From positions 62,001 to 126,000 of the forward strand of contig NZ_PVNB01000001.1 of NCBI RefSeq assembly GCF_003001995.1: a DNA stretch of 64,000 nt. The letters are read 5' to 3'. A program made the translations under genes and the position numbers. The DNA comes from Orenia metallireducens. GTDB taxonomy: Bacteria; Bacillota; Halanaerobiia; Halobacteroidales; Halobacteroidaceae. Below are positions 1 to 64,000 of this stretch, piece after piece (within the stretch, counting starts at the first letter, position 1; each line of letters begins with the position of its first letter). The notes under the pieces were generated by a model. It searched no databases. It was not told the origin of the DNA and saw only the letters and a list, made by a program, of their open reading frames with translations.

Positions 1-280
1 CAATATTGGCACCAAAGATTACCCCAACCGACTGTTTTAAAGTCATTAAACCTGCATTAACAAAACCTACTACCATTACTGTTGTAGCACTACTACTTTG
101 AATAATAGCTGTTACTCCAGTCCCCACTAGTAAACCAGCTATACGGTTAGTAGTCAATAGACCTATTAATTGCTTTAATTTGTTACCAGCAGATTTTTGT
201 AAGCCATCTCCCATCTGCTTCATCCCATAAATAAAAAGCCCCAAACCACCTAATAAAGAAAATACCATATCTAACGACAA
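1..280 (-). CDS. Na/Pi cotransporter family protein (5' part only)
   Basis: The 93 visible codons encode a membrane protein start rich in Gly, with the segments SLLGGLGLFIYGMKQMGDGL and GVTAIIQSSSATTVMVVGF. The QSSSAT repeat motif is typical of the NptA/PF02690 sodium-phosphate cotransporter family, which imports phosphate with Na+ across the inner membrane. The start is TTG at 280, chosen because AGGAG (289-293) lies 8 nt upstream; the next in-frame ATG (268) has no such site. The gene runs off the left edge, so the second repeat and any PhoU-like tail cannot be seen. A promoter candidate lies at 521-548, giving a long leader. Confidence 0.85.
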   Translation of the reverse strand, partial: MSLDMVFSLLGGLGLFIYGMKQMGDGLQKSAGNKLKQLIGLLTTNRIAGLLVGTGVTAIIQSSSATTVMVVGFVNAGLMTLKQSVGVIFGANI

Positions 281-520
281 GTAAATCTCTCCTTCCCCAA
301 AATTAAGTTTTAAAGGTACAAAATAAACAAGTCCCAAACAAGTTTATTTTTCGACATTAATTGCCAAAATCCTTTAATATTTATTTCAAAAGGTTTATAA
401 TAAAATATAAATTATTCATTATAGACCTTTAAAATCCCAAGAAGTATCTATGTACTATGATGACTTGATATTAATAATTTTATAAATAAAATTAATATTC
501 ATAAATACACACCATCTATT

Positions 521-548
521 ATTATATCATTTTTTTAATTTTGGTCAA
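521..548 (-). promoter_or_regulatory. Sigma-A type promoter for the Na/Pi gene
   Basis: On the minus strand, -35 TTGACC (543-548) and -10 TATAAT (521-526) are separated by 16 bp. Only the Na/Pi gene lies downstream, with a leader of about 230 nt. Confidence 0.5.
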
Positions 549-587
549 GTTAATCAAATTTAATTAATGCCAGTAATTTAACTAATT

Positions 588-613
588 AAAAAAAGGCAAC
601 TCTAAGGTTGCCT
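588..613 (-). terminator. Rho-independent terminator of aroF
   Basis: Read on the minus strand, AAGGCAACC and GGTTGCC-type arms (595-600 and 605-611) form a short stem followed by a run of seven T. It lies 20-45 nt after the aroF stop codon. Confidence 0.85.
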
Positions 614-632
614 TAATATAGAAGTTTCAAAT

Positions 633-1445
633 TTACACAACTAACCTCTTATCTACAGCCTGTGCTACTCTATCAAGCTCCTTTATCATCTGAGCAAACT
701 CTTCAGGTCTTAAAGACTGTTCACCATCACACAAGGCTTCTTCAGGATATGGGTGCATCTCAACTATAATGCCATCAGCTCCAGCAGTAACTCCTGCTTT
801 AGCTAAAGGAGCTACTAAACTCCGTTTTCCAGTCCCATGGCTTGGATCTATAATTATTGGTAAATCAGTCATCTCCTTAATCCATGCTATAGCATTTAAA
901 TCTAGGGTATTTCTAGTAGCAGTTTCAAAGGTTCTAATTCCTCTTTCACAGAGAATAACCTGAGAGTTACCATGGGCAATGATATATTCTGCTGCCAATA
1001 TCCACTCTTTAATTGTTGCTGAATAGCCTCTTTTTAATAGAATAGGCTTCTCTAATCTTCCTAGTTTCTTTAATAGACCATAATTTTGCATATTACGTGA
1101 ACCTATCTGTATAATATCAGCATAATGGTTCACTAGTTCTATATCATCAGAGTCCATTAATTCTGTAACAACCTTAAGTCCAGTCTCTTCTCTAGCCTCT
1201 GCTAACAACTTCAATCCTTCTTCCCCTAAACCTTGGAAGCTATATGGAGATGTACGTGGTTTAAAAGCCCCGCCTCGTAAAATATGGCCACCATATTCTT
1301 TAACATATTTAGCTGCCTCCAATAACTGCTCTCGACTCTCTACAGCACAAGGACCTGCCATAATCACCAACTCATCGCCACCAATCTTGATATCTCCTAG
1401 CTCTACAATCTTCTGATGCTTCTCCACTTCTACACTACTTAACAT
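633..1445 (-). CDS. aroF: 3-deoxy-7-phosphoheptulonate (DAHP) synthase
   Basis: Catalyses condensation of phosphoenolpyruvate and erythrose-4-phosphate, the first step of aromatic amino acid synthesis in the cytoplasm. Visible motifs of the class I-beta/KDO8P-synthase fold are MAGPCAVES (metal Cys33), [16 protein letters not shown] (57-72), [18 protein letters not shown] (metal His) and VEMHP. At 270 aa it has only about 25 residues before the barrel, so it lacks the N-terminal ferredoxin-like/ACT regulatory domain of Thermotoga-type enzymes and the chorismate mutase domain of Bacillus-type ones. Control may therefore be transcriptional, through the T-box upstream. The start ATG at 1445 is chosen because GAGGAG lies 8 nt upstream; the 22 codons upstream of it are inside the leader. 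Confidence 0.95.
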
Positions 1446-1469
1446 TTTATCCACTCCTCTTTTTTTGAT

Positions 1470-1574
1470 AGTGTGGGTGTGAGTGGTCAGTATGAGTAAA
1501 TTCAAAATCATTAAAAAATTTTAATTGAATACTATTCTTTCTCTTTGCTCATACTCATTACTCACACTCACACT
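1470..1574. repeat. Long quasi-palindrome between T-box terminator and aroF RBS
   Basis: A 31-nt arm at 1470-1500 pairs with 1544-1574 with 5 mismatches; the loop is 43 nt and AT-rich. The arms are built of degenerate words of the type GTGTGAGTATGAG. It sits after the T-box terminator and before the aroF ribosome-binding site, so every aroF read-through transcript carries it. Confidence 0.75.
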
Positions 1575-1582
1575 AAAATATA

Positions 1583-1840
1583 AAAAGCCCACCTTGTCAT
1601 CCTTATATTTAGGACGAAACAAGGCAGGCTTGAATTTCGTGGTACCACCCTAATTGGACTACTAAACTTCTAGTCCCACTAGTTTCAATAACGACAGAAA
1701 TGCCGGTATAACTTACTAAAAAGTTCAGCTATACAGCTCCAGAGCGAAATTTCACTTAATGACCTTTAGAGATGCTTACAGCCGGTGACATCTCCTCTCT
1801 GTAAAGGCTACCATTAACTTACTTAACTCCTTCATAGCTT
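1583..1840 (-). promoter_or_regulatory. T-box leader of aroF (probable Phe specifier)
   Basis: The minus strand contains the T-box antiterminator core AGGGTGGTACCACG (1638-1651). It is followed by a strong terminator hairpin ending in five T (1583-1631). Upstream is Stem I sequence with an AGTAAGT box and a GAGAGGAGATG K-turn-like segment. In the specifier region GTGAA (1751-1755) is followed by ATTTCG. The readings UUU (1747-1749) or UUC (1746-1748) are both Phe; the adjacent reading AUU would be Ile. Phe fits an aromatic-biosynthesis gene. Uncharged tRNA is expected to stabilise the antiterminator and allow aroF expression. The specifier assignment is an inference from spacing; the T-box itself is certain. 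Confidence 0.92.
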
Positions 1841-1890
1841 TTAACAATATTCTATTTAAAGTACGTTTATCTTTAATCTTATTTTTAACA

Positions 1891-1919
1891 ATTGTAACAA
1901 TTATTTATAGTATTGTCAA
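1891..1919 (-). promoter_or_regulatory. Promoter of the aroF T-box transcript
   Basis: -35 TTGACA (1914-1919), 17-bp spacer, -10 TACAAT (1891-1896) on the minus strand. The predicted start near 1884 lies about 45 nt before Stem I of the T-box. Confidence 0.8.
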
Positions 1920-1991
1920 GTATATTTAATACCTTTTGATTATATCAAATTATTGAAATTTTAAATTTTAATATGATAATTGTCTGTTAAT

Positions 1992-2117
1992 GGGTATATT
2001 GCGACAGTTTTGCTACTAGCTTATAGCTACGCTACTGGTTATTAGCTAAGACCTTAAAAGCTAAAGGCTAGAAGCCAGCAGCTAGTAGATAATAAAAAAG
2101 TGTCGCATTATCTCTCT
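1992..2117. mobile_element. Inverted-end element copy 1 (R to L, palindromic core)
   Basis: Left boundary GGGTATATTGCGACA (R end) at 1992-2006; right boundary is the complement of AGAGATAATGCGACAC (L end) at 2100-2115. The 126-bp unit has a self-complementary core: CTACTAGCT near the left arm returns as AGCTAGTAG near the right arm, with further imperfect pairing inward. It lies between bioA and the aroF promoter, outside both transcripts except as a possible bioA 3' hairpin. No coding sequence. Confidence 0.65.
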
Positions 2118-2177
2118 ATTACCTCAATTTATATATTATACGGTGAATACTTTTAATCTGTGCTAAAGACAGTTTAA

Positions 2178-3533
2178 TTATTCAGTCACCTCTACTATTG
2201 ATTCATAGATTATTTCTAGCATCTCAGTTAATTCCTCTTTAGTACTACATAGTGGTGGCATAAAAACTACTACATTACCCAATGGTCTAATGATCATTCC
2301 TTTCTCTCTAGCTACCATACAGACCTTAACCCCTTTTCTCTGTTCCCAAGGGTACTCTTCTTTACTCTTTTTGTCTTTAACCAGTTCTATTCCAACCATC
2401 AACCCTTGTTGGCGAATATCTCCCACATGCTTTAATTCTTTAAAAGACTCTAATTTATTTTGAGCCAATTTGATTTTATCCTGCAGCTTTTTGATTATCT
2501 CTTCTTTTTCAAATAAATCTATATTAGCCAAGGAGACTGCTGCGGCTAAGGGATTTCCTGTAAAGGAGTGTCCATGAAAGAATGTTTTCTGACTAGCATA
2601 ATCATCATAAAAGGCATTATAAATCTCATCAGTGGTTAATGTAGCTGAAATAGGTAAGTAACCGCCACTGATTCCTTTAGCTACTGTCATAATATCAGGA
2701 CTAACCCCTTCATGTTCACAGGCAAACATCTTCCCTGTTCTTCCAAATCCTACAGCAACTTCATCAGTTAACATCAAAATATTATATTTATCACATAGCT
2801 CTCTAGCTTTACTTAGATAACCTTTAGGAGCTGTAATCATTCCCCCTGCTCCCTGTACCAGTGGTTCAATTACTAAAGCCGCTATCTCTCTATGGTGATC
2901 TTTCATCATTCTTTCCAATTCTTTAATACAGCTAAAATTGCATTTACCCTCCTCTTCACCAAAGCTACAGCGATAACAGTAAGGTGATGGTGCTTTAAGA
3001 CTATCAAACAATAATGGTCGGTAGATTTTGTGGAAGAGATCTACTCCACCTACACTGACAGATCCTACTGTATCACCATGATAAGCATTCTTTAAGGTAA
3101 TAAACTTATCCTTAGACCCACAATCCTCATCAATCTGTTGCCAATATTGAAAAGCCATCTTTAGCCCAATCTCCACTGCTGTGGAGCCACTATCTGAGTA
3201 AAAGACCTTATTCAATCCTCCAGGAGTAATCTGAACTAACTTCTCAGCCAACTCTGTGGCAGGAACATTTGCCAAACCTAGCATAGTAGTATGGGAAATC
3301 TTCTCTAACTGCTCTTTAATCGCATCATTTAACTCCTTCTTCTGATGCCCATGGACATTTAACCAGATAGAAGAGACACCATCATAATATGAATTACCCT
3401 CAGTATCATAGAGTTTAACCCCTTCTCCCCGTTCTATAATCAATTGCTCATTCTCTACCCATTCTTTCATCTGAGTAAAAGGTTGCCAAACATACTTCTT
3501 ATTCTTCTCTAATAACGATAATTCTTCTATCAT
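2178..3533 (-). CDS. bioA: Adenosylmethionine-8-amino-7-oxononanoate aminotransferase
   Basis: PLP enzyme that aminates KAPA to DAPA with S-adenosylmethionine as donor, the antepenultimate step of biotin synthesis. Class III aminotransferase motifs are in order: VWQPFTQMKEW near the N-terminus, YSDSGSTAVEIGLKMA, NAYHGDTVGSVSVGG, the cofactor segment LMLTDEVAVGFGRTG, the Schiff-base Lys in TVAKGISGGYLPISAT, and FFHGHSFTGNPLA. Length 451 aa is normal. GGGAGGAATT precedes the ATG by a good distance. It is the last gene of the biotin cluster, 134 nt after bioD; the gap holds an imperfect inverted repeat made of TAAGTTTAAG-like words. Confidence 0.96.
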   Translation of the reverse strand: MIEELSLLEKNKKYVWQPFTQMKEWVENEQLIIERGEGVKLYDTEGNSYYDGVSSIWLNVHGHQKKELNDAIKEQLEKISHTTMLGLANVPATELAEKLVQITPGGLNKVFYSDSGSTAVEIGLKMAFQYWQQIDEDCGSKDKFITLKNAYHGDTVGSVSVGGVDLFHKIYRPLLFDSLKAPSPYCYRCSFGEEEGKCNFSCIKELERMMKDHHREIAALVIEPLVQGAGGMITAPKGYLSKARELCDKYNILMLTDEVAVGFGRTGKMFACEHEGVSPDIMTVAKGISGGYLPISATLTTDEIYNAFYDDYASQKTFFHGHSFTGNPLAAAVSLANIDLFEKEEIIKKLQDKIKLAQNKLESFKELKHVGDIRQQGLMVGIELVKDKKSKEEYPWEQRKGVKVCMVAREKGMIIRPLGNVVVFMPPLCSTKEELTEMLEIIYESIVEVTE

Positions 3534-3551
3534 ACTAATTCCTCCCTTTTA

Positions 3552-3640
3552 GTCTGAGTCTAAGCTTAAGTCAACCATCTAATCTATCTTTTTAAACTTA
3601 CTCAAGCTTAAACTTATACTTAAACTAACTACAGCTTTAA
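3552..3640. repeat. Imperfect inverted repeat between bioD and bioA
   Basis: A segment starting near 3552 (AGTCTGAGTCTAAGCTTAAG) is roughly complementary to one ending near 3629 (CTCAAGCTTAAACTTATAC). The arms consist of short degenerate words. It may act as an intercistronic hairpin. The words resemble those of the hairpin at 15747-15813. Confidence 0.45.
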
Positions 3641-3667
3641 CCACAATATTCTCTGCTAAGCAATGGT

Positions 3668-4402
3668 TTAAATATTCAGTGTCACCTGCAAACTGTTAGT
3701 TATCTTATCTATCTCAACATTCTCTTCAAAAATCCTAGCCAAATCTACCTTATCAGCATTACTATCTAAATCCTCTATGTACGGAACTATCCCCAATATT
3801 GGTACATCTGCTAGTTCAGCAATTACCTCTGGATTGGTCTTTTCTGCAATCCCTGCTTCTGCTTCCTTAAGTCCATTGATAATCACACCCAACACTTTGA
3901 TACCCAGCTCTCTAGCTACTTTAACCGTTAAGACTGTATGATTAATCGTACCTAGATTAGGTCTAGCTACAATGATTATCGGTAATTCAAAACTCTTTAC
4001 CAAATCTGGTGTCAGAAAATTCTTAGCCAGAGGTACCATCAATCCTCCAGCCCCTTCAACTATTAGACCTTGGTGTAGTTCTAATAACTCTTCATAAGCT
4101 CTATCTACCTTAGTCAAATCAATCTCTACCCCTTCAACCTCTGCTGCTACGCTAGGGGCTAAAGGCTCTCTTAAACGAATCGGGTTCATCAAATCATAAT
4201 CTGTCTCTAAATCTACAAATTTTAGTACAAATTCTAAATCTGGAGATAGTAGTCTTCTCTCAGCTTCTATAAAATCTGTTTGAAAGGGCTTCATTAATCC
4301 TATATCATAGCCCCTCTTTCGCAAAGTAGCTAATAACCCCGCTGTAACTACTGTCTTACCTACATCAGTATCTGTTCCTGTAATAAAAAATCCTCTATTC
4401 AT
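3668..4402 (-). CDS. bioD: Dethiobiotin synthetase
   Basis: ATP-dependent carboxylation of DAPA to dethiobiotin. The P-loop variant GTDTDVGKT lies near residues 8-16, followed by KPFQTD and the VEGAGGLMVPL segment, all hallmarks of BioD; KVLGVIINGL and PILGIVPY are also typical. About 244 aa, normal length. The ATG at 4402 is preferred (GGTGAT 6 nt upstream); a GTG four codons further upstream is possible. It is followed by bioA and preceded by bioF, in the same direction. Confidence 0.94.
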   Translation of the reverse strand: MNRGFFITGTDTDVGKTVVTAGLLATLRKRGYDIGLMKPFQTDFIEAERRLLSPDLEFVLKFVDLETDYDLMNPIRLREPLAPSVAAEVEGVEIDLTKVDRAYEELLELHQGLIVEGAGGLMVPLAKNFLTPDLVKSFELPIIIVARPNLGTINHTVLTVKVARELGIKVLGVIINGLKEAEAGIAEKTNPEVIAELADVPILGIVPYIEDLDSNADKVDLARIFEENVEIDKITNSLQVTLNI

Positions 4403-4429
4403 TCTAATCACCACTACTTTCTAATTTGT

Positions 4430-4546
4430 TGTCTTACAGATAATAATAAACTCAATATAATAGGAAGAAAAGTCATAAATCCCCATAATTTTATAAACTA
4501 TTTATTGTAAGACCTTAATTGTCAATTGTAAACTATACATTGGAAT
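4430..4546. repeat. bioF-bioD spacer with partial element-like sequence
   Basis: The spacer contains GTCTTACA (near 4461) and GTAAGACC (near 4507) as imperfect inverted arms. The stretch after 4507 (ACCTTAATTGTCAATTGTAA) resembles the L-proximal interior of element copy 3 near 22793 (ACCTTAACTATCAACCG...). It is probably a fragment or relative of that element family; no clear L or R end was found. Confidence 0.35.
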
Positions 4547-5716
4547 TTATCTTATTAACTTTAATTCTCGTCCCACTCTAGCAAAAATGTCCAATACTTC
4601 TTCTATGTCTGTCACACTATGACTGGCCATCACTGTAACTCTAATTCGACTGGTTCCTTCTGCAACTGTAGGTGGTCTAATTCCTGATGCCAATACCCCT
4701 TCTACTAATAAAGCTTTACTTAACTCCATTGTCTTCTCTCTATCACCAATCATAATTGGGATAATAGCACTATTACTAGGCAACAGCTCATAACCTAAGT
4801 CCTCTAAGCCATCTTTTAATAAATTGACATTTCGCCATAAATTCTTAAACAGTTCAGGATGAGACTGTAAATATCTTAATGAGGCCAAACTAGCTGCTAT
4901 CGTTGCCGGTGCTAAGGCTGTAGAATAGATAAAAGACCTTGCTTTATTCCGTAATAACTCGATTAAATCTTTACTACCTGCTACAAAACCACCTTCTGCT
5001 GCTAAAGCTTTACTTAAAGTACCTATCTGAATATCTATCTTACCTTCAAGCCCAAAGTGTTCAATAGTCCCTGCTCCCTTACTACCCAAAACTCCAGTTC
5101 CATGGGCGTCATCTACCATTACTAAAGCTTGATACTTTTCAGCCAATTCTACTATCTCTGGTAAAGGTGCCAGATCACCATCCATACTGAAAACCCCATC
5201 AGTTACAATCAATCTTCTCCTATATTTACTAGATCTTTTTAATATATTTTCTAGTCTTGCTAGGTTACCATGTTTATACACTAAAAATTTAGCCTTGCTT
5301 AAGCGACAACCATCAATAATACTGGCGTGATTTAATTTATCAGAGATGATTACATCCTCTGATCCTACTACTGTAGCCAACACACCAAGATTAGCCATAT
5401 AGCCAGTATTAAAGACTAAAGCATCTTCAGTATTTTTAAAATCAGCTAACTCCTTTTCTAACTGCTCATGTAAGTCATAGTTACCAGTGGTTAAGCGGGA
5501 GCCTCCAGAACCAGTTCCATACTTTTGTATAACTCTAATAACCGCTTCTTTGATTTCTTGTTCAGTCGATAATCCCAAATAATTATTAGAGGCTAACATA
5601 ATAACCTCTCGATTATCAATAATCACTCGTGGAGATTGCGAGCTTTCTAACCTCTTTAATTCTCTATGTAAACCCTCTGCTTTTAATAAACTTAATTCTT
5701 GATTCCAAAAATTCAT
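4547..5716 (-). CDS. bioF: 8-amino-7-oxononanoate synthase
   Basis: PLP-dependent decarboxylating condensation of pimeloyl-ACP (or CoA) with alanine. Alpha-oxoamine synthase motifs are SNNYLGLS, GTGSGGSRLTTGNYDLHEQLE, VDDAHGTGVLG and the PLP Lys in IGTLSKALAAEGGF. The ending segment SRIRVTVMASHS is the usual C-terminal substrate region. 389 aa is the normal length. GAGGTGAG lies upstream of the ATG. It lies 43 nt after bioC, consistent with one transcript. Confidence 0.95.
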   Translation of the reverse strand: MNFWNQELSLLKAEGLHRELKRLESSQSPRVIIDNREVIMLASNNYLGLSTEQEIKEAVIRVIQKYGTGSGGSRLTTGNYDLHEQLEKELADFKNTEDALVFNTGYMANLGVLATVVGSEDVIISDKLNHASIIDGCRLSKAKFLVYKHGNLARLENILKRSSKYRRRLIVTDGVFSMDGDLAPLPEIVELAEKYQALVMVDDAHGTGVLGSKGAGTIEHFGLEGKIDIQIGTLSKALAAEGGFVAGSKDLIELLRNKARSFIYSTALAPATIAASLASLRYLQSHPELFKNLWRNVNLLKDGLEDLGYELLPSNSAIIPIMIGDREKTMELSKALLVEGVLASGIRPPTVAEGTSRIRVTVMASHSVTDIEEVLDIFARVGRELKLIR

Positions 5717-5759
5717 TAACTCACCTCTATCTAGCTATGTCAAAAATTATTATCTGAAT

Positions 5760-6533
5760 CTATTTTTGTAATCTAACAAACAATAAGTGATGGGTTACAA
5801 TAATTTGATTATCCTCTCTATATTTCTCCATATATTTACGTTCTATCTTCTTTAATAATCCTGGAGTCAAAGGTGGCTTATCTTTTTTAGCACTATTAGC
5901 ACCTATTTTCTTAGTCGCCCTTAAAAAATCCCTCACATTAGGAAATCTTTCAATATACTCTTCCTCTCTTATCTCAACTGCTCTAAATTCTTCTGCTAAA
6001 ATTCTCCTTAATTCAAATTTACTAAAGAACTTTTGGGAATAACTGTCTTCTCCCTTTACCTCTTGAAAACAACTTCTTAATTCTTGAAAGGTCTTATCTC
6101 CAAAGATAGAAAAATAAATCTCTCCATCCTCATTTAATTGCTCTTTTAAATTTATAAGAGCTAGTTTTAAATTCTCAAACCACTGAAAGGTAGCATTAGA
6201 GATTATTAAATCAAATTTTTCCTCTAATTTAAGCCTTTCACCATCAGCTAACAGATATTTCACCTGCTGATAGTCTCTAAATTTATCTCTACATTTGGCA
6301 ATCATCTTAGGTGAAATATCAACAATCAGATAATTACTTCCTAAAAAACGGTTAATAAGTAACTCTGTAAAGAGACCTGTCCCTCCCCCAATTTCCAATA
6401 CCTTATCTACTTCATCTATATCCTGTAAATAATTGTCTAGCTTCTTAGCCATATACCTCTGTACAACTGCATATTGATCATAGCTGTCGGCTGCTCTAGA
6501 AAAATTATCTCTTACCACCTCTTTTTCAATCAT
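5760..6533 (-). CDS. bioC: Malonyl-ACP O-methyltransferase
   Basis: SAM-dependent methyltransferase that disguises malonyl-ACP so the fatty acid machinery can build the pimelate chain. The N-terminus NFSRAADSYDQYAVVQ is typical of BioC. Motif I VLEIGGGTGLFTELL is at about 45-59, followed by LADGERL and ISNATFQWF (motif post-II). 257 aa. The gene overlaps the preceding esterase gene by 8 nt, indicating translational coupling. Together they provide the BioC-BioH type route to pimeloyl-ACP; no bioW or bioI is visible. Confidence 0.93.
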   Translation of the reverse strand: MIEKEVVRDNFSRAADSYDQYAVVQRYMAKKLDNYLQDIDEVDKVLEIGGGTGLFTELLINRFLGSNYLIVDISPKMIAKCRDKFRDYQQVKYLLADGERLKLEEKFDLIISNATFQWFENLKLALINLKEQLNEDGEIYFSIFGDKTFQELRSCFQEVKGEDSYSQKFFSKFELRRILAEEFRAVEIREEEYIERFPNVRDFLRATKKIGANSAKKDKPPLTPGLLKKIERKYMEKYREDNQIIVTHHLLFVRLQK

Positions 6534-7185
6534 TTAAATACTCCCTTATCAAGTTATTTACCTCTACTTCTGCTTCATATAGGATATTATGACCAACTCC
6601 TTCTAACATGTAAAAATCATAATAGATAAAACAATCCAAAACCTGCTTAGAGCTAGAATTAGTTATTATCTGATCCTCTTTGCCCATTATTACAAGTGGT
6701 CTTATATCTTCAATAATACTTATATCTCTTAAATCCTCTTCTAATAAAAATTCTAACCCTTCTTTTAGATAGTTGCTACTTAGTTCTTTTATTTCTCCTT
6801 TATATTGTGTCAGATAATCTTGATATAAACCTTTATCATAAAAATTAAGTCTACTAAAATTAACTAATGTTCTCAACTTATTTCTGGCAAGGTCTCTAAT
6901 CATTTTCTTTATGACTGTGCTAGGCTGATTTTCTAAAAAATAAAGGGTAGGAGCCAGCAGTATCAGTTTATTAACTTTAAAACCATTTAAATATTTTAAA
7001 GCCATTATTGCACCCAACGACCATCCTAAAAAATTTATTTCAGTTGGATTTAGACTAGCAATTTCTTGCATCAAAGATTTCTTATCAAAAAAATCAACTA
7101 TAAATAGCTCATAGCCCACCAATTTTAACTCTTGATATAAACTCCTACTTGTCCCCCAACCCGGAAATACTACCATCAGTTTCAT
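6526..7185 (-). CDS. Probable pimeloyl-ACP methyl ester esterase (alpha/beta hydrolase)
   Basis: Small alpha/beta hydrolase (219 aa) with nucleophile elbow GWSLGA, an Asp in GKEDQII and a terminal His in GVGHNILYEA, giving a complete Ser-Asp-His triad. An oxyanion-type FPGWGTS segment lies at the N-terminus. Its position directly before bioC, with an 8-nt overlap, makes it the functional counterpart of BioH, which removes the methyl group after chain elongation. It could equally be named BioG-, BioK- or BioV-like; the sequence alone does not decide. ATG at 7185 is preferred over TTG at 7191 because AAGGGA is then 9 nt upstream. Confidence 0.75.
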   Translation of the reverse strand: MKLMVVFPGWGTSRSLYQELKLVGYELFIVDFFDKKSLMQEIASLNPTEINFLGWSLGAIMALKYLNGFKVNKLILLAPTLYFLENQPSTVIKKMIRDLARNKLRTLVNFSRLNFYDKGLYQDYLTQYKGEIKELSSNYLKEGLEFLLEEDLRDISIIEDIRPLVIMGKEDQIITNSSSKQVLDCFIYYDFYMLEGVGHNILYEAEVEVNNLIREYLND

Positions 7186-7308
7186 AGACAATTATCCCTT
7201 CCTATTAATCTTATTGTTAACAATAAAAATATCCGGTTTACAATATAGATAAAATTTTTATTTTGTTTGATAATAAACATAAAATTAACTCTTAAAGTAA
7301 TACTTAAT

Positions 7309-7697
7309 AGAGATATTGCAACACTTTCGTGTGAGTTTATAGTGTACAGTGGTTTACACGAAGAGTCTTGTCTTCTAGACTCGTAGGGACGGTTGACAGT
7401 TAGTTAAGGTCTTTAAAGGCGAAAAGAATTATTGTTTAAACAGAGCAAAAATTGAGCTAGAATTTAGAGTTTAATTAAATTTTAAATAAAGAATATAATT
7501 AATATTAATAAGTAGTACTTTGATTGCATAGTGAGTTTCAATTCTTTTCTAGACTTTTTGCTTACTTTTAGAGCAATGTCGCCCTGAGAAGTGTTCTTCT
7601 CCGAAGAAGTACTTTTGGGGTGCAAAAGTAAGGCACCCTTAGGCGCAACCTAAGGAATTTGTCTACTTTTTAAAAGTAAAGTGTCGCAATATACCCA
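7309..7697. mobile_element. Inverted-end element copy 2 (L to R, core A)
   Basis: L end AGAGATATTGCAACAC at 7309-7324 and R end as GTGTCGCAATATACCC at 7681-7696. The 389-bp interior is core A, shared with copies 3 and 8. Shared landmarks are TAAGGTCTTTAAA near 7403, AGCAAAAATTGA near 7444 and the small palindrome CTTAGGCGCAACCTAAG near 7638. Extra nested hairpins are present near 7365 (CACGAAGAGT) and 7588 (AAGTGTTCTTCTCCGAAGAAG). It fills the bioB to esterase gap, so the biotin transcript would cross it. No coding sequence. Confidence 0.7.
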
Positions 7698-7730
7698 TAA
7701 AACACCAAATTTAATTCTAAAATTTAATAA

Positions 7731-8696
7731 TCATTCCCCTAATCCCAAATCTTTAATCATCTGTAGATCCTCTGCTGTAGCTCGACCCTCAGTAGTCAAA
7801 TAGTTTCCAATTAAGAGACCATTTATCCCAGACAATAGACTCAATGACTGTAAATCTCTTAAATTAGTCTCTCTTCCTCCACATAACTTAATCACCTTGG
7901 TAGGTAGGATAAATCTAAAAATAGCTGCAGTCTTTAAGGTTTCCATTGGTGGTACTGGATCATTACTATCTAGAGGTGTTCCTTCTACAGGATTTAAGAT
8001 ATTAATCGGCACCGAATCCACATCTAACTCTTTGACAGTAAAAGCCAAATCTATTCTATCCTCAAAGCTTTCTCCCAAACCGATAATTCCTCCACTACAG
8101 ACCTCCATCCCTCTCTCTTTTAGAAACTTAACCGTATTTACTCTATCAGCATAAGTATGAGTAGTACAGATCTCTGCATAATAACTTTCAGAAGTCTCTA
8201 AGTTATGATTATATCGCTTTAGTCCTACATTAGCCAACTTCTCTGCTCTCTTCTCATCAAGAGTCCCTAAAGAAGCACAGACCTCTAAACTAGTCTCTTC
8301 CCTGATCAATCTAAATGCCTCTATTAAATTCTCAAAATCTTCATCACTGACTACTCCTCGGCCACTGGTTACAATTCCAAAGTGCTCTGCTCCACTACCT
8401 TCCATCTCTTTGGCTCTAGCCAAAATATCTTCTTTAGCCATCAATGGATAGGTCACTGTCCCTGTGTTATAGTGAGCCGATTGAGAACAGAAAGTACAGT
8501 CCTCAGAACAGCTACCAGATTTAGCATTAACAATCGAACATAAGTCTACTTTTTTACCGATAAATTTATTCTTAATCTCATTAGCTGCTGCTAATAGCTC
8601 CATTGTTCTACTCTCATCTAAATTTACTAAATACATTGCCTCTTCTTTAGTGATATCCTCACTTGCTAAGACTTTGTTCTTTAATTCCTGTAACAT
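7731..8696 (-). CDS. bioB: Biotin synthase
   Basis: Radical SAM enzyme inserting sulfur into dethiobiotin. The cluster motif CSEDCTFCSQS (CxxxCxxC) binds the SAM [4Fe-4S]. The preceding NAKSGSC and the C-terminal segment SGINGLLIGNYLTTEGR (auxiliary [2Fe-2S] Arg region) are diagnostic. 321 aa. AAGGAGAGG precedes the ATG. It is the promoter-proximal gene of the cluster, behind a consensus promoter and a BirA-like operator, and is separated from the rest by element copy 2. Confidence 0.97.
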   Translation of the reverse strand: MLQELKNKVLASEDITKEEAMYLVNLDESRTMELLAAANEIKNKFIGKKVDLCSIVNAKSGSCSEDCTFCSQSAHYNTGTVTYPLMAKEDILARAKEMEGSGAEHFGIVTSGRGVVSDEDFENLIEAFRLIREETSLEVCASLGTLDEKRAEKLANVGLKRYNHNLETSESYYAEICTTHTYADRVNTVKFLKERGMEVCSGGIIGLGESFEDRIDLAFTVKELDVDSVPINILNPVEGTPLDSNDPVPPMETLKTAAIFRFILPTKVIKLCGGRETNLRDLQSLSLLSGINGLLIGNYLTTEGRATAEDLQMIKDLGLGE

Positions 8697-8714
8697 AATA
8701 ACCTCTCCTTTTTA

Positions 8715-8740
8715 GTTAACCTATGTCTTTTGCGGTTAAC
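8715..8740. promoter_or_regulatory. Probable BirA (biotin repressor) operator
   Basis: Two GTTAAC half-sites (8715-8720 and 8735-8740) face each other as AGTTAACC and GGTTAACAA with 14 bp between the hexamers. This resembles the Firmicute BirA site (TTGTTAACC and its complement). It lies 30-55 nt after the predicted bioB transcription start. The spacing is slightly shorter than I recall for the consensus, so this is a strong but unproven assignment. Confidence 0.6.
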
Positions 8741-8775
8741 AATATTCTTAAAAAATTTTCCAGCTAGTTACATAT

Positions 8776-8804
8776 AATATACATAAAAAAACAGCTATTG
8801 TCAA
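8776..8804 (-). promoter_or_regulatory. Promoter of the biotin cluster
   Basis: -35 TTGACA (8799-8804), 17-bp spacer, -10 TATATT (8776-8781) on the minus strand, leading to bioB. Confidence 0.8.
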
Positions 8805-8901
8805 CCTCTTTAAAAACTGATTAACATACTCTCTCCAATAATATTACAAGATCAATAGGAACGATATTATAACTTAAAAATATTAATATCAAACTTTAAT
8901 A

Positions 8902-8936
8902 AAAAAGACAACCCATTTATAGGTTGCCCAGAATGC
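8902..8936 (-). terminator. Terminator after the Rpn-type gene
   Basis: On the minus strand GGGCAACCTATAAATGGGTTGTC forms a stem with GGCAACC/GGTTGTC arms, followed by a run of six T. Confidence 0.75.
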
Positions 8937-8941
8937 CTTAT

Positions 8942-9808
8942 TTAAATATTGTAACTTTCTTTAATCTTATTTACAGACTCTTTATCTAAATCAGTCATTT
9001 GAATTATCTCTTCCACTCCTATTCCTTTCTCCAACATGCTTTTGACTATTTTCTCTATACCTTTTTCTATACCTCTTTCTATACCTCTTTCCATCCCTTT
9101 TCTCTCAGCCTTTTTCAACGCCATCTCTTCATCCCTTAACCATTTCAATCTAGCTTCATAGACTTCTCTTTCTTCTTTGGTTAAGCCTATTGTATCCAAG
9201 ACCTTTATCGCTTTTTCTATACTTTCTACTTCAGCTAGTTGAGAGGGAATTTGATCTTTATCATATTGATCCGCTCTCTTTAAAAATTCTGTCCATCTAT
9301 CTAATGCTGTCTGTACTTCTGATAGGTCTTTATTATACTTTTCTAACTCAATAAAGTGAATCTCCAAATGATCTATCAGCTCTTCTTTAGACTGACGGTT
9401 CAATAATTGATAGACATTATGGTACTCTTCTTCATCCAAGCAATTAAAGTTAAGTACATTAATCACTATAGTCTTCTCTAGTTTATCATAATTAATCCCT
9501 GACTCTAGCTGGCCTGTATATAATCTTGCCCAATAATATAATGCCCTCTTATCATAATAATCTTGGTCTGTTATCTGCATCTCAATATTATACCAGACAC
9601 CTTTTTCATCTACTGCTTTGACATCTAGAATTGATAATTTATCATTTTTAAAGTTCTTAGCATTATATGGATTCTTCAAAACTAAGTCCTTAATCTGTTC
9701 CTCTTCATCTAAAACTGAATTGATAAAGGATATTAGGATATCCTTATTCTCTTCACTACCAAATAATTTCTTAAAAGCAAAGTCCACCCGTGGGTTTAAC
9801 CGACACAT
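8942..9808 (-). CDS. Rpn family recombination-promoting nuclease / putative transposase
   Basis: The N-terminus NPRVDFAFKKLFGSEENK and the segment ILDVKAVDEKGVWYNIEMQ mark the PD-(D/E)XK nuclease family often annotated as Rpn or PF12784 transposase; D, E and Q of the core are present. 288 aa, normal length. The C-terminal part holds a tandem 4-residue repeat (MERG IERG IEKG IEK) before a helical tail, encoded by near-identical 12-bp units around 9055-9105. No terminal inverted repeats flank the gene, so it looks like a single-gene resident and not an insertion sequence. It has its own promoter and terminator. The cellular role of this family is not settled. Confidence 0.85.
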   Translation of the reverse strand: MCRLNPRVDFAFKKLFGSEENKDILISFINSVLDEEEQIKDLVLKNPYNAKNFKNDKLSILDVKAVDEKGVWYNIEMQITDQDYYDKRALYYWARLYTGQLESGINYDKLEKTIVINVLNFNCLDEEEYHNVYQLLNRQSKEELIDHLEIHFIELEKYNKDLSEVQTALDRWTEFLKRADQYDKDQIPSQLAEVESIEKAIKVLDTIGLTKEEREVYEARLKWLRDEEMALKKAERKGMERGIERGIEKGIEKIVKSMLEKGIGVEEIIQMTDLDKESVNKIKESYNI

Positions 9809-9843
9809 TCTAATTCACCCTCCCACTCTACAATGATAATTTA

Positions 9844-9872
9844 ATTATAACATAAAGATATATTAAGACCAA
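9844..9872 (-). promoter_or_regulatory. Promoter of the Rpn-type gene
   Basis: -35 TTGGTC (9867-9872), 17-bp spacer, -10 TATAAT (9844-9849) on the minus strand. Confidence 0.55.
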
Positions 9873-9961
9873 ACTCACAAATAAGAATATTTGACAACTT
9901 TCAATTCATTGCCACAACTTATATTTAACAATCAGGAAGCAGAAAGCTAAAATCAATATAT

Positions 9962-11122
9962 TCAACTGTTCTCTGATTCCTGACCAACAATTCCTAATCT
10001 CTCTGTAGCTTTCTCTAACTCCTCAATCACTTGCTTATCCTTCTCTTTTAGGAGAGCCTTCTCCAATCTATCTAAAGCACTCTCATCACCAATCTCCCCC
10101 AAAGCCCAAGCTACATTGGCTCTGACTATCGGTTTAGGGTCAGATAAAGCATCTAAAAGATAGGGTACTGCTCTCCTATCCTTTAGATTTCCCAAAATTA
10201 TAGCAGCATTACGCTGAATTGGCCGCTTACCTCTCCAGTTCATAGGAGTAATCATAAATTTATCTTTATACTCTTTGTTGCTTAAGGTCAATAAGGAAAT
10301 TAAGTCAGGATAAGCCTCTAAAGTTTGGGGGCTAAACTCTTCATGATCTCCTAATTTAGCACCTTGATTCTGGGGACAGACACTTTGGCAGGTGTCACAG
10401 CCCCATAATCTAGTTCCCATCTTCTTTCGCTGCTTCTCATCCAAATAACCTTTACTTAAGGTGATATATCCTAAGCATTTACGGCTATCTAAAGTATAAG
10501 CATCTACTAAAGCTCCTGTAGGGCACGCATCGATACACCTTCTACAATCACCACACTTATCTTCTATAGGTGAATCATACTCTAGCTCCAAATCAGTAAT
10601 TACCCCCCCTAAGAATATCCACGAGCCATACTCAGGGTTGATAATACTACAGTTCTTACCTTGCCAACCTATCCCTGCTCTTCTGGCTAAAGCTCTATCA
10701 ACAGTAGGACCTGTGTCAACAAACTTAAATGCTTCTATCCTTTGCTTCTTAGTTTTAATGAACTCAATCAGCTTATCTAGTCTATCACCTAACACCCGAT
10801 GATAATCCTGCCCCCAAGCAAAACGGGAGAGGCTTCCTCTTAACTCTTCTTTAGCCCTTATTCTACTTTCAAATATATATTTATCATCAACACTATAAGA
10901 GATAGCACAAACAATTACCGATTTAGCCTCTAAGACTATTTCTTTAGGATTACTTATCTTCTCTAAATCATCATGAACCAAGGTAGACAAATACTCTTTC
11001 TCTCTCATCTCTATTAAGAATTCTTTAAGTTCTGGAAAGGATTCAGCATTGGTAATTTTAATATCATCTATTCCAATAGATTTAGCATAACTTTTAATTT
11101 CAGTAGTTAAAGTAATAATCAT
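9962..11122 (-). CDS. queG: Epoxyqueuosine reductase
   Basis: Cobalamin- and iron-sulfur-dependent enzyme that reduces epoxyqueuosine to queuosine in tRNA. Two [4Fe-4S] motifs are visible: CGDCRRCIDACPTGALV (about 190-206) and CLGYIT...WGCDTCQSVCPQN (about 215-250). The N-terminal cobalamin-binding region contains VIVCAISYSVDD and RFAWGQDYH. The last 70 residues form a HEAT-like repeat (RRAVPYLLDALSDPKPIVRANVAWALGEIGD), giving the long form of the family (386 aa). It lies 26 nt after the GGDEF/EAL gene and may share its transcript. The ATG follows GGGGAGG with very short spacing, so translation initiation here is atypical. Confidence 0.95.
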   Translation of the reverse strand: MIITLTTEIKSYAKSIGIDDIKITNAESFPELKEFLIEMREKEYLSTLVHDDLEKISNPKEIVLEAKSVIVCAISYSVDDKYIFESRIRAKEELRGSLSRFAWGQDYHRVLGDRLDKLIEFIKTKKQRIEAFKFVDTGPTVDRALARRAGIGWQGKNCSIINPEYGSWIFLGGVITDLELEYDSPIEDKCGDCRRCIDACPTGALVDAYTLDSRKCLGYITLSKGYLDEKQRKKMGTRLWGCDTCQSVCPQNQGAKLGDHEEFSPQTLEAYPDLISLLTLSNKEYKDKFMITPMNWRGKRPIQRNAAIILGNLKDRRAVPYLLDALSDPKPIVRANVAWALGEIGDESALDRLEKALLKEKDKQVIEELEKATERLGIVGQESENS

Positions 11123-11148
11123 CCTCCCCTTTCTTCAACTATAATACT

Positions 11149-13575
11149 TCATTGATTTATTTTTATTTGCTGCTCTTTTATTAATAACTCTTCAAATTTT
11201 TCAGTTGATAGTGGTTTACTAAATAAATATCCCTGTATTGATTCACAACCAATCTTTAAAAGTTGATTTAATTGATCTTCTCTTTCTACACCTTCAGCAA
11301 TTACAGAAATCTCTAAATTTTTAGCCATATTAATAATCATCTTAGCAATAGTATCATCTTTAACAATATCATCTACAAAGACCTTATCTATCTTTAGGGT
11401 ATCGATAGGTAGTTTCTGCAAATAACTTAATGAACTATAACCTGTTCCAAAGTCATCAATAGCAACTGAAACCCCCAACCTTTTAAGCATAATTAACTTC
11501 TTAATAACTTCTTCTTCATTATTTACAGCTACACTCTCTGTTATCTCTAACTCTAAATATTTTGGATTCAACCCACTCTCTTTTAGAACCCTTTTTATCA
11601 TCTCAATAAAATCTACCTTCCTAAATTGGATATTAGATATATTTACTGCAATAACTAAAGTAGAATTAGTCATTAGATTCCATCTTTTAGTCTGTTCGCA
11701 GGCCTTCTTTAGTACCCATTCTCCAATAGATATAATCAGACCTGTCTCTTCTGCTATAGGAATAAATTCTACAGGAGAGATAAATCCTTTTTCGGGATGG
11801 TTCCATCGCAACAATGATTCCATACCTGTAATATCTCCTGTAAGTCCATTAACTTTAGGCTGATAGTAAAGCTCCAACTCGTCTTCCTTTAATGCTTTAA
11901 CTAACATCTCTTTTGATAGTTTATTTCTCATATTTATATTATAAAATTCAAAATCATTTTTTCCTCTATTCTTAACATTATACATAGCCAAATCAGCATT
12001 ATTAATCAAAAAGTCGATATCAGTTCCATCAATTGGATAAAGACTAATTCCAATACTTAAAGTAATGATCAACTCTTTTCCACTAATATAATAAGGTACT
12101 TTTATATTTGAAATAATTTTCTTAGCTACATCTTCTGCAAACTTCTTATCTTTAATCTTAGGAATGAAGATTATAAATTCATCTCCTCCAATTCGAGAGC
12201 TGATACTACCTTCTGGAAGATTCTCCTCTAATCTTTTGCTAATAGCTTGTAATAATAAGTCTCCTATCTCATGACCAAAGGAGTCATTGATACTCTTAAA
12301 TTTATCAATATCAATAAAAAAGACAGCATTAATCTCATCACCTTTAGTTAAAGATAACTGCTCACTTATCTGTTCATAAAAATAAGACCTATTTGGCAAA
12401 TTAGTTAACTCATCATGGCGTGATTGATGAAGGATCTTTTTGTGGGATTTCTCTAAAATATCCAACATATTATTAAACTTAACCTTAATAGTTGAAAATT
12501 CTCCCTTAGATCCAATAGTAAGTCGAGTTGATAGATCCCTGTTTTTAGAGACATCATTTATACCTTCAATTAATAGCTGCAAGGGATTGAAGATAAATTT
12601 ATTCATAAAAGACCAAGTACTTATGAAATAAATAACTCCTACAATTAAAATTCCTCCCATAAAATATAACATACTAAGATAACCCTGATGATAGATATCT
12701 TTAACCTTACTTATCTTTAAAGTAAGAGCTGGTCTATTATATATATCATATAACGTTGAATAGCCAGACATATATGTGTCATCTATATCTTTAAGCCAAA
12801 TATCAACTTTACCAATTAAATCTGAATCTAGACTCTCCATCTCTTTACCTGCTTGCCTCTGCTTAAAAGTTTCCATTGTAACTGCTAAATTAGTCTGTTC
12901 TGCTAATTGATTAATTAAGCCTTGATTCAAATAACGACCAATAATAAGAGAACCACGAATTGGTCCTTTAAAATAACCAGTTGTAACTGGGTGGGAAGAG
13001 ACCATCATATAGCCTTGTGAAGTGGAGATAATTCCTGTAATATTATCTGTTGGCTTTGAAAAATCAAATAGCGGTGAGCCCTCTTTTAAATCTTCTAATA
13101 TTTCTTTATCTACAATAACTTCTTCTTTATTCTTCAAATTAACAGCTTTCTTATAAATAATCTTTCCTTGCTCATTTACTAAGATAAAGATACTCCAATT
13201 ATTTGTATAGAAGGTTTCATTCATTAAATTTTCATCTATATACTCCAAATTTCGATCTATAATAAACTCATAAGTAGCATCCCAAGCTGCATAATCCTGA
13301 TTAAGTGCCTTTAATTGCAATAAGTTCTGCTCTAAAGCACCTATAACTTGTCTACTCTGTCTAACTGCATCCATTTCTTCTAACTTATAAAAGCTACTTA
13401 AAAAGAGATTATAACTTATTAAATATACTATAACTAACATCAGACAAGTAATTATACTAAAAATAACCAATATTTTCTTATTTAGTTTAATATAATCATC
13501 CTTAAATTTTAAAATAATCTTTTTCTTATTAGCAGATTCAATAAATCTTTCTCTTAATAATTTAAATAGTCCCAT
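11149..13575 (-). CDS. Membrane-bound CHASE4-HAMP-GGDEF-EAL protein
   Basis: Cyclic di-GMP turnover protein of 808 aa. Order: TM1 (about 35-57), an extracytoplasmic CHASE4-like sensor (QDYAAWDATYEFI, ETFYTNNWSIFILV), TM2 (about 300-322), HAMP, GGDEF (intact SRIGGDEFIIF) and EAL (GMESLLRW, EITESVAV, DDFGTGYSSLSYL, VIAEGVE). The EAL catalytic Glu is kept although the motif reads ESLLR. No RxxD inhibition site is seen before GGDEF. Both domains could be active; a phosphodiesterase with a GTP-sensing GGDEF is also common. GGGAGTGG precedes the ATG. The ligand of the sensor is unknown. Confidence 0.92.
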   Translation of the reverse strand: MGLFKLLRERFIESANKKKIILKFKDDYIKLNKKILVIFSIITCLMLVIVYLISYNLFLSSFYKLEEMDAVRQSRQVIGALEQNLLQLKALNQDYAAWDATYEFIIDRNLEYIDENLMNETFYTNNWSIFILVNEQGKIIYKKAVNLKNKEEVIVDKEILEDLKEGSPLFDFSKPTDNITGIISTSQGYMMVSSHPVTTGYFKGPIRGSLIIGRYLNQGLINQLAEQTNLAVTMETFKQRQAGKEMESLDSDLIGKVDIWLKDIDDTYMSGYSTLYDIYNRPALTLKISKVKDIYHQGYLSMLYFMGGILIVGVIYFISTWSFMNKFIFNPLQLLIEGINDVSKNRDLSTRLTIGSKGEFSTIKVKFNNMLDILEKSHKKILHQSRHDELTNLPNRSYFYEQISEQLSLTKGDEINAVFFIDIDKFKSINDSFGHEIGDLLLQAISKRLEENLPEGSISSRIGGDEFIIFIPKIKDKKFAEDVAKKIISNIKVPYYISGKELIITLSIGISLYPIDGTDIDFLINNADLAMYNVKNRGKNDFEFYNINMRNKLSKEMLVKALKEDELELYYQPKVNGLTGDITGMESLLRWNHPEKGFISPVEFIPIAEETGLIISIGEWVLKKACEQTKRWNLMTNSTLVIAVNISNIQFRKVDFIEMIKRVLKESGLNPKYLELEITESVAVNNEEEVIKKLIMLKRLGVSVAIDDFGTGYSSLSYLQKLPIDTLKIDKVFVDDIVKDDTIAKMIINMAKNLEISVIAEGVEREDQLNQLLKIGCESIQGYLFSKPLSTEKFEELLIKEQQIKINQ

Positions 13576-13691
13576 AACTCCACTCCCTTCTCAATTACCT
13601 TTATATTTTAAGATTCTATAAATCTAAGCCATCCCCTTCTTTAACAATTATTTATAATTATAACTCTATTATTAAAATTAACTGAAATATA

Positions 13692-13721
13692 TAAAAGACA
13701 GCCATAAAGGCTGCCTTTTTA
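13692..13721 (-). terminator. Terminator of the ferredoxin/small-protein unit
   Basis: AAAGGCAGCCTTTATGGCTGTCTTTT on the minus strand forms a stem-loop with T-rich tail, overlapping the last codon region of the gene ending at 13719. Confidence 0.8.
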
Positions 13722-13955
13722 GTCTTCCTTTTTTGCTTTAATAAAGAAATCATCATCAGAATGCCCACCTTTGGTCTGGCAATTATAATTATTCTCTCTT
13801 AAGATATTTAGAATTTCATCGGCTTGGTGGGCATCCTGTCGTTCTAAGGTAATAGATAAATGTTGTCCTACTTCCATGTCAGCAGCTAGCTTTCTTAACT
13901 TTGCCAGCTCAGCTTTAGTAATTGCTGGTCTAAAATCAAGCGAGATATATCCCAT
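13719..13955 (-). CDS. Small conserved-type hypothetical protein
   Basis: 78 aa, starting MGYISLDFRPAITKAELAKL, with the central pattern GQHLSITLERQDAHQADEIL and a C-terminal KGGHSDDDFFIKAKK. I do not recognise the family with certainty. The size, a mid-protein hydrophobic strand and the helix-strand pattern recall the TusA/SirA-like fold, but the usual CPxP motif is absent. ATG at 13955 has GGTGGTG upstream; an ATG at 13982 (AAGG 9 nt upstream) is the alternative. It follows the ferredoxin gene closely and probably shares its transcript, which suggests an iron-sulfur or redox context. Confidence 0.7.
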   Translation of the reverse strand: MGYISLDFRPAITKAELAKLRKLAADMEVGQHLSITLERQDAHQADEILNILRENNYNCQTKGGHSDDDFFIKAKKED

Positions 13956-14003
13956 ATCACACCACCTTAATTTCAGAGACATTCTTCAATGCCTTGCTTT
14001 AAA

Positions 14004-14192
14004 TTATATCTCTTCAATAGCGTCAGTAGGGCAAGAATCGATTGCATCTTCAACCTCTGCTTCTAACTTATCTGGTACATGATCAGTGATTGCTATTGCT
14101 TTCTCATCATCATCCCATTCAAAGACTGCTGGTACAGAGTTGACACACAATCCACAGCTGATACAGTCATCTTTTATTACTTGTACTTTCAT
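14004..14192 (-). CDS. [4Fe-4S] ferredoxin, single-cluster type
   Basis: 62-aa electron carrier. CISCGLC supplies Cys10, Cys13 and Cys16; the fourth ligand is Cys54 in DSCPTDAI. Position 20, which is a disulfide Cys in Thermotoga ferredoxin, is Val here, so the accessory disulfide is missing while all four ligands are kept. The protein is strongly acidic, consistent with a halophile-type or low-potential ferredoxin. GGATGGGA precedes the ATG. Divergent from the aminotransferase at 14325; followed by the small hypothetical gene. Confidence 0.93.
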   Translation of the reverse strand: MKVQVIKDDCISCGLCVNSVPAVFEWDDDEKAIAITDHVPDKLEAEVEDAIDSCPTDAIEEI

Positions 14193-14324
14193 TCTATCCC
14201 ATCCTTTCTTATAATAAATTTCTTCCTTAGTATTACAACTTTTTAAAACAATTATTCACTATCAATTCACAGTCTAATAACTTAACTCATAAAATAATCT
14301 AAAACCCAAAATAGGAGGGAAAGG

Positions 14325-15740
14325 ATGTTAGACAAAACTTTTTTACATAAAGTTAGAAAGGAAATTATAGGTATTAATGCTAAAGTACCTTTGATAGATG
14401 GACAAAAAGTAAGATACATCAACTTCGATAATGCTGCTAGTACTCCCAGTTTTAGAAGAGTTGCTTATAAAGTAAAAGAGTTCTTAACTTGGTACTCCAA
14501 TGTTCACCGTGGCACTGGGTTTAAATCCCAAATATCTACAGAGATTTATGATGAAGTACATAATTTAGTTGCAGATTTTTTTGGCGCAAATAAAGATGAC
14601 AATACTATAATTTTTGTTAAAAATACTACAGAAGCAATCAATAAGTTATCAAATAGTTTGCATCTATCATATAGAGATATAGTGATTACAACTCCAATGG
14701 AGCATCACTCTAATCTACTACCATGGCGCGATAAATGCAAAGTAATCTATAGCAACTTGGATAAAGAGGGGAGATTAGATTTAGATGATTTAGAGAAAAA
14801 ATTAAAGAGATATAGAAGAAGGATAAAACTTGTTGCAATCAGTGGTGCTTCCAATGTTACTGGCTACATCAATCCTATCCATAAAATTGCTAGATTAGTT
14901 CATCAATATGATAGTAAAATTTTAATTGATGCAGCCCAACTAGCACCTCATCGCCCCATTGATATGAAAGAAAATAGTAATCCTGAACATATAGATTATC
15001 TTGTCTTCTCAGCACATAAGATGTATGCCCCTTTTGGCACAGGGGTTTTAATTGGAGCAAAGGATACCTTTGCAGAAAACAAACCAGATTATACAGGAGG
15101 TGGCACAGTAAAGGCTGTTACTTTAAAAGATGTAATCTGGGGTGACTTACCTGATAAGGAAGAGGCAGGTACTCCCAACATAGTAGGAGCATTGGCTTTG
15201 GGAGAGAGTATCAAGATGATTAATGAACTAAAATGGCTAAAAATCATCAAAAACGAAGAATTTTTACTAAATTATACCTTAAAAGAGTTAGAAAAAATTG
15301 ATGAAGTAATACTTTATGGTTCAATGGGTTCTGGAGAACTAAGTGAACGGGTAGGAGTGATCCCCTTTAATATCAAAGGTCTAGAAAATACTTTAGTTGC
15401 ATCTATTTTAGCCAATGAATTTGGAATTGGGGTTAGAAATGGCTGTTTTTGTGCACACCCTTATATTCATCATCTGTTTGGTCTGAGTGATGAAGAGATA
15501 GCTCGAGTGAAAGATGATATTGCTAAGGGAATTTATACCCATAAATATGGTTTAATTAGAGTCAGCTTTGGCTGCTATAATAGTCCCTCAGAGGTTGACC
15601 ATCTTATTTATGCTATTAAGGATATTATAGCAAGAAAGAACGCAGGGGTAGATTTAACTAATGATTATAAATTTGATAAGGAAACAGCGGAGTATAGACC
15701 TAAGTATAAAATAAATTATGATAGGTATTTTAAAATATAA
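14325..15740 (+). CDS. Class V aminotransferase, cysteine desulfurase-like
   Basis: 471-aa PLP enzyme and the only plus-strand gene of the window. NFDNAASTPSFRRV at the N-terminus, TPMEHHSNLLPW, LIDAAQLAPHRPIDM and the cofactor Lys in FSAHKMYAPFGTGVLIG place it in the SufS/CsdA-like group. A Cys-containing loop RNGCFCAHPY sits where the catalytic Cys of desulfurases lies, so sulfur transfer from cysteine is plausible. It is about 60 residues longer than SufS, with a charged C-terminal tail. AGGAGGGAAAGG precedes the ATG. No suf partners adjoin it; the ferredoxin is the divergent neighbour. Confidence 0.85.
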   Translation: MLDKTFLHKVRKEIIGINAKVPLIDGQKVRYINFDNAASTPSFRRVAYKVKEFLTWYSNVHRGTGFKSQISTEIYDEVHNLVADFFGANKDDNTIIFVKNTTEAINKLSNSLHLSYRDIVITTPMEHHSNLLPWRDKCKVIYSNLDKEGRLDLDDLEKKLKRYRRRIKLVAISGASNVTGYINPIHKIARLVHQYDSKILIDAAQLAPHRPIDMKENSNPEHIDYLVFSAHKMYAPFGTGVLIGAKDTFAENKPDYTGGGTVKAVTLKDVIWGDLPDKEEAGTPNIVGALALGESIKMINELKWLKIIKNEEFLLNYTLKELEKIDEVILYGSMGSGELSERVGVIPFNIKGLENTLVASILANEFGIGVRNGCFCAHPYIHHLFGLSDEEIARVKDDIAKGIYTHKYGLIRVSFGCYNSPSEVDHLIYAIKDIIARKNAGVDLTNDYKFDKETAEYRPKYKINYDRYFKI

Positions 15741-15746
15741 ATTTAA

Positions 15747-15813
15747 GCTAAGTCTAAGATTATGTTTAAGCAGATCTTCTATCTCGCTAAATCAGTTCTA
15801 CTTAGACTTAGCC
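15747..15813 (+). terminator. Hairpin after the aminotransferase gene
   Basis: AGCTAAGTCTAAG (15747-15759) pairs with CTTAGACTTAGCCT (15801-15814) across a 40-nt loop. It lies between convergent genes. The T-run is weak (CCTTTTA further on), so its role as terminator is likely but not certain. Confidence 0.5.
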
Positions 15814-15830
15814 TCAAACTCAACCTTTTA

Positions 15831-16877
15831 TTAAAGACCTTTAATTTGCTTAATCTCTTCTTGAGAGTAACCCAATTCCTTTAATTCTGCTTTGAATTCA
15901 GCTAAATCTCTAATATAAGATTTAATCAATTTGCACTCTCCTACAAGCTCATATTCACCAAGGGTTGCTGGTAATAAAAGGGTTTCTCCTGCCTTTAGTT
16001 CCATCTCTCCACCTTCATAAGAAAGCTTTGCCTTTCCTTCTAATCCCATCAATACATAAAAACGCTCATGATTAGTATCAGAACTATACTTTTCAGCAAT
16101 ATCCAAAGTTTCTGTAGTAAAGTAAGGGCAGGCTACCAGAATAGTTCTAACATAACCTTCTTCTTTTATCTCTAAACCAACTACCTTCTCTTCAGGCTTT
16201 GTACCAAATTTAATTACATCTAAAGCAGCTTCAATATGTAATTCACGAGGCTTACCATCTTTCCCCATCCGGTTCCAATCATAAACACGATAAGTAGTAT
16301 CTGAGTTCTGCTGAATCTCTGCAATCAAAATTCCCTTATGAGTAGTATGAACCATTCCAGTTGGAATATAAATCACATCTCCAGCCTCCACGTTAACTTC
16401 TATTAAATTCTCTTCTAATCTTCCCTCTTTAATTGAAGAGACAAACTCTTCTTTATCTACCTCAGGCTTAACGCCATAGACCAACTTAGCATCTTCTTGG
16501 GCATCAATCACATACCACATCTCTGTTTTCCCTAGCTCTCCATTTTCATGTTCAAAAGCATACTCATCATCAGGATGCACCTGTACTGATAGTTTATCAT
16601 TGGCATCTAAGATTTTGATAAGCAAAGGAAACTTTTTATAATAATCTTCTTTAGCTTCTGTACCTAATATTTTTTCTCCTTCTTGCTTAATAGCTTCCAT
16701 TAAACTCATTCCTGCTAAGTTACCATTACTAATTATACTTGTACCATTCTCATGGGCTGCTAGCTCCCAACTCTCTCCAATTGATCCTTTAGGTAACTGC
16801 TTAGAGAATTTCTCTTCTAAGGCTCTACCTCCCCAGATCTTCTCCTTATAAATAGGTCCAAACTTTAATGGATACAT
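15831..16877 (-). CDS. manA: Mannose-6-phosphate isomerase, copy 1
   Basis: Zinc enzyme interconverting mannose-6-phosphate and fructose-6-phosphate in the cytoplasm. Type I motifs: GESWELAAHENG, VQVHPDDEYAFEHENGELG (Gln/His ligands), TEMWYVIDA (Glu ligand), VIYIPTGMVHTTHKG (His ligand) and IQQNSDTTYRVYDWNR. 348 aa. It closes the PTS operon, 110 nt after the second EIIC gene. A close paralogue of equal length lies at 24708-25754; this copy carries GMVHTTHKG where the other has the more usual GTVHAIEEG. The shared leader (AAAGGATGATAAAATA) shows the duplication included the RBS. Confidence 0.95.
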   Translation of the reverse strand: MYPLKFGPIYKEKIWGGRALEEKFSKQLPKGSIGESWELAAHENGTSIISNGNLAGMSLMEAIKQEGEKILGTEAKEDYYKKFPLLIKILDANDKLSVQVHPDDEYAFEHENGELGKTEMWYVIDAQEDAKLVYGVKPEVDKEEFVSSIKEGRLEENLIEVNVEAGDVIYIPTGMVHTTHKGILIAEIQQNSDTTYRVYDWNRMGKDGKPRELHIEAALDVIKFGTKPEEKVVGLEIKEEGYVRTILVACPYFTTETLDIAEKYSSDTNHERFYVLMGLEGKAKLSYEGGEMELKAGETLLLPATLGEYELVGECKLIKSYIRDLAEFKAELKELGYSQEEIKQIKGL

Positions 16878-16912
16878 TATTTTATCATCCTTTCTTTAAG
16901 CAAGATTAAATT

Positions 16913-16950
16913 CAAATAAGAATTGTCTAAATTTAGACAATTCTTATTTG
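16913..16950. repeat. 38-bp perfect palindrome between EIIC and manA
   Basis: CAAATAAGAATTGTCTAAA followed by its exact reverse complement. It has no T-run on the minus strand, so it looks like an intercistronic hairpin (RNA stabiliser or attenuator) and not a classical terminator. Confidence 0.85.
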
Positions 16951-16986
16951 CTCTAACTACTTATTATCTTATAAAAATTCTTATTA

Positions 16987-18072
16987 CTAATCTAAATCAA
17001 ACTCTAAATCCAACTCATCTTCCTCTGCTTCTACCTCTGCTTCTACCTCTGGTACCTCATCTGTAACCTCTTTTTTCAACATGTTTACCATCAATGCACT
17101 TACTAATACTCCTACTACAACAGCCACAATAAACATTAATCTATTATCAACTACTGGTAAAACTATTGGTCCTCCATGAGGAGCATGATCGCCTACTCCA
17201 CTCACAGCAGCAATTGCTCCACCTATAGCAGAACCAGTTACAATAGAAGGAATAACCCTAATTGGATCTGCCGCAGCAAAAGGTATAGCTCCTTCAGTAA
17301 TTCCTATTAACCCCATAAAAAAGGCACCTTTACCTGCTTGGCGTTCTTGGGATGTATACTTATTTGGTGCTAAAGTTGTTGCTAATGCCATTGCTAATGG
17401 CGGGATACAGATTGCAACAGCAATTGGACCCATAACTGTGTAAACTCCTTGCTCAATTAATCCAGCACCAAACAAGAAGGCTGTCTTATTAATCGGTCCA
17501 CCCATATCAAAAGCAATCATAGCCCCTAAGATAATTCCAAATACTATTTGACTACCATCGCTCATAGCTTTTAACCAACCTGTCAATCCAGCCATGAAGT
17601 TACTAATCGGTACACCTACTACATATTGTAATAAACTTCCAACAATAATTGTAGATAATAGAGGAATAACAAAGATAGGCATGATAGGTCTTAAAATTTC
17701 AGGTACAGACCAACCTTTAATCCAATTTGCTATAAAACCAGCAATAATACCAGCAATAATACCACCTAAAAATCCTGCTCCTATCTGTCCAGCTAAATAA
17801 CCTCCAATCATACCTGGAGCTAAACCAGGTCGATCAGCAATTGAATAAGCTATATAACCGGCCAAAACTGGAACCATCATTGTAAATCCTGCTACACCTA
17901 AATTTAATAAATTCTCTAAGATTGGATTAGTTACATCTGCTCCTGAGCCAGCCTTTACACCACTTAACATAATTGAAAAGGCGATTAATACTCCACCTGC
18001 AACGACAAAAGGAATCATATGAGATACACCAGTCATCAAATGTTGTCTAATTTCATTCAATGTTTTTTTCAT
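16987..18072 (-). CDS. PTS fructose/mannose-type EIIC component, copy 1
   Basis: Inner-membrane sugar channel of the phosphotransferase system. Family landmarks are the start LMTGVSHMIPFVVAGGVLI, DRPGLAPGMIGGYLA, FDMGGPINKTAFLFG and EGAIPFAAADPIRVIPS. 361 aa with about 9-10 hydrophobic segments and a highly acidic C-terminal tail. It is a free EIIC and not a fused EIIBC. A second EIIC with the same landmarks lies directly upstream, so two channels may share one EIIA and one EIIB. GGGGTG lies upstream of the ATG. The adjacent manA argues for mannose as substrate (ManP-like), but fructose cannot be excluded. Confidence 0.92.
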   Translation of the reverse strand: MKKTLNEIRQHLMTGVSHMIPFVVAGGVLIAFSIMLSGVKAGSGADVTNPILENLLNLGVAGFTMMVPVLAGYIAYSIADRPGLAPGMIGGYLAGQIGAGFLGGIIAGIIAGFIANWIKGWSVPEILRPIMPIFVIPLLSTIIVGSLLQYVVGVPISNFMAGLTGWLKAMSDGSQIVFGIILGAMIAFDMGGPINKTAFLFGAGLIEQGVYTVMGPIAVAICIPPLAMALATTLAPNKYTSQERQAGKGAFFMGLIGITEGAIPFAAADPIRVIPSIVTGSAIGGAIAAVSGVGDHAPHGGPIVLPVVDNRLMFIVAVVVGVLVSALMVNMLKKEVTDEVPEVEAEVEAEEDELDLEFDLD

Positions 18073-18183
18073 GATTACACCCCTTTTTATGAGATTTAAT
18101 ATTTACTTTTCCTAAAAATGATGTTTTCGGCAATTTTTAATTTTCATAATATTCTAAAATTTTAAATGGCAATAATTAAATCC

Positions 18184-19257
18184 CTAGCTCATATCAAATT
18201 CTAATTCTAGATTTGCCTCTTCTACATCTTCTTCAATTAAACCCTCTTTATCATCTTCTACTTTCTCTTTTTTGAGTAGATTAACCATAATTGCTGTAGC
18301 AAAAGAACCTGCTAAAGTAGCTATTATATAGAACATTTTCCCTTCTACTACAGGTAAAACTATCCATCCACCCCATGGTGCATGATTTAAAACTCCCATT
18401 AAAAAACCAATCACATTTCCTATAATTCCACCTACTACAATTGAAGGTAGAACTCTTAAAGGATCTGCTGCTGCAAAAGGAATTGCTCCTTCACTAATAC
18501 CTATCATCCCCATTAGTAATGCTGCTTTTCCTGCTTCTTGTTCTTCAGAAGAGTATTTTTTTGGAGCTAAGAATGTCGCTAATCCCATTCCAATTGGTGG
18601 TGTACAAATAGCTACTCCAACACCTCCCATCAGCCATGGATGCTCTCCAACTTGTGTTTGAGCAAATAAAGTTGCTACTTTATTGATAGGTCCTCCCATA
18701 TCAAAAGCAGTCATACCCCCTAAAATAGTTCCAAGAAGTACTTTCCCACTGTCTTGCATCGAATTAAGCCAAGTATTTAAGAAGTTCATCATAGCTGCAA
18801 TAGGAGTTCCTATTACCCACATTACAACCCCACATACTATAAATGTTCCAAATAAAGGAAAGATAAAAATAGTTGAAAGTGATCTCATGTTAGATGGTAA
18901 TTTAATTTTTTTAAGCATATTAACTACATAACCAGCTAAAAACCCTACAATAATTGCTCCAATAAATCCTGTCTTGTAATTATTGACCGCTATCCAAGTA
19001 CCAATCATTCCAGGAGCTAATCCAGGTCGATCAGCTATAGAATAAGCAATATAACCACCAAGTACAATAGTGAAAAGAGTTAACCCTGCAATCCCCATAT
19101 CAGATATATCTTTTAATATTCCACTATCAGGTACAGCACCTTTTCCACTGAGCATTACTGCTAATGATAAAAGTACTCCTCCAGCCACAATAAATGGAAT
19201 CATGTGACTTGTTCCTGTCAAAAGATGTTTTTTCAAATCCGAAAATGTTTTTTTCAT
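18184..19257 (-). CDS. PTS fructose/mannose-type EIIC component, copy 2
   Basis: 357-aa inner-membrane EIIC, paralogous to the gene at 16987-18072: LLTGTSHMIPFIVAGGVLL, DRPGLAPGMIGTWIA, FDMGGPINKVATLFA and EGAIPFAAADPLRVLPS. The two differ mainly in loops and share the acidic tail. GAGGTG lies upstream of the ATG. Tandem EIIC genes with single EIIA and EIIB suggest duplication followed by specialisation, or a heteromeric channel; neither can be decided from sequence. Confidence 0.92.
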   Translation of the reverse strand: MKKTFSDLKKHLLTGTSHMIPFIVAGGVLLSLAVMLSGKGAVPDSGILKDISDMGIAGLTLFTIVLGGYIAYSIADRPGLAPGMIGTWIAVNNYKTGFIGAIIVGFLAGYVVNMLKKIKLPSNMRSLSTIFIFPLFGTFIVCGVVMWVIGTPIAAMMNFLNTWLNSMQDSGKVLLGTILGGMTAFDMGGPINKVATLFAQTQVGEHPWLMGGVGVAICTPPIGMGLATFLAPKKYSSEEQEAGKAALLMGMIGISEGAIPFAAADPLRVLPSIVVGGIIGNVIGFLMGVLNHAPWGGWIVLPVVEGKMFYIIATLAGSFATAIMVNLLKKEKVEDDKEGLIEEDVEEANLELEFDMS

Positions 19258-19474
19258 AAAATTACACCTCTATTTAATTTATATTTAGACTATTGAATAA
19301 ATCAAATTAATTTAACCTTATAACCTTATTAAATATATCAATATCATTTACTTTTATTAAATATTAGCTAATTTATTCAATGGCCTATGTCAAGAATTAT
19401 ATAGAGGATTTCATAATTACTATATTACTTATTCCTTAAAAGACTAGGTATTATATTACAAAACCCTCAAAATT

Positions 19475-19786
19475 CTATTCCCCAAACTTTTGAACTATCT
19501 TATCAATAATTTGATCAGAATGCTTAATTGCTTTTTGGACATCAAGTTTTAACTTCGGCATACTTTTAAATCTTTCTGGGTTAGATATATTAACATCTGC
19601 TGCTATGATTACTGCTACAGCCTCTTTTACATCCTCTTCAGTAATCTGGTTTTCAATTCCAATTGAACCTTGAGTCTCTACTTTAATTTCTACCCCTTTT
19701 TTCTTAGCACTCTTTTCTAATGATTCTGCTGCCAAATAAGTATGTGCCACCCCTGTAGGACATGCTGTAACTGCTAAAATCTTCAT
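19475..19786 (-). CDS. PTS fructose-type EIIB component
   Basis: 103-aa cytoplasmic phosphocarrier. The phospho-Cys9 lies in VTACPTGVAHTYLAAE, typical of fructose-family EIIB; IKVETQGSIGIENQIT is the standard next segment. AAGGAG precedes the ATG. It stands between EIIA (14-nt gap) and the EIIC pair. A 218-nt non-coding gap separates it from the EIIC gene; I see no clear hairpin terminator there. Confidence 0.94.
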   Translation of the reverse strand: MKILAVTACPTGVAHTYLAAESLEKSAKKKGVEIKVETQGSIGIENQITEEDVKEAVAVIIAADVNISNPERFKSMPKLKLDVQKAIKHSDQIIDKIVQKFGE

Positions 19787-19800
19787 TTATATCACTCCTT

Positions 19801-20274
19801 TTAATTATTTATTATTGAAAACATTTTAGATAAGATATCATTAACATCCTCTGCATTTTGAGCAGACATTAAACTATCTTTAAACTCTTCATTTAATAAA
19901 TTTCTAGATAAGGTTGATAAAATCTTTAAATGATCATTTGATTCACTCTTAGCTGGAACTGCCAATAAGAAGACCAATTTTACTGGTTTATCATCAAAGG
20001 ACTCCCATTCTACTGCTTCTTTAAGCCTTGCAAAGGCTATTGCTGGCTGGTCAACTCCCTCAGATTTACCATGAGGAATAGCAATTCCATAACCAACCCC
20101 TGTACTTGACTTCTCCTCTCTCTCAAATACAGTTTGAAGGTACTCATCTACTGAATTTAAATTACCATTTTTATCAATTAGTTCGCCTAATGATTTGATT
20201 ATACTATCTCTATCTTCACCTTCCATATCAAGGACAATTAAATCTTCATTTATTAAAGAACTCACCTCTATCAC
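19801..20274 (-). CDS. PTS fructose-type EIIA component
   Basis: 157-aa phosphocarrier of the PTS_EIIA_2 family, receiving phosphate from HPr. The phospho-His68 is in GYGIAIPHGKSEG, followed by LVFLLAVPAKSESNDHLKIL. The gene starts with GTG at 20274 in a 4-nt overlap with the regulator stop (GTGA), indicating coupling. A second GTG at 20265 is better spaced from AGAGG and is an alternative start. It feeds the EIIB and EIIC proteins encoded just downstream. Confidence 0.93.
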   Translation of the reverse strand: MIEVSSLINEDLIVLDMEGEDRDSIIKSLGELIDKNGNLNSVDEYLQTVFEREEKSSTGVGYGIAIPHGKSEGVDQPAIAFARLKEAVEWESFDDKPVKLVFLLAVPAKSESNDHLKILSTLSRNLLNEEFKDSLMSAQNAEDVNDILSKMFSIINN

Positions 20275-22283
20275 CTCTTAAATAATAAATTTTTTATATC
20301 TTCTTTTGTATTAGCTCTTTTAATTGCTTCTAATACTTGCTTATTATCAAGGATTCTATGAAAATATCTGAAAAAATTCTTAGATTTTTCTTTTTCTAAA
20401 GCCAGTAAGAGAATAATACTTACTTTCTCATTTCCCCATTTTACTGGCTTGGCTAAAGTAGCTACTGCTATCTTAGAGTTTAAAACGTAACTTTCTTTAC
20501 CATGGGGAATAGCCACTTCATTTCCTACAGCAGTAGATGTTATCTTTTCCCTCTCCAATGCTGAAACTATAAATCCTTCATCAAGTAATTTTCTATTTAA
20601 AAGCTCAGTACTCAACATTCTAATAATCTCTTCTTTTGAATCCAAATCTAAATTTATATAGATCAGCTCATCATCAAACAACTCTTTAATCTCATCAGAT
20701 ACCGATTCTAATTTTAACTTTTGATTCTCTTTATCTTTGATTAAATAATTAATTTTACTTTTAATCAACTTAATATCATCTTCTGTCAACAAAGCACTGA
20801 CTTGTACTAGAGGTTTAGAAATATCATTTATTGGAATAGTACTAACAATTATATCCACACCTTCTAATTCTCTATTCTTCAATTCATGTACCGATATTAA
20901 ATCTACTATTTCTATCCCAGCTAACCTCTTTCTTAATCTAGTTGCTACTAACTGAGAAGTACCAATCCCACTACTACATACAACAATCACTTTAATCTTA
21001 TTGTTGTTTCTCTCTAAAGCAGCACCTAAGTGTAATGCTATATAGCCAATCTCTTCTTCATTGACTTTAATTCCTAAATGCTTCTCAAAAACTATACTAG
21101 TAGCCCAAGCAGCCCCAAAGATACTAGGATAATTATTCTTGATTTCATCTAAAATTGGATTTCTAAGGCTCATTCCATATTTTAAGCGATTAATAGCAGG
21201 TCTTAAATGTAAAACCAATCCTAATAGTAACTGCTCATCCTCGCTTAAATTAACTCCCAACACATCACCTGCCATATAAATAATATCCTTAGCAATTTCA
21301 ATTACCTTCTGGTCTGTATTCTCTAGAACATCATTTATATCTTTACTGATAATATTCTGTTGTACCTTGGAGCCTAAAATATGGAGAGAGATATAGCCTA
21401 ATTCCGCTTCTGGTATCTGCACATCCAACTCTTCTTCTAAACTCTTAGCTATTACCTTGGCAATTTCAAACTCTTCTGTCTCTTTTAAAGAATTTAATTG
21501 TTCTCTTTCCATTTTAATATCTTTTCCTCTAATTAACCTCTTTAAGCTAATAGCAATATGAATAACTAATCCTACAAAAGCTTCATCAGTAAATACAAAG
21601 TCTGACTCTCTTTCTATCTGCTCTAAAATATTCTCAATTTTTCTAAAATTAATATCTTTAAAAAGTTCTCGTAATTGTTGATAAGTTTTATTATCTATTC
21701 TACTATCTATTATTGTTGGGTCAGTTACATCTTCTAGCATCGCTTTTAATTCTTGATTATCTTTAAATTGAGCCAATAGATCAGCTACTGCTCTTCTCCA
21801 ATTCTTCTCTTCCCCTTTAACTTCAACTCCATAATTCTGCTTTCTCTCTAAAATCAAATCATATTTATTCAGCCATTTTTCCACATCTTCTAAATCATTA
21901 TAAATAGTAGTTCTACTAACATATAACTCTTCTCCTAAACTTTTCATTGTATACTTATTTTCAGACTGCAATAAGCATTTTAGAATATACTTCTGTCTAG
22001 TTTCTGAAGAAAAAGGGTCTTTATAACTTTCAGAACTAAAGAGTTCATTCTTTAATTCATTCTTATATTCAGGCTTAACCTCCAACCAAACTCCCACTCT
22101 AGGTTTCTTAATCAACTTAATTTCATCATTATTTAAGACATCTTCCAGCTTCTTTAGATCACTTCTAATTGTCCTAGCAGATACTTCAAACTCCTCTGCT
22201 AAGTCTTTGATAGTGATTGCCTCTTCTTGATCTAATAAAATTGACAATATCTTAGTACTTCTTTCATTTGGTAATGCTAGCAT
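20271..22283 (-). CDS. PRD-containing PTS transcriptional activator (MtlR/ManR type)
   Basis: 670-aa cytoplasmic activator whose activity is set by phosphorylation. Order: HTH (TIKDLAEEFEVSARTIRSDLKKL, in two parts about 20-45), a second HTH (YVSRTTIYNDLEDVEKWL, about 105-122), PRD1 (about 190-290), PRD2 (about 300-395), an EIIB-like domain with VVCSSGIGTSQLVATRL and a C-terminal EIIA domain with AVGNEVAIPHGKES. All phospho-acceptor residues appear present. ATG at 22283 is preferred (AAGGTG 8 nt upstream) over GTG at 22292. It is the first gene of the PTS operon and presumably activates it and itself. Confidence 0.92.
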   Translation of the reverse strand: MLALPNERSTKILSILLDQEEAITIKDLAEEFEVSARTIRSDLKKLEDVLNNDEIKLIKKPRVGVWLEVKPEYKNELKNELFSSESYKDPFSSETRQKYILKCLLQSENKYTMKSLGEELYVSRTTIYNDLEDVEKWLNKYDLILERKQNYGVEVKGEEKNWRRAVADLLAQFKDNQELKAMLEDVTDPTIIDSRIDNKTYQQLRELFKDINFRKIENILEQIERESDFVFTDEAFVGLVIHIAISLKRLIRGKDIKMEREQLNSLKETEEFEIAKVIAKSLEEELDVQIPEAELGYISLHILGSKVQQNIISKDINDVLENTDQKVIEIAKDIIYMAGDVLGVNLSEDEQLLLGLVLHLRPAINRLKYGMSLRNPILDEIKNNYPSIFGAAWATSIVFEKHLGIKVNEEEIGYIALHLGAALERNNNKIKVIVVCSSGIGTSQLVATRLRKRLAGIEIVDLISVHELKNRELEGVDIIVSTIPINDISKPLVQVSALLTEDDIKLIKSKINYLIKDKENQKLKLESVSDEIKELFDDELIYINLDLDSKEEIIRMLSTELLNRKLLDEGFIVSALEREKITSTAVGNEVAIPHGKESYVLNSKIAVATLAKPVKWGNEKVSIILLLALEKEKSKNFFRYFHRILDNKQVLEAIKRANTKEDIKNLLFKR

Positions 22284-22322
22284 CTTTATCACCTTATTAT
22301 TTGTTGTAGTTTTCCACTATTA

Positions 22323-22424
22323 TTTCCGGAAAAACCCTACTAATGAGGAAATTAGTTAACTATCTTCTTTAAGCTTAATCTTATTATACTACATAAACCC
22401 TTGTTTTTCTAGGCTTTAAAAGCC
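22323..22424 (-). promoter_or_regulatory. Putative promoter/operator region of the PTS operon
   Basis: A TATAAT box (near 22382-22387, minus strand) has no good -35 at 17 bp, as expected for an activator-dependent promoter. Just upstream of it lies a near-palindrome, GGCTT and AAGCC (22412-22424). TTTCCGGAAA at 22323-22332 is a perfect palindrome in the leader. Either could be a regulator site. Confidence 0.35.
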
Positions 22425-22508
22425 ATAATACCTTCCACTTTAATACGGAAACTCTTTACAAATAACTCCCTCAATTCTATAGGTATCTAGATTCAAAATG
22501 AAATATTA

Positions 22509-22852
22509 GTGGTATATTGAACACTTTTTACTTTTAAAAAGTAGACAAAATCTTAGGTTCCGCCTAAGGGCTGGTTACGTTTTTCCTTGATGAGAAAGTA
22601 ACCAAACCTACGAGTTTTAAAGAACAAAAACTCTTCGTGATGAATCCAATCAAGAAAAAAATTCAACTCACTCTGCAACCAAATTGCTTATCGATATCAT
22701 TAACTATATTCTTTAATTAGATTTCAGCTAATCTCTAAAGTTTTTATTTAATTTTTGCTTCGCTCAAACAGAAATTTTTTTCACTTTTAAAAACCTTAAC
22801 TATCAACCGCATACTGTAAACTGTACACTAAAGTAAAAGTATCACATTCTCT
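22509..22852. mobile_element. Inverted-end element copy 3 (R to L, core A)
   Basis: Degenerate R end (GTGGTATATTGAACAC, 22509-22524) and L end (complement of AGAGAATGTGATAC, 22839-22852). The interior is core A in reverse orientation, with CTTAGGTTCCGCCTAAG near 22551 next to the R end and TTTTTGCTTCGCTCAAAC near 22755. A hairpin module ACGAGT...ACTCTTCGT lies near 22602-22640. 344 bp, upstream of the PTS operon promoter and downstream of the hexomutase terminator. No coding sequence. Confidence 0.65.
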
Positions 22853-22904
22853 AAAAAACATATATTTAAATGAGTAAAAAATCTGTTCTTTACTCATCAC
22901 TTAT

Positions 22905-22931
22905 TAAAAAAGGCGAGCTAATTGCCCGCCA
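22905..22931 (-). terminator. Terminator of the GH1-hexomutase operon
   Basis: GGCGGGCAATTAGCTCGCC on the minus strand followed by six T, just after the hexomutase stop at 22943. Confidence 0.85.
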
Positions 22932-22942
22932 TTAGTATTTTA

Positions 22943-24658
22943 TTATTTAATTAACTCCATTACAGCTTCCTTTAAATTAGCCAATTTCTCATCAGCAGCT
23001 AAATTGCTATCTCCTACAACGGAGAAGTAGAATTTAATTTTCGGTTCTGTCCCAGATGGTCTAACTGTTACTAAGCTATCATCTTCTAATAAAAATTGTA
23101 ATACATTAGATTCTGGCAAATCGATAGTTTTCTCTTCTCCAATAGTTATATCATATTCTTTACTGACCAAATAATCCTTGATAACTACTACCTTCTGTCC
23201 ATTGATTTCTGCTGGACTATCTTCACGAAGAGATTTTAATAAAGAAGCAATCTTTTCCTTTCCTGCTTTTCCTGGCATCTTAATTGCTTCTAGATCTGCT
23301 TTATAATAGCCATACTCCTCATACATTCTCATCAACTCTTGATAAAGTGAACTACCTTGAGCTTGATAATAAGCTGCCATCTCAGCAATTAACATTGTTG
23401 CTACTATAGCATCTTTATCGCGAGCATGAGTCCCATATAAATAACCATAACTTTCCTCAAAACCAAATAAATATTCTTTATCATACTTTCCTTCTTCAAA
23501 TTCTCTAATCTTTTCACCAATATATTTAAATCCTGTCAAGGTATTCATTACATCAAGGTTATATTTTTTAGCAATAGGATTAATCATCTCAGTTGTTACC
23601 ACAGTTTTGATAACCACAGAATTATCAGACACCTCATCTAAAGACTTAATTATGTATTCAGTCAATAATATTCCAACTTCATTACCATTTAAAAAGACCC
23701 AATTATCATCAGTATCCTTGACAGCAATACCTACCCTATCTGCATCTGGATCATTAGCCATAACCAATTGGGCATCTGTTTGATCAGCTAATTTAATCCC
23801 CATCTCAAAAACATTAGGCTCCTCTGGATTAGGATAAGCTACTGTAGGAAATTCTGGGTCTGGTGCTTCTTGTTCTTTGACCACATGTAAATTCTTAAAA
23901 CCTAATTCCTTTAAGATTCTCTGTACAGGGATATTACCAGTCCCATGTAATGGGGTATAAACAAGATGAAAATCATCAGCTACTTCTTTGATTACTTCGG
24001 GATTTAAAGATAAATCCTTTAAAGTTTTGATATACTTATCATCCATCTTAGGGTCAATAATCTCAAATAATCCTTCTTCTCTAGCAACTTCTTCTGCAGT
24101 AATCTTTACCTCTTCAAAGTTCTCAATAGCATTGACTTCAGCAATAATACCTTTATCATGAGGTGGAACAATCTGACCTCCATCTTCCCAATAGACTTTG
24201 TAACCATTATATTCTGGCGGATTATGACTTGCTGTCAGCATTATACCAGCAGTAGCACCTAATTCTCTAAGGGCAAAGGATAATTCTGGAGTTGGACGTA
24301 AATCATCAAATAAATAAGCCTTAATCTCATTAGCTGCTAATACCAATGCAGCTTCTATAGCAAATTCTCTAGACTTATATCTAGAGTCATGAGAGATAAC
24401 AACTCCCTTAGCTTTATCACCATTTTTAGCAATATAATTGGCTAATCCTTGAGTAGCTTTTCTAACTACGTACTTATTAATTCTATTGGTTCCAGCACCA
24501 ATAACTCCCCTTAATCCACCAGTTCCAAAGTCTAAACTAGTATAAAATCTATCTTCAATCTCTTTTTCATTCCCACTAATTTTTTCTAACTCTTCTTTAG
24601 TCTCTCGATCGAAATAATCATTATTTAACCATGCTTGATATTTATTTTGGTAATCCAT
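22943..24658 (-). CDS. Phosphoglucomutase/phosphomannomutase
   Basis: 571-aa alpha-phosphohexomutase moving phosphate between C1 and C6 of glucose or mannose. Motifs: active-site Ser in GIMLTASHNPPEYNGYKVY, metal loop ANDPDADRVGIAV, sugar loop FGFEESYGYLYG and phosphate loop VRPSGTEPKIKFYF. The long form is typical of PgcA-like enzymes. In this genome it can connect mannose-1-phosphate, released by the GH130 phosphorylases, to ManA. GGGAGGAG lies upstream of the ATG. Last gene of a five-gene operon with GH1, epimerase, ROK kinase and manA. Confidence 0.94.
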   Translation of the reverse strand: MDYQNKYQAWLNNDYFDRETKEELEKISGNEKEIEDRFYTSLDFGTGGLRGVIGAGTNRINKYVVRKATQGLANYIAKNGDKAKGVVISHDSRYKSREFAIEAALVLAANEIKAYLFDDLRPTPELSFALRELGATAGIMLTASHNPPEYNGYKVYWEDGGQIVPPHDKGIIAEVNAIENFEEVKITAEEVAREEGLFEIIDPKMDDKYIKTLKDLSLNPEVIKEVADDFHLVYTPLHGTGNIPVQRILKELGFKNLHVVKEQEAPDPEFPTVAYPNPEEPNVFEMGIKLADQTDAQLVMANDPDADRVGIAVKDTDDNWVFLNGNEVGILLTEYIIKSLDEVSDNSVVIKTVVTTEMINPIAKKYNLDVMNTLTGFKYIGEKIREFEEGKYDKEYLFGFEESYGYLYGTHARDKDAIVATMLIAEMAAYYQAQGSSLYQELMRMYEEYGYYKADLEAIKMPGKAGKEKIASLLKSLREDSPAEINGQKVVVIKDYLVSKEYDITIGEEKTIDLPESNVLQFLLEDDSLVTVRPSGTEPKIKFYFSVVGDSNLAADEKLANLKEAVMELIK

Positions 24659-24707
24659 TATAACTCCTCCCTTTATCCTATATTTTCACTATTATCAATA
24701 GCAATAT

Positions 24708-25754
24708 TTAAAGACCTTTAATCTGCTTAATCTCTTCTTGAGAGTAACCTAACTCCTCTAACTCTTTTTTCAATTCAGCTAAATCTCTAATATAAGATTT
24801 AATCAACTTACACTCTCCTACAAGCTCATATTCACCAAGGGCTGCTGGTAATAATAAGGTTTCTCCTGCTTTTAGTTCCAACTCTCCACCCTCGTAAGAA
24901 AGCTTTGCCTTACCTTCTAATCCCATCAATACATAAAAACGCTCATTGTTAGTATCAGCACTATACTTCTCACTTATCTCCAGAGTTTCTGTAGTAAAGT
25001 AAGGGCAGGCTACTAAAATAGTTCTGGTATAACCATCCTCTTTTATCTCTAAGCCAACTACCTTCTCTTCGGCTTGTGCGCCAAATTCAATTACATCTAA
25101 GGCAGACTCAATATGTAAATCACGAGGCTTCCCATCTTGCCCCATTCGATTCCAGTCATAAACACGATAAGTAGTATCTGAGTTTTGCTGAATCTCAGCA
25201 ATTAAGATACCTTCTTCAATGGCATGGACAGTTCCTGATGGCATATAAAGAACATCTCCAGCCTCTACATTTATCTCAATTAAGTTCTCTTCTAATCTTC
25301 CCTCTTTAATAGAAGCAGCAAACTCATCCTTATCTACTTCAGGCTTAACCCCATAGACCAATTTAGCATCTTCTTGAGCATCGATCACATACCACATCTC
25401 TGTTTTACCTAACTCTCCATTTTCATGTTCAAAAGCATACTCATCATCTGGATGCACCTGTACTGATAGCTTATCATTGGCATCTAGGATTTTGATAAGT
25501 AATGGGAATTTTTCATAATAATCCTCTTTAGCTTCAGCCCCTAGAATCTTCTCTCTCTCTTCTCTGATTGCTACCATTAAGCTCTTTCCTGCTAATTTAC
25601 CATTACTAATTACACTTGTACCATTCTCATGGGCTGCTATCTCCCAACTCTCTCCGATTGTTCCTTTAGGTAACTGCTTAGAGAATTTCTCTTCTAAGGC
25701 TCTTCCTCCCCAGATCTTCTCCTTATAAATAGGTTCAAACTTTAATGGATACAT
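24708..25754 (-). CDS. manA: Mannose-6-phosphate isomerase, copy 2
   Basis: 348-aa zinc isomerase, nearly identical by eye to the product of 15831-16877. Shared motifs are VQVHPDDEYAFEHENGELG, TEMWYVIDA and IQQNSDTTYRVYDWNR. This copy has the canonical metal-His segment YMPSGTVHAIEEG. It lies 49 nt before the hexomutase and 24 nt after the ROK kinase, giving the order mutase/isomerase/kinase that channels hexose phosphates to glycolysis. The identical RBS region with copy 1 points to a recent duplication or gene conversion. Confidence 0.95.
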   Translation of the reverse strand: MYPLKFEPIYKEKIWGGRALEEKFSKQLPKGTIGESWEIAAHENGTSVISNGKLAGKSLMVAIREEREKILGAEAKEDYYEKFPLLIKILDANDKLSVQVHPDDEYAFEHENGELGKTEMWYVIDAQEDAKLVYGVKPEVDKDEFAASIKEGRLEENLIEINVEAGDVLYMPSGTVHAIEEGILIAEIQQNSDTTYRVYDWNRMGQDGKPRDLHIESALDVIEFGAQAEEKVVGLEIKEDGYTRTILVACPYFTTETLEISEKYSADTNNERFYVLMGLEGKAKLSYEGGELELKAGETLLLPAALGEYELVGECKLIKSYIRDLAELKKELEELGYSQEEIKQIKGL

Positions 25755-25778
25755 TATTTTATCATCCTTTCTATATTG

Positions 25779-26747
25779 TTATAATAAATCTAGATTCACT
25801 AAAGCAGTAGCCACTGCACCCTTAGCTCCTACATCACTACCTAACTGAGCAGTAGTGATTGTTGTAGCTTCTGCTAAGAAATCTAAAGCTCTAGCTTGAA
25901 CAGTCTCTTTGACCTTAGCCTCAAATAAATCCCAAGAAGCAATAACTCCACCACCAATAATAATCTTTTCAGGGTTGAAGTTATTAATTAGATTGGCTAG
26001 CCCTATTCCTAAATAATTTGCTATCTCATCAATTATCTCTTGGGCTAGCTGATCACCCTTGTAAGCAGCCTCTGCCACAGTAGCACCATTAATCTCTGCT
26101 AGATCATCTACCAATTGAGCAATTAAAGTATCTTTACCTGATTTTACAGCCTCTTGACCCATTCTACCTAAAGCAGTACCAGAAGCTAATACCTCAAAAC
26201 AACCATAATTCCCACAACCACATTGCAGATCACTATGGGGGTCTAAAGTAGTATGCCCTACTTCACCTGCTCCACTACTTACTCCATGAACGATCTTATT
26301 ATCAATTATTACTCCAGCACCAATACCAGTGCTGATAGTTATATAGATCAAATCACTCACATCTTTTCCTGCTCCAAACCACTTCTCTGCTAAAGTAGCA
26401 GTATTGGCATCATTCTCTAAAAATACTGGTACTTTAAATTCTGATAACTCTGCTAAGACATCTACATTCTCTAAATCTAAATTAGGAGGATTAACAATTA
26501 GTCCTGTTTTGACATCTAAAGGACCTGGACTACCTAATCCAATTCCTTTAACTGCTTTCATATCAATCTTAGCTTCTTCTAAAACATTATAAATAGTTTT
26601 TTTGATGTTAGCAAAGATTCTATCCTTACCCTGCTTAGCCTCTGTAGGTACTTTACATTTAGCTATAATATTTCCCTCTAAATCTGCTAGAGCAGTTAAA
26701 ATCTTGGTACCACCTAAATCAACACCTACTACATAAGATTTATCCAT
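25779..26747 (-). CDS. ROK family glucokinase
   Basis: Phosphorylates glucose (possibly mannose) with ATP in the cytoplasm. Phosphate motif VGVDLGGTKILTAL is at the N-terminus, catalytic segment FLENDANTATLAEKWFGAG follows, and the ROK zinc motif CGCGNYGCFE with GHTTLDP is complete. About 322 aa. ATG at 26747 follows GGGTGAT; an ATG four codons upstream is possible. It would trap glucose released by the GH1 enzyme and by mannosylglucose phosphorolysis. Located between the epimerase and manA copy 2. Confidence 0.92.
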   Translation of the reverse strand: MDKSYVVGVDLGGTKILTALADLEGNIIAKCKVPTEAKQGKDRIFANIKKTIYNVLEEAKIDMKAVKGIGLGSPGPLDVKTGLIVNPPNLDLENVDVLAELSEFKVPVFLENDANTATLAEKWFGAGKDVSDLIYITISTGIGAGVIIDNKIVHGVSSGAGEVGHTTLDPHSDLQCGCGNYGCFEVLASGTALGRMGQEAVKSGKDTLIAQLVDDLAEINGATVAEAAYKGDQLAQEIIDEIANYLGIGLANLINNFNPEKIIIGGGVIASWDLFEAKVKETVQARALDFLAEATTITTAQLGSDVGAKGAVATALVNLDLL

Positions 26748-26792
26748 CTCATCACCCATTTTCTTTTTTTATTAGCTGCTAGAAGCTAACAG

Positions 26793-27665
26793 CTACTTGA
26801 TACTTATACTATACATACAAGAGAATTCTGCCTCAGGCTGTAGAACTTCAATCCCTTCTTTAGTCTTCAAGTTACCATCAGAATCTTTCAAATCAGCAAC
26901 CCCATACCAAGGCTCAATACAGATAAAAGGCGCTCCAGCTGGTGGTGACCAGATACCCATATATGGAAAACCAGTAAATTCTACTTTAACCTCTCTGTCA
27001 GAGCTCTTACTCTTTAATGAGACTGACTTTGATTTTAGATCTTTTAGAATCAAAGCATCATTTCGAAATAACTCTTCAGCTAAAGGCTTGCTATTATTAT
27101 TAGCTAAAAATTCTATAGTGGTATCACTCAATAATCCTTCATCTAATAAAGAAGCCCTTAGCTTTTCATTCTCTTCAAACTCTAAATAATAGTCCTCTTT
27201 ATTCTCTCCTTCTTCTAAAGGCCAATTAAAGGCTGGATGAGCTCCTATAGAGAAGTAGATAGTTTTTTGATCTTTGTTCTTCACATTATAAGTGACCTCA
27301 ACTCGATTAGCTACTAATTTATACTCAATCTCTAATTCAAACTGATAAGGATACTTATTTAACAACTCTTCACTACTTGTTAGCCTATATACTACCCTTT
27401 GCTCCTCCTGCTCAACTAATTCAAATTCATTGTCTCTAGCAAATCCATGTTGAGTCAGCTTAAAAACTTCACCATCTACTTTATACTGATCATTCTTTAC
27501 CTTACCTACAATCGGAAATAATACTGGTGCATGGCGCCCCCAATACCTTGGGTCAGCCTTCCATAAATATTCTTGATTATCCTCTTTTAGCTCTAGACTA
27601 GTCATCTCTGCTCCCTGACTAGCTATCTTAACCTTAATTAATTCATTCTCTATTATCGTTAACAT
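26793..27665 (-). CDS. Aldose 1-epimerase family protein (LacX-like)
   Basis: 290-aa galactose-mutarotase fold protein. HGFARDNEFELVEQ holds the conserved His region, FSIGAHPAFNWPL the second conserved His, and WSPPAGAPFICIEPWYGVAD the acidic C-terminal region. The GAHPAFNWP variant is typical of the LacX/YihR-like branch, which acts on hexoses or hexose phosphates. GGGGGAT precedes the ATG. It sits between GH1 and the glucokinase, so interconverting the anomers of the released hexose is the likely role. Confidence 0.88.
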   Translation of the reverse strand: MLTIIENELIKVKIASQGAEMTSLELKEDNQEYLWKADPRYWGRHAPVLFPIVGKVKNDQYKVDGEVFKLTQHGFARDNEFELVEQEEQRVVYRLTSSEELLNKYPYQFELEIEYKLVANRVEVTYNVKNKDQKTIYFSIGAHPAFNWPLEEGENKEDYYLEFEENEKLRASLLDEGLLSDTTIEFLANNNSKPLAEELFRNDALILKDLKSKSVSLKSKSSDREVKVEFTGFPYMGIWSPPAGAPFICIEPWYGVADLKDSDGNLKTKEGIEVLQPEAEFSCMYSISIK

Positions 27666-27707
27666 TTCTATCCCCCTTTAATTTTAATCTTAATACTTCT
27701 CTGACTA

Positions 27708-29057
<1,350 letters not shown>

Positions 29058-29168
29058 TTAGGCACCACCTTAATTAAATTATTATTAGTTAAAAATTACT
29101 AAATCAATCTCCATATATTTGTTTATATTATCTAACTATCTTCTCAAAACAGTTTTATTTATAATATT

Positions 29169-29424
29169 TAATTGTGGCTCTTCCACGACTTTTGTGAAAA
29201 ATAGTTTAAAACATTATTTTTTGCCACGAATTAACACGAATCCACACTAATAAAAACATAAAAATAAAATAATTTATAAAAGTAAAAAATTGTTTTGATT
29301 CGTGAAAATTAGTGTACATTAGTGACTAAAAAATCATATTTTATATGTTTGAGGTTTGATTTTTGAATCTTAATTAAAATCTAAAATTAGTATTAATCAC
29401 AAAGTTCATTGTTGAACCTTAATT
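29169..29424. mobile_element. Family D inverted-repeat element, copy 1
   Basis: Ends are AATTGTGGCTCTTCCACGAC (29169) and the complement of AATTAAGGTTCAACAATGAA (ending 29424). Both then read (A)CTTTTGTGA or CTTTGTGAT inward. Inside, TTGCCACGAATTAACACGAA (29220-29240) pairs with TTCGTGAAAATTAGTG near 29299. It fills the gap between the MFS gene and the GH1 promoter region. No coding sequence. The second copy is at 38735-39003. Confidence 0.6.
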
Positions 29425-29506
29425 GTTCTAAAGAAGTCACTTTCAAACTATCAAACATAACTTAAAATTTGACTTTTATAAGTAACCTTTAAATCTTCAA
29501 CATCTA

Positions 29507-30637
29507 TTAAACAGCTTTAATTTTATCTTGGCTATTTAAGAATATAAAATAAATTATACCTGTTAGTACAGCTACCAGACTGAGATAAAGATAAAGACTA
29601 CTTCCTCCTAACTTATCATAGATCACTCCACCAATTAAGCTGGCAAAGATAGCACTGATACCACTAGTAGTAGCATATAAATTTTGGCCGGTAGCCTTAA
29701 ACTTATCTCCACTATTTAAATTTATAAAGTTAATAGCAGTTACATGGAATAGACCAAAGGTAATACTATGTAGTAACTGTGAAGTCAAAATTATACTTGG
29801 TACAGCAAAGATCGATAATATAAACCACCTTAAAGCATAAGCTAGGGAAGAAACCAATAAAATATTCTTTAATTTAAACTTAGAGATAATCTCTTCAGAG
29901 AAATAAAATATAACCATTTCACTACCAGCAGAGATCATCAAAGCTAATCCAATTAAGAACTCTTTACCTCCCTGGTCAATTAGATATATCGGAAAATAAG
30001 TATTATTTATATGAAAGGTTATATTAATAAAGAAAGCAAAAACTATAAAAGATAATAGACCCTCATTTTTTAATAAAAATTTAAAATCACTAAAGCTAGC
30101 AATCTCCATTTCCACATTACTCTCTGGTAATGCTTTAACTGCTACTAGAGCAAATACTAAGGTGAATCCACACAAGTAAAAAATGGTGCTAGGATCAATT
30201 ATCTCTAATAAATACCCTACCACTGCTACCGATATGGTATACCCTAAAGAACCCCAGATTCTATACTTTCCATACTTAGAACCTTCTTTGCCTAAATAGC
30301 CTAATAGTTGGGCATCAGCTAGTGGTGTGATAGGATTCCAAAAGACTGAAAAGATGGTCATAATCAAAATAACTATTAAGAAATTATCAGTTAATAAAAA
30401 AGAAAAACCAAATAATATCATACCTATAATAGCAAACATTAGTAATCTTTTATTGATCCGATAATAATCAGATATAAGACCCCAAATTGGCAAAGTCAAT
30501 AAAGCAACCCCTTTGGCAATCCCATTAATTAAACCAATCTGGCTTGGTGTAAAGCCTAAAAATTTAAAATAAATATTGATATAACTTAATCCTGCTATGG
30601 CTATAAAAAATAATAAATTAAAAATTTTAAAGTACAT
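29507..30637 (-). CDS. Major facilitator superfamily transporter
   Basis: 376-aa inner-membrane protein with 11-12 hydrophobic segments. The loop GLINGIAKGVALLTLPIWGLISDYYRI has the MFS signature after TM2, and NPITPLADAQLLGYLGKEGSKYGKYRIWGSLGY is typical of the MFS_1-like/LacY-nucleoside:H+ branch (PF12832). The second half begins at FINITFHINNTYFPIYLIDQGGKEFLIG. The substrate is not shown by sequence; a sugar is likely from the neighbours (GH1 operon downstream, GH5 mannanase upstream). Monocistronic by appearance, with the family D element after it. Confidence 0.85.
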   Translation of the reverse strand: MYFKIFNLLFFIAIAGLSYINIYFKFLGFTPSQIGLINGIAKGVALLTLPIWGLISDYYRINKRLLMFAIIGMILFGFSFLLTDNFLIVILIMTIFSVFWNPITPLADAQLLGYLGKEGSKYGKYRIWGSLGYTISVAVVGYLLEIIDPSTIFYLCGFTLVFALVAVKALPESNVEMEIASFSDFKFLLKNEGLLSFIVFAFFINITFHINNTYFPIYLIDQGGKEFLIGLALMISAGSEMVIFYFSEEIISKFKLKNILLVSSLAYALRWFILSIFAVPSIILTSQLLHSITFGLFHVTAINFINLNSGDKFKATGQNLYATTSGISAIFASLIGGVIYDKLGGSSLYLYLSLVAVLTGIIYFIFLNSQDKIKAV

Positions 30638-30777
30638 TTTATCACTACCTAACTACTATAGTTTTTAAATTTAATTAATATATCTAAGCTGTCAATAATG
30701 ATACCTTTATTAGTTTAAATCATTGTACATCAAATATCTAATCAATTTTATCCATAGAATAATATATAATTTTGATA

Positions 30778-30801
30778 AGGAAGGACATTAATGTCCTTCC
30801 T
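30778..30801. terminator. 24-bp palindrome after the GH5_8 mannanase gene
   Basis: AGGAAGGACATT followed by its exact complement. On the minus strand it follows the mannanase stop by about 60 nt; the T-rich stretch is on the opposite side (TTGTTTTT on the plus strand), so the direction is uncertain. Confidence 0.5.
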
Positions 30802-30861
30802 ATTGTTTTTCAAACTATCATCTTTAACCTACTATTAATCTGCAGATTTTTACTAAACTAT

Positions 30862-32232
30862 CTAATTACTTATTACAAATTGATCTATATCTATCCAGCC
30901 CCAACTTGATTGTACTTTAATTGTATTTTGACCAGCATTTAAATAAACATTGCCTAGATCTAGATCAACAAAGTTCGAGTTCTGTGCAAAGAATTTCTCA
31001 CCTAAGTTCTGGCCATTTACAATCACATAGTTGTATTTATCACTATATGGTGAAGCATATCTAATTTTAAGGTTATAGTTGCCTGCTGACTCTACATTAA
31101 TTGTTACTTGTACATAATCATTTGTATTATCAAACCCAGTAACATATCCAGAGCCATTATATCCTGAACGACTAGTACTATTACCTACACCAGAAAGGTA
31201 ACCATCTTCTGCTTGGGCTACAACATTAGTCCATGTGCCAGAACCATCTCCACTATCTCCATTAGAGGCATCAAACACTGAAGCAATGGCAGAAGTCTCT
31301 CTAATTCCATTGGATCCATTAATTAAAACATTTCCCCACTCAGTATAGCTAGACCCTGACCAATCAGTTACTATATCAAGGTAAATCCAATTATCACCAT
31401 TTCCATACCATGACCATCCGATATAGCCTACACCCTTTTGCTCAGAATAGCTCATAATAGTTGCTTCATCAACATCTCCATCGGTATGCCTAATCCCAAA
31501 TTCTCCTATACTAAGAGCTAAACCTTGATTAATTACACCATCGATATTATCCTTGACTTGCTGTGCAGTTCCCCCTGCATATTCATACATATGGATTGAA
31601 AACATTGTATTTCTTTGTGGATCAGCATTAAATACTTCTGTTCCATAATCATGGATTGACTGTGGGTATTGACCCCAGCCTGCAGCATCTACCATCAATG
31701 TATGATTTAATCCTGCTGCTCTCAATCTAGGAATCTCTTGCTTATATCCTGCTGCCCAGGATGAACCATTCCAAGTACCATACCATTCATTGGCAATATT
31801 GATAATCACGGTATCTTCTTTACCAATCAGAACATCCTTCATACTAATCCAATAATCTACAGCATTTGTTAAACTACTCGAACTATCTAGACCAGTAGTA
31901 TCATGAACATCTAAAACAGCTATTAAATTATTCTGCTCACATAAATCGATAATATGGCTTACTGTACTAATATCATCATAACCCCATGTCTCTCCATCTC
32001 CCAAGGCTACTCTGACTGTATTTGCTCCTGTAGCTGCAATCGCTGGAATTGCTACATCTTCATTACCCTTCCACCAAGCATGAGCATGGTTGATACCTCT
32101 CATTACAAATTCATTACCATTAGCATCATATAACCTTCCATTCTGTACATAAAACCCATCTGCTGCATAGACATTAGTAGCTACCAAAGATAATGCCAAC
32201 AAAAATACTAAAGCCAACATTCTTCTTTTCAT
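30862..32232 (-). CDS. Secreted GH5 (subfamily 8-like) endo-beta-1,4-mannanase with C-terminal CBM
   Basis: 456-aa exported enzyme. Signal peptide MKRRMLALVFLLALSLVATN with cleavage after VYA. The catalytic domain follows: FVMRGINHAHAWW, LIAVLDVHDTTG, acid/base Glu in IINIANEWYGTW, nucleophile Glu in LSIGEFGIRH. This pattern matches GH5_8 alkaline mannanases. After a Gly/Ser/Asp linker (about 325-335) a beta-sandwich module (VVAQAEDGYLSG ... YVTGFDNTNDYVQV ... WIDIDQFVIS) looks like a CBM35/CBM6-type mannan binder. ATG at 32232 is set by AGGAGG 7 nt upstream and the signal peptide. Cuts mannan backbones outside the cell. Confidence 0.93.
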   Translation of the reverse strand: MKRRMLALVFLLALSLVATNVYAADGFYVQNGRLYDANGNEFVMRGINHAHAWWKGNEDVAIPAIAATGANTVRVALGDGETWGYDDISTVSHIIDLCEQNNLIAVLDVHDTTGLDSSSSLTNAVDYWISMKDVLIGKEDTVIINIANEWYGTWNGSSWAAGYKQEIPRLRAAGLNHTLMVDAAGWGQYPQSIHDYGTEVFNADPQRNTMFSIHMYEYAGGTAQQVKDNIDGVINQGLALSIGEFGIRHTDGDVDEATIMSYSEQKGVGYIGWSWYGNGDNWIYLDIVTDWSGSSYTEWGNVLINGSNGIRETSAIASVFDASNGDSGDGSGTWTNVVAQAEDGYLSGVGNSTSRSGYNGSGYVTGFDNTNDYVQVTINVESAGNYNLKIRYASPYSDKYNYVIVNGQNLGEKFFAQNSNFVDLDLGNVYLNAGQNTIKVQSSWGWIDIDQFVISN

Positions 32233-32393
32233 TGAAATTCCTCCTAAGTTTTTAATAATTGTCCTCAGTATAAATGCTGATTGCAATCTCGACTTAGTAG
32301 GCGGGAATAAACACTCACTTAAATAATTATAAACTTATAACCAACTCCCCTATTTAAATAACTAATTCTATAAGTACATAATATTATAGGATT

Positions 32394-32442
32394 AATATAT
32401 TTCTTATAGCTTTGATAAACAATTATAACCTTTGTTATAATT
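32394..32442 (-). promoter_or_regulatory. Promoter and palindromic operator candidate of the GH5_8 gene
   Basis: -35 TTGTTT (32417-32422), 17-bp spacer, -10 TATATT (32394-32399) on the minus strand. A perfect palindrome AATTATAAC-CTTT-GTTATAATT (32421-32442) abuts and slightly overlaps the -35. Leader is about 155 nt. Confidence 0.5.
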
Positions 32443-32664
32443 ATAAAATTAATTGATTAAATAGATATCGATAATTAATATGTGATTTAGCACTATATAG
32501 ATTTAAATTATAAGTAAGCAATACTGAGATTCTTTACAAACAAACTAAAAAAAGAATTGACCATCATAACTGCCCTTGACAATATTAGCTTCTAAAAACT
32601 AGTTACATCTAATAGATCTAATAGACATCACCTCCTTAATAGAGTGATTTTAAAATGGCATTTT

Positions 32665-32785
32665 AGAGAGATAATGGGACACTTTGTTCTTTGGTGGTTG
32701 AGTAGTTAGGGGGTAGATAGTTGGGAAAAACCTAACCATCCAACCAACTACCCACCTAATACCAAAAATGTCGCAATACCCCCTA
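32665..32785. mobile_element. Inverted-end element copy 4 (L to R, palindromic core)
   Basis: L end AGAGATAATGGGACACTTT (32667-32685) and R end as TGTCGCAATACCCCCTA (32769-32785). The core is a quasi-palindrome: TTGGTGGTTGAGTAGTTAGG (from 32691) against CCAACTACCCACCTAATACC (near 32744-32763). The R end coincides with the stop codon of the GH2 remnant (32783-32785). 121 bp. Confidence 0.65.
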
Positions 32786-33055
32786 TCTATAACTCTCCCA
32801 TAAAGACCTTACCCTTAACTGCTCTTTTAAATCTTCTAGGCTAATATCTTGATAAATATCTTCTTTTTTAATCTCCAATACCTTAGTTTCATTTGCAGAC
32901 AGATCAAAATAATTGTCTGTATAAAAGGGATCTTCTATTATCCCAGCTACTAATAAATCATTTAAGACAGAACCTGGTACTTCTGCTCTAATCCACTCCT
33001 GATCAGCTAACTTTCTCATCTTCCAACTTCCATTTAAACTCAAACTTATCATCAT
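32783..33055 (-). pseudogene. GH2 beta-mannosidase remnant (N- and C-terminal ends fused)
   Basis: The first 45 residues (SLNGSWKMR, AEVPGSVLNDLLVAGIIEDPFY) are the canonical start of GH2 beta-mannosidase. Residues from about 46 onward (TDNYFDLSANETKVLEIKK ... SLWESYR) match the C-terminal immunoglobulin-like domain and end of the same family. The catalytic barrel, some 700 residues, is missing. The joint falls at TDN, a tripeptide found at both places in the family (PFYTDNE near the start, FSDNYFD near the end). An in-frame deletion between these is the simplest origin. The reading frame remains open with a good GGAGGTG site, but no enzyme activity is possible. Confidence 0.8.
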
Positions 33056-33137
33056 TACACCTCCATTATCAGTATCTTTTCTACAATCCCAACTACTTAT
33101 CTAAGACCTAGCCATAAAAGCTATCAATGAAAGCAAA

Positions 33138-33317
33138 CTAATCCTCAGTACTTATAGAGTTTATATCTAATTGTTCTTGTAAATATAGCAGAATCAATTT
33201 ATCTAATTCTTTACTTAATTCTAATAACTCTTCATCGTCTGCTTGATTCAAATCATAAGCACATAATTTGGCTCTCAGAGTAAGAATATCTTTGTATAAA
33301 CTGCTCTTAATCTTTAT
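33138..33317 (-). CDS. Spo0E-like small protein with non-ATG start
   Basis: About 59 aa reading SSLYKDILTLRAKLCAYDL then LSKELDKLILLYLQEQ. The SKELDKLI motif with a leading amphipathic helix is the Spo0E signature (phosphatase of Spo0A~P that delays sporulation). No ATG, GTG or TTG lies in a suitable place. AAGGGGGG (33323-33330) is followed by an in-frame ATA at 33317 (7-nt spacing) and ATT at 33311, so initiation at a rare codon, or a degraded start, must be assumed. Located between the GH2 remnant and a chemoreceptor gene. Confidence 0.65.
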   Translation of the reverse strand: MKIKSSLYKDILTLRAKLCAYDLNQADDEELLELSKELDKLILLYLQEQLDINSISTED

Positions 33318-33377
33318 CGATACTCCCCCCTTATTTAATAACTTTTATCTTAGAAATAACTTTATTGAAATTAAAAA

Positions 33378-34991
33378 CTACAATTTGAACTCTTTAATTA
33401 ACTGGTCTAATTCCTGTGATAAAGCAGATAGCTCTTCTGCCGATCCAGTTATCTCACCCATAGCTATCGATTGCTCTTTAGTAACATCAGAAATTTGCTT
33501 ACTCTCAATAGATAGCTCATTACTGAATTGAGCTATTCTCTTCATCTCATCTAAAACACCATTTATCTTCTTGGCGATTGTGTTAAAAGTATCTTCTGAT
33601 TCATCTAATCTTTTAGAGCCTTTAACAATCTGAGAATTATTAGCTTCTATACTAGCTAAGACCTTTTTAGTTTCCATAACAACTCGCTCAGTAATAGATC
33701 TGATATCATCTATAGAGTCTCTAGTTTGAGTTGATAAAGCTCTAATCTCATCAGCTACTACTGCAAATCCCCTACCATATTGTCCTGCCCTAGCAGCCTC
33801 AATAGCTGCATTTAATGCCAATAGATTTGTCTGCTCAGAGATATTAGAGATAACCTCAACTATATCCTCTATCTCTTCAGTTGCTTGACTGAGATTAGCA
33901 ATTAATTGACTAGATTCATAGGATGAATCCAATACATCCTTCATCTCTATCTGGGTATTTTTCATCTCCACCAATCCATTTTGGGATAGATCATTAACCT
34001 CATTAGCTGCACTTACTACCCCTTTATAATAATCTACAAGTTCTTTATTACCTAAGGAAAACTCTTGAGATGAAGCTGCTATCTGATTAATAGCAGTACT
34101 AGTATTTTCACTGATGGCATGTAGTTCCTCACTAGTAGTAGAGGTATCTTCAGCAGCTGTTGTTATCTTGCCAATGATATTTCTTAAGTTATCTACCATT
34201 GTATTAATAGATTTTGATAGCTTACCTATCTCATCTTCACTATTATAATCAATCTTTTCAACACTTAGGTTCCCTAAAGCAACCTGATTACTGATATTAA
34301 TAATCTTATTCAAATTTTTCTTAATCACCTTACTAATTATAGTTATCAACACTGCCCCTAACGCAATCGAGCTTAATACCGAAATAATTAGGATAAAAAT
34401 AGTATTATCAATACTCCTGTCAGCAGCTGTCATAGCCTTTATTCTATCTTGATTGATTAACTTATCGAATTCTTTTAATACAATCTCTAAATTATCAGTA
34501 TTAACTGATATCTTATTCCTTAATAACCATAGAGAGATACTGCTTCTACTCTTCTCTACCTTAGATATAATATCTTCATTGAATATTTGATTATTAACTC
34601 TATCTTTCTCTATGATTGCTGCTAAAAATTGATCGATCTTCTCCCCTTGAAGCTCTAATCTTAATCTCTCTAAAAGTTGGTTAACCTCTTCAGTTGCTTC
34701 TCTAAACTCCCTTTTCAATTCAATATTTTTCCCTTGAGATATAATATAGTCGGCAGTAATCGTATTCTTCTTAGAGAACAGAGTTTCTAGCCTTTTGACC
34801 ATAAGTGATAAGTCACTTTTATTATTAAGTTCTACAATATCAGATTCTAAAGACAATAATAAATTATAAACAATAGTAGTAGAGAGGATGAAAAGTAAGC
34901 TGATAAGTATTATAGTTATTATATACTTTGCACCAATGTTTAAATTATTGAACTTGTTTTTGATAAAGTCTAAATTCTTCAAAATAATCAT
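33378..34991 (-). CDS. Methyl-accepting chemotaxis protein 1
   Basis: 537-aa chemoreceptor. TM1 (about 22-45) and TM2 (about 198-220) bracket a helical four-helix-bundle-like extracytoplasmic domain. Then HAMP ([20 protein letters not shown] region) and the signalling hairpin tip ([35 protein letters not shown]) follow. It relays ligand binding to CheA/CheW, none of which is in this window. The ATG directly follows AAAGGGG; a TTG three codons later is better spaced and may be the real start. Its position in the mannan locus suggests taxis toward plant-polymer sugars; this is inference. Confidence 0.93.
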
Positions 34992-35448
34992 CCCCTTTCT
35001 ATAAATTTTTATAATTTCTTATATATAGCAAACTTACTACTACCTTTTTAGTTAAATTATAGACTTATGATAAAATTCTATAATAGCAAAAACAATAAAC
35101 TAAGAACAAATATTCTACTCTACACCTTATTTTAGACTATTGAACAATTATCTTTTCTCTTAACTAGAGTTTTTTTATTTTATCTTTTAGGTTTTGGAAA
35201 AGTAAGCGGTATATGTGATTAAACAAAAAATTAAATATAATCAATAAAATTTCAGTAACCATAAAAATTTAATTAATAGTACTAGTGTTTTTCCTGATTG
35301 TAATGATTTTTTGCCTACTTTTTTATCTATAGAAAAAAGGTAGGTCGCCATTAGGCGAAACCTAATTTCAAAATTCATGGTGAAAATATAAATATAACCA
35401 TTAATTTTTACTTATCCAAAAAGATATATTTTATAAACAACTTAAAAG
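34992..35448. other. Gene-free spacer with a solo, decayed core A
   Basis: About 457 nt without a gene. From about 35205 to 35375 the sequence resembles core A of copies 2, 3 and 8. It has a GCCTACTTTTTT/AAAAAAGGTAGG hairpin (35314-35345) followed by CCATTAGGCGAAACCTAA (near 35350). No L or R ends are recognisable on either side, so it appears to be a worn relic. Confidence 0.5.
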
Positions 35449-36285
35449 TCATCTAAGCAGAGTACATGTTATCCTAAAACCATTATCAAAACTCATATTA
35501 TCAGGTAAGTTACTCAATCTATCATCAAAAAAGATACGAGCAGCATACTTATTATAAAACCAAGAACCACCCCTTAAAACCCTTCTCTCAAATTTAGAAG
35601 TAGATTCCCAAGCATAAATCCATTCCATTACATTTCCACTCATATCATAAATTCCTAATTCATTGGCTGACTTCTGACCTACAGGGTGAACACCTTTACC
35701 TAAGAATAAATTATTATCTTGATTCTGACTATTTTCCCAATACCATGCTACCTTATCTAAGTTCTTAGCACCTGCATAAATAGTATCATTACCATCTCTC
35801 CCACCACGAGCAGCATACTCCCATTCACTATCTGTTGCTAAGCGATACCCTTTGGCTTTAGAGATATCTTCAATTAATAATTCACCTTCATTATCATATA
35901 CTTGCTCAAGACCCTCTTGTTGGCTTAACCAATTACAATAAAATATAGCTCCATACCAACTGACAAGGATTACTGGATAATCTTCTTTCCCTTTTTTTAC
36001 AAGAAATTGACTCTTTTTATACTCTATAGCTTGATAATCATTAACAGCTATTATCTGTCTTCCTTGATAATAACCTTCTGCTGATACCCCAGCTCCATTA
36101 AGAAAAGCAACAAACTCTCTATTTGTAACTTCATACTTACCTATATAATAATCATAATTAACTTTGACTACATTGCTACCTGCTTTAACCAATACCATAT
36201 CCTTCTCTTCTACAGCCCCAGCAATATCAGTAACTAAGGTAATTACAACTATTATAGGAATGATTAAATAAAGCATCTTCTTCAT
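35449..36285 (-). CDS. Exported formylglycine-generating-enzyme (SUMF1)-fold protein
   Basis: 278 aa with signal peptide (LYLIIPIIVVITLVTDIAGA, cleavage near residue 24). The SUMF1 core is complete: YYIGKYEVTNREFVAFLN, YPVILVSWYGAIFYCNWLSQ, YRLATDSEWEYAARGG, YDMSGNVMEWIY, RRVLRGGSWFYNKYAAR, NGFRITC. The catalytic Cys pair of true formylglycine-generating enzymes, expected after GGS, is absent (GGSWFYNKY), so sulfatase activation is unlikely; many such proteins bind ligands or anchor to the cell surface. GGGAGGAGCG precedes the ATG. Role in the locus unknown. Confidence 0.85.
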   Translation of the reverse strand: MKKMLYLIIPIIVVITLVTDIAGAVEEKDMVLVKAGSNVVKVNYDYYIGKYEVTNREFVAFLNGAGVSAEGYYQGRQIIAVNDYQAIEYKKSQFLVKKGKEDYPVILVSWYGAIFYCNWLSQQEGLEQVYDNEGELLIEDISKAKGYRLATDSEWEYAARGGRDGNDTIYAGAKNLDKVAWYWENSQNQDNNLFLGKGVHPVGQKSANELGIYDMSGNVMEWIYAWESTSKFERRVLRGGSWFYNKYAARIFFDDRLSNLPDNMSFDNGFRITCTLLR

Positions 36286-36332
36286 ATTAACGCTCCTCCC
36301 AAGTAGTTAGTATTAGAAGCAGTCAAATTAAT

Positions 36333-36375
36333 TAGGGTGAGTATGATATTATAAAACATCCCATACTCACACTAT
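36333..36375. repeat. Hairpin with GTGAGTATG arms
   Basis: GGGTGAGTATG (36335-36345) pairs with CATACTCACAC (36362-36372) around a 16-nt loop. The arm words echo those of the quasi-palindrome at 1470-1574. Confidence 0.6.
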
Positions 36376-36414
36376 CTTATATATATATGGCATTAAAGAT
36401 TTAACATTTCAATT

Positions 36415-36484
36415 AGCTATGGGTTTTAACCCGTAGCTTCTGTAGGACTCATAATATCGCCACAGGTTAAAACACTGTGGCTAA
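36415..36484. repeat. Family C double hairpin, solo copy
   Basis: GCTATGGGTTTTAACCCGTAGC and, after a 23-nt link, GCCACAGGTTAAAACACTGTGGC form two hairpins side by side. The same pair (GCTACGGGTTTTAACCCGTAG and CCACAGGTTGAAACCTGTGG) forms the core of element copy 6 at 51361-51424. Here it is not flanked by L/R ends but by a loose ATATATGGC/GCCGTATAT inverted pair (about 36382 and 36497). Confidence 0.7.
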
Positions 36485-36513
36485 TGATTCTTTTTCGCCG
36501 TATATATAGCAAC

Positions 36514-38709
36514 TTACTTATATACCTTTTGATACAATTTAATATTATCTAGATAAACTGGTCCTGCATATTCTAAATTTTCACCTACTATCCCTATTCT
36601 CATATGCTCTTTTCCACTCATATCATATTTCTTTTCACATTTAATATATAGATACTCATTACCATCAATAGTTACAGTCTCTGCATCTGCTACAGTCACA
36701 TCAAAATCACCCATTCCAATAGTAGACCACCCTGGTTCAACTACAGCATATGGTTTGATTTTACCTTTAGCAGATAAACCTGCTTTAGGTAGATAAATTT
36801 CAAAAGAAACTTTATTATAATCTGATAACCCCTGTAACGACCAATGAACTACTCTTGTTTCATCCCAGCTACCACCTGACCAATTAACATCTACTTTTAA
36901 ACTTCCTCCATTGAAATTAGAATGTACAACCTTTGAGATTAAAGTATCCTTATCTGCTATCCAACCTTCTAAGTCATTAGAAAAGTCAATATCTTCTCCC
37001 AATACATACATAGCAGTTTTATTTCTAACTGTTACTTCAACAGATTTCTCTAAAAGAGTACCGCCAGCTAACTTAGCCTCTACTATTCCAGTTACAGCTT
37101 CCCCTTCTGCTTCTTTGCTTGTATCCCAAGTACCAACATAAATTCCTTCTCCTTGAGCTACTAGCTCAACCTCTTGCTTAGGAGTCTTATAAGTAACTTT
37201 AGAAACCTCTATACCTCGAGCTAATACAGTTGCTTTAACCTCTACTTTTCCTTTAACATCTGTTACTGCTTTTGGACTGTTCAAATATAAAGCAGGCTTT
37301 CTATTATCTATCCCTGTATTAAATAAAGTAGCATAATCAGCTAGTAAATTAGCAGTCTTGCTCCCTTCAACAATACGGAATCCATCATAATCTGGATATA
37401 AGCCATCCTCATCAGCACCACTTCCAGTATCGATACCACTTAAAATCCAGAACACACTCCCATCTATACCATTTTCATAAATAGCTTGATTCCATAAGTC
37501 ATAAGCTAAGTCTCTATTGGCATCACTTTCAGCATTGATTCCATACTCTTCTATTATAGCTGGCTTATTAATCTGATTAGCAAATTCAGCATGGGTCTTA
37601 ATCCACTTCAATCCAGCGTTAATCTGATCTGACCAATCATCTCCCCAATGATCTGGATATAAATGGACTGTACCATAGTCAATATTAGAAAGGCTAGTTA
37701 ATCGCTTCCAATCAACACCTTCCCAGCCACCATAACCATATATCTGACCAATCTCGCCAGTCTCTTCGTTAATATTTTGATATTCCTTACCTTCAAGGTG
37801 AATAAAGTGACCTTCATCTCCTACTGCCAGCAGATGATTGCTATCTATACTCTTAACATAAGCACTCATCTCTTCTGCCCAATTGACCAAAGTATCTCCA
37901 GATTTATCAGAGGCAGCTCTTGGTTCATTAGCCAACTCCCAAGAGAAGATTGTAGGATCTTCTTTATAAGTCAATCCTGTGTAAGTGTTCTTTCTATTTA
38001 AGAGATATTTGACATAATCTTTATAGGCTTTTTTAATCTCTTCATTGCTATAGAAATCATCATGCTCATCAGCACTAGCTACCCATTTGACATATTGATT
38101 CATCCCACCAAAATCATTCCAATTATTAACAAAAGGTATAAGTAATTTAATACCTTCTTCTCCTGCCTTCTTAATTGCATAATCAAGCTTTTTAAATCCA
38201 CTCTCATCATAAACACCAAGCTCTGGTTGCATTACATTCCCATCATGAGCTTCTCCATCTAAAAAGCCCCAAATTCTGATTACCTCAACTCCCATTGCCT
38301 TGGCATCTTCAATAACATCATCAACCATCTCTTTATCTTTATAGTGGAAGTAATAATTATTAGTTCCTACAAATTTGAACTCTTGATCCCCCAACATAAA
38401 TTTATCACCTTCAGCCCGCACAAACTCAGCTTTCTCAAACATAGCAGTGATATTCATATCACCAGTTGCCACTACTTCTACTGGGTTTTGAGTTCCTGTT
38501 AAACTTCCCCGCCACTCTTTAAACTTCCATCCAGCAGCTGGAATAGCTTTTATCATTGCAGTATCATTTTGCTGATTTACCTCTCCATCAACAGTTATCT
38601 TACCTTGACCGATTTGATTGGTTTTTACAGATACATTTCTACATCCTACTAAGGTGAAGGTTAAAATTAATGTAAATAAGACTAGTATTATTTTTTTATT
38701 TTTTAGCAT
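36514..38709 (-). CDS. Cell-surface GH5 mannanase lipoprotein with CBM27-like module
   Basis: 731 aa. Lipobox FTLVGC puts the lipidated Cys at 23. Next is a bacterial-repeat domain (GKITVDGEVNQ...WKFKEWRGSL, about 30-95). The GH5 domain (about 100-460) has the acid/base Glu in FSWELANEPRA and the nucleophile Glu in PAIIEEYGIN. An Ig-like domain (about 475-560) and a C-terminal sandwich (YVLGEDIDFSNDLEGWIADK ... GPVYLDNIKLY) resembling the mannan-binding CBM27 follow. ATG at 38709 is set by AGGAGGG and the signal peptide. It would cut mannan at the cell surface, complementing the soluble GH5_8 enzyme. Confidence 0.9.
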   Translation of the reverse strand: MLKNKKIILVLFTLILTFTLVGCRNVSVKTNQIGQGKITVDGEVNQQNDTAMIKAIPAAGWKFKEWRGSLTGTQNPVEVVATGDMNITAMFEKAEFVRAEGDKFMLGDQEFKFVGTNNYYFHYKDKEMVDDVIEDAKAMGVEVIRIWGFLDGEAHDGNVMQPELGVYDESGFKKLDYAIKKAGEEGIKLLIPFVNNWNDFGGMNQYVKWVASADEHDDFYSNEEIKKAYKDYVKYLLNRKNTYTGLTYKEDPTIFSWELANEPRAASDKSGDTLVNWAEEMSAYVKSIDSNHLLAVGDEGHFIHLEGKEYQNINEETGEIGQIYGYGGWEGVDWKRLTSLSNIDYGTVHLYPDHWGDDWSDQINAGLKWIKTHAEFANQINKPAIIEEYGINAESDANRDLAYDLWNQAIYENGIDGSVFWILSGIDTGSGADEDGLYPDYDGFRIVEGSKTANLLADYATLFNTGIDNRKPALYLNSPKAVTDVKGKVEVKATVLARGIEVSKVTYKTPKQEVELVAQGEGIYVGTWDTSKEAEGEAVTGIVEAKLAGGTLLEKSVEVTVRNKTAMYVLGEDIDFSNDLEGWIADKDTLISKVVHSNFNGGSLKVDVNWSGGSWDETRVVHWSLQGLSDYNKVSFEIYLPKAGLSAKGKIKPYAVVEPGWSTIGMGDFDVTVADAETVTIDGNEYLYIKCEKKYDMSGKEHMRIGIVGENLEYAGPVYLDNIKLYQKVYK

Positions 38710-38734
38710 AGTTACCCTCCTATGTGCTGAATAA

Positions 38735-39003
38735 TAATTAAGGTTCTTCAACGAGTTTTGTGAAAATACCATATTTAAATTATTTTAAACATTTCTTTGC
38801 AACGAATCTCTCGAATTAACGCGAATTTAGATCAAGAACTTTTAAATCTTTAATTTAGTCTTTTAATCTCTAATTCGTGGGATTCGCGTTAATTTGTTGC
38901 TACTAATCTTAGTTTTTTAAATATATTTTAAACTTTAATTTCTATTTTTTTCTTGTAAATAAGATTATCTTTAATCACAAAGTTTGTTGTTGAACCATAA
39001 TTA
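38735..39003. mobile_element. Family D inverted-repeat element, copy 2
   Basis: Ends TAATTAAGGTTCTTCAACGA (38735) and the complement of TAATTATGGTTCAACAACAA (ending 39003), each followed inward by (G)TTTTGTGA or CTTTGTGAT. A second nested inverted pair, GCAACGAATCTCTCGAATTA (38811) against ATTCGTGGGATTCGCGTTAA (38874), lies inside, with GCAAC/GTTGC bases. 269 bp, in the spacer between the porin terminator and the mannanase lipoprotein gene, so the mannanase promoter must lie in or beyond it. Confidence 0.65.
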
Positions 39004-39010
39004 AATTAGA

Positions 39011-39042
39011 CAAAGTGCCAAAAAAATCTTTGGCACTTTGTT
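39011..39042 (-). terminator. Terminator of the porin gene
   Basis: CAAAGTGCCA (39011-39020) pairs exactly with TGGCACTTTG (39031-39040) around an AT-rich loop, 15 nt after the porin stop. No strong T-run on the minus strand side, but the stem is long. Confidence 0.7.
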
Positions 39043-39055
39043 GTTGTAAACTTAA

Positions 39056-40771
39056 TTAGAATTTAACTGTATATTTAACTTCATAGTAATCTTGAGTCTT
39101 TCCAGAGTAGACCTCAGTACTATCACCATCATTATCTTTGTCATTTTCATCAAAAGTAGTCTTACCATAAGAGAATGCTATCTGGCCAGTATTTAATTGT
39201 TTAGTCAACTTAGTATAGAAGTTTGTAGTAAAATCTCCATCACTTAATAACTCTTTATGATCTGTTGCATAGTTACCAGCATAAATATCTAAGCTATTAG
39301 TAGAGAGTTCTGTATATAAGCTCAATCCTTCAAAAATTGTATAATCTGTCTTAACCATAACGGTCTTAGTACCTCTAAATTCATTTGCTTCCCAATCTAA
39401 TTCACCGTCTGTGTGAACTATAAAGTCTGTATTTAATCTAGTAGTTGGCTTATAATTTAAAGCAATTTGACACTTATAGTCTTCCATTCTATCATAGTCA
39501 TCATCATCACTAGCTGGCTGTTTAAATAGCTTACCTGAGAAGTATGATTTTAGACCTGCTTTCTGGTTAAATTTCCAATCATAATAAACCTTACCATACC
39601 AGCTGATAAAATTAATCTCATCATCATTATCTCGACTATAACCATACCACTGGTCTGTATAAAATCCAGTCTTCATATCATTTGCTAAATTAACATCTGC
39701 CTTAAGATAACGCTTACCATGCTTTTTAAAATTAGCACTGGAATCACCAATATATTTTTGCCATAAGTCTTTACCTTACTCTTTCCAGAAAGCTTCAACA
39801 TAAACATTACCAAAGGACTTACCAGCCTTAGCAGCCCAACCAATTGCATCTCCATCAGCTTCACTACCAGCTAACTCTCCAGCCACATTGACACCTTTAA
39901 ATAATCCTTGGGATATATTATGATCTGCTGTTACATATGCTGTAGCATCATTGTCTATTAAATCCATCTTATCTGACTCAAACTTGTCATCTCCAGCTTC
40001 ACCTAACAGACCTGCTGTCATTGTAGTGGAATCTCCTAAAGCTCTTTTAGCTTTTAACATAAATAATTGTGATTCTTCTTGAATTCCATTCAAATCCCAT
40101 GCTTCTGTATTCTCAGTTGCATCTCTATTTACTTTAGTTAAGATACTAGCATAGACTTCAGTTGATCCAACTGTTTTAGAGAAATCAATACCCGCTGTTT
40201 GATTTTCTATCTCTTGGTCTCCTTCATAATCATCTTTATCACCTGGTCCCCAGCCATTAACAGAATACCAATCTCTTTCGTTACGAACTTTATCTACTAC
40301 TGCATAATCTTTAGCTGAGAATAAGCCTAACTGGTCTCCAGAATCCCTTCCATTACTCCTATAAAATGCTCTAAAATCTCCACCAGAAAGCTTACCAGTT
40401 AATTCAGTCTTGCCTAAACCAAAGACTGCACTTCCTAAATCTCTATCAGTTCCAATCCTTTCAATATCACCATAATCAAAGGTTGCTAAACTTGAATCTT
40501 TATCAGCAAGCTTAAGCTCTGTGGCTAATTGCCAGTTATCATTGAAATCATAATCCATATTCAATCTAATATCAGCTTCAGTATCAAGCTCTTGAGCATC
40601 ATCTTCATCATCTGAACTAACAATTACCTCTACACTACCACTCATCTTTAGTTTAGAAGTAGAAGATTTATCCTCCACCTGCTTCTTTTCTGTTTCGGCA
40701 GCAAATGCTACACCTGTTGCTAAAGTCAAGACTAACATGAATAATACCAATGAAAAAACTTTTTTCTTCAT
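39056..40771 (-). pseudogene. Outer-membrane porin-like protein interrupted by an in-frame TAA
   Basis: Signal peptide MKKKVFSLVLFMLVLTLATG with cleavage after AFA. It is followed by Asp/Gly/Tyr-rich alternating beta-strand sequence typical of barrel proteins, ending YYEVKYTVKF with the C-terminal Phe of outer-membrane beta-signals. The frame stops at TAA (39776-39778, codon 332) and continues in the same frame for another 239 codons with the same composition (GKDLWQKYIGD..., YTDQWYGYSRDNDDEI). One substitution (CAA or GAA to TAA) would explain it. Without suppression the product is a 331-aa piece lacking the end of the barrel. Position next to the mannan genes suggests oligosaccharide uptake. 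Confidence 0.8.
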
Positions 40772-40844
40772 AAATATTCTCCTCCTTGTTATGTTTTTAT
40801 ATTGATGATTAACTCATCATAGATGCTTTATTGCATCCTCAAAG

Positions 40845-40858
40845 AAGAGAGCGCTTCT
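40845..40858. promoter_or_regulatory. Weak CcpA (cre)-like site upstream of porin
   Basis: TAGAAGCGCTCTCT on the minus strand shares the AAGCGCT centre and final C with cre sites, but the outer TG is not conserved. It is 74 nt before the porin start. Confidence 0.25.
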
Positions 40859-41004
40859 AAACTTATTAACTTATTGCTCCTCTACTCTTTTATAGTTAAT
40901 GGAACAATAACTATTAATTATTATCTTATAACTGCTACTAGATTAAAGTCCCATTATATCCTAAGTAATAATTCTACTTACTCCTTATAACTAGTTAATA
41001 TATA

Positions 41005-41052
41005 AAAACCCACTACTAAGTAAAATCTTGATTACTTAGTAGTGGGTTTCTA
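41005..41052. terminator. Hairpin terminator of the GH130 operon
   Basis: AACCCACTACTAAGTAA (41008-41024) pairs with TTACTTAGTAGTGGGTT (41033-41049); on the minus strand it is followed by TTTTATATAT. It overlaps the stop codon of the zinc-ribbon gene. Confidence 0.85.
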
Positions 41053-41166
41053 GAACCTCTCTAATTTATTAATTTTTCCACATCTAGGGCATTTAACAAC
41101 AACTTTTCCCTTAAAGTCATAATCAAGTAATCTCTTATTACAATGATTGCATCTAAATTGTTCCAT
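41050..41166 (-). CDS. 38-aa zinc-ribbon protein, Com-like
   Basis: Reads MEQFRCNHCNKRLLDYDF then KVVVKCPRCGKINKLERF. Two CxxC pairs (Cys6/9 and Cys26/29) 16 residues apart form a zinc ribbon like the Mu phage Com family of small nucleic-acid-binding regulators. GGGAGTG lies 6 nt before the ATG. It is 98 nt after the GH130 gene and stops inside the terminator hairpin, so it is the last gene of the mannoside operon. No other phage gene is nearby, so a regulatory or chaperone role in the operon is possible; function unknown. Confidence 0.8.
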   Translation of the reverse strand: MEQFRCNHCNKRLLDYDFKGKVVVKCPRCGKINKLERF

Positions 41167-41264
41167 AAGTATCACTCCCTAGAATTGAGTATTATAAAGA
41201 CAATGAGAAAGTTTAGTATGGACTTTATATCTATATATAACTCATTACTATCTATCCAAAATTA

Positions 41265-42476
41265 TTAGTCAATCAAATCAGCAATAGACCCATCTTCTCC
41301 AAGCAATTCTGAATTCTTAGCAATCAATTCATTCCGTTGAGCTACACAAGCATGGGAACGTAATGGATCTTTAGGAGTATTAGTCACATAATCAACTAGT
41401 TTATCAACTGTAGTAGTCGCTACATGGCATCTCATATCACTAGAGGCATAATAGATAAATACTTCTCCATTATCTTGAGCTATCACTCCATTAGTAAAGA
41501 CAACATTTCCTACATCCCCTACAAACTCATCACCCTTAGGAGCAATCAAGTGTCCACTTGGGCTGTGAGTTACTTGATAAGGTTTCTCTAAATCGGTCAT
41601 AAAAGCATAAATTACATATCTTAAGCCTGCAGCAGTATTTCTAACACCATGGGCAATATGCAACCACCCTTTATCGGTCTTAATAGGTGCTGCTCCTTGA
41701 CCATTTTTAACCTCTTTGATTGTATGATAGATTCTCTCATCAACTATGATCTCTTCCTCAATCACAGCATTCTCAATATCTTCAGCCAAGCCCCAACCTA
41801 TTCCTCCGCCACTTCCAGCAGAGATAAACCCATCTTGTGGTCGAGTATAGAAAGCATACTTGCCATCAACAAATTCTGGATGTAATACTACATTTCTCTG
41901 TTGAGCAGAAGGGCTCTTTAAATCAGGCAGCCTCTCCCAATCTTTTAAGTTCTTTGTTCTAGCAATTCCAGCTTGAGCTACTGCACTTGAAGTATCCCCT
42001 TTAGGAGCATTAGGATCCTTTCTTTCTGTACAGAATAATCCATAAATCCAGCCATCTTCATGCTTAACCAATCTCATATCATAGACATTAATATCTGGGT
42101 CTTCAGTCTCAGGCATTAGGATTGGATAATCCCAGAATTCAAAACCATCGATCCCATTATCACTCTCTGCTACTGCAAAGAAGGATTTTCTATCATTACC
42201 TTCAACTCTAACTACCAAATAATACTTCCCATCTAATTCGATTGCTCCTGGATTAAATGTAGCATTAATTCCTAATCTCTCCATCAAATAAGGATTAGTC
42301 TTATAATTTAAATCATACTTCCAATGTAATGGAGCATGCTCATTTGTTACTACTGGATATTTATATCTATCATAGATTCCATTCCCTAACTCTTCTTTCT
42401 CATTAGGTCTACTGATTAGCTGTTGATAATTCTTATAAAGAGCCTTTAATCTATTATTGAACTCTGCTTTTGTCAT
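41265..42476 (-). CDS. GH130 4-O-beta-mannosyl-glucose phosphorylase
   Basis: 403-aa cytoplasmic enzyme that phosphorolyses Man-beta-1,4-Glc to mannose-1-phosphate and glucose. The stretch [20 protein letters not shown], the donor Asp in [39 protein letters not shown] and [20 protein letters not shown] match the GH130_1 group typified by Bacteroides and Ruminococcus mannosylglucose phosphorylases. It starts 1 nt after the stop of the epimerase gene that makes its substrate from mannobiose, so the two are translationally coupled. Its products go to the hexomutase and glucokinase at 23-27 kb. Confidence 0.94.
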
Positions 42477-42477
42477 C

Positions 42478-43692
42478 TTAGTTCATCTCCCTTTTTATCT
42501 TTTCTAATCTATTAACAATCTCAAAACAAGCTCTACCATTATGGTATGGCCCCTTCCAAGAATTAACTTTAGAGATCTGATTATTTACTATTCCCTCTTT
42601 AGATACCATCCAGAACCACTCATCATACTCTTGATCTATAATCCTCTCTTCAATAAAGCTCCAAATATTCTTAGCAACTTCTAAATACTTATCTTCGTCT
42701 GTCAATTGATAAGCATTTAAAAACCCTACTACCGCCTCAGCTTGTGGCCACCAGTGTTTGTCACTGTCTATAATTCCTGTCGGGTCACCTTCATATAAGA
42801 CTGCCCAATCTTCATCAAGACCTTCTTCATAAGTAACCTCAGCCATCTTTACAGCAATCTCTGCTACTTTCTCTATAAGCTCTTGATCTCCCAATACTTC
42901 AGCAGCTTCATATAATAACCAGCTTCCTTCAATGTCATGGCCATAAGAGAATAGATCAGACTTAGAAGTCCATTTTTCATCAAAGAATAGTATAAAATGA
43001 TAAGTTTGAGAATCAATAATATATTCAATTGTTACTTCTATAAGTTCTTTTAATTGCTCTTCTAATCTTTTATCCTTCCAAACTCTAAATAGATTGGTAT
43101 ATGCCTCTAAGATATGAAGATGGGTATTCATAGATTTCTTTTCATTCATATCCTTCTCACTTAACCTCAAGTCTTCTAATTCATTCCACTCTCTAGAGCA
43201 GGCTTCAATATATCCTTTATTTTCACTATCATAACTATACCTTTCAATTAATTCAAACAATTCAATAGCCTGTTCTAAACTTTCCTCTTTTCCTGTTGCC
43301 AGGTAATACTCTGAGAAAGCATAGATAGAAAAAGCTTGACCATAGATCTGCTTTCTATCATTTACTACATTCCCTTGAGAATCTAACATCCAATACATTC
43401 CAGCATACTCTTTATCCCAAAAATTTTGTAATAAATAATCATAAGCTCTGTCAGCTATCTCTAAATATCTTTGATCTTCTAATTCTCTATAAGCTAAGGA
43501 AAATGCCCATAGAATCCTAGAATTTAGAATTAGACCCTTTTCTGCTTCCTTATTAATAAGCAAATCATTTGTTATCTCTCCATAAAAGCCTTGATTCTCT
43601 GTATCTATAGCATTATCTATCCAAAAATTAAAGATATTTTTAGTCTCTTGCTCTACCTGTTTTTGAAATTGACCCTTTAACAAAGCAGTCAT
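42478..43692 (-). CDS. Cellobiose 2-epimerase (AGE family)
   Basis: 404-aa cytoplasmic (alpha/alpha)6-barrel enzyme that epimerises the reducing end of beta-1,4-disaccharides, here mannobiose to mannosylglucose. [48 protein letters not shown], the His in [31 protein letters not shown] and the His in [13 protein letters not shown] are family landmarks, including both general acid/base His. Coupled to the GH130_1 gene with a 1-nt gap. Upstream spacer is 330 nt and contains element copy 5. Confidence 0.94.
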
Positions 43693-43851
43693 CTTCTCTC
43701 CTCCTTATATTTAAAAATTAACTTCTTGGCACATAATCTATCTCTGCTAAACTTATTTGAGGAGAAGCATAGTGCCTAATCTTTTAACTCTATCTTCAGA
43801 TGATTTTTATACGTTGTGCTAAGTAAATTTTAATACTAATAATCTCTTTAT

Positions 43852-43960
43852 GGGGGATATTGTGACAATTTCGTGTCGGGAACCAGGAATCTGGAATCAG
43901 TATAGTTTACAGGTTCCTGATAACTGATTACAGATTCCTAAAAGTGTTGTAATATCTCTC
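43852..43960. mobile_element. Inverted-end element copy 5 (R to L, palindromic core)
   Basis: R end GGGGGATATTGTGACA (43853-43867) and L end as GTGTTGTAATATCTCTC (43944-43960). Core: CAGGAATCTGGAATCAG (43883-43899) pairs with CTGATTACAGATTCCT (43924-43939). At 109 bp it is the shortest copy. It lies between the two GH130 transcription segments (GH130_2 and the epimerase); the rest of the 330-nt spacer shows nothing else. Confidence 0.65.
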
Positions 43961-44022
43961 TATTGTATTAACTCCTCTACTAACATAAGCTATCAAAATA
44001 ATTATTTAACTAAATATCAAAA

Positions 44023-45018
44023 TTAAAATACTTCAGAATTAGCTTTAATGTACTCAACCAACTCATTTACTTCACAATAAGCTACAGCGGTGTAAGTATC
44101 AGCTGCACCATAATAAATAGCGATTCTTCCTGTATCAGCATCATGCAAGGTTGCACATGGGAAAGCTACATTAGGTACAAAGCCTGTAGTTTCATATTCC
44201 TTTTCAGGAGTTAGTAAGTAGTCACGAGTTCTATAAAGAACCTTACTTGGATCATCGATATCCAAAATAGTTGCCCCCATACTATAGACATAGCCATTAC
44301 AAGTTCCAGATACACCATGGTAGAACATTAACCAGCCCTCTGTAGTTTCAATTGGAGCAGGTCCACCACCAATCTTAGTACCTTGCCACCAGCCAGATCC
44401 ACCATTAGACATAACATGACGATGTTTACCCCAATAAGTCATATCCTTACTTTGGCTTAAGAAGATATCTCCAAAAGGAGTATGCCCTGTATCACTTGGA
44501 CGATTCAACATTACAAAATGATCATTGATCTTTCTTGGGAATAATACTCCATTTCTATTAAATGGAACAAAGGCATCTTCTAATCTTGTAAAGGTCTTGA
44601 AGTCTTTAGTCATTCCTACACCAATTGTTGGTCCATGAAATTCACTACACCATAGGATATAATAAGTATCCTCAACTTTAACTACACGAGGATCATAAGC
44701 ATAACCTGGTTCAGCCTCATTACCATCTGCATCTACCCAATTAATAGTTTCATCTTCAAATTCCCAGTTTAAGGCGTCCTTGCTTCTGCCAAAGTGTAAA
44801 TGTGCTCTTCCATTCTTATGGTCCATTCTAAAGACACCTACAAATTCTCCCTCAAAAGGAACTACTGCACTATTATAAACTCTTGCCGCAGATGGAGTCG
44901 GATTCCAATCAGTAATTGGATTAGCTGAATGACGCCAAACAACTTGGTCACAACCTTCTGGTTTCTCTTCCCATGGCATATTTTTTAAACTTTCTCCTAT
45001 AATTTTAACTTTGCTCAT
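44023..45018 (-). CDS. GH130 beta-1,4-mannooligosaccharide phosphorylase
   Basis: 331-aa cytoplasmic phosphorylase of the GH130_2 type (RaMP2-like), removing mannose-1-phosphate from the non-reducing end of mannooligosaccharides. Features: HSANPITDWNPTPSAARVYN, GVFRMDHKNGRAHLHFGRS, the donor Asp in GYAYDPRVVKVEDTYYILW, GHTPFGDIFLSQS, GTKIGGGPAPIETTEGW and the final FPCATLHDADTGRIAIYYG. GGAGGCGAC precedes the ATG. Together with the GH130_1 enzyme and epimerase it covers both long oligomers and the final disaccharide. First intact gene after the lipoprotein remnant. Confidence 0.92.
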   Translation of the reverse strand: MSKVKIIGESLKNMPWEEKPEGCDQVVWRHSANPITDWNPTPSAARVYNSAVVPFEGEFVGVFRMDHKNGRAHLHFGRSKDALNWEFEDETINWVDADGNEAEPGYAYDPRVVKVEDTYYILWCSEFHGPTIGVGMTKDFKTFTRLEDAFVPFNRNGVLFPRKINDHFVMLNRPSDTGHTPFGDIFLSQSKDMTYWGKHRHVMSNGGSGWWQGTKIGGGPAPIETTEGWLMFYHGVSGTCNGYVYSMGATILDIDDPSKVLYRTRDYLLTPEKEYETTGFVPNVAFPCATLHDADTGRIAIYYGAADTYTAVAYCEVNELVEYIKANSEVF

Positions 45019-45124
45019 TTATGTCGCCTCCTAAATTAATTACTATAAATAATTATCAAAATTTAATCTAAAGCACCACCAGTAATACCAAGGTTAACTG
45101 TTTAGATTCATAAAACCTATCATT

Positions 45125-45372
45125 TCACCTTTTCTCTTGATAAATATCAATTAAATCCAAACCTCTTCCTGCATCTTTGAAAGTTACTAAAGCTTTTGAT
45201 CCAGAACCTGGTTTTATTACCATAATATCTGGATCATTTCCAGAGATAAAGGATGTTTTGATCTGTTCAGGATAAGCACCTGTATCAGCAGTATTATTAG
45301 CACCAGAACAACCTACTAAACTAATAGCTAAGACTACAGTTAATGTTAAAGTCATATTTTTTTGTTAAACAT
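45125..45372 (-). pseudogene. Truncated, frameshifted lipoprotein gene
   Basis: The reading TLTLTVVLAISLVGCSGANN is a lipoprotein signal with lipobox, followed by only about 55 residues (GAYPEQIKTSF...DLIDIYQEKR). It probably remains from a substrate-binding or surface lipoprotein. The best start, ATG at 45372 with GGAG upstream, is out of frame by one base: an A7 run (45354-45360 on the opposite strand as T7) separates it from the signal peptide, and eight A would restore MFNKKN-MTLTL. The in-frame ATG at 45355 has no good RBS. So it is both slipped and truncated. Confidence 0.6.
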
Positions 45373-45836
45373 TAATAATCTCCTTCTTTAATTTGATTTT
45401 ACAGCTAGAGGTTAACAAGTGTTATAGTATTCCTTCCTACCTCCTATTTGAATTTTACTTAAAGCTTCTAACACTTTACAACTTAAAAATTCAATAAAAA
45501 ACCACCTTCTATGACTATCTTAAAAAGATAGCATTAATACCATCTCTTTAAGATAGAAGTAAAGGTGGACTTATACTCTTATAGTCTTATGCACTTCTTA
45601 TTTTATATTTCATTCGCAATTTAGGGGATATTGAATAATTACAAAATAAGAATTAAGCTGTTTAGCTCATACACCTCTATATTATCTAAAGGTGAAGTTA
45701 TTATAAGATATGAAGCTAACATAATTGTAAAGTGTCCTTTATTACTTACTTCTTGTTTATGTTATATTCTTATAAAATTATACCCTTATAATCTTATAGC
45801 AATTTATATAAAATAATATTTATTAGTAAGCTATCC
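45373..45836. other. Gene-free spacer with nested hairpin
   Basis: 464 nt without a convincing gene. 45501-45569 holds a nested inverted repeat: CCACCTTCTA outside (complement near 45554-45568, AGAAGTAAAGGTGG) and CTATCTTAAAAAGATAG inside. It probably ends the lacI transcript. The remaining sequence is AT-rich and shows nothing more. Confidence 0.5.
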
Positions 45837-46865
45837 TTATTCTTCATCAACTTCTGCAACAGAATCCCTTATAATAGTTTCTACAGAGATAACCAACTTC
45901 ATAGGGTTTACTGCAATCCCATTAATTAATTCATATAACCTCTTACCAGCCATCTGACCCATCTCTCTTTTAAAGATTCTCACAGTCGTTAATGAAGGAA
46001 GTAAATGCTGTGACATATCTATATCATCAAAGCCTACTATAGAAATATCTTTAGGAACTGAATATCCCAACTCTTGTACCGCTTTCATTGCTCCAATAGC
46101 TAATTTATCATTAGCTCCAAAGATTGCTGTAGGCTTAACTTCAACTCTACTAAACATCTCTTTTATAGCCTCATAGCCATCTTCGATTTCAAAGCTTGGT
46201 TCACAAAAGATGATGAAATCATTTTTCTTTTCTATTCCAGCCTGCTTAAGAGACTGTTTATATCCAATATATCTCTCATCTAATGAAACATGACTTAAAG
46301 GACCTGATAAAAATGCTATCTTTTTATGCCCTAATTCTATTAAATGATTGATAATCTTTCTACTTCCATTTACATTATCATTGACTACACAGTCAAGGTT
46401 CTCATCCCATAAATCATTATCAACTAAAACTACTGGAACACCCTTCTTTTTAACACTTAAAATCAAATCCTTATCAATCTCATAACCAGCAAAGATTAAA
46501 CCAGCAATCTCTTTTTCATCAATCCAATTACTAATATCTGCTATGGTATCTTCTGCTGTAATAGTCTTGAAGAAAAGATGGTAATTGTAATCCTTTAAAG
46601 CTACTTCTACACCTTCCATTACATAACTATAAAAATGGTTAAGTGCTAAATTTTGATTCAATTTATTATTAAAGATTATAGCTATATTTTTAGATTCCTC
46701 AGATTTACCATTACTGTTTCTAGATTTATAACCTAACTGTTGAGCAATAGCCAATACCTTCTCTTCCGTTTTTTCAGAAATTCTTCCTTTGTTATTAAGA
46801 ACTCTTGAAACAGTAGAGGGAGATACATCTGCCTTATCAGCTATATCTTGTATAGTGACTTTCAT
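45837..46865 (-). CDS. LacI family transcriptional regulator
   Basis: 342-aa repressor: HTH with hinge (TIQDIADKADVSPSTVSRVLN, residues about 3-22, NKGRISEKTEEKV after it) and a periplasmic-binding-protein-like sugar domain (GLIFAGYEIDK, VPVVLVDNDL, HKKIAFLSGP, PTAIFGANDKLAIGAMKA, ISIVGFDDIDMSQHLLPSLTTV). ATG at 45865+1000, i.e. 46865, is preferred over GTG at 46874 because AGGTGA then lies just upstream. It precedes the mannooligosaccharide phosphorylase operon and likely senses a mannoside. Paired TTGCGCAA palindromes around its own promoter suggest autoregulation. Confidence 0.93.
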   Translation of the reverse strand: MKVTIQDIADKADVSPSTVSRVLNNKGRISEKTEEKVLAIAQQLGYKSRNSNGKSEESKNIAIIFNNKLNQNLALNHFYSYVMEGVEVALKDYNYHLFFKTITAEDTIADISNWIDEKEIAGLIFAGYEIDKDLILSVKKKGVPVVLVDNDLWDENLDCVVNDNVNGSRKIINHLIELGHKKIAFLSGPLSHVSLDERYIGYKQSLKQAGIEKKNDFIIFCEPSFEIEDGYEAIKEMFSRVEVKPTAIFGANDKLAIGAMKAVQELGYSVPKDISIVGFDDIDMSQHLLPSLTTVRIFKREMGQMAGKRLYELINGIAVNPMKLVISVETIIRDSVAEVDEE

Positions 46866-46894
46866 AATTATCACCTGTTCCTACTTTTTATTTT

Positions 46895-46915
46895 CTTGCG
46901 CAAACTTTGCGCAAG
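46895..46915. promoter_or_regulatory. LacI-family operator O1 (tandem TTGCGCAA)
   Basis: Two perfect TTGCGCAA palindromes (46896-46903 and 46907-46914), 11 bp apart centre to centre, together forming an almost perfect 21-bp palindrome. It lies in the leader between the promoter and the lacI start. Confidence 0.7.
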
Positions 46916-46987
46916 TTCGATTTATCAAACTATTTAAGGTAATATTCACTTATTAAATTATTTATTATTCCCCTCTAACTTAATCTT

Positions 46988-47016
46988 ATTATAATATATT
47001 GCAAAAGATTATGCAA
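46988..47016 (-). promoter_or_regulatory. Promoter of the lacI gene
   Basis: -35 TTGCAT (47011-47016), 17-bp spacer, -10 TATAAT (46988-46993) on the minus strand; predicted start near 46981. Confidence 0.75.
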
Positions 47017-47053
47017 GTATTTTTTCTATTTTTCCTTATTTTTGCTCGATTTT

Positions 47054-47073
47054 TTGCGCAAAAAATTGCGCAA
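47054..47073. promoter_or_regulatory. LacI-family operator O2 (tandem TTGCGCAA)
   Basis: Two TTGCGCAA palindromes (47054-47061 and 47066-47073), 12 bp centre to centre, about 40 bp upstream of the -35. Centre-to-centre distance to O1 is about 158 bp, close to 15 helical turns. Confidence 0.7.
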
Positions 47074-47234
47074 AAACCATTTGATAACTGTTTAAACCTT
47101 TAAATTTAGCCTTTTCTATATCCTTCTTTAATATAGGTAGAATAGAAAATTTTATTTTTCCCTAAAAATTTTAAATAGTAAAGACTCTTCTTAAAGTTAG
47201 AGGGACTTTCCTTAAATTGATCCTTAATCATAAA

Positions 47235-48881
47235 TTATTTTTTCAATCTTTGATTTGCTTCTACTACCTGATTGATAGCCTCCAACTGTTCTTGAGATAT
47301 ATCTGCTCCTTCTTTAATCTTAAAGTATAAGTTGCTAATCGCATGAGTTACTTCAGTCATTAAACCTTTTATCCTTTCAGCTGAATTCAAGGTCTCTTCA
47401 GTCTGAGCAGCTACCTCTTGACTAGAAGCCGAAATCTCTTCAACTACTGAATTAAGTTGCTCACTAGAGATAACTTGTGTCTTAGAAGATGAAACTACGG
47501 CTTTCATCTTATTTTTAACTTGTTTTGATAAATTACTAATCTCATCAAAGATATCGATAATACTCTCTTGAGACTTATCCTTAGACTTACTCATTACAGC
47601 AACAGCAGACTCTACCACCTCTTCAATCTCTTTGGTAATACCTTTAACCTCTTTGGTAGCCTCTATACTCTCAGTTGCCAACTCCTTAATCTCTTCTGCT
47701 ACTACAGCAAATCCTCTACCATGCTCACCCACCCTTGCAGCTTCGATAGCAGCATTTAAAGCCAATAAATTGGTCTGATCTGTTATGTGCATAATCTTAT
47801 CAGAAATATTTTCTATCTTATCAGCACTTCTTCTCAACTCCTGCATTGTATCAGCAGTCTTATGAATAATTTTAGTCCCTGATTCTATCTTCTGACTGGT
47901 ATTCTCGATACTTTGATAAGTATCCTTACCAGCATTGGAAATCAGCTTAGCCTGTTGTGATAATTGTTTAACCCCTTCTTGAACCTCTTGTAGCGATATT
48001 GATACCTCATCCACAGCAAAAGCTACCTCTGCATTTCCAGAGATTAAATCCTTAATCACAGCAAAAGCCTGACTAATCTCCTGATCTACATCATCAGCAA
48101 TCACCTCCATCTCCAAAGATCTATCAGTCACAGACTTTACCTTATTAGCAGCTTCATGTGTTCTTTCCTTAATTATACTAGTCAACTTAGCAACTCCACA
48201 AGAGATAATCACTCCTAATGTAATTCCAATTAGAAGACTCAAGATGACTATTATAATTAATCTTTTTTTAATATTATCATTATAACTAATTACCTGTTGA
48301 ATATCTTGCTCTAATTGCTCCCAACTCTTTTGATTTAAATCCCAATTAGCTAAATTAATATTAAGAATAAGTTTGTCTAACTTTTGCAACTTCATCTTTT
48401 TTATAATAGTGTCTCCTTGAATCTCGGCTAATTCTACAAGATCATCTTTAAAATTATTATTTAATTCTCTAACATCATCTAGTTTAATCAATATTTCTTC
48501 ATCATCAACATATTCTCTTAAATTATCAATATAATTATTTAAGGGATTAATCTCCAAATCATCTGACCTCATCAAATTGCTATATACCCGATAAGCATTA
48601 ATCTGATTTAAGAAAGAATCTCTAGCTATTGATGAATTCAACTTAACAGTTGGTATAACTCTTTGTTGTAATTTATTGATCTTATCACTAATCTGATTAG
48701 TATTCTGCCAAACTAATTGACCAGTTAGCAAACTGATAAATACCAATACTAAAAACCCCACCTGAACCTGTCTGAAGATAGTTATACCAGATAATAAATT
48801 CATCAAAGAATTTACTAAAATATCTCTACTATTATTAGCTTTAGGCTTTAATTTTTGGATAAAGACCTTTAATTCCTTCAT
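47235..48881 (-). CDS. Methyl-accepting chemotaxis protein 2
   Basis: 548-aa chemoreceptor with TM1 ([18 protein letters not shown], about 42-60) and TM2 ([20 protein letters not shown], about 205-225). A four-helix-type sensor lies between them. The signalling domain has the tip [21 protein letters not shown] and [17 protein letters not shown]. No clear HAMP motif can be pointed out by eye. ATG at 48881 is preferred over one at 48917 because AAAGGA lies 8 nt upstream. It follows the ABC permease genes after a terminator; a role in sensing the imported saccharide via its binding protein is possible but unproven. Confidence 0.93.
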
Positions 48882-49002
48882 CTTATCAGATCCTTTCTTG
48901 ATATTTTTACAAATCATTTGTCCAAAAAAGCTTTCCTGTATGTTGCTTAATATAATTTAGTTCATAATCAGTTGACTAAATATAGTATATTATCTATATT
49001 TA

Positions 49003-49046
49003 TAAAAAAAACAATCTTTCCTACCTCAAAAGAGATACAAAAGATT
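49003..49046 (-). terminator. Terminator of the ABC permease operon
   Basis: AATCTTTTGTATCTC and GAGGTAGGAAAGATT arms (49032-49046 and 49013-49027) form a stem with a TTTT loop, followed by G and eight T on the minus strand. Confidence 0.8.
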
Positions 49047-49075
49047 ATTTTTTAAAGCCATTATTTTAATAAAAG

Positions 49076-49936
49076 TTAACTCTTTACTGCTCCTATTGTA
49101 AGTCCTTCTACAAAATATCTCTGTAAAAATGGGAATAAACACATTACAGGGAACATAGTCACTATAATACTAGCCATCTTTACACCTTCAGCAAAGACCT
49201 TCTTCTCTTGTCCAGCAGGTAAGTTTTGAGTCATCTCACCAGCACTCTGTACAATATTTCTCAACACTAACTGTAAAGGTTGCTTACTAGCCGTTTGAAT
49301 AAATAACATTCCATGCCACCATTCATTCCAACGCTCTACTCCATAATATAAAGCAAAAGTAGCTAATACTGGTAAGGACAATGGTAATATAATCTTAAAT
49401 AATATTACTAAATCATTAGCCCCATCTATCTTAGCAGACTCTTCTAATTCTTCAGGCAACTCTTCAAAAAATGTTTTAACTATAATCATATACATCGGCC
49501 AAAAACCTATTGGCAGAACCATAACCCAAAGATTATTCATCAACCCTATGTTTTTGATTAATAAATAATAGGGAATCAAGCCACCACCAAAATAAACTGT
49601 AAAGATAATTAGATGCATAATTAATTTTTTTCCTGGTATATCTTTAGTTAAAGCATAAGCAGTTGTAACAGTTAAGAACATATTATAAATTACTCCTGCT
49701 ACTGTTACAAATAAAGTTACCAAAAATCCATTCATTATTGATTTAGAGCTAAATACAAATTGATAAGCACTTAATGTAATCTTTTTAGGAAATAACATAA
49801 AAGGTGTCTTTACATAAACATCTTGTGGTACTAAAGAAACTAAAATTGAATTATAAAAGGGATACAAGATAGCAATAGCAAACAAAGTTAAAAGTGTACC
49901 TATTACTAAATCTGTCTTAGTAAATTTCTTTTTCAT
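49076..49936 (-). CDS. ABC transporter permease, LplC/YtcP type
   Basis: 286-aa inner-membrane permease of the carbohydrate uptake (CUT1) family, with six hydrophobic segments. The EAA loop is EELEESAKIDGANDLVILFKIILPLS, which contacts the ATPase. Ending FPFLQRYFVEGLTIGAVKS is typical of this branch. GGAGG precedes the ATG. It starts 15 nt after the LplB-type permease. The partner binding protein is the lipoprotein at 59564; no ATPase gene is in the window, as usual for systems using a shared MsmK-type ATPase. Confidence 0.94.
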   Translation of the reverse strand: MKKKFTKTDLVIGTLLTLFAIAILYPFYNSILVSLVPQDVYVKTPFMLFPKKITLSAYQFVFSSKSIMNGFLVTLFVTVAGVIYNMFLTVTTAYALTKDIPGKKLIMHLIIFTVYFGGGLIPYYLLIKNIGLMNNLWVMVLPIGFWPMYMIIVKTFFEELPEELEESAKIDGANDLVILFKIILPLSLPVLATFALYYGVERWNEWWHGMLFIQTASKQPLQLVLRNIVQSAGEMTQNLPAGQEKKVFAEGVKMASIIVTMFPVMCLFPFLQRYFVEGLTIGAVKS

Positions 49937-49951
49937 AGTTTTAAACCTCCT

Positions 49952-50902
49952 CTATATGATTCCAGAATGCCCCATCTTCTTGGCCACTTTGTCAGCTGTC
50001 AATAATAAGATTAAATTAGTAACTCCTTTGAACATACCAACTGCCGTACTGACCCCAAAATCAGGTGCCCTTTCAAAGGTAATCCTGTAAACATAGGTAT
50101 CTATAATATCTGCAACATCATAAACTGTAGGATTATACATATTAAAGATCTGCATAAATCCTGCATTCATCAGCTGTCCAATACTTAATAGTAACATAAC
50201 GACAACTAACCCTTTAATACTAGGCCAAGTGATATACTTAATCTTCTCCCAACGATTAGCACCATCTATTGTTGCTGCTTCATATAGAGTTGGATCTATT
50301 CCTGTTATGGCTGCCAAATATAAAATAGTCCCCCAACCAGCTTCTTTCCATACCTCAGAATAAATAAGTAAGTATCTAAATATTCCCTTATCAGTCAAAG
50401 GAGATATCCTTTCAAATCCCAATATAGACAATAAATTATTGATAGCTCCAGAATTACTAAGTAGATTAATTACAATACCAGATACAATTACCCAAGATAA
50501 AAAATGAGGAAATGTATAAACTACCTGTAGTTTCTTCTTGAATTTAGGAGCCCTTAATTCACTAATTAAAATAGCTAAAACAACTGAAATCCAAAAACCT
50601 AGCCCTATCTTCATAAAAGCAATTATCACTGTGTTTTTAACTGCATTCCAAAACTCAGCTTCTGAGAATATATACCTAAAATTCTCTAATCCAACCCAAG
50701 GACTACCAGTAATCCCCTTATTGAACATAAACTTCTTAAAAGCCAACTGTATTCCATACATAGGAATATATTTAAAGATAAATAAATACAATAATCCTGG
50801 CAATAACATCAAATAAAAATACTTATATCTGATTATCTTCTTTAGAAGAGTTGATGTATTCGCTTTTAAATCACCTGTTTTTAACTTTGGTAAAGCATTC
50901 AT
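49952..50902 (-). CDS. ABC transporter permease, LplB type
   Basis: 316-aa inner-membrane permease of the CUT1 family. The start YKYFYLMLLPGLLYLFIFKYIPMYGI is characteristic of LplB. EAA loop is TLYEAATIDGANRWEKIKYITWPS; ends with TADKVAKKMGHSGII. GGGAGGTAGG precedes the ATG. Forms a heterodimer with the product of 49076-49936 to import oligosaccharides. The upstream spacer is 740 nt and contains element copy 6, so a separate promoter for the permease pair is likely. Confidence 0.94.
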   Translation of the reverse strand: MNALPKLKTGDLKANTSTLLKKIIRYKYFYLMLLPGLLYLFIFKYIPMYGIQLAFKKFMFNKGITGSPWVGLENFRYIFSEAEFWNAVKNTVIIAFMKIGLGFWISVVLAILISELRAPKFKKKLQVVYTFPHFLSWVIVSGIVINLLSNSGAINNLLSILGFERISPLTDKGIFRYLLIYSEVWKEAGWGTILYLAAITGIDPTLYEAATIDGANRWEKIKYITWPSIKGLVVVMLLLSIGQLMNAGFMQIFNMYNPTVYDVADIIDTYVYRITFERAPDFGVSTAVGMFKGVTNLILLLTADKVAKKMGHSGII

Positions 50903-51645
50903 CCTTTACCTACCTCCCTTTTAATATTTTTGTTTAATTCATACTTAATTCCACTAATATTTTGATTTGAAATAATCACTCCTTAGTAGCTGCTAATTTG
51001 TTAACCTTATCGGCAGCATGTTTAGTTGCTAATCTGCATCTCTTCTATTTGAAGCTAATTTTAGCTATAATCTATCCTCTACTTTTGAAAGATAAATTTT
51101 AATTGAAAAATTAAAATTCCTGTATCTAAAATACTATCTGTTCTATCAAAACAAATAAATTTAATACAGGAATTATATCCTTATATTCTTATATCCTTAT
51201 ATACTCTGCATATAATCTGCTGAAATTTTATTAAAAATATAAAATTTAATCTTAGTTTACGCTAAATAATAATACCAATTCTAGAATTCTTTTTAAGAGC
51301 TAATATAGGTGGTGAATTTAAAATGAAACTTAATGGTTATATTACGACACTTTAAGTTTTAGCTACGGGTTTTAACCCGTAGTGTAACATGTCATCATCA
51401 CCACAGGTTGAAACCTGTGGCTAGTAAATTTATCATTATAAAAAGTGTCGCATTATCTCTATATAGCATTATGGCTAAATTTTATTCTAGATTCACGAAC
51501 CTATAGGTCGATGAACTCTTAGACTTATATTAGTTATTATTTAGCGATAAACTTCTTATAAGTTAATTATACTTTTTTCTAAGTTAAGATTAAATGTATA
51601 AGCTTTAGGTTTCTTTGTAACTAGCTTAGATACCTTATCATGAAC
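50903..51645. other. Largest gene-free spacer, with element copy 6
   Basis: 743 nt between the sensor kinase and the permeases. 51304-51505 is element copy 6. 51170-51240 has degenerate TTATATCCTTATA repeats. 50990-51070 can be read as a 20-residue open stretch on the minus strand but has no support. No promoter could be picked out with confidence. Confidence 0.5.
51304..51505. mobile_element. Inverted-end element copy 6 (R to L, family C core)
   Basis: Extended R end from TATAGGTGGTGAATTTAAAA (51304) to GGTTATATTACGACAC (51335-51350). Extended L end, read inward on the minus strand from TATAGGTTCGTGAATCTAGA (ending 51505), runs to AGAGATAATGCGACAC. The extended L end is almost identical to that of copy 8. 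The core (51361-51424) is the family C double hairpin also seen alone at 36415. 202 bp, no coding sequence. Confidence 0.75.
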
Positions 51646-53427
51646 CTATGAAGGCAGTCTTATTATAACTTCCGTACCCACATCCTTCTTACTATCTACC
51701 TCTAATCCATACTCTTTCCCAAAGAAGAGTTTTATTTTTCTATTAATATTTAACATGCCAATACTTCTCTTCTGAGATGTATGGATATCATCTTCAAACT
51801 CACCCTTTAAATAATCCTTTAAAACTTTTAGCTCATCAGCAGCAATCCCTATTCCATTATCCTTTATTTTAAAAATTATATTCTCTTGAGTAGATATTCC
51901 TTCAATAGTCAATTTTCCTCTACCTTCTTTTGATTCTAAGCCATGATAAATAGCATTTTCTACAATAGGCTGTAAGATCATCTTAGGCATCTTCCTATCT
52001 AGTAACTCCTCTTCAATCTCTAGATCAATCACAAATTTACCTCTAAACCTTATATTCATAATCTTTAAATATTCTTCAATAATTTCAATCTCATCACTTA
52101 TATTAACAAAATTTGCTCCCTTAATACTATATCTAAATATCTCTGCCATAGCTGTAGATATATCAATAATCTCCTCAACTTGATAGACATAACCTATACT
52201 TCTCATACATTCCAAGGTATTGTATAAAAAATGAGGATTGATTTGACTTTGTAATGCAGAAATTTGTGCCTGCTTTTTGTGCAACTTCATCTCATATAAA
52301 TTTTTTTGACTCTTAATATTCTCTTGAGTTATAGTCTCTATCTTGTAAAGCATTCTATTTATATTTTTAGCAATAAAGCCTATTTCGCCCTCTAAGTCTA
52401 AATCTATTTGATGCTTTATACCTTTAACTTCTTCTGCTATAGGGGTTGTGATATATTGTTTTAAATGTTCATCACCAATTTTATTAATAGAATCAACCAT
52501 AGTAGAGATTGGACTTGTAATATTACGGTTAATTACAAAGCCAATAGCTAATAATAATACCACCATAATCAGCCCAATTATTAAAATCAATAATCTGAAA
52601 AAAGATAATTCTTTGGTGACTTCTTTAGTAGGGATAATACTAATAACATTCCAATTAAGATCAGATATATACTTTTTTTGAATAATTGGCATTCTATCTT
52701 CGCTACCAATGTAATAACCATACTTCTCAAAGAGATTTCCTTCTTCTTCTTCTAAGTTGGATGTTATAATCCTATCATTCTGGTCTGTAATTCCAAAAAA
52801 GGTCTTATCTGAAATAGCAAGCTTCTTAATAAGACTCCTAATATCATTAATATTAAAATATATTATAATAGTCCCTATCTTATTTTCTACATAAGAACTA
52901 TCATAAATATTAAAAATAGGCATTATATAAAACAGATGATCTCTGCCATTCTCCATATCTGTCACAAACATAGGTTTGGTAAAATCTTTACTAGTAATCT
53001 TATACTGCTCTTCTAGTTTCATATAATCATGATAATCAATATGCAGAAAAAAGCTACTTAAACTACCTTTCTTTTTAATAATTGCTATATCAATAATACT
53101 ATCATTTAAACTTGCTATATAATTGAACATATTCTCTATAAAATTATTCAATCTGACTTTATACAGAGGCTCATCATAAGTTAGAAACTCTTGAACAACT
53201 CTATTATAAGCGATTAGATTCCCTACATTTTTGATATCTTTCTTAATAATTCTTAAATTATCTTCTAATTGATTAATACTACTAGTAGTATAGTCTTTAG
53301 CCTTCTTTTTCATTGTATAGTATAAATTAATATAAGAAAGGAAACTAATCATAACAATTAAAACAATTGCAATACCAATTAAAAAAGCAATTTGCCTCCT
53401 TAATTTAAAGTTCCTAAACTCTTTCAT
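51646..53427 (-). CDS. Sensor histidine kinase, YesM type
   Basis: 593-aa membrane kinase. TM1 (about 11-33) and TM2 (about 275-297) frame a Cache-like extracytoplasmic sensor. Then HAMP, the His_kinase domain with phospho-His in QINPHFLYNTLECMRS, and the HATPase with PKMILQPIVENAIYHGLE, IKDNGIGI and SIGMLNINRKIKLFFG. ATG at 53427 follows GGGGGAGAG; the ATG at 53442 lies inside that RBS region. Partner of the YesN-type regulator 59 nt upstream; such pairs control polysaccharide ABC importers. Confidence 0.93.
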   Translation of the reverse strand: MKEFRNFKLRRQIAFLIGIAIVLIVMISFLSYINLYYTMKKKAKDYTTSSINQLEDNLRIIKKDIKNVGNLIAYNRVVQEFLTYDEPLYKVRLNNFIENMFNYIASLNDSIIDIAIIKKKGSLSSFFLHIDYHDYMKLEEQYKITSKDFTKPMFVTDMENGRDHLFYIMPIFNIYDSSYVENKIGTIIIYFNINDIRSLIKKLAISDKTFFGITDQNDRIITSNLEEEEGNLFEKYGYYIGSEDRMPIIQKKYISDLNWNVISIIPTKEVTKELSFFRLLILIIGLIMVVLLLAIGFVINRNITSPISTMVDSINKIGDEHLKQYITTPIAEEVKGIKHQIDLDLEGEIGFIAKNINRMLYKIETITQENIKSQKNLYEMKLHKKQAQISALQSQINPHFLYNTLECMRSIGYVYQVEEIIDISTAMAEIFRYSIKGANFVNISDEIEIIEEYLKIMNIRFRGKFVIDLEIEEELLDRKMPKMILQPIVENAIYHGLESKEGRGKLTIEGISTQENIIFKIKDNGIGIAADELKVLKDYLKGEFEDDIHTSQKRSIGMLNINRKIKLFFGKEYGLEVDSKKDVGTEVIIRLPS

Positions 53428-53486
53428 ATCTCTCCCCCTCATAAAAGATAACTAGCTAGGTCAATTATAAATAAAAGCCCTATAAA

Positions 53487-54920
53487 CTATTCAATTCCCT
53501 TTCTATGTTGGTAAGGTGTGATTCCATAATATTTCTTAAAAACCTTATTAAAGTAATAGTAATCATTATAACCAGCTTTATTAGCTACTTCAGAAATACT
53601 AAGGGATAGATCTTTTAATAACTCTTTTGCTTTTTTCATTCTTAAGTCAGTTAAGTATTGAGAGAAGGTCTTATCTGTGAACTTCTTAAATAAATGACAG
53701 CAATAAGTATGATTAAAGAAGAATTTATTAGCAAGATCCTTTAAATATAAATTTTTGTGATAATTTTCTTCAATATATTCTATCATAGCTCTAAAACTCT
53801 TATTATCAATTCCCTCTTCAATAATTTCAGCTCCTTGATTTAAAGAGATAAAAGTATCCTTGAGATATTGACAGAGAGATTCGATATCTTCAAATCTATC
53901 GATAATATTCTCATATTCTAAAAACTCTAAATCTATCTTCTGTAATTCATCTGACAGATTTTCATTAAGGTGTGCTACCATCTGATTCCAGAAATAAACA
54001 ATATCATTTATAAACATTTCATTATCCTCAGCTACACTGGGAAAACTATCTAAAATAAATTCAATTCCATTATAATTTTTATTTTCAACTTGTAAAAATA
54101 TCTCTTCTATTATATTGTTAATCTTCTCTATATTCTGCTCTTGATATCTATAAATGCCATTCTCTTGATATATGAATTTATTATAAGCAGCTTGATTAGC
54201 CTGCCGAAATAATTTCCCAAGGTCAGCAAGATTTTTTGCTAAGGAGCTAATTCCTACATTGATATTTTCTTTTATAGTTAATTTAATCTTTTTATAAATA
54301 TCACAATCAGTACCGATTAAATAAAAATATTTATTATCACTTAATTTTATCTTAAGGGGAGTAATACCTTCAGGAAATGAAATAAAATCACCTTCTAAGG
54401 AAGCTGATTCACCAATTGCCACTATAACTTGATAATAAGTACTTTCTTCTTTAAAACCAAACTTCTTTAACTTCTCCTCTATATTAGCCTCTCCTTCTAC
54501 TAATTCTTCAAATTGCTTAGTCAGGGTATCAGCTCTTTTATCTTCCAAGATTTTAGCTAAATCCCCCAATATCTTCTCAGCTACATTCGCTTTAATAGGT
54601 TTTAAATGATAATCAAAGGCTCCTTGCCTTAAAGCATCTTGAGCATAAGAAAAGTCATCAAAACCACTAATGATAATAAACTCTGTATCTAGTCCCTCTT
54701 TACGGACTAACTTCATTAACTCAATTCCACTGATTTCTGGCATCCTTATATCAGTAAAAACAACATCGGGCTTTTCATTTAAGATTATATCCAGCCCTTC
54801 TATCGAACTCGTTAATTTCTTAATAACTTTAAAACCATATTTTTCCCAAGCAAAGGTTTGAAAGATTCCTTCTAAAATCCAAGGTTCATCATCAATAATA
54901 ACTACTTTATATTTATACAA
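53487..54920 (-). CDS. Response regulator, YesN type (REC + AraC HTH)
   Basis: About 477 aa. REC domain with VVIIDDEPWILEG and the phospho-Asp in VVFTDIRMPEISG, a long middle region, and a C-terminal AraC-type pair of HTHs (LYLKDLANKFFFNHTYCCHL; SISEVANKAGYNDYYYFNKV then KYYGITPYQHRK). The start is TTG at 54920: AAGGAGTGA lies 8 nt upstream and the protein then begins MYKYKVVIIDDEP as in relatives; the ATG at 54953 overlaps the preceding gene. It likely activates the ABC importer and mannan genes in response to the sensor kinase. Confidence 0.93.
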   Translation of the reverse strand: MYKYKVVIIDDEPWILEGIFQTFAWEKYGFKVIKKLTSSIEGLDIILNEKPDVVFTDIRMPEISGIELMKLVRKEGLDTEFIIISGFDDFSYAQDALRQGAFDYHLKPIKANVAEKILGDLAKILEDKRADTLTKQFEELVEGEANIEEKLKKFGFKEESTYYQVIVAIGESASLEGDFISFPEGITPLKIKLSDNKYFYLIGTDCDIYKKIKLTIKENINVGISSLAKNLADLGKLFRQANQAAYNKFIYQENGIYRYQEQNIEKINNIIEEIFLQVENKNYNGIEFILDSFPSVAEDNEMFINDIVYFWNQMVAHLNENLSDELQKIDLEFLEYENIIDRFEDIESLCQYLKDTFISLNQGAEIIEEGIDNKSFRAMIEYIEENYHKNLYLKDLANKFFFNHTYCCHLFKKFTDKTFSQYLTDLRMKKAKELLKDLSLSISEVANKAGYNDYYYFNKVFKKYYGITPYQHRKGIE

Positions 54921-54949
54921 AAAAATCACTCCTTTTAAATAAATATAAT

Positions 54950-55579
54950 TCAATAATTAATCTGACTGTCTAACTGCTTTAGCTCATATTTGTTAAAAAC
55001 CTTTTTTATAATATACATACTCATCAAGGAATATAAACTGATAGAAAAAAATAGAAAGAATTGACTTAAATAAACTAAAAAGAAGATTATAATAGGAATA
55101 AACAAAGATAAAATAGTAGTTAACAGATGACGGTTTGCCATAAAGAAGGCCATTTTTAATACTTCAATAGTCTTTAATGAATATCTAGAGAGAATAGGAA
55201 ATACGTAAATGACTAAAATAAGTAACTCTATCAATGCAATAAATTGAACTATAATAAATACCTTGGCAATAGAACCAAGTAAATTAATATTTAAAATATT
55301 CATCAATAAAATAAATATAAATATAAATATTATTGCAGAAATTAAGAGACTTTGTACAAAATTATTCTTAAAACTCTTCCAGAAATCACGAAATAAATAA
55401 ATAGACTTATCATCAATTATTTTATCAATAACATGAAATAGAGCTGTGGTTGATGCACCAATTGTAATTAGAGGTAAACTAAAGAAAAACCATAAAAAGT
55501 TTAAGATAGTTAACCGATAAATCATATTGCAAATTCTATAAAAAGGACTATGAATTCCAATAAGTTTCCCAAGCCCCAT
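54950..55579 (-). CDS. DUF624 (YesL-type) membrane protein
   Basis: 209-aa integral membrane protein with about five hydrophobic segments, starting MGLGKLIGIHSPFYRICNMI and containing LWFFFSLPLITIGASTTALFHVI, the hallmark of the YesL/DUF624 family. Such genes regularly accompany LplABC importers and YesMN regulators; the molecular function is unknown. GGGGTG precedes the ATG. It lies 29 nt before the response regulator gene and is the first of the regulator unit. Confidence 0.88.
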   Translation of the reverse strand: MGLGKLIGIHSPFYRICNMIYRLTILNFLWFFFSLPLITIGASTTALFHVIDKIIDDKSIYLFRDFWKSFKNNFVQSLLISAIIFIFIFILLMNILNINLLGSIAKVFIIVQFIALIELLILVIYVFPILSRYSLKTIEVLKMAFFMANRHLLTTILSLFIPIIIFFLVYLSQFFLFFSISLYSLMSMYIIKKVFNKYELKQLDSQINY

Positions 55580-55672
55580 ATTTGAACACCCCTTTTTTAG
55601 TTATGTTTATATTTTACTTAAAAGACTTTTAGATTACAATAAAATTCTCAATTTATAACCTAGCTCTTTTTC

Positions 55673-55885
55673 TATAGATGTGTGAATTGAAAATTGAACT
55701 TTAGAGAGATATTACGACACTTTTACAAATAATAAATAATAGTGAATAAATAAAAACTCATCTTTCTAGAAGGTTTAGTGGTTTTAATCTTAACTATTAT
55801 TTATACTTTATTAATTATTCACTGGTTTAAAAAGTGTCGCAATATACCCATATAGTCCTATATTTAACTTATAGATTTATAAATC
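55673..55885. mobile_element. Inverted-end element copy 7 (L to R, palindromic core)
   Basis: L end AGAGATATTACGACACTTTT (55705-55724) and R end as AAAGTGTCGCAATATACCCA (55831-55850). The outer flanks (TATAGATGTGTGAATTGA from 55673) resemble the extended ends of copies 6 and 8. The core pairs AATAATAGTGAATAAAT (from about 55731) with ATAATTAATAAAGTATAAATAATAG-like sequence ending near 55822, imperfectly. Lies between the esterase and DUF624 genes. Confidence 0.65.
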
Positions 55886-55931
55886 TATGACAAGCTTGTC
55901 CTCTAAATCTTTATAATTACAAAATTTCTTC

Positions 55932-56897
55932 TTATCCAAAGCGCTTCTTTAAAAATACTATCTTCTCTTCACCTTGCTGATTAAACCCACCATGACCATA
56001 TTCAGGATAAACTTTAATCTCCTTGTTAGTATCCAAATGATTATAAAGGGCAAAACCTGTAGATGGGGGACAAACAGTATCTTCTAATCCTACACTCATT
56101 AGCACATCTGCTTTAATTCTAGCTGCTAAATTCATACCATCAAAATAACTTAGCGTTTTATAGACCTGCTCTTCTGTTTGGTGCAAACTATCATGAAGCT
56201 TAAAGTAATGGTAGATTTCGCTATAAGGACTTCCCTCATACAATTCTACAGCTCTTCTAAAATGGCATAAGTATGGAATATCTGCCATCACAGCTTTTAC
56301 CTTATCAGACAGAGCTCCTGCTGCAATAGCTAATCCTCCACCTTGACTTCCACCTTCTACGGCAATTTTATCACTATCAATCTCTTCTCTTTTACTTACA
56401 AACTCAACTGCCCTAACACAATCCATGTAGACATAACGATAATAATAGTTATCTGGATTTAAAATTCCCTTAGTCATCCAGCCTGCTGCTCCACCATTGT
56501 CATAATTGTTATGGTCAGGACTCTTTATATCCTGTCCCCTAACATCAACAAGTAATACTCCATAACCCATTAATGAAAAACTCAATACATTACTAATCAC
56601 TACATTATTCCAGTTATAACCATGGTACATTACTATCACTGGAACTTTGTTATCCTTACTAGCCTCTTTAGGAAGTACATATCTTCCATAAATTCTAGAG
56701 TTTTTAAAGCCATCAAAAAAGACATCATATACCCTTACTTGCTCTACTGGATAATCAACAGAATTAAGCTTAGCATCTAGAGGTTGATCCTTTGATTCTT
56801 CAATTGTCTTCTCCCAAAACTCCTCAAAATTACTCTCTTTAGTCAAGTCAGGTTTATAATTTTTAAGCTCCTCTAATGGCATATCAAAGAGATTCAT
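55932..56897 (-). CDS. CE7 acetyl esterase (acetyl xylan esterase / cephalosporin deacetylase type)
   Basis: 321-aa alpha/beta hydrolase without signal peptide. N-terminus FDMPLEELKNYKPDLTKESNF, the RGQ motif in LLVDVRGQDIKS, nucleophile Ser in EGGSQGGGLAIAAG, Asp in GLEDTVCPPSTGFA and His in EYGHGGFNQQGEEK make a complete CE7 signature. It removes acetyl groups from short sugars in the cytoplasm; acetylated mannooligosaccharides are the likely substrate here. GGAAGTG precedes the ATG. Elements 7 and 8 flank it on both sides. Confidence 0.93.
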   Translation of the reverse strand: MNLFDMPLEELKNYKPDLTKESNFEEFWEKTIEESKDQPLDAKLNSVDYPVEQVRVYDVFFDGFKNSRIYGRYVLPKEASKDNKVPVIVMYHGYNWNNVVISNVLSFSLMGYGVLLVDVRGQDIKSPDHNNYDNGGAAGWMTKGILNPDNYYYRYVYMDCVRAVEFVSKREEIDSDKIAVEGGSQGGGLAIAAGALSDKVKAVMADIPYLCHFRRAVELYEGSPYSEIYHYFKLHDSLHQTEEQVYKTLSYFDGMNLAARIKADVLMSVGLEDTVCPPSTGFALYNHLDTNKEIKVYPEYGHGGFNQQGEEKIVFLKKRFG

Positions 56898-56942
56898 TAT
56901 TAATCACTTCCTTTACAAAATTAACCTTAATTTTTTCTGTTA

Positions 56943-57311
56943 TATAGGTTCGTGAATTTAGAATAAAATTTAACTATGACGCTATGGAGAGATATTGCGA
57001 CACTTTTAAACCCCAGTGTGTAGTTGATAGTTAAGGTCTTTAAAACCGAAGAAAATTTTTGTTTGAACGAAGCAAAAATTGAACTGGAATTTATGGTTTA
57101 ATTAAATTTTGAATAAAGAATATAATTAATGATAATAATTGATATTTTGATTGCGTAGTGAGTTTAATTTTCTTCTTGATTTTTTGGTTACTTTTTCATC
57201 AAGGAAAAACGTAACCCGCCCTTAGGCGGAACCTAATAATTTGTCTACTTTTTAAAAAGTAAAAGTGTCGCAATATCCCCATAAGTTTCATTTTGAATTC
57301 ACATACCTATA
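56943..57311. mobile_element. Inverted-end element copy 8 (L to R, core A; best preserved)
   Basis: Extended L end starts TATAGGTTCGTGAATTTAGA (56943) and reaches GAGAGATATTGCGACACTTT (56988-57007). The extended R end, read inward on the minus strand, starts TATAGGTATGTGAATTCAAA (ending 57311) and reaches GGGGATATTGCGACACTTTT. The TIRs are therefore about 60 bp. Core A landmarks: TTAAGGTCTTTAAAACC (57040), ACGAAGCAAAAATTGAAC (57063), GGTTACTTTTT/AAAAACGTAACC hairpin (57185-57215), CCTTAGGCGGAACCTAA (57219). 369 bp, no coding sequence; between the reductase and esterase genes. Confidence 0.78.
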
Positions 57312-57332
57312 ATTTAAAATTTAAGATAGTTA

Positions 57333-58325
57333 TCATTTCAAGATATCAGCTATTAACTTTAACTCTTCATCATTAAAAGCTAACTTTTCTACAATCTTAA
57401 CGTTCTCCTCAAGTTGAGATAACTTACTTGCTCCTACTAAAGCAGAAGTTACTCTTCCCTTTCTTAAAACCCATGATAGAGCCATTTGAGCTAAGCTCTG
57501 CCCTCTAGTTACTGCAATATCATTCAATGCTTTGATCTTATTTAGTTTATCTGCAGTAATATCATTCTTAGTAAGAAATTGACTGGAACCTGCTGCTCTA
57601 GAGTCTTGCGGAATCTCTTTTAAATACTTATCAGTTAATAGACCTTGGGATAAAGGAGAAAATACTATGGAACCGACTCCTTCTTCTTCTAGAAGATCCA
57701 ATAATCCATCATCTTCAACCCAACGATTGAACATAGAATAAGAAGGTTGATTAATCAATAAAGGTGTCCCTAAATTCTTTAGTATCTTTACTGCTTTTTT
57801 GGTCTCTTGGGCATTATAATTGGATATCCCAACATAGAGTGCTTTTCCTTGACGAACAATTAAATCAAGTGCTCCCATTGTCTCCTCAAGTGGTGTATTA
57901 GGATCTGGTCGATGGTGATAGAATATATCTACATAGTCTAAACCTAACCTCTTTAAACTTTGATCTAAACTAGCTACTAAATACTTTTTAGATCCCCAAT
58001 CACCATAAGGCCCTGGCCACATATCATAACCAGCTTTAGTAGAAATGAGTAGCTCATCACGATAATCTGCTAAATCCTTCTTTAAAATTCTACCAAAGTT
58101 CTCCTCAGCTGAACCTGCTGGTGGTCCATAATTATTGGCTAAATCAAAGTGAGTAATCCCTAAATCAAAAGCTTTATGAACTAGAGCGCGACTATTTTCG
58201 AAACTATCTACTCCACCAAAATTATGCCACAGTCCTAATGAGATAGCTGGTAGTTTTAAGCCACTCTTCCCACAACGATTATACTGCATCTTATCATATC
58301 TATCCTCTGCTGGACAATAAACCAT
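57333..58325 (-). CDS. Aldo/keto reductase, YghZ/GPR type
   Basis: 330-aa NADPH-dependent reductase. Catalytic tetrad Asp and Tyr in THFDLANNYGPPAGSAEENF, Lys in LISTKAGYDMWPGPYG and His in DIFYHHRPDP. The GKSGLKLPAISLGLWHNFGG start is typical of the E. coli YghZ (L-glyceraldehyde-3-phosphate reductase) and KCNAB-like group. ATG at 58325 follows a consensus AGGAGGTAA. It directly follows the GH26 gene and may act on a sugar aldehyde from mannan breakdown; the true substrate is unknown. Confidence 0.92.
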   Translation of the reverse strand: MVYCPAEDRYDKMQYNRCGKSGLKLPAISLGLWHNFGGVDSFENSRALVHKAFDLGITHFDLANNYGPPAGSAEENFGRILKKDLADYRDELLISTKAGYDMWPGPYGDWGSKKYLVASLDQSLKRLGLDYVDIFYHHRPDPNTPLEETMGALDLIVRQGKALYVGISNYNAQETKKAVKILKNLGTPLLINQPSYSMFNRWVEDDGLLDLLEEEGVGSIVFSPLSQGLLTDKYLKEIPQDSRAAGSSQFLTKNDITADKLNKIKALNDIAVTRGQSLAQMALSWVLRKGRVTSALVGASKLSQLEENVKIVEKLAFNDEELKLIADILK

Positions 58326-58361
58326 CTTATTACCTCCTATAAGATTAATAGAATTCAATCT

Positions 58362-59402
58362 TTAATTCTTATATACCCTTTCAAAATCTAAATCACCATT
58401 AAATACTGTTGCCCTATCTTGATAGAATTTAATAAAGTCAGCCTTCATCTCATGCTCGCCATAAGGTACCCAAAAATGGTCTGGTGCTCCATTTCTCCAC
58501 ACTAGTAAGAACTTAATCTGCCTAGCCTGTTGATTAGACTTGATTGCTTCTAATAAATCCATATACCAATTATCTCTCTTCTCTTCACCAATAGCTTTCA
58601 TACTATCAGCTATACCTACTTCTGTCAAAGCTGCTACTTTACCTCTATTTTGAGCAATTTGAACTATAATCTCTAAATCATTCATTAATTTACTTTGCCA
58701 TTCTAAATCAAACCCATAAGAATCCATCCCAATTACATCAATATAATCATCACCGGGATAACGTTCTAGATAATCTTCTACACCATCAAAATGTCCATTT
58801 GGAGAGTATGCATACAATAAATTATGAGTCTTTTTTTCATCTCTTAAATACTCTACAGTAAATCTAAATATCGCCTTATACTCTTCTACTGTACAAAAAT
58901 CTGCTCCCCACCAGAACCAACTACCATTATTCTCATGGAAGGGACGATAAATAATAGGTACTAATTTTCCATCCTTGCCCTTAAGACTTTTAAAAAAATT
59001 TGATGTTCTATCAAGATACTGCTTATACTCTTGGTGCTTGCTCCCACCTGGCAAGATTTCAGCTACAGCCTTAGTTGTGTCATAGAAGTCTTTAGCAGTT
59101 ACAAAATTAAACATATGGTCACTAAAGGTATTGATCCCACCACGCTCATAAGCCTTAGTTACATGCTCAGCAAAATCCCAGCCATCTACAAAATCCCAAC
59201 CATAAACAGCAGGGTAATCACCTATAGTATCATAACAATCTGATTGAGTACCATCTAATTTATTAATGGTCATTCCTTGGGTTGTAGTGTTTTGGTGTCC
59301 AAATAAGATTTGATTTTCATTGATATTCTGTAAGTATTTATAAAGTGATTTAGTCTCTGCTGTTAAATTACAATCAACAGTAATTAGTTTAGCATTCACC
59401 AT
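58362..59402 (-). CDS. GH26 beta-mannanase/mannobiohydrolase, no signal peptide
   Basis: 346-aa GH26 enzyme. ILFGHQNTTTQG opens the barrel; the acid/base Glu is in PIIYRPFHENNGSWFWWGAD, the nucleophile Glu in VAALTEVGIADSM, and DYIDVIGMDSYGFD lies between. No signal peptide or membrane segment, so it acts in the cytoplasm on imported oligosaccharides, unlike the two exported GH5 enzymes. GGGGGAAG precedes the ATG. Between the binding-protein gene and the reductase gene; a second GH26 reads in from the right edge of the window. Confidence 0.92.
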   Translation of the reverse strand: MVNAKLITVDCNLTAETKSLYKYLQNINENQILFGHQNTTTQGMTINKLDGTQSDCYDTIGDYPAVYGWDFVDGWDFAEHVTKAYERGGINTFSDHMFNFVTAKDFYDTTKAVAEILPGGSKHQEYKQYLDRTSNFFKSLKGKDGKLVPIIYRPFHENNGSWFWWGADFCTVEEYKAIFRFTVEYLRDEKKTHNLLYAYSPNGHFDGVEDYLERYPGDDYIDVIGMDSYGFDLEWQSKLMNDLEIIVQIAQNRGKVAALTEVGIADSMKAIGEEKRDNWYMDLLEAIKSNQQARQIKFLLVWRNGAPDHFWVPYGEHEMKADFIKFYQDRATVFNGDLDFERVYKN

Positions 59403-59509
59403 CTCTCTTCCCCCTTGTTTTAGAAATTTTAGCTACTCAATAACTTATAACTATAATTAAAAAGGTAAAGCTTTAAAAACAGACTTACCCCAACAGCTAA
59501 TATGCTTTA

Positions 59510-59553
59510 TATAAAGATATCTAAAGGGATTAATCCCTTTAGATATCTTTATA
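59510..59553. repeat. 44-bp perfect palindrome after the binding-protein gene
   Basis: TATAAAGATATCTAAAGGGATT followed by its exact complement, 10 nt after the stop of the binding-protein gene. No T-run on the minus strand. Fits an intercistronic hairpin that raises the level of the binding-protein mRNA over downstream genes, as in many ABC operons. Confidence 0.85.
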
Positions 59554-59563
59554 GTTAAGTCAA

Positions 59564-61189
59564 TTATTGTAAATTTTCATTTAATTCATCAACAACCTTT
59601 TGTACTTTAGGTCTCATACTCTCAACAAAATCCTTCCAATCCTTTTCAATCTCATCAGCTGATGATGAAACGATAAGTTCAGTAATTTTATCATTTACTT
59701 TTTGAGTGAAAGTACCATATTTATTCTTCATAGGTCCACTAAAGAAGTTAATTTTATATTCCTCTTTACCTGTTGGTTTTAGATAAACATCATCTTGTCT
59801 TAACCTATCATATACCTCAGCTACAAGCTTTCTTGTATATTCACTGTATCCAGGGTTTTCAAATTCCCACTTTGGACTGTCGTTAACAACTCCTGCCCAA
59901 TCAGCTTTAACATCACTAGGACCTTGAAGTGTTCCATCCTCTTTCTCAGGCCATAGAGGCACAACATTTCCAGCATCGTCATACTTCCAATCTTCACCTT
60001 TAATTCCATAGTGAACATAATTTCTACCTTCTTCACTAGCCAACCAATCATAAACTTCTAGCCATCTTGCTAATTTTTCATCACTCATATCTGATCTAAA
60101 CATAGTAGCAGACCAGTAATCTGAACCTTGAATTCCTAAAACTTTTCCTTCCTGCGGTGTGCCTTTTGGACCTTTTACAAACATAGGAGCAATAGTATCT
60201 TCAGCTTCTAGACCTGGATTTGCAGCCTCAAAAGGCTTAATAATTTCTTCAGATAAGGTATATGAAGTCCAGTTATTAAAGTAGATTCCCAGTTCTCCAC
60301 TAACAAATTTATTTCCAGCATCATTATTTTGAGCAATAGGTTGATCCTTCCATAGGATTCCACTTTCATACCATTCTTTTGTCTCTTTTATACCTTCAAC
60401 CATTTCAGGCTCTCCTGGTCCCCATACATACTGACCATCTTTATATATATAACCTTCCCATTTTGGATCAACTTGATAGATTCCTGCAAACCAAGGAAAG
60501 GCCCAACCGATTCCACCAATACCGATAGTCTTACCAGTTCCACTTACATCTTCTTCTACAAAGGCTTTAGCCATTGCCTTCATCTCTTCAAAGGTATACT
60601 CATTATTCTCATGATAGATACCAACTTTTTTAGCCCAATCTTTTCTATAGTAGAACATCATTTGAGAAACATTATTATAATCTGCCTTTTGAATAGAAGC
60701 CAGCCAAGCATAACGCTTACCATCAACCTTTACATACTCATCACTAATTAACTCTTCATTTAATCTCTTTAAGTTAGGATATTTACTAAGCAACTCATCA
60801 GGTAGTTCTCTAAATATACCCTGCTTAGCCCAATTAATAAACTCTGAATGAGTAGAAGCTTGCACATCGGATCTTAATATTTCTGGCATATCACCAGATG
60901 CAACCCAAATTCTTACCTTCTCATTCCAATCTCCCCAGTTAATTGGTCTAATCTCAAGTTCAATATTAAATTTCTTAGAGATGTAGTCATAAAGACGGTT
61001 TCCATCCTTTTGTTGGCCTGCATACATACTATTAATAGTATAAGTAAACTTTTTAGCGTACTTGCCATCTCCAGACTTGTTAGTAGAAACATCATCAGCA
61101 GCTTGCTTAGAGCAGCCAGCAAATACTAATAAGCTACTTAAAGCTATAACTACAATCAAGATTGTCGTCATAAATTTTTTATTTGACAT
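59564..61189 (-). CDS. Oligosaccharide-binding lipoprotein of the ABC importer (LplA type)
   Basis: 541-aa extracytoplasmic solute-binding protein. Lipobox LVFAGC (Cys about 26) after a hydrophobic stretch ILIVVIALSSLLVFAG. The length and the segments RVWVASGDMPEILRSD, RYAWLASIQ and FYRKDWAKKVG are typical of LplA/YtcQ-family binding proteins. It pairs with the permeases at 49-51 kb, with the regulators between. GGGGTGA precedes the ATG. The palindrome after its stop suggests higher expression than the following GH26 and reductase genes. Confidence 0.92.
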   Translation of the reverse strand: MSNKKFMTTILIVVIALSSLLVFAGCSKQAADDVSTNKSGDGKYAKKFTYTINSMYAGQQKDGNRLYDYISKKFNIELEIRPINWGDWNEKVRIWVASGDMPEILRSDVQASTHSEFINWAKQGIFRELPDELLSKYPNLKRLNEELISDEYVKVDGKRYAWLASIQKADYNNVSQMMFYYRKDWAKKVGIYHENNEYTFEEMKAMAKAFVEEDVSGTGKTIGIGGIGWAFPWFAGIYQVDPKWEGYIYKDGQYVWGPGEPEMVEGIKETKEWYESGILWKDQPIAQNNDAGNKFVSGELGIYFNNWTSYTLSEEIIKPFEAANPGLEAEDTIAPMFVKGPKGTPQEGKVLGIQGSDYWSATMFRSDMSDEKLARWLEVYDWLASEEGRNYVHYGIKGEDWKYDDAGNVVPLWPEKEDGTLQGPSDVKADWAGVVNDSPKWEFENPGYSEYTRKLVAEVYDRLRQDDVYLKPTGKEEYKINFFSGPMKNKYGTFTQKVNDKITELIVSSSADEIEKDWKDFVESMRPKVQKVVDELNENLQ

Positions 61190-61280
61190 AAAATCACCCC
61201 ATTCAACTTATTTAGGTTATCTGATAATTAAATTTCAAATATATAATGAAACCTTTATCAATTCCTATATAAACTATTTA

Positions 61281-63503
61281 TTATTCGATAACTTGTAATC
61301 TCCAGATAGTACTTTGGAAATCTCCTATCATATCTAAATCACTAGGTGCTGCTCCATTAAATAATTTAGGCAGATTTAGACCTACGTACATTAACTCATC
61401 TCCGCCATAGATTTTATCCATTCCTTTAATCCGATAATTCTTTTCAGGATCTAAACCTTTTAATGTCAGAGTATAATAAGGAGCATTAGGCTCAGTTAAA
61501 ACTTTATAAAATCCTACATAAGCCTCCTTTTTATCTTCACTAACTACCATCCAAGCCGTATCATTGTTTCCTTCAAAAGGACTTACTAATCTATAAAATT
61601 CTCCCTGTTGAACCAATTCTCTAACCTCTTTATATTCAGCAACCTGCTTTTTAACTAGCTCTTTCTCTTCAACTGTAAGTTTAGTTAAATCTAATTCATA
61701 ACCAAAGTTACCAAACATTGCTACATTCCCTCTAGTCTTTAAAGGAGTAACTCTAGCCAATTGATGATTAGGTACTGCTGATACATGGGCTCCCATTGAG
61801 CTTACTGGATAGACCATACTAGTTCCATACTGTATCTTTAATCGCTCTACTGCATCAGTATCATCACTAGTCCAAGTCTGTGGCATGTAATATAACATTC
61901 CTGGATCAAATCTTCCCCCACCACTAGCACAACTTTCAAATAAGATATCAGGAAAACGCGAAGTCAATTCTTCTAAGATTCTATATAACCCTAACATATA
62001 TCTATGAGGTAACTCTCTTTGTCTTTGGGCAGGTAATTTAGCTGAACCTATCTGAGTCATATTACGATTCATATCCCATTTTACATAAGTAATTGGGGCA
62101 CTATCCAATATATCAGAAACCATTTCAATTACCTTATCACATACCTCTTCTCTAGATAAATCCAAGACCAACTGGCTTCTTGCTTGCCCTCTAGTTCTAT
62201 TAGGTACATGGATACACCAATCAGGATGAGCACGATATAACTCACTTTCTGGCGAAATCATTTCTGGCTCAAACCATAAACCAAACTCCATCCCTAAATC
62301 ATTGATCTTCTTACCTAAGCTTCCTAAACCATTTGGTAGCTTTCTTTCATCAACAAACCAATCTCCTAAAGATGTACTATCATCATCACGCTTTCCAAAC
62401 CAGCCATCATCTAAAACAAATAACTCTAGCCCTAATTCCTTACCATCCTTGGCAATATCTAAGATCTTATCTTCATCAAAATCAAAATAGGTCGCTTCCC
62501 AGTTATTGATCAAAATCGGTCTCACCTTATCTCTAAATTTACCACGAGCTAATCTAGTTCTATATAGTTTATGATAAGTCTGAGACATCTTATTTAACCC
62601 TTGATCAGAGTAAACCATTACTGCTTCTGGAGTTTGGAAAGTCTCATTAGGCTCTAATAACCAATTAAAATCAAAAGGATTAATTCCCATAGTAACTCTT
62701 GTTTGCTTATAGGAGTTAACCTGTACCTGTGCTAAAAAGTTACCACTATAAACAAAGCTGAATCCATAAACTTCACCATGATGTTCATCAGCATCCTTTC
62801 TAGTTAAAGCAATAAAAGGGTTCTGTTGAAGACTACTTGCCCCTCTTGTACTTTCAATAGCTTGCAGCCCTTGCTCTAACGGACGCTTCTTAACATGACG
62901 CTCTCTAGACCAAGCTCCCGATAAATGTAAAAAGTCAAAATCGGCATCTCTAAAATCTACACTAGTACTCAATGCTCGTTCTAAATTAATATTCTCTTCT
63001 CCTTCATTGATAAAACGAGCTGACCTAGCAATTACATCAAAATCTTGATAAACAGTATAAGATAAGACCACTTTTAAATTAGCTACTTCATCAAATAAAG
63101 TAACCTTTAACGTCTCTGCTTCTGAACTATCCTCTACATAAGTTGCTGGTAATCCTTCTAATCTTTCTTTTCCTGCTATAATTTCATGGGATAAATATTT
63201 CAGATTAGAGATATTAGATCCATTTTCCAATTTAACTTGATAAGCAGGCTGACGAAAATCAGTATAACCATAAGTAGGATACTCTTGAGGAATCAGATCT
63301 AAAGATAACTCCTTTTGTTCAGAAGCTAAAAAAGCTTTTCTACTCTGTTCTCTAATCAAATGGGTTAAATCAAGATCAGCTTTGACCTTCTTCCCCCAAT
63401 AAAGATGGCCTAAATGACCAGTATTTAATATTTCAAATACATAACTTGTATCCTTTGCTTGTAAATGAAATACCTTCTTTTCTGCATTATAAATAATTGC
63501 CAC
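61281..63503 (-). CDS. GH36 alpha-galactosidase
   Basis: 740-aa retaining alpha-galactosidase, no signal peptide, so cytoplasmic. Nucleophile Asp in ITYVKWDMNRNMTQIG; acid/base Asp in MPQTWTSDDTDAVERLKIQYG; CASGGGRFDPGMLYY and GLWFEPEMISPESELYRAHPDW are family landmarks. It removes alpha-1,6-galactose branches from galactomannan oligomers or raffinose sugars. Start is GTG at 63503 with GGAGGG 6 nt upstream. It precedes the binding-protein gene by 91 nt and appears to open this operon segment. Confidence 0.96.
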   Translation of the reverse strand: MAIIYNAEKKVFHLQAKDTSYVFEILNTGHLGHLYWGKKVKADLDLTHLIREQSRKAFLASEQKELSLDLIPQEYPTYGYTDFRQPAYQVKLENGSNISNLKYLSHEIIAGKERLEGLPATYVEDSSEAETLKVTLFDEVANLKVVLSYTVYQDFDVIARSARFINEGEENINLERALSTSVDFRDADFDFLHLSGAWSRERHVKKRPLEQGLQAIESTRGASSLQQNPFIALTRKDADEHHGEVYGFSFVYSGNFLAQVQVNSYKQTRVTMGINPFDFNWLLEPNETFQTPEAVMVYSDQGLNKMSQTYHKLYRTRLARGKFRDKVRPILINNWEATYFDFDEDKILDIAKDGKELGLELFVLDDGWFGKRDDDSTSLGDWFVDERKLPNGLGSLGKKINDLGMEFGLWFEPEMISPESELYRAHPDWCIHVPNRTRGQARSQLVLDLSREEVCDKVIEMVSDILDSAPITYVKWDMNRNMTQIGSAKLPAQRQRELPHRYMLGLYRILEELTSRFPDILFESCASGGGRFDPGMLYYMPQTWTSDDTDAVERLKIQYGTSMVYPVSSMGAHVSAVPNHQLARVTPLKTRGNVAMFGNFGYELDLTKLTVEEKELVKKQVAEYKEVRELVQQGEFYRLVSPFEGNNDTAWMVVSEDKKEAYVGFYKVLTEPNAPYYTLTLKGLDPEKNYRIKGMDKIYGGDELMYVGLNLPKLFNGAAPSDLDMIGDFQSTIWRLQVIE

Positions 63504-63546
63504 TTCAATCCCTCCAAAATATATATTATGATGCTAGTATAAAATC

Positions 63547-63594
63547 ATGGACACACTTAATTTATCAGAGATTTAACTAAACAAGTGTATCCAT
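63547..63594 (-). terminator. Hairpin between the GH26 fragment and GH36
   Basis: ATGGACACACTT (63547-63558) pairs with AAGTGTATCCAT (63583-63594) with one G-T type mismatch, loop 24 nt. On the minus strand it lies about 70 nt after the GH26 stop and is followed by ATGATTTTAT; terminator or intercistronic hairpin. Confidence 0.6.
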
Positions 63595-63661
63595 ATAAAT
63601 TAATTGTTAAATAATATTAAAATATAACTTAAATTTGTAAAAAAATGAATTAGCTAAATTT

Positions 63662-64000
63662 CTAAAAAGGATAGTTCTCCATGTTTTTAAGCTCATCTAA
63701 AGTAATTACATAGTCATCATTGTATACTTTTTCAATATGTTCTAGAGTATTATCCCTTAATAATAGATCTACAGACCATGAAGAGAACCAAGACCACCTT
63801 GCTGCTTCCTTTTGAAGAAGCTCTGGATCAGGGATTGTACCATCTTCTGTCATAGCAACCAATTTACCTGGATACATGTCAACTAAATTATAGAACTTTG
63901 CTGTACTTGGACTATAGTTATGAGAGTCTAGGTAGATATCAGCACCTATAATATCCACATATTGGTCACCAGGATACCATTCCGGAGATTCCTGACCATC
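63662..64000 (-). CDS. GH26 mannanase (3' part only)
   Basis: 112 visible C-terminal residues reading DGQESPEWYPGDQYVDIIGA, DIYLDSHNYSPSTAKFYN, then GKLVAMTEDGTIPDPELLQ and WSWFSSWSVDLLLRDNTLEH. The YPGDxYVDIIGADIY and TEDG (nucleophile Glu) pattern is that of GH26, comparable to YPGDDYIDVIGMDSYG and LTEVG in the gene at 58362. The frame is open to the right edge, so upstream domains, including any signal peptide or CBM, lie outside. It shows that the mannan locus continues beyond this window. Confidence 0.85.
   Translation of the reverse strand, partial: DGQESPEWYPGDQYVDIIGADIYLDSHNYSPSTAKFYNLVDMYPGKLVAMTEDGTIPDPELLQKEAARWSWFSSWSVDLLLRDNTLEHIEKVYNDDYVITLDELKNMENYPF

Follow-up and report, generated by a model that had tools for sequence, protein, structure and literature searches.

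The question raised by this locus is whether a porin-like gene, found with an in-frame stop codon among genes for mannan use, has recently been lost, is still translated through its stop, is really two genes, or is an intact gene that was misread. The window, to which all unlabelled positions refer, is the whole 64,000-nucleotide stretch of Orenia metallireducens DNA that was analysed.

The interrupted frame

Translation of the minus strand from 40771 to 39056 gives 331 residues, a TAA, a further 239 residues ending in YTVKF, and a final TAA (Table 1). The porin-like frame has 571 codons, and stops were found solely at codons 332 and 572, which bears out the first-pass annotation of a TAA at codon 332 splitting an otherwise open frame, and of a second half with Phe at its end. 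The stop itself is real and single in the sequence as given. An open frame over the 239 codons after it is beyond chance, as none of 5000 base shuffles remained open (mean of 21 stops), and codon usage favours the same frame on both sides of the TAA. The sequence around the stop is AAAGAGTAAGGTAAAG, which is not a long homopolymer. The two halves had also been described as sharing their composition; this was true for Asp but not for Tyr (2.9% vs 9.2%) or Ala (9.2% vs 4.2%).

Table 1. Positions of the interrupted gene, its parts and neighbouring genes in the window
Feature	Position	Strand	Evidence
Interrupted outer-membrane beta-barrel (porin-like) gene, 571 codons and terminal TAA	39056..40771	-	Translation, codon usage, open frame, two-sided homology
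In-frame TAA, codon 332	39776..39778	-	Translation; sense residue in the aligned column of 5/5 relatives
Upstream piece, 331 residues, with signal peptide and first half of barrel	39779..40771	-	ORF, translation
Downstream piece, 239 residues, with C-terminal Phe and no start before codon 366	39059..39775	-	Translation, start scan
Signal peptide MKKKVFSLVLFMLVLTLATGVAFAA	40697..40771	-	Translation; aligns with signal peptide of intact paralogue
Putative first barrel strand SKLKMSGSVEV	40622..40654	-	Sequence comparison; strand in low-confidence model
Shine-Dalgarno AGGAGGAG of the porin gene	40779..40786	-	Sequence upstream of the gene's ATG
First in-frame ATG after the stop (codon 366), without Shine-Dalgarno	39674..39676	-	Start scan
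GH130 mannosyl phosphorylase, upstream neighbour	41265..42476	-	Pfam PF04041
GlcNAc 2-epimerase family protein, by context probably mannobiose or mannose epimerase	42478..43692	-	Pfam PF07221
Second GH130 phosphorylase, with a near-identical copy beside the intact paralogue	44023..45018	-	Pfam, DNA comparison
Secreted mannanase-like lipoprotein with CBM27	36514..38772	-	Pfam PF09212

Relatives across the stop site

DNA and protein searches identified an intact paralogue of 864 aa on the same contig (G000:C1:132540-135134, also L009:2041-4635), approximately 6.5 kb beyond the window end and 30 kb from the interrupted gene. The description of the latter as the only porin of the mannan locus therefore holds inside the window only. 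More distant relatives required profile searches: a two-sequence profile detected G338, a contig-edge copy in another class, and a three-sequence profile detected G434, G435 and G436, which belong to the same other class as G338. With the single protein as query, no relative outside its own genome was found in the order (13 genomes), the genome contigs, plasmids or viral contigs. There was also no family member in 58 other genomes of the same class, two congeners included, and a second strain of the species did not turn up either.

Relatives carrying two separate genes would have contradicted the presence of one split gene, and this was checked; all five were single open frames across the site, and the single-gene reading stands. 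The residue aligned to the stop is Tyr in the paralogue and Ala, Ala, Ala and Val in the four outgroups, and a Leu-Trp or Leu-Phe pair closely follows this column in all relatives but one. As the frame is continuous, with a sense residue in each of the five, the TAA sits inside a continuous conserved protein.

A recent nonsense mutation or an error

If the gene had been decaying for long, this should be visible after the stop. Before the stop, the identity to the four outgroups was 23-26% for the window protein and 20-27% for the paralogue; after it, the values were 21-28% and 21-25%, respectively. Of the residues that are invariant in the relatives, the window protein keeps 10 of 15 upstream of the stop and 11 of 15 downstream, so there is no excess of change past the TAA. 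Since its identity to the outgroups equals that of the paralogue on both sides, the lesion is either young or absent from the organism.

As in a nonsense pseudogene, a single stop lies in a frame that is homologous on both sides to uninterrupted genes. We consider it reasonably likely that this is one outer-membrane barrel channel gene, probably for manno-oligosaccharides, that was inactivated by a single recent nonsense mutation. The main rival, second to a nonsense allele, is that the gene is intact and the TAA arose as an error of sequencing or assembly. The lack of decay is predicted equally by a fresh mutation and by an assembly or base-calling error, and the equally conserved halves, the clean remainder of the frame and the draft state of the genome (95 contigs) all agree with an error. 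However, the absence of a long homopolymer at the site speaks against it, and approximately 124 kb of the contig contained no clear second case resembling the interrupted porin, which indicates that errors of this kind are not frequent in the assembly. We regard an error as a serious but rather unlikely explanation. The same check returned one more same-frame pair, with shorter pieces of 115 and 156 codons (L066:3612-4430). Among the three options originally offered for the stop, which were loss, read-through and error, the data favour recent loss or assembly error and go against read-through.

If the nonsense mutation is real, translation would end after 331 residues. The BAM machinery recognises a C-terminal signal in its substrates, and the truncated product, lacking half of the strands and the C-terminal Phe signal, would be expected to be degraded, while the downstream part, lacking a signal peptide, would not be usefully translated. 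Such a loss could be tolerated because the intact paralogue with its mannan-binding-type domains and, probably, general porins would still admit sugars.

Is the protein a porin?

The claim that the gene encodes a porin-like barrel was supported by homology, the signal peptide, the Phe at the C-terminus and a structure model of low confidence. The signal peptide was recognised by visual inspection and from its alignment with that of the paralogue, and together with the aromatic C-terminal residue it is what is expected of an outer-membrane barrel. A model made from four sequences gave approximately 20 strands with low confidence (pTM 0.38), in which the TAA position coincides with the end of a strand about halfway through the barrel; a single-sequence model was useless (pLDDT 31.5).

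The protein could instead be another secreted beta-rich protein, which is compatible with any reading of the stop. The window protein had no match among the Pfam, NCBIfam and PDB sequence families, and the weakness of the four-sequence model also leaves room for this. On the other hand, the best Foldseek matches of that model were mostly outer-membrane barrels (OmpG, TodX), though with low TM-scores; the terminal Phe is present in the window protein and all five relatives (6/6); and on the C-terminal side the amphipathic strands exceed those in 499 of 500 shuffles, whereas the N-terminal side does not stand out. We consider a protein other than a porin improbable.

Read-through and translation as two proteins

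Preservation of the downstream frame could also be explained if the TAA were read through and a small amount of full-length porin were made. The base following the TAA is G and not U, the most efficient base at the +4 position (PMC5289835), and termination at TAA-G may be slightly below ideal. However, no suppressor tRNA for UAA was present among the 78 tRNA genes located and typed (anticodon UUA in 0/78), although a few may be missing from a draft genome; UAA is the normal stop here, ending 23 of 40 window genes; and the RNA 3' of the stop is no more stably folded than its shuffled versions (z -0.23), which led us to reject an RNA element promoting read-through. Taken together, these three observations make programmed read-through unlikely. 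Programmed read-through would also be expected to conserve the stop and its context, and none of the five relatives has the stop, each having a sense residue in its place. In E. coli, replacing UGA with UAA lowers read-through, according to work as cited in PMC5289835. Overall, we regard read-through as very unlikely.

The first-pass annotation gave no ribosome-binding site for the downstream half, and this was confirmed, as no start with a Shine-Dalgarno lies near the TAA; the first in-frame start is 33 codons past it, whereas the gene's own ATG is preceded by a strong Shine-Dalgarno. Translation restart at the TAA was rejected in view of these 33 codons without a start. It is hardly credible that each half works as a protein of its own or that two chains assemble into a split barrel: although each piece is a long open frame of at least 200 residues, the second has neither a nearby start, nor a Shine-Dalgarno at the first one, nor a signal peptide, and the TAA site falls in a region that is continuous in all relatives. 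At three more places in the window a gene follows another in the same frame; these were considered as extra lesions and rejected, since each downstream gene there has a start and a Shine-Dalgarno of its own within approximately a dozen codons.

The mannan-use cluster

In addition to the neighbours in Table 1, the gene is accompanied by a GH5 enzyme, phosphomannose isomerases and a phosphomannomutase-type enzyme, which makes this a mannan-use cluster. From this genomic context, the putative role of the interrupted porin is probably to admit manno-oligosaccharides released by secreted mannanases. A version of the locus without the porin was sought in the order, but its other 12 genomes lack even the neighbouring GH130 gene. 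The intact paralogue has a cluster of its own, with a full-length GH130 copy and a lipoprotein carrying a mannanase galactose-binding domain. The two GH130 copies, one per porin cluster (44023-45018 and L023:9796-10788), share 94.7% DNA identity over the 701 bases compared, a similarity that points to recent duplication or exchange.

On the minus strand at 32783-33055 lies what remains of a GH2 beta-mannosidase, in which the N-terminal domain runs directly into the C-terminal Ig-like domain and the catalytic middle is missing; gene loss has therefore occurred elsewhere in the mannan cluster, which favours the nonsense reading of the porin gene. Two mannose-6-phosphate isomerase genes, approximately 8 kb apart (15831-16877 and 24708-25754), are 88.5% identical in DNA. 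Elsewhere in the window there is a T-box leader (RF00230; 1607-1844, minus strand) upstream of the gene at 633-1511, and a scattered repeat, at most approximately 300 bases long and apparently non-coding, with no Rfam match, whose copies on both strands are 68-88% identical (7390-7700, 22478-22816, 51304-51505, 55673-55726 and 57007-57311).

A proposed porin family with built-in glycan-binding domains

Residues 44-181 and 267-369 of the paralogue each form a mannanase-type galactose-binding domain (PF21253), and the window protein carries neither domain. Between them, residues 217-227 of the paralogue (SKFNVSGNVEV) match the putative first strand of the window protein, and the corresponding segments are ARVRLSGKAYV in G435 and SKVKISGKTEL in G436; this correspondence was made by eye, as the automatic alignments split the segment. 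In three proteins, the paralogue and two relatives, the strand-1 segment is directly followed by an inserted galactose-binding-like domain. With a periplasmic N-terminus, the stretch after strand 1 would be the first outer loop and a domain placed there would be displayed at the surface, so the second PF21253 domain of the paralogue is probably at the cell surface. Porin-like barrels with PF21253, having one domain just past the putative strand 1, were observed at L009:2041-4635, L033:4748-7549 and L034:3686-6481, and the relatives outside this genome adjoin fucosidase-like and other glycosidase-like genes.

We tentatively propose that diderm Firmicutes could have an undescribed family of porins with built-in mannan-binding-type domains, one in the periplasm ahead of the barrel and the other in the first loop at the surface, and that the window gene could be the bare-barrel sibling of these. 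A single chain would then both capture the polysaccharide and take up its fragments; the bare copy would just have been lost and the domain-bearing copy kept. The barrel family is small and patchy in outer-membrane Firmicutes, with glycan-binding domains fused to some members, and the barrel itself is unmatched in Pfam. As sugar uptake across the outer membrane of such Firmicutes has been little studied beyond OmpM, the intact members offer test objects. The lesion itself, if not an error, is an ordinary recent gene loss, and the domain-bearing porins are of more interest.

Comparison with known systems

Porins such as OprD and OmpK35/36 have loss-of-function nonsense alleles, which are tolerated as other routes remain. 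The window gene resembles these in having a premature stop in a substrate channel, but it belongs to a different barrel family, and its host is environmental, with no selection known.

The gene had also been taken as documenting an outer membrane in this Firmicute. An outer membrane is supported by four Omp85 matches in the genome, and in the controls such matches were found in outer-membrane organisms and not in Gram-positive or archaeal ones. This is not new for such Firmicutes, as outer membranes are already known in diderm Firmicutes and have been published for Negativicutes, Halanaerobiales and Limnochordia (PMC5007114, PMC10628300). The OmpM-type SLH porins (PMC10628300, PMC5007114) are likewise outer-membrane channels of diderm Firmicutes with the barrel at the C-terminal end. 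Unlike them, the window protein has no SLH domain, Pfam scans giving no SLH match in it or in its relatives, and it has no sequence match to solved porins.

A further comparison is with the paralogue in its own genome, which shares with the window gene the signal peptide, the strand-1 segment, a barrel region with 25-33% identity, the terminal Phe and an adjoining GH130 gene. It differs in being intact, with 864 aa, and in carrying PF21253 both before and after the first strand segment.
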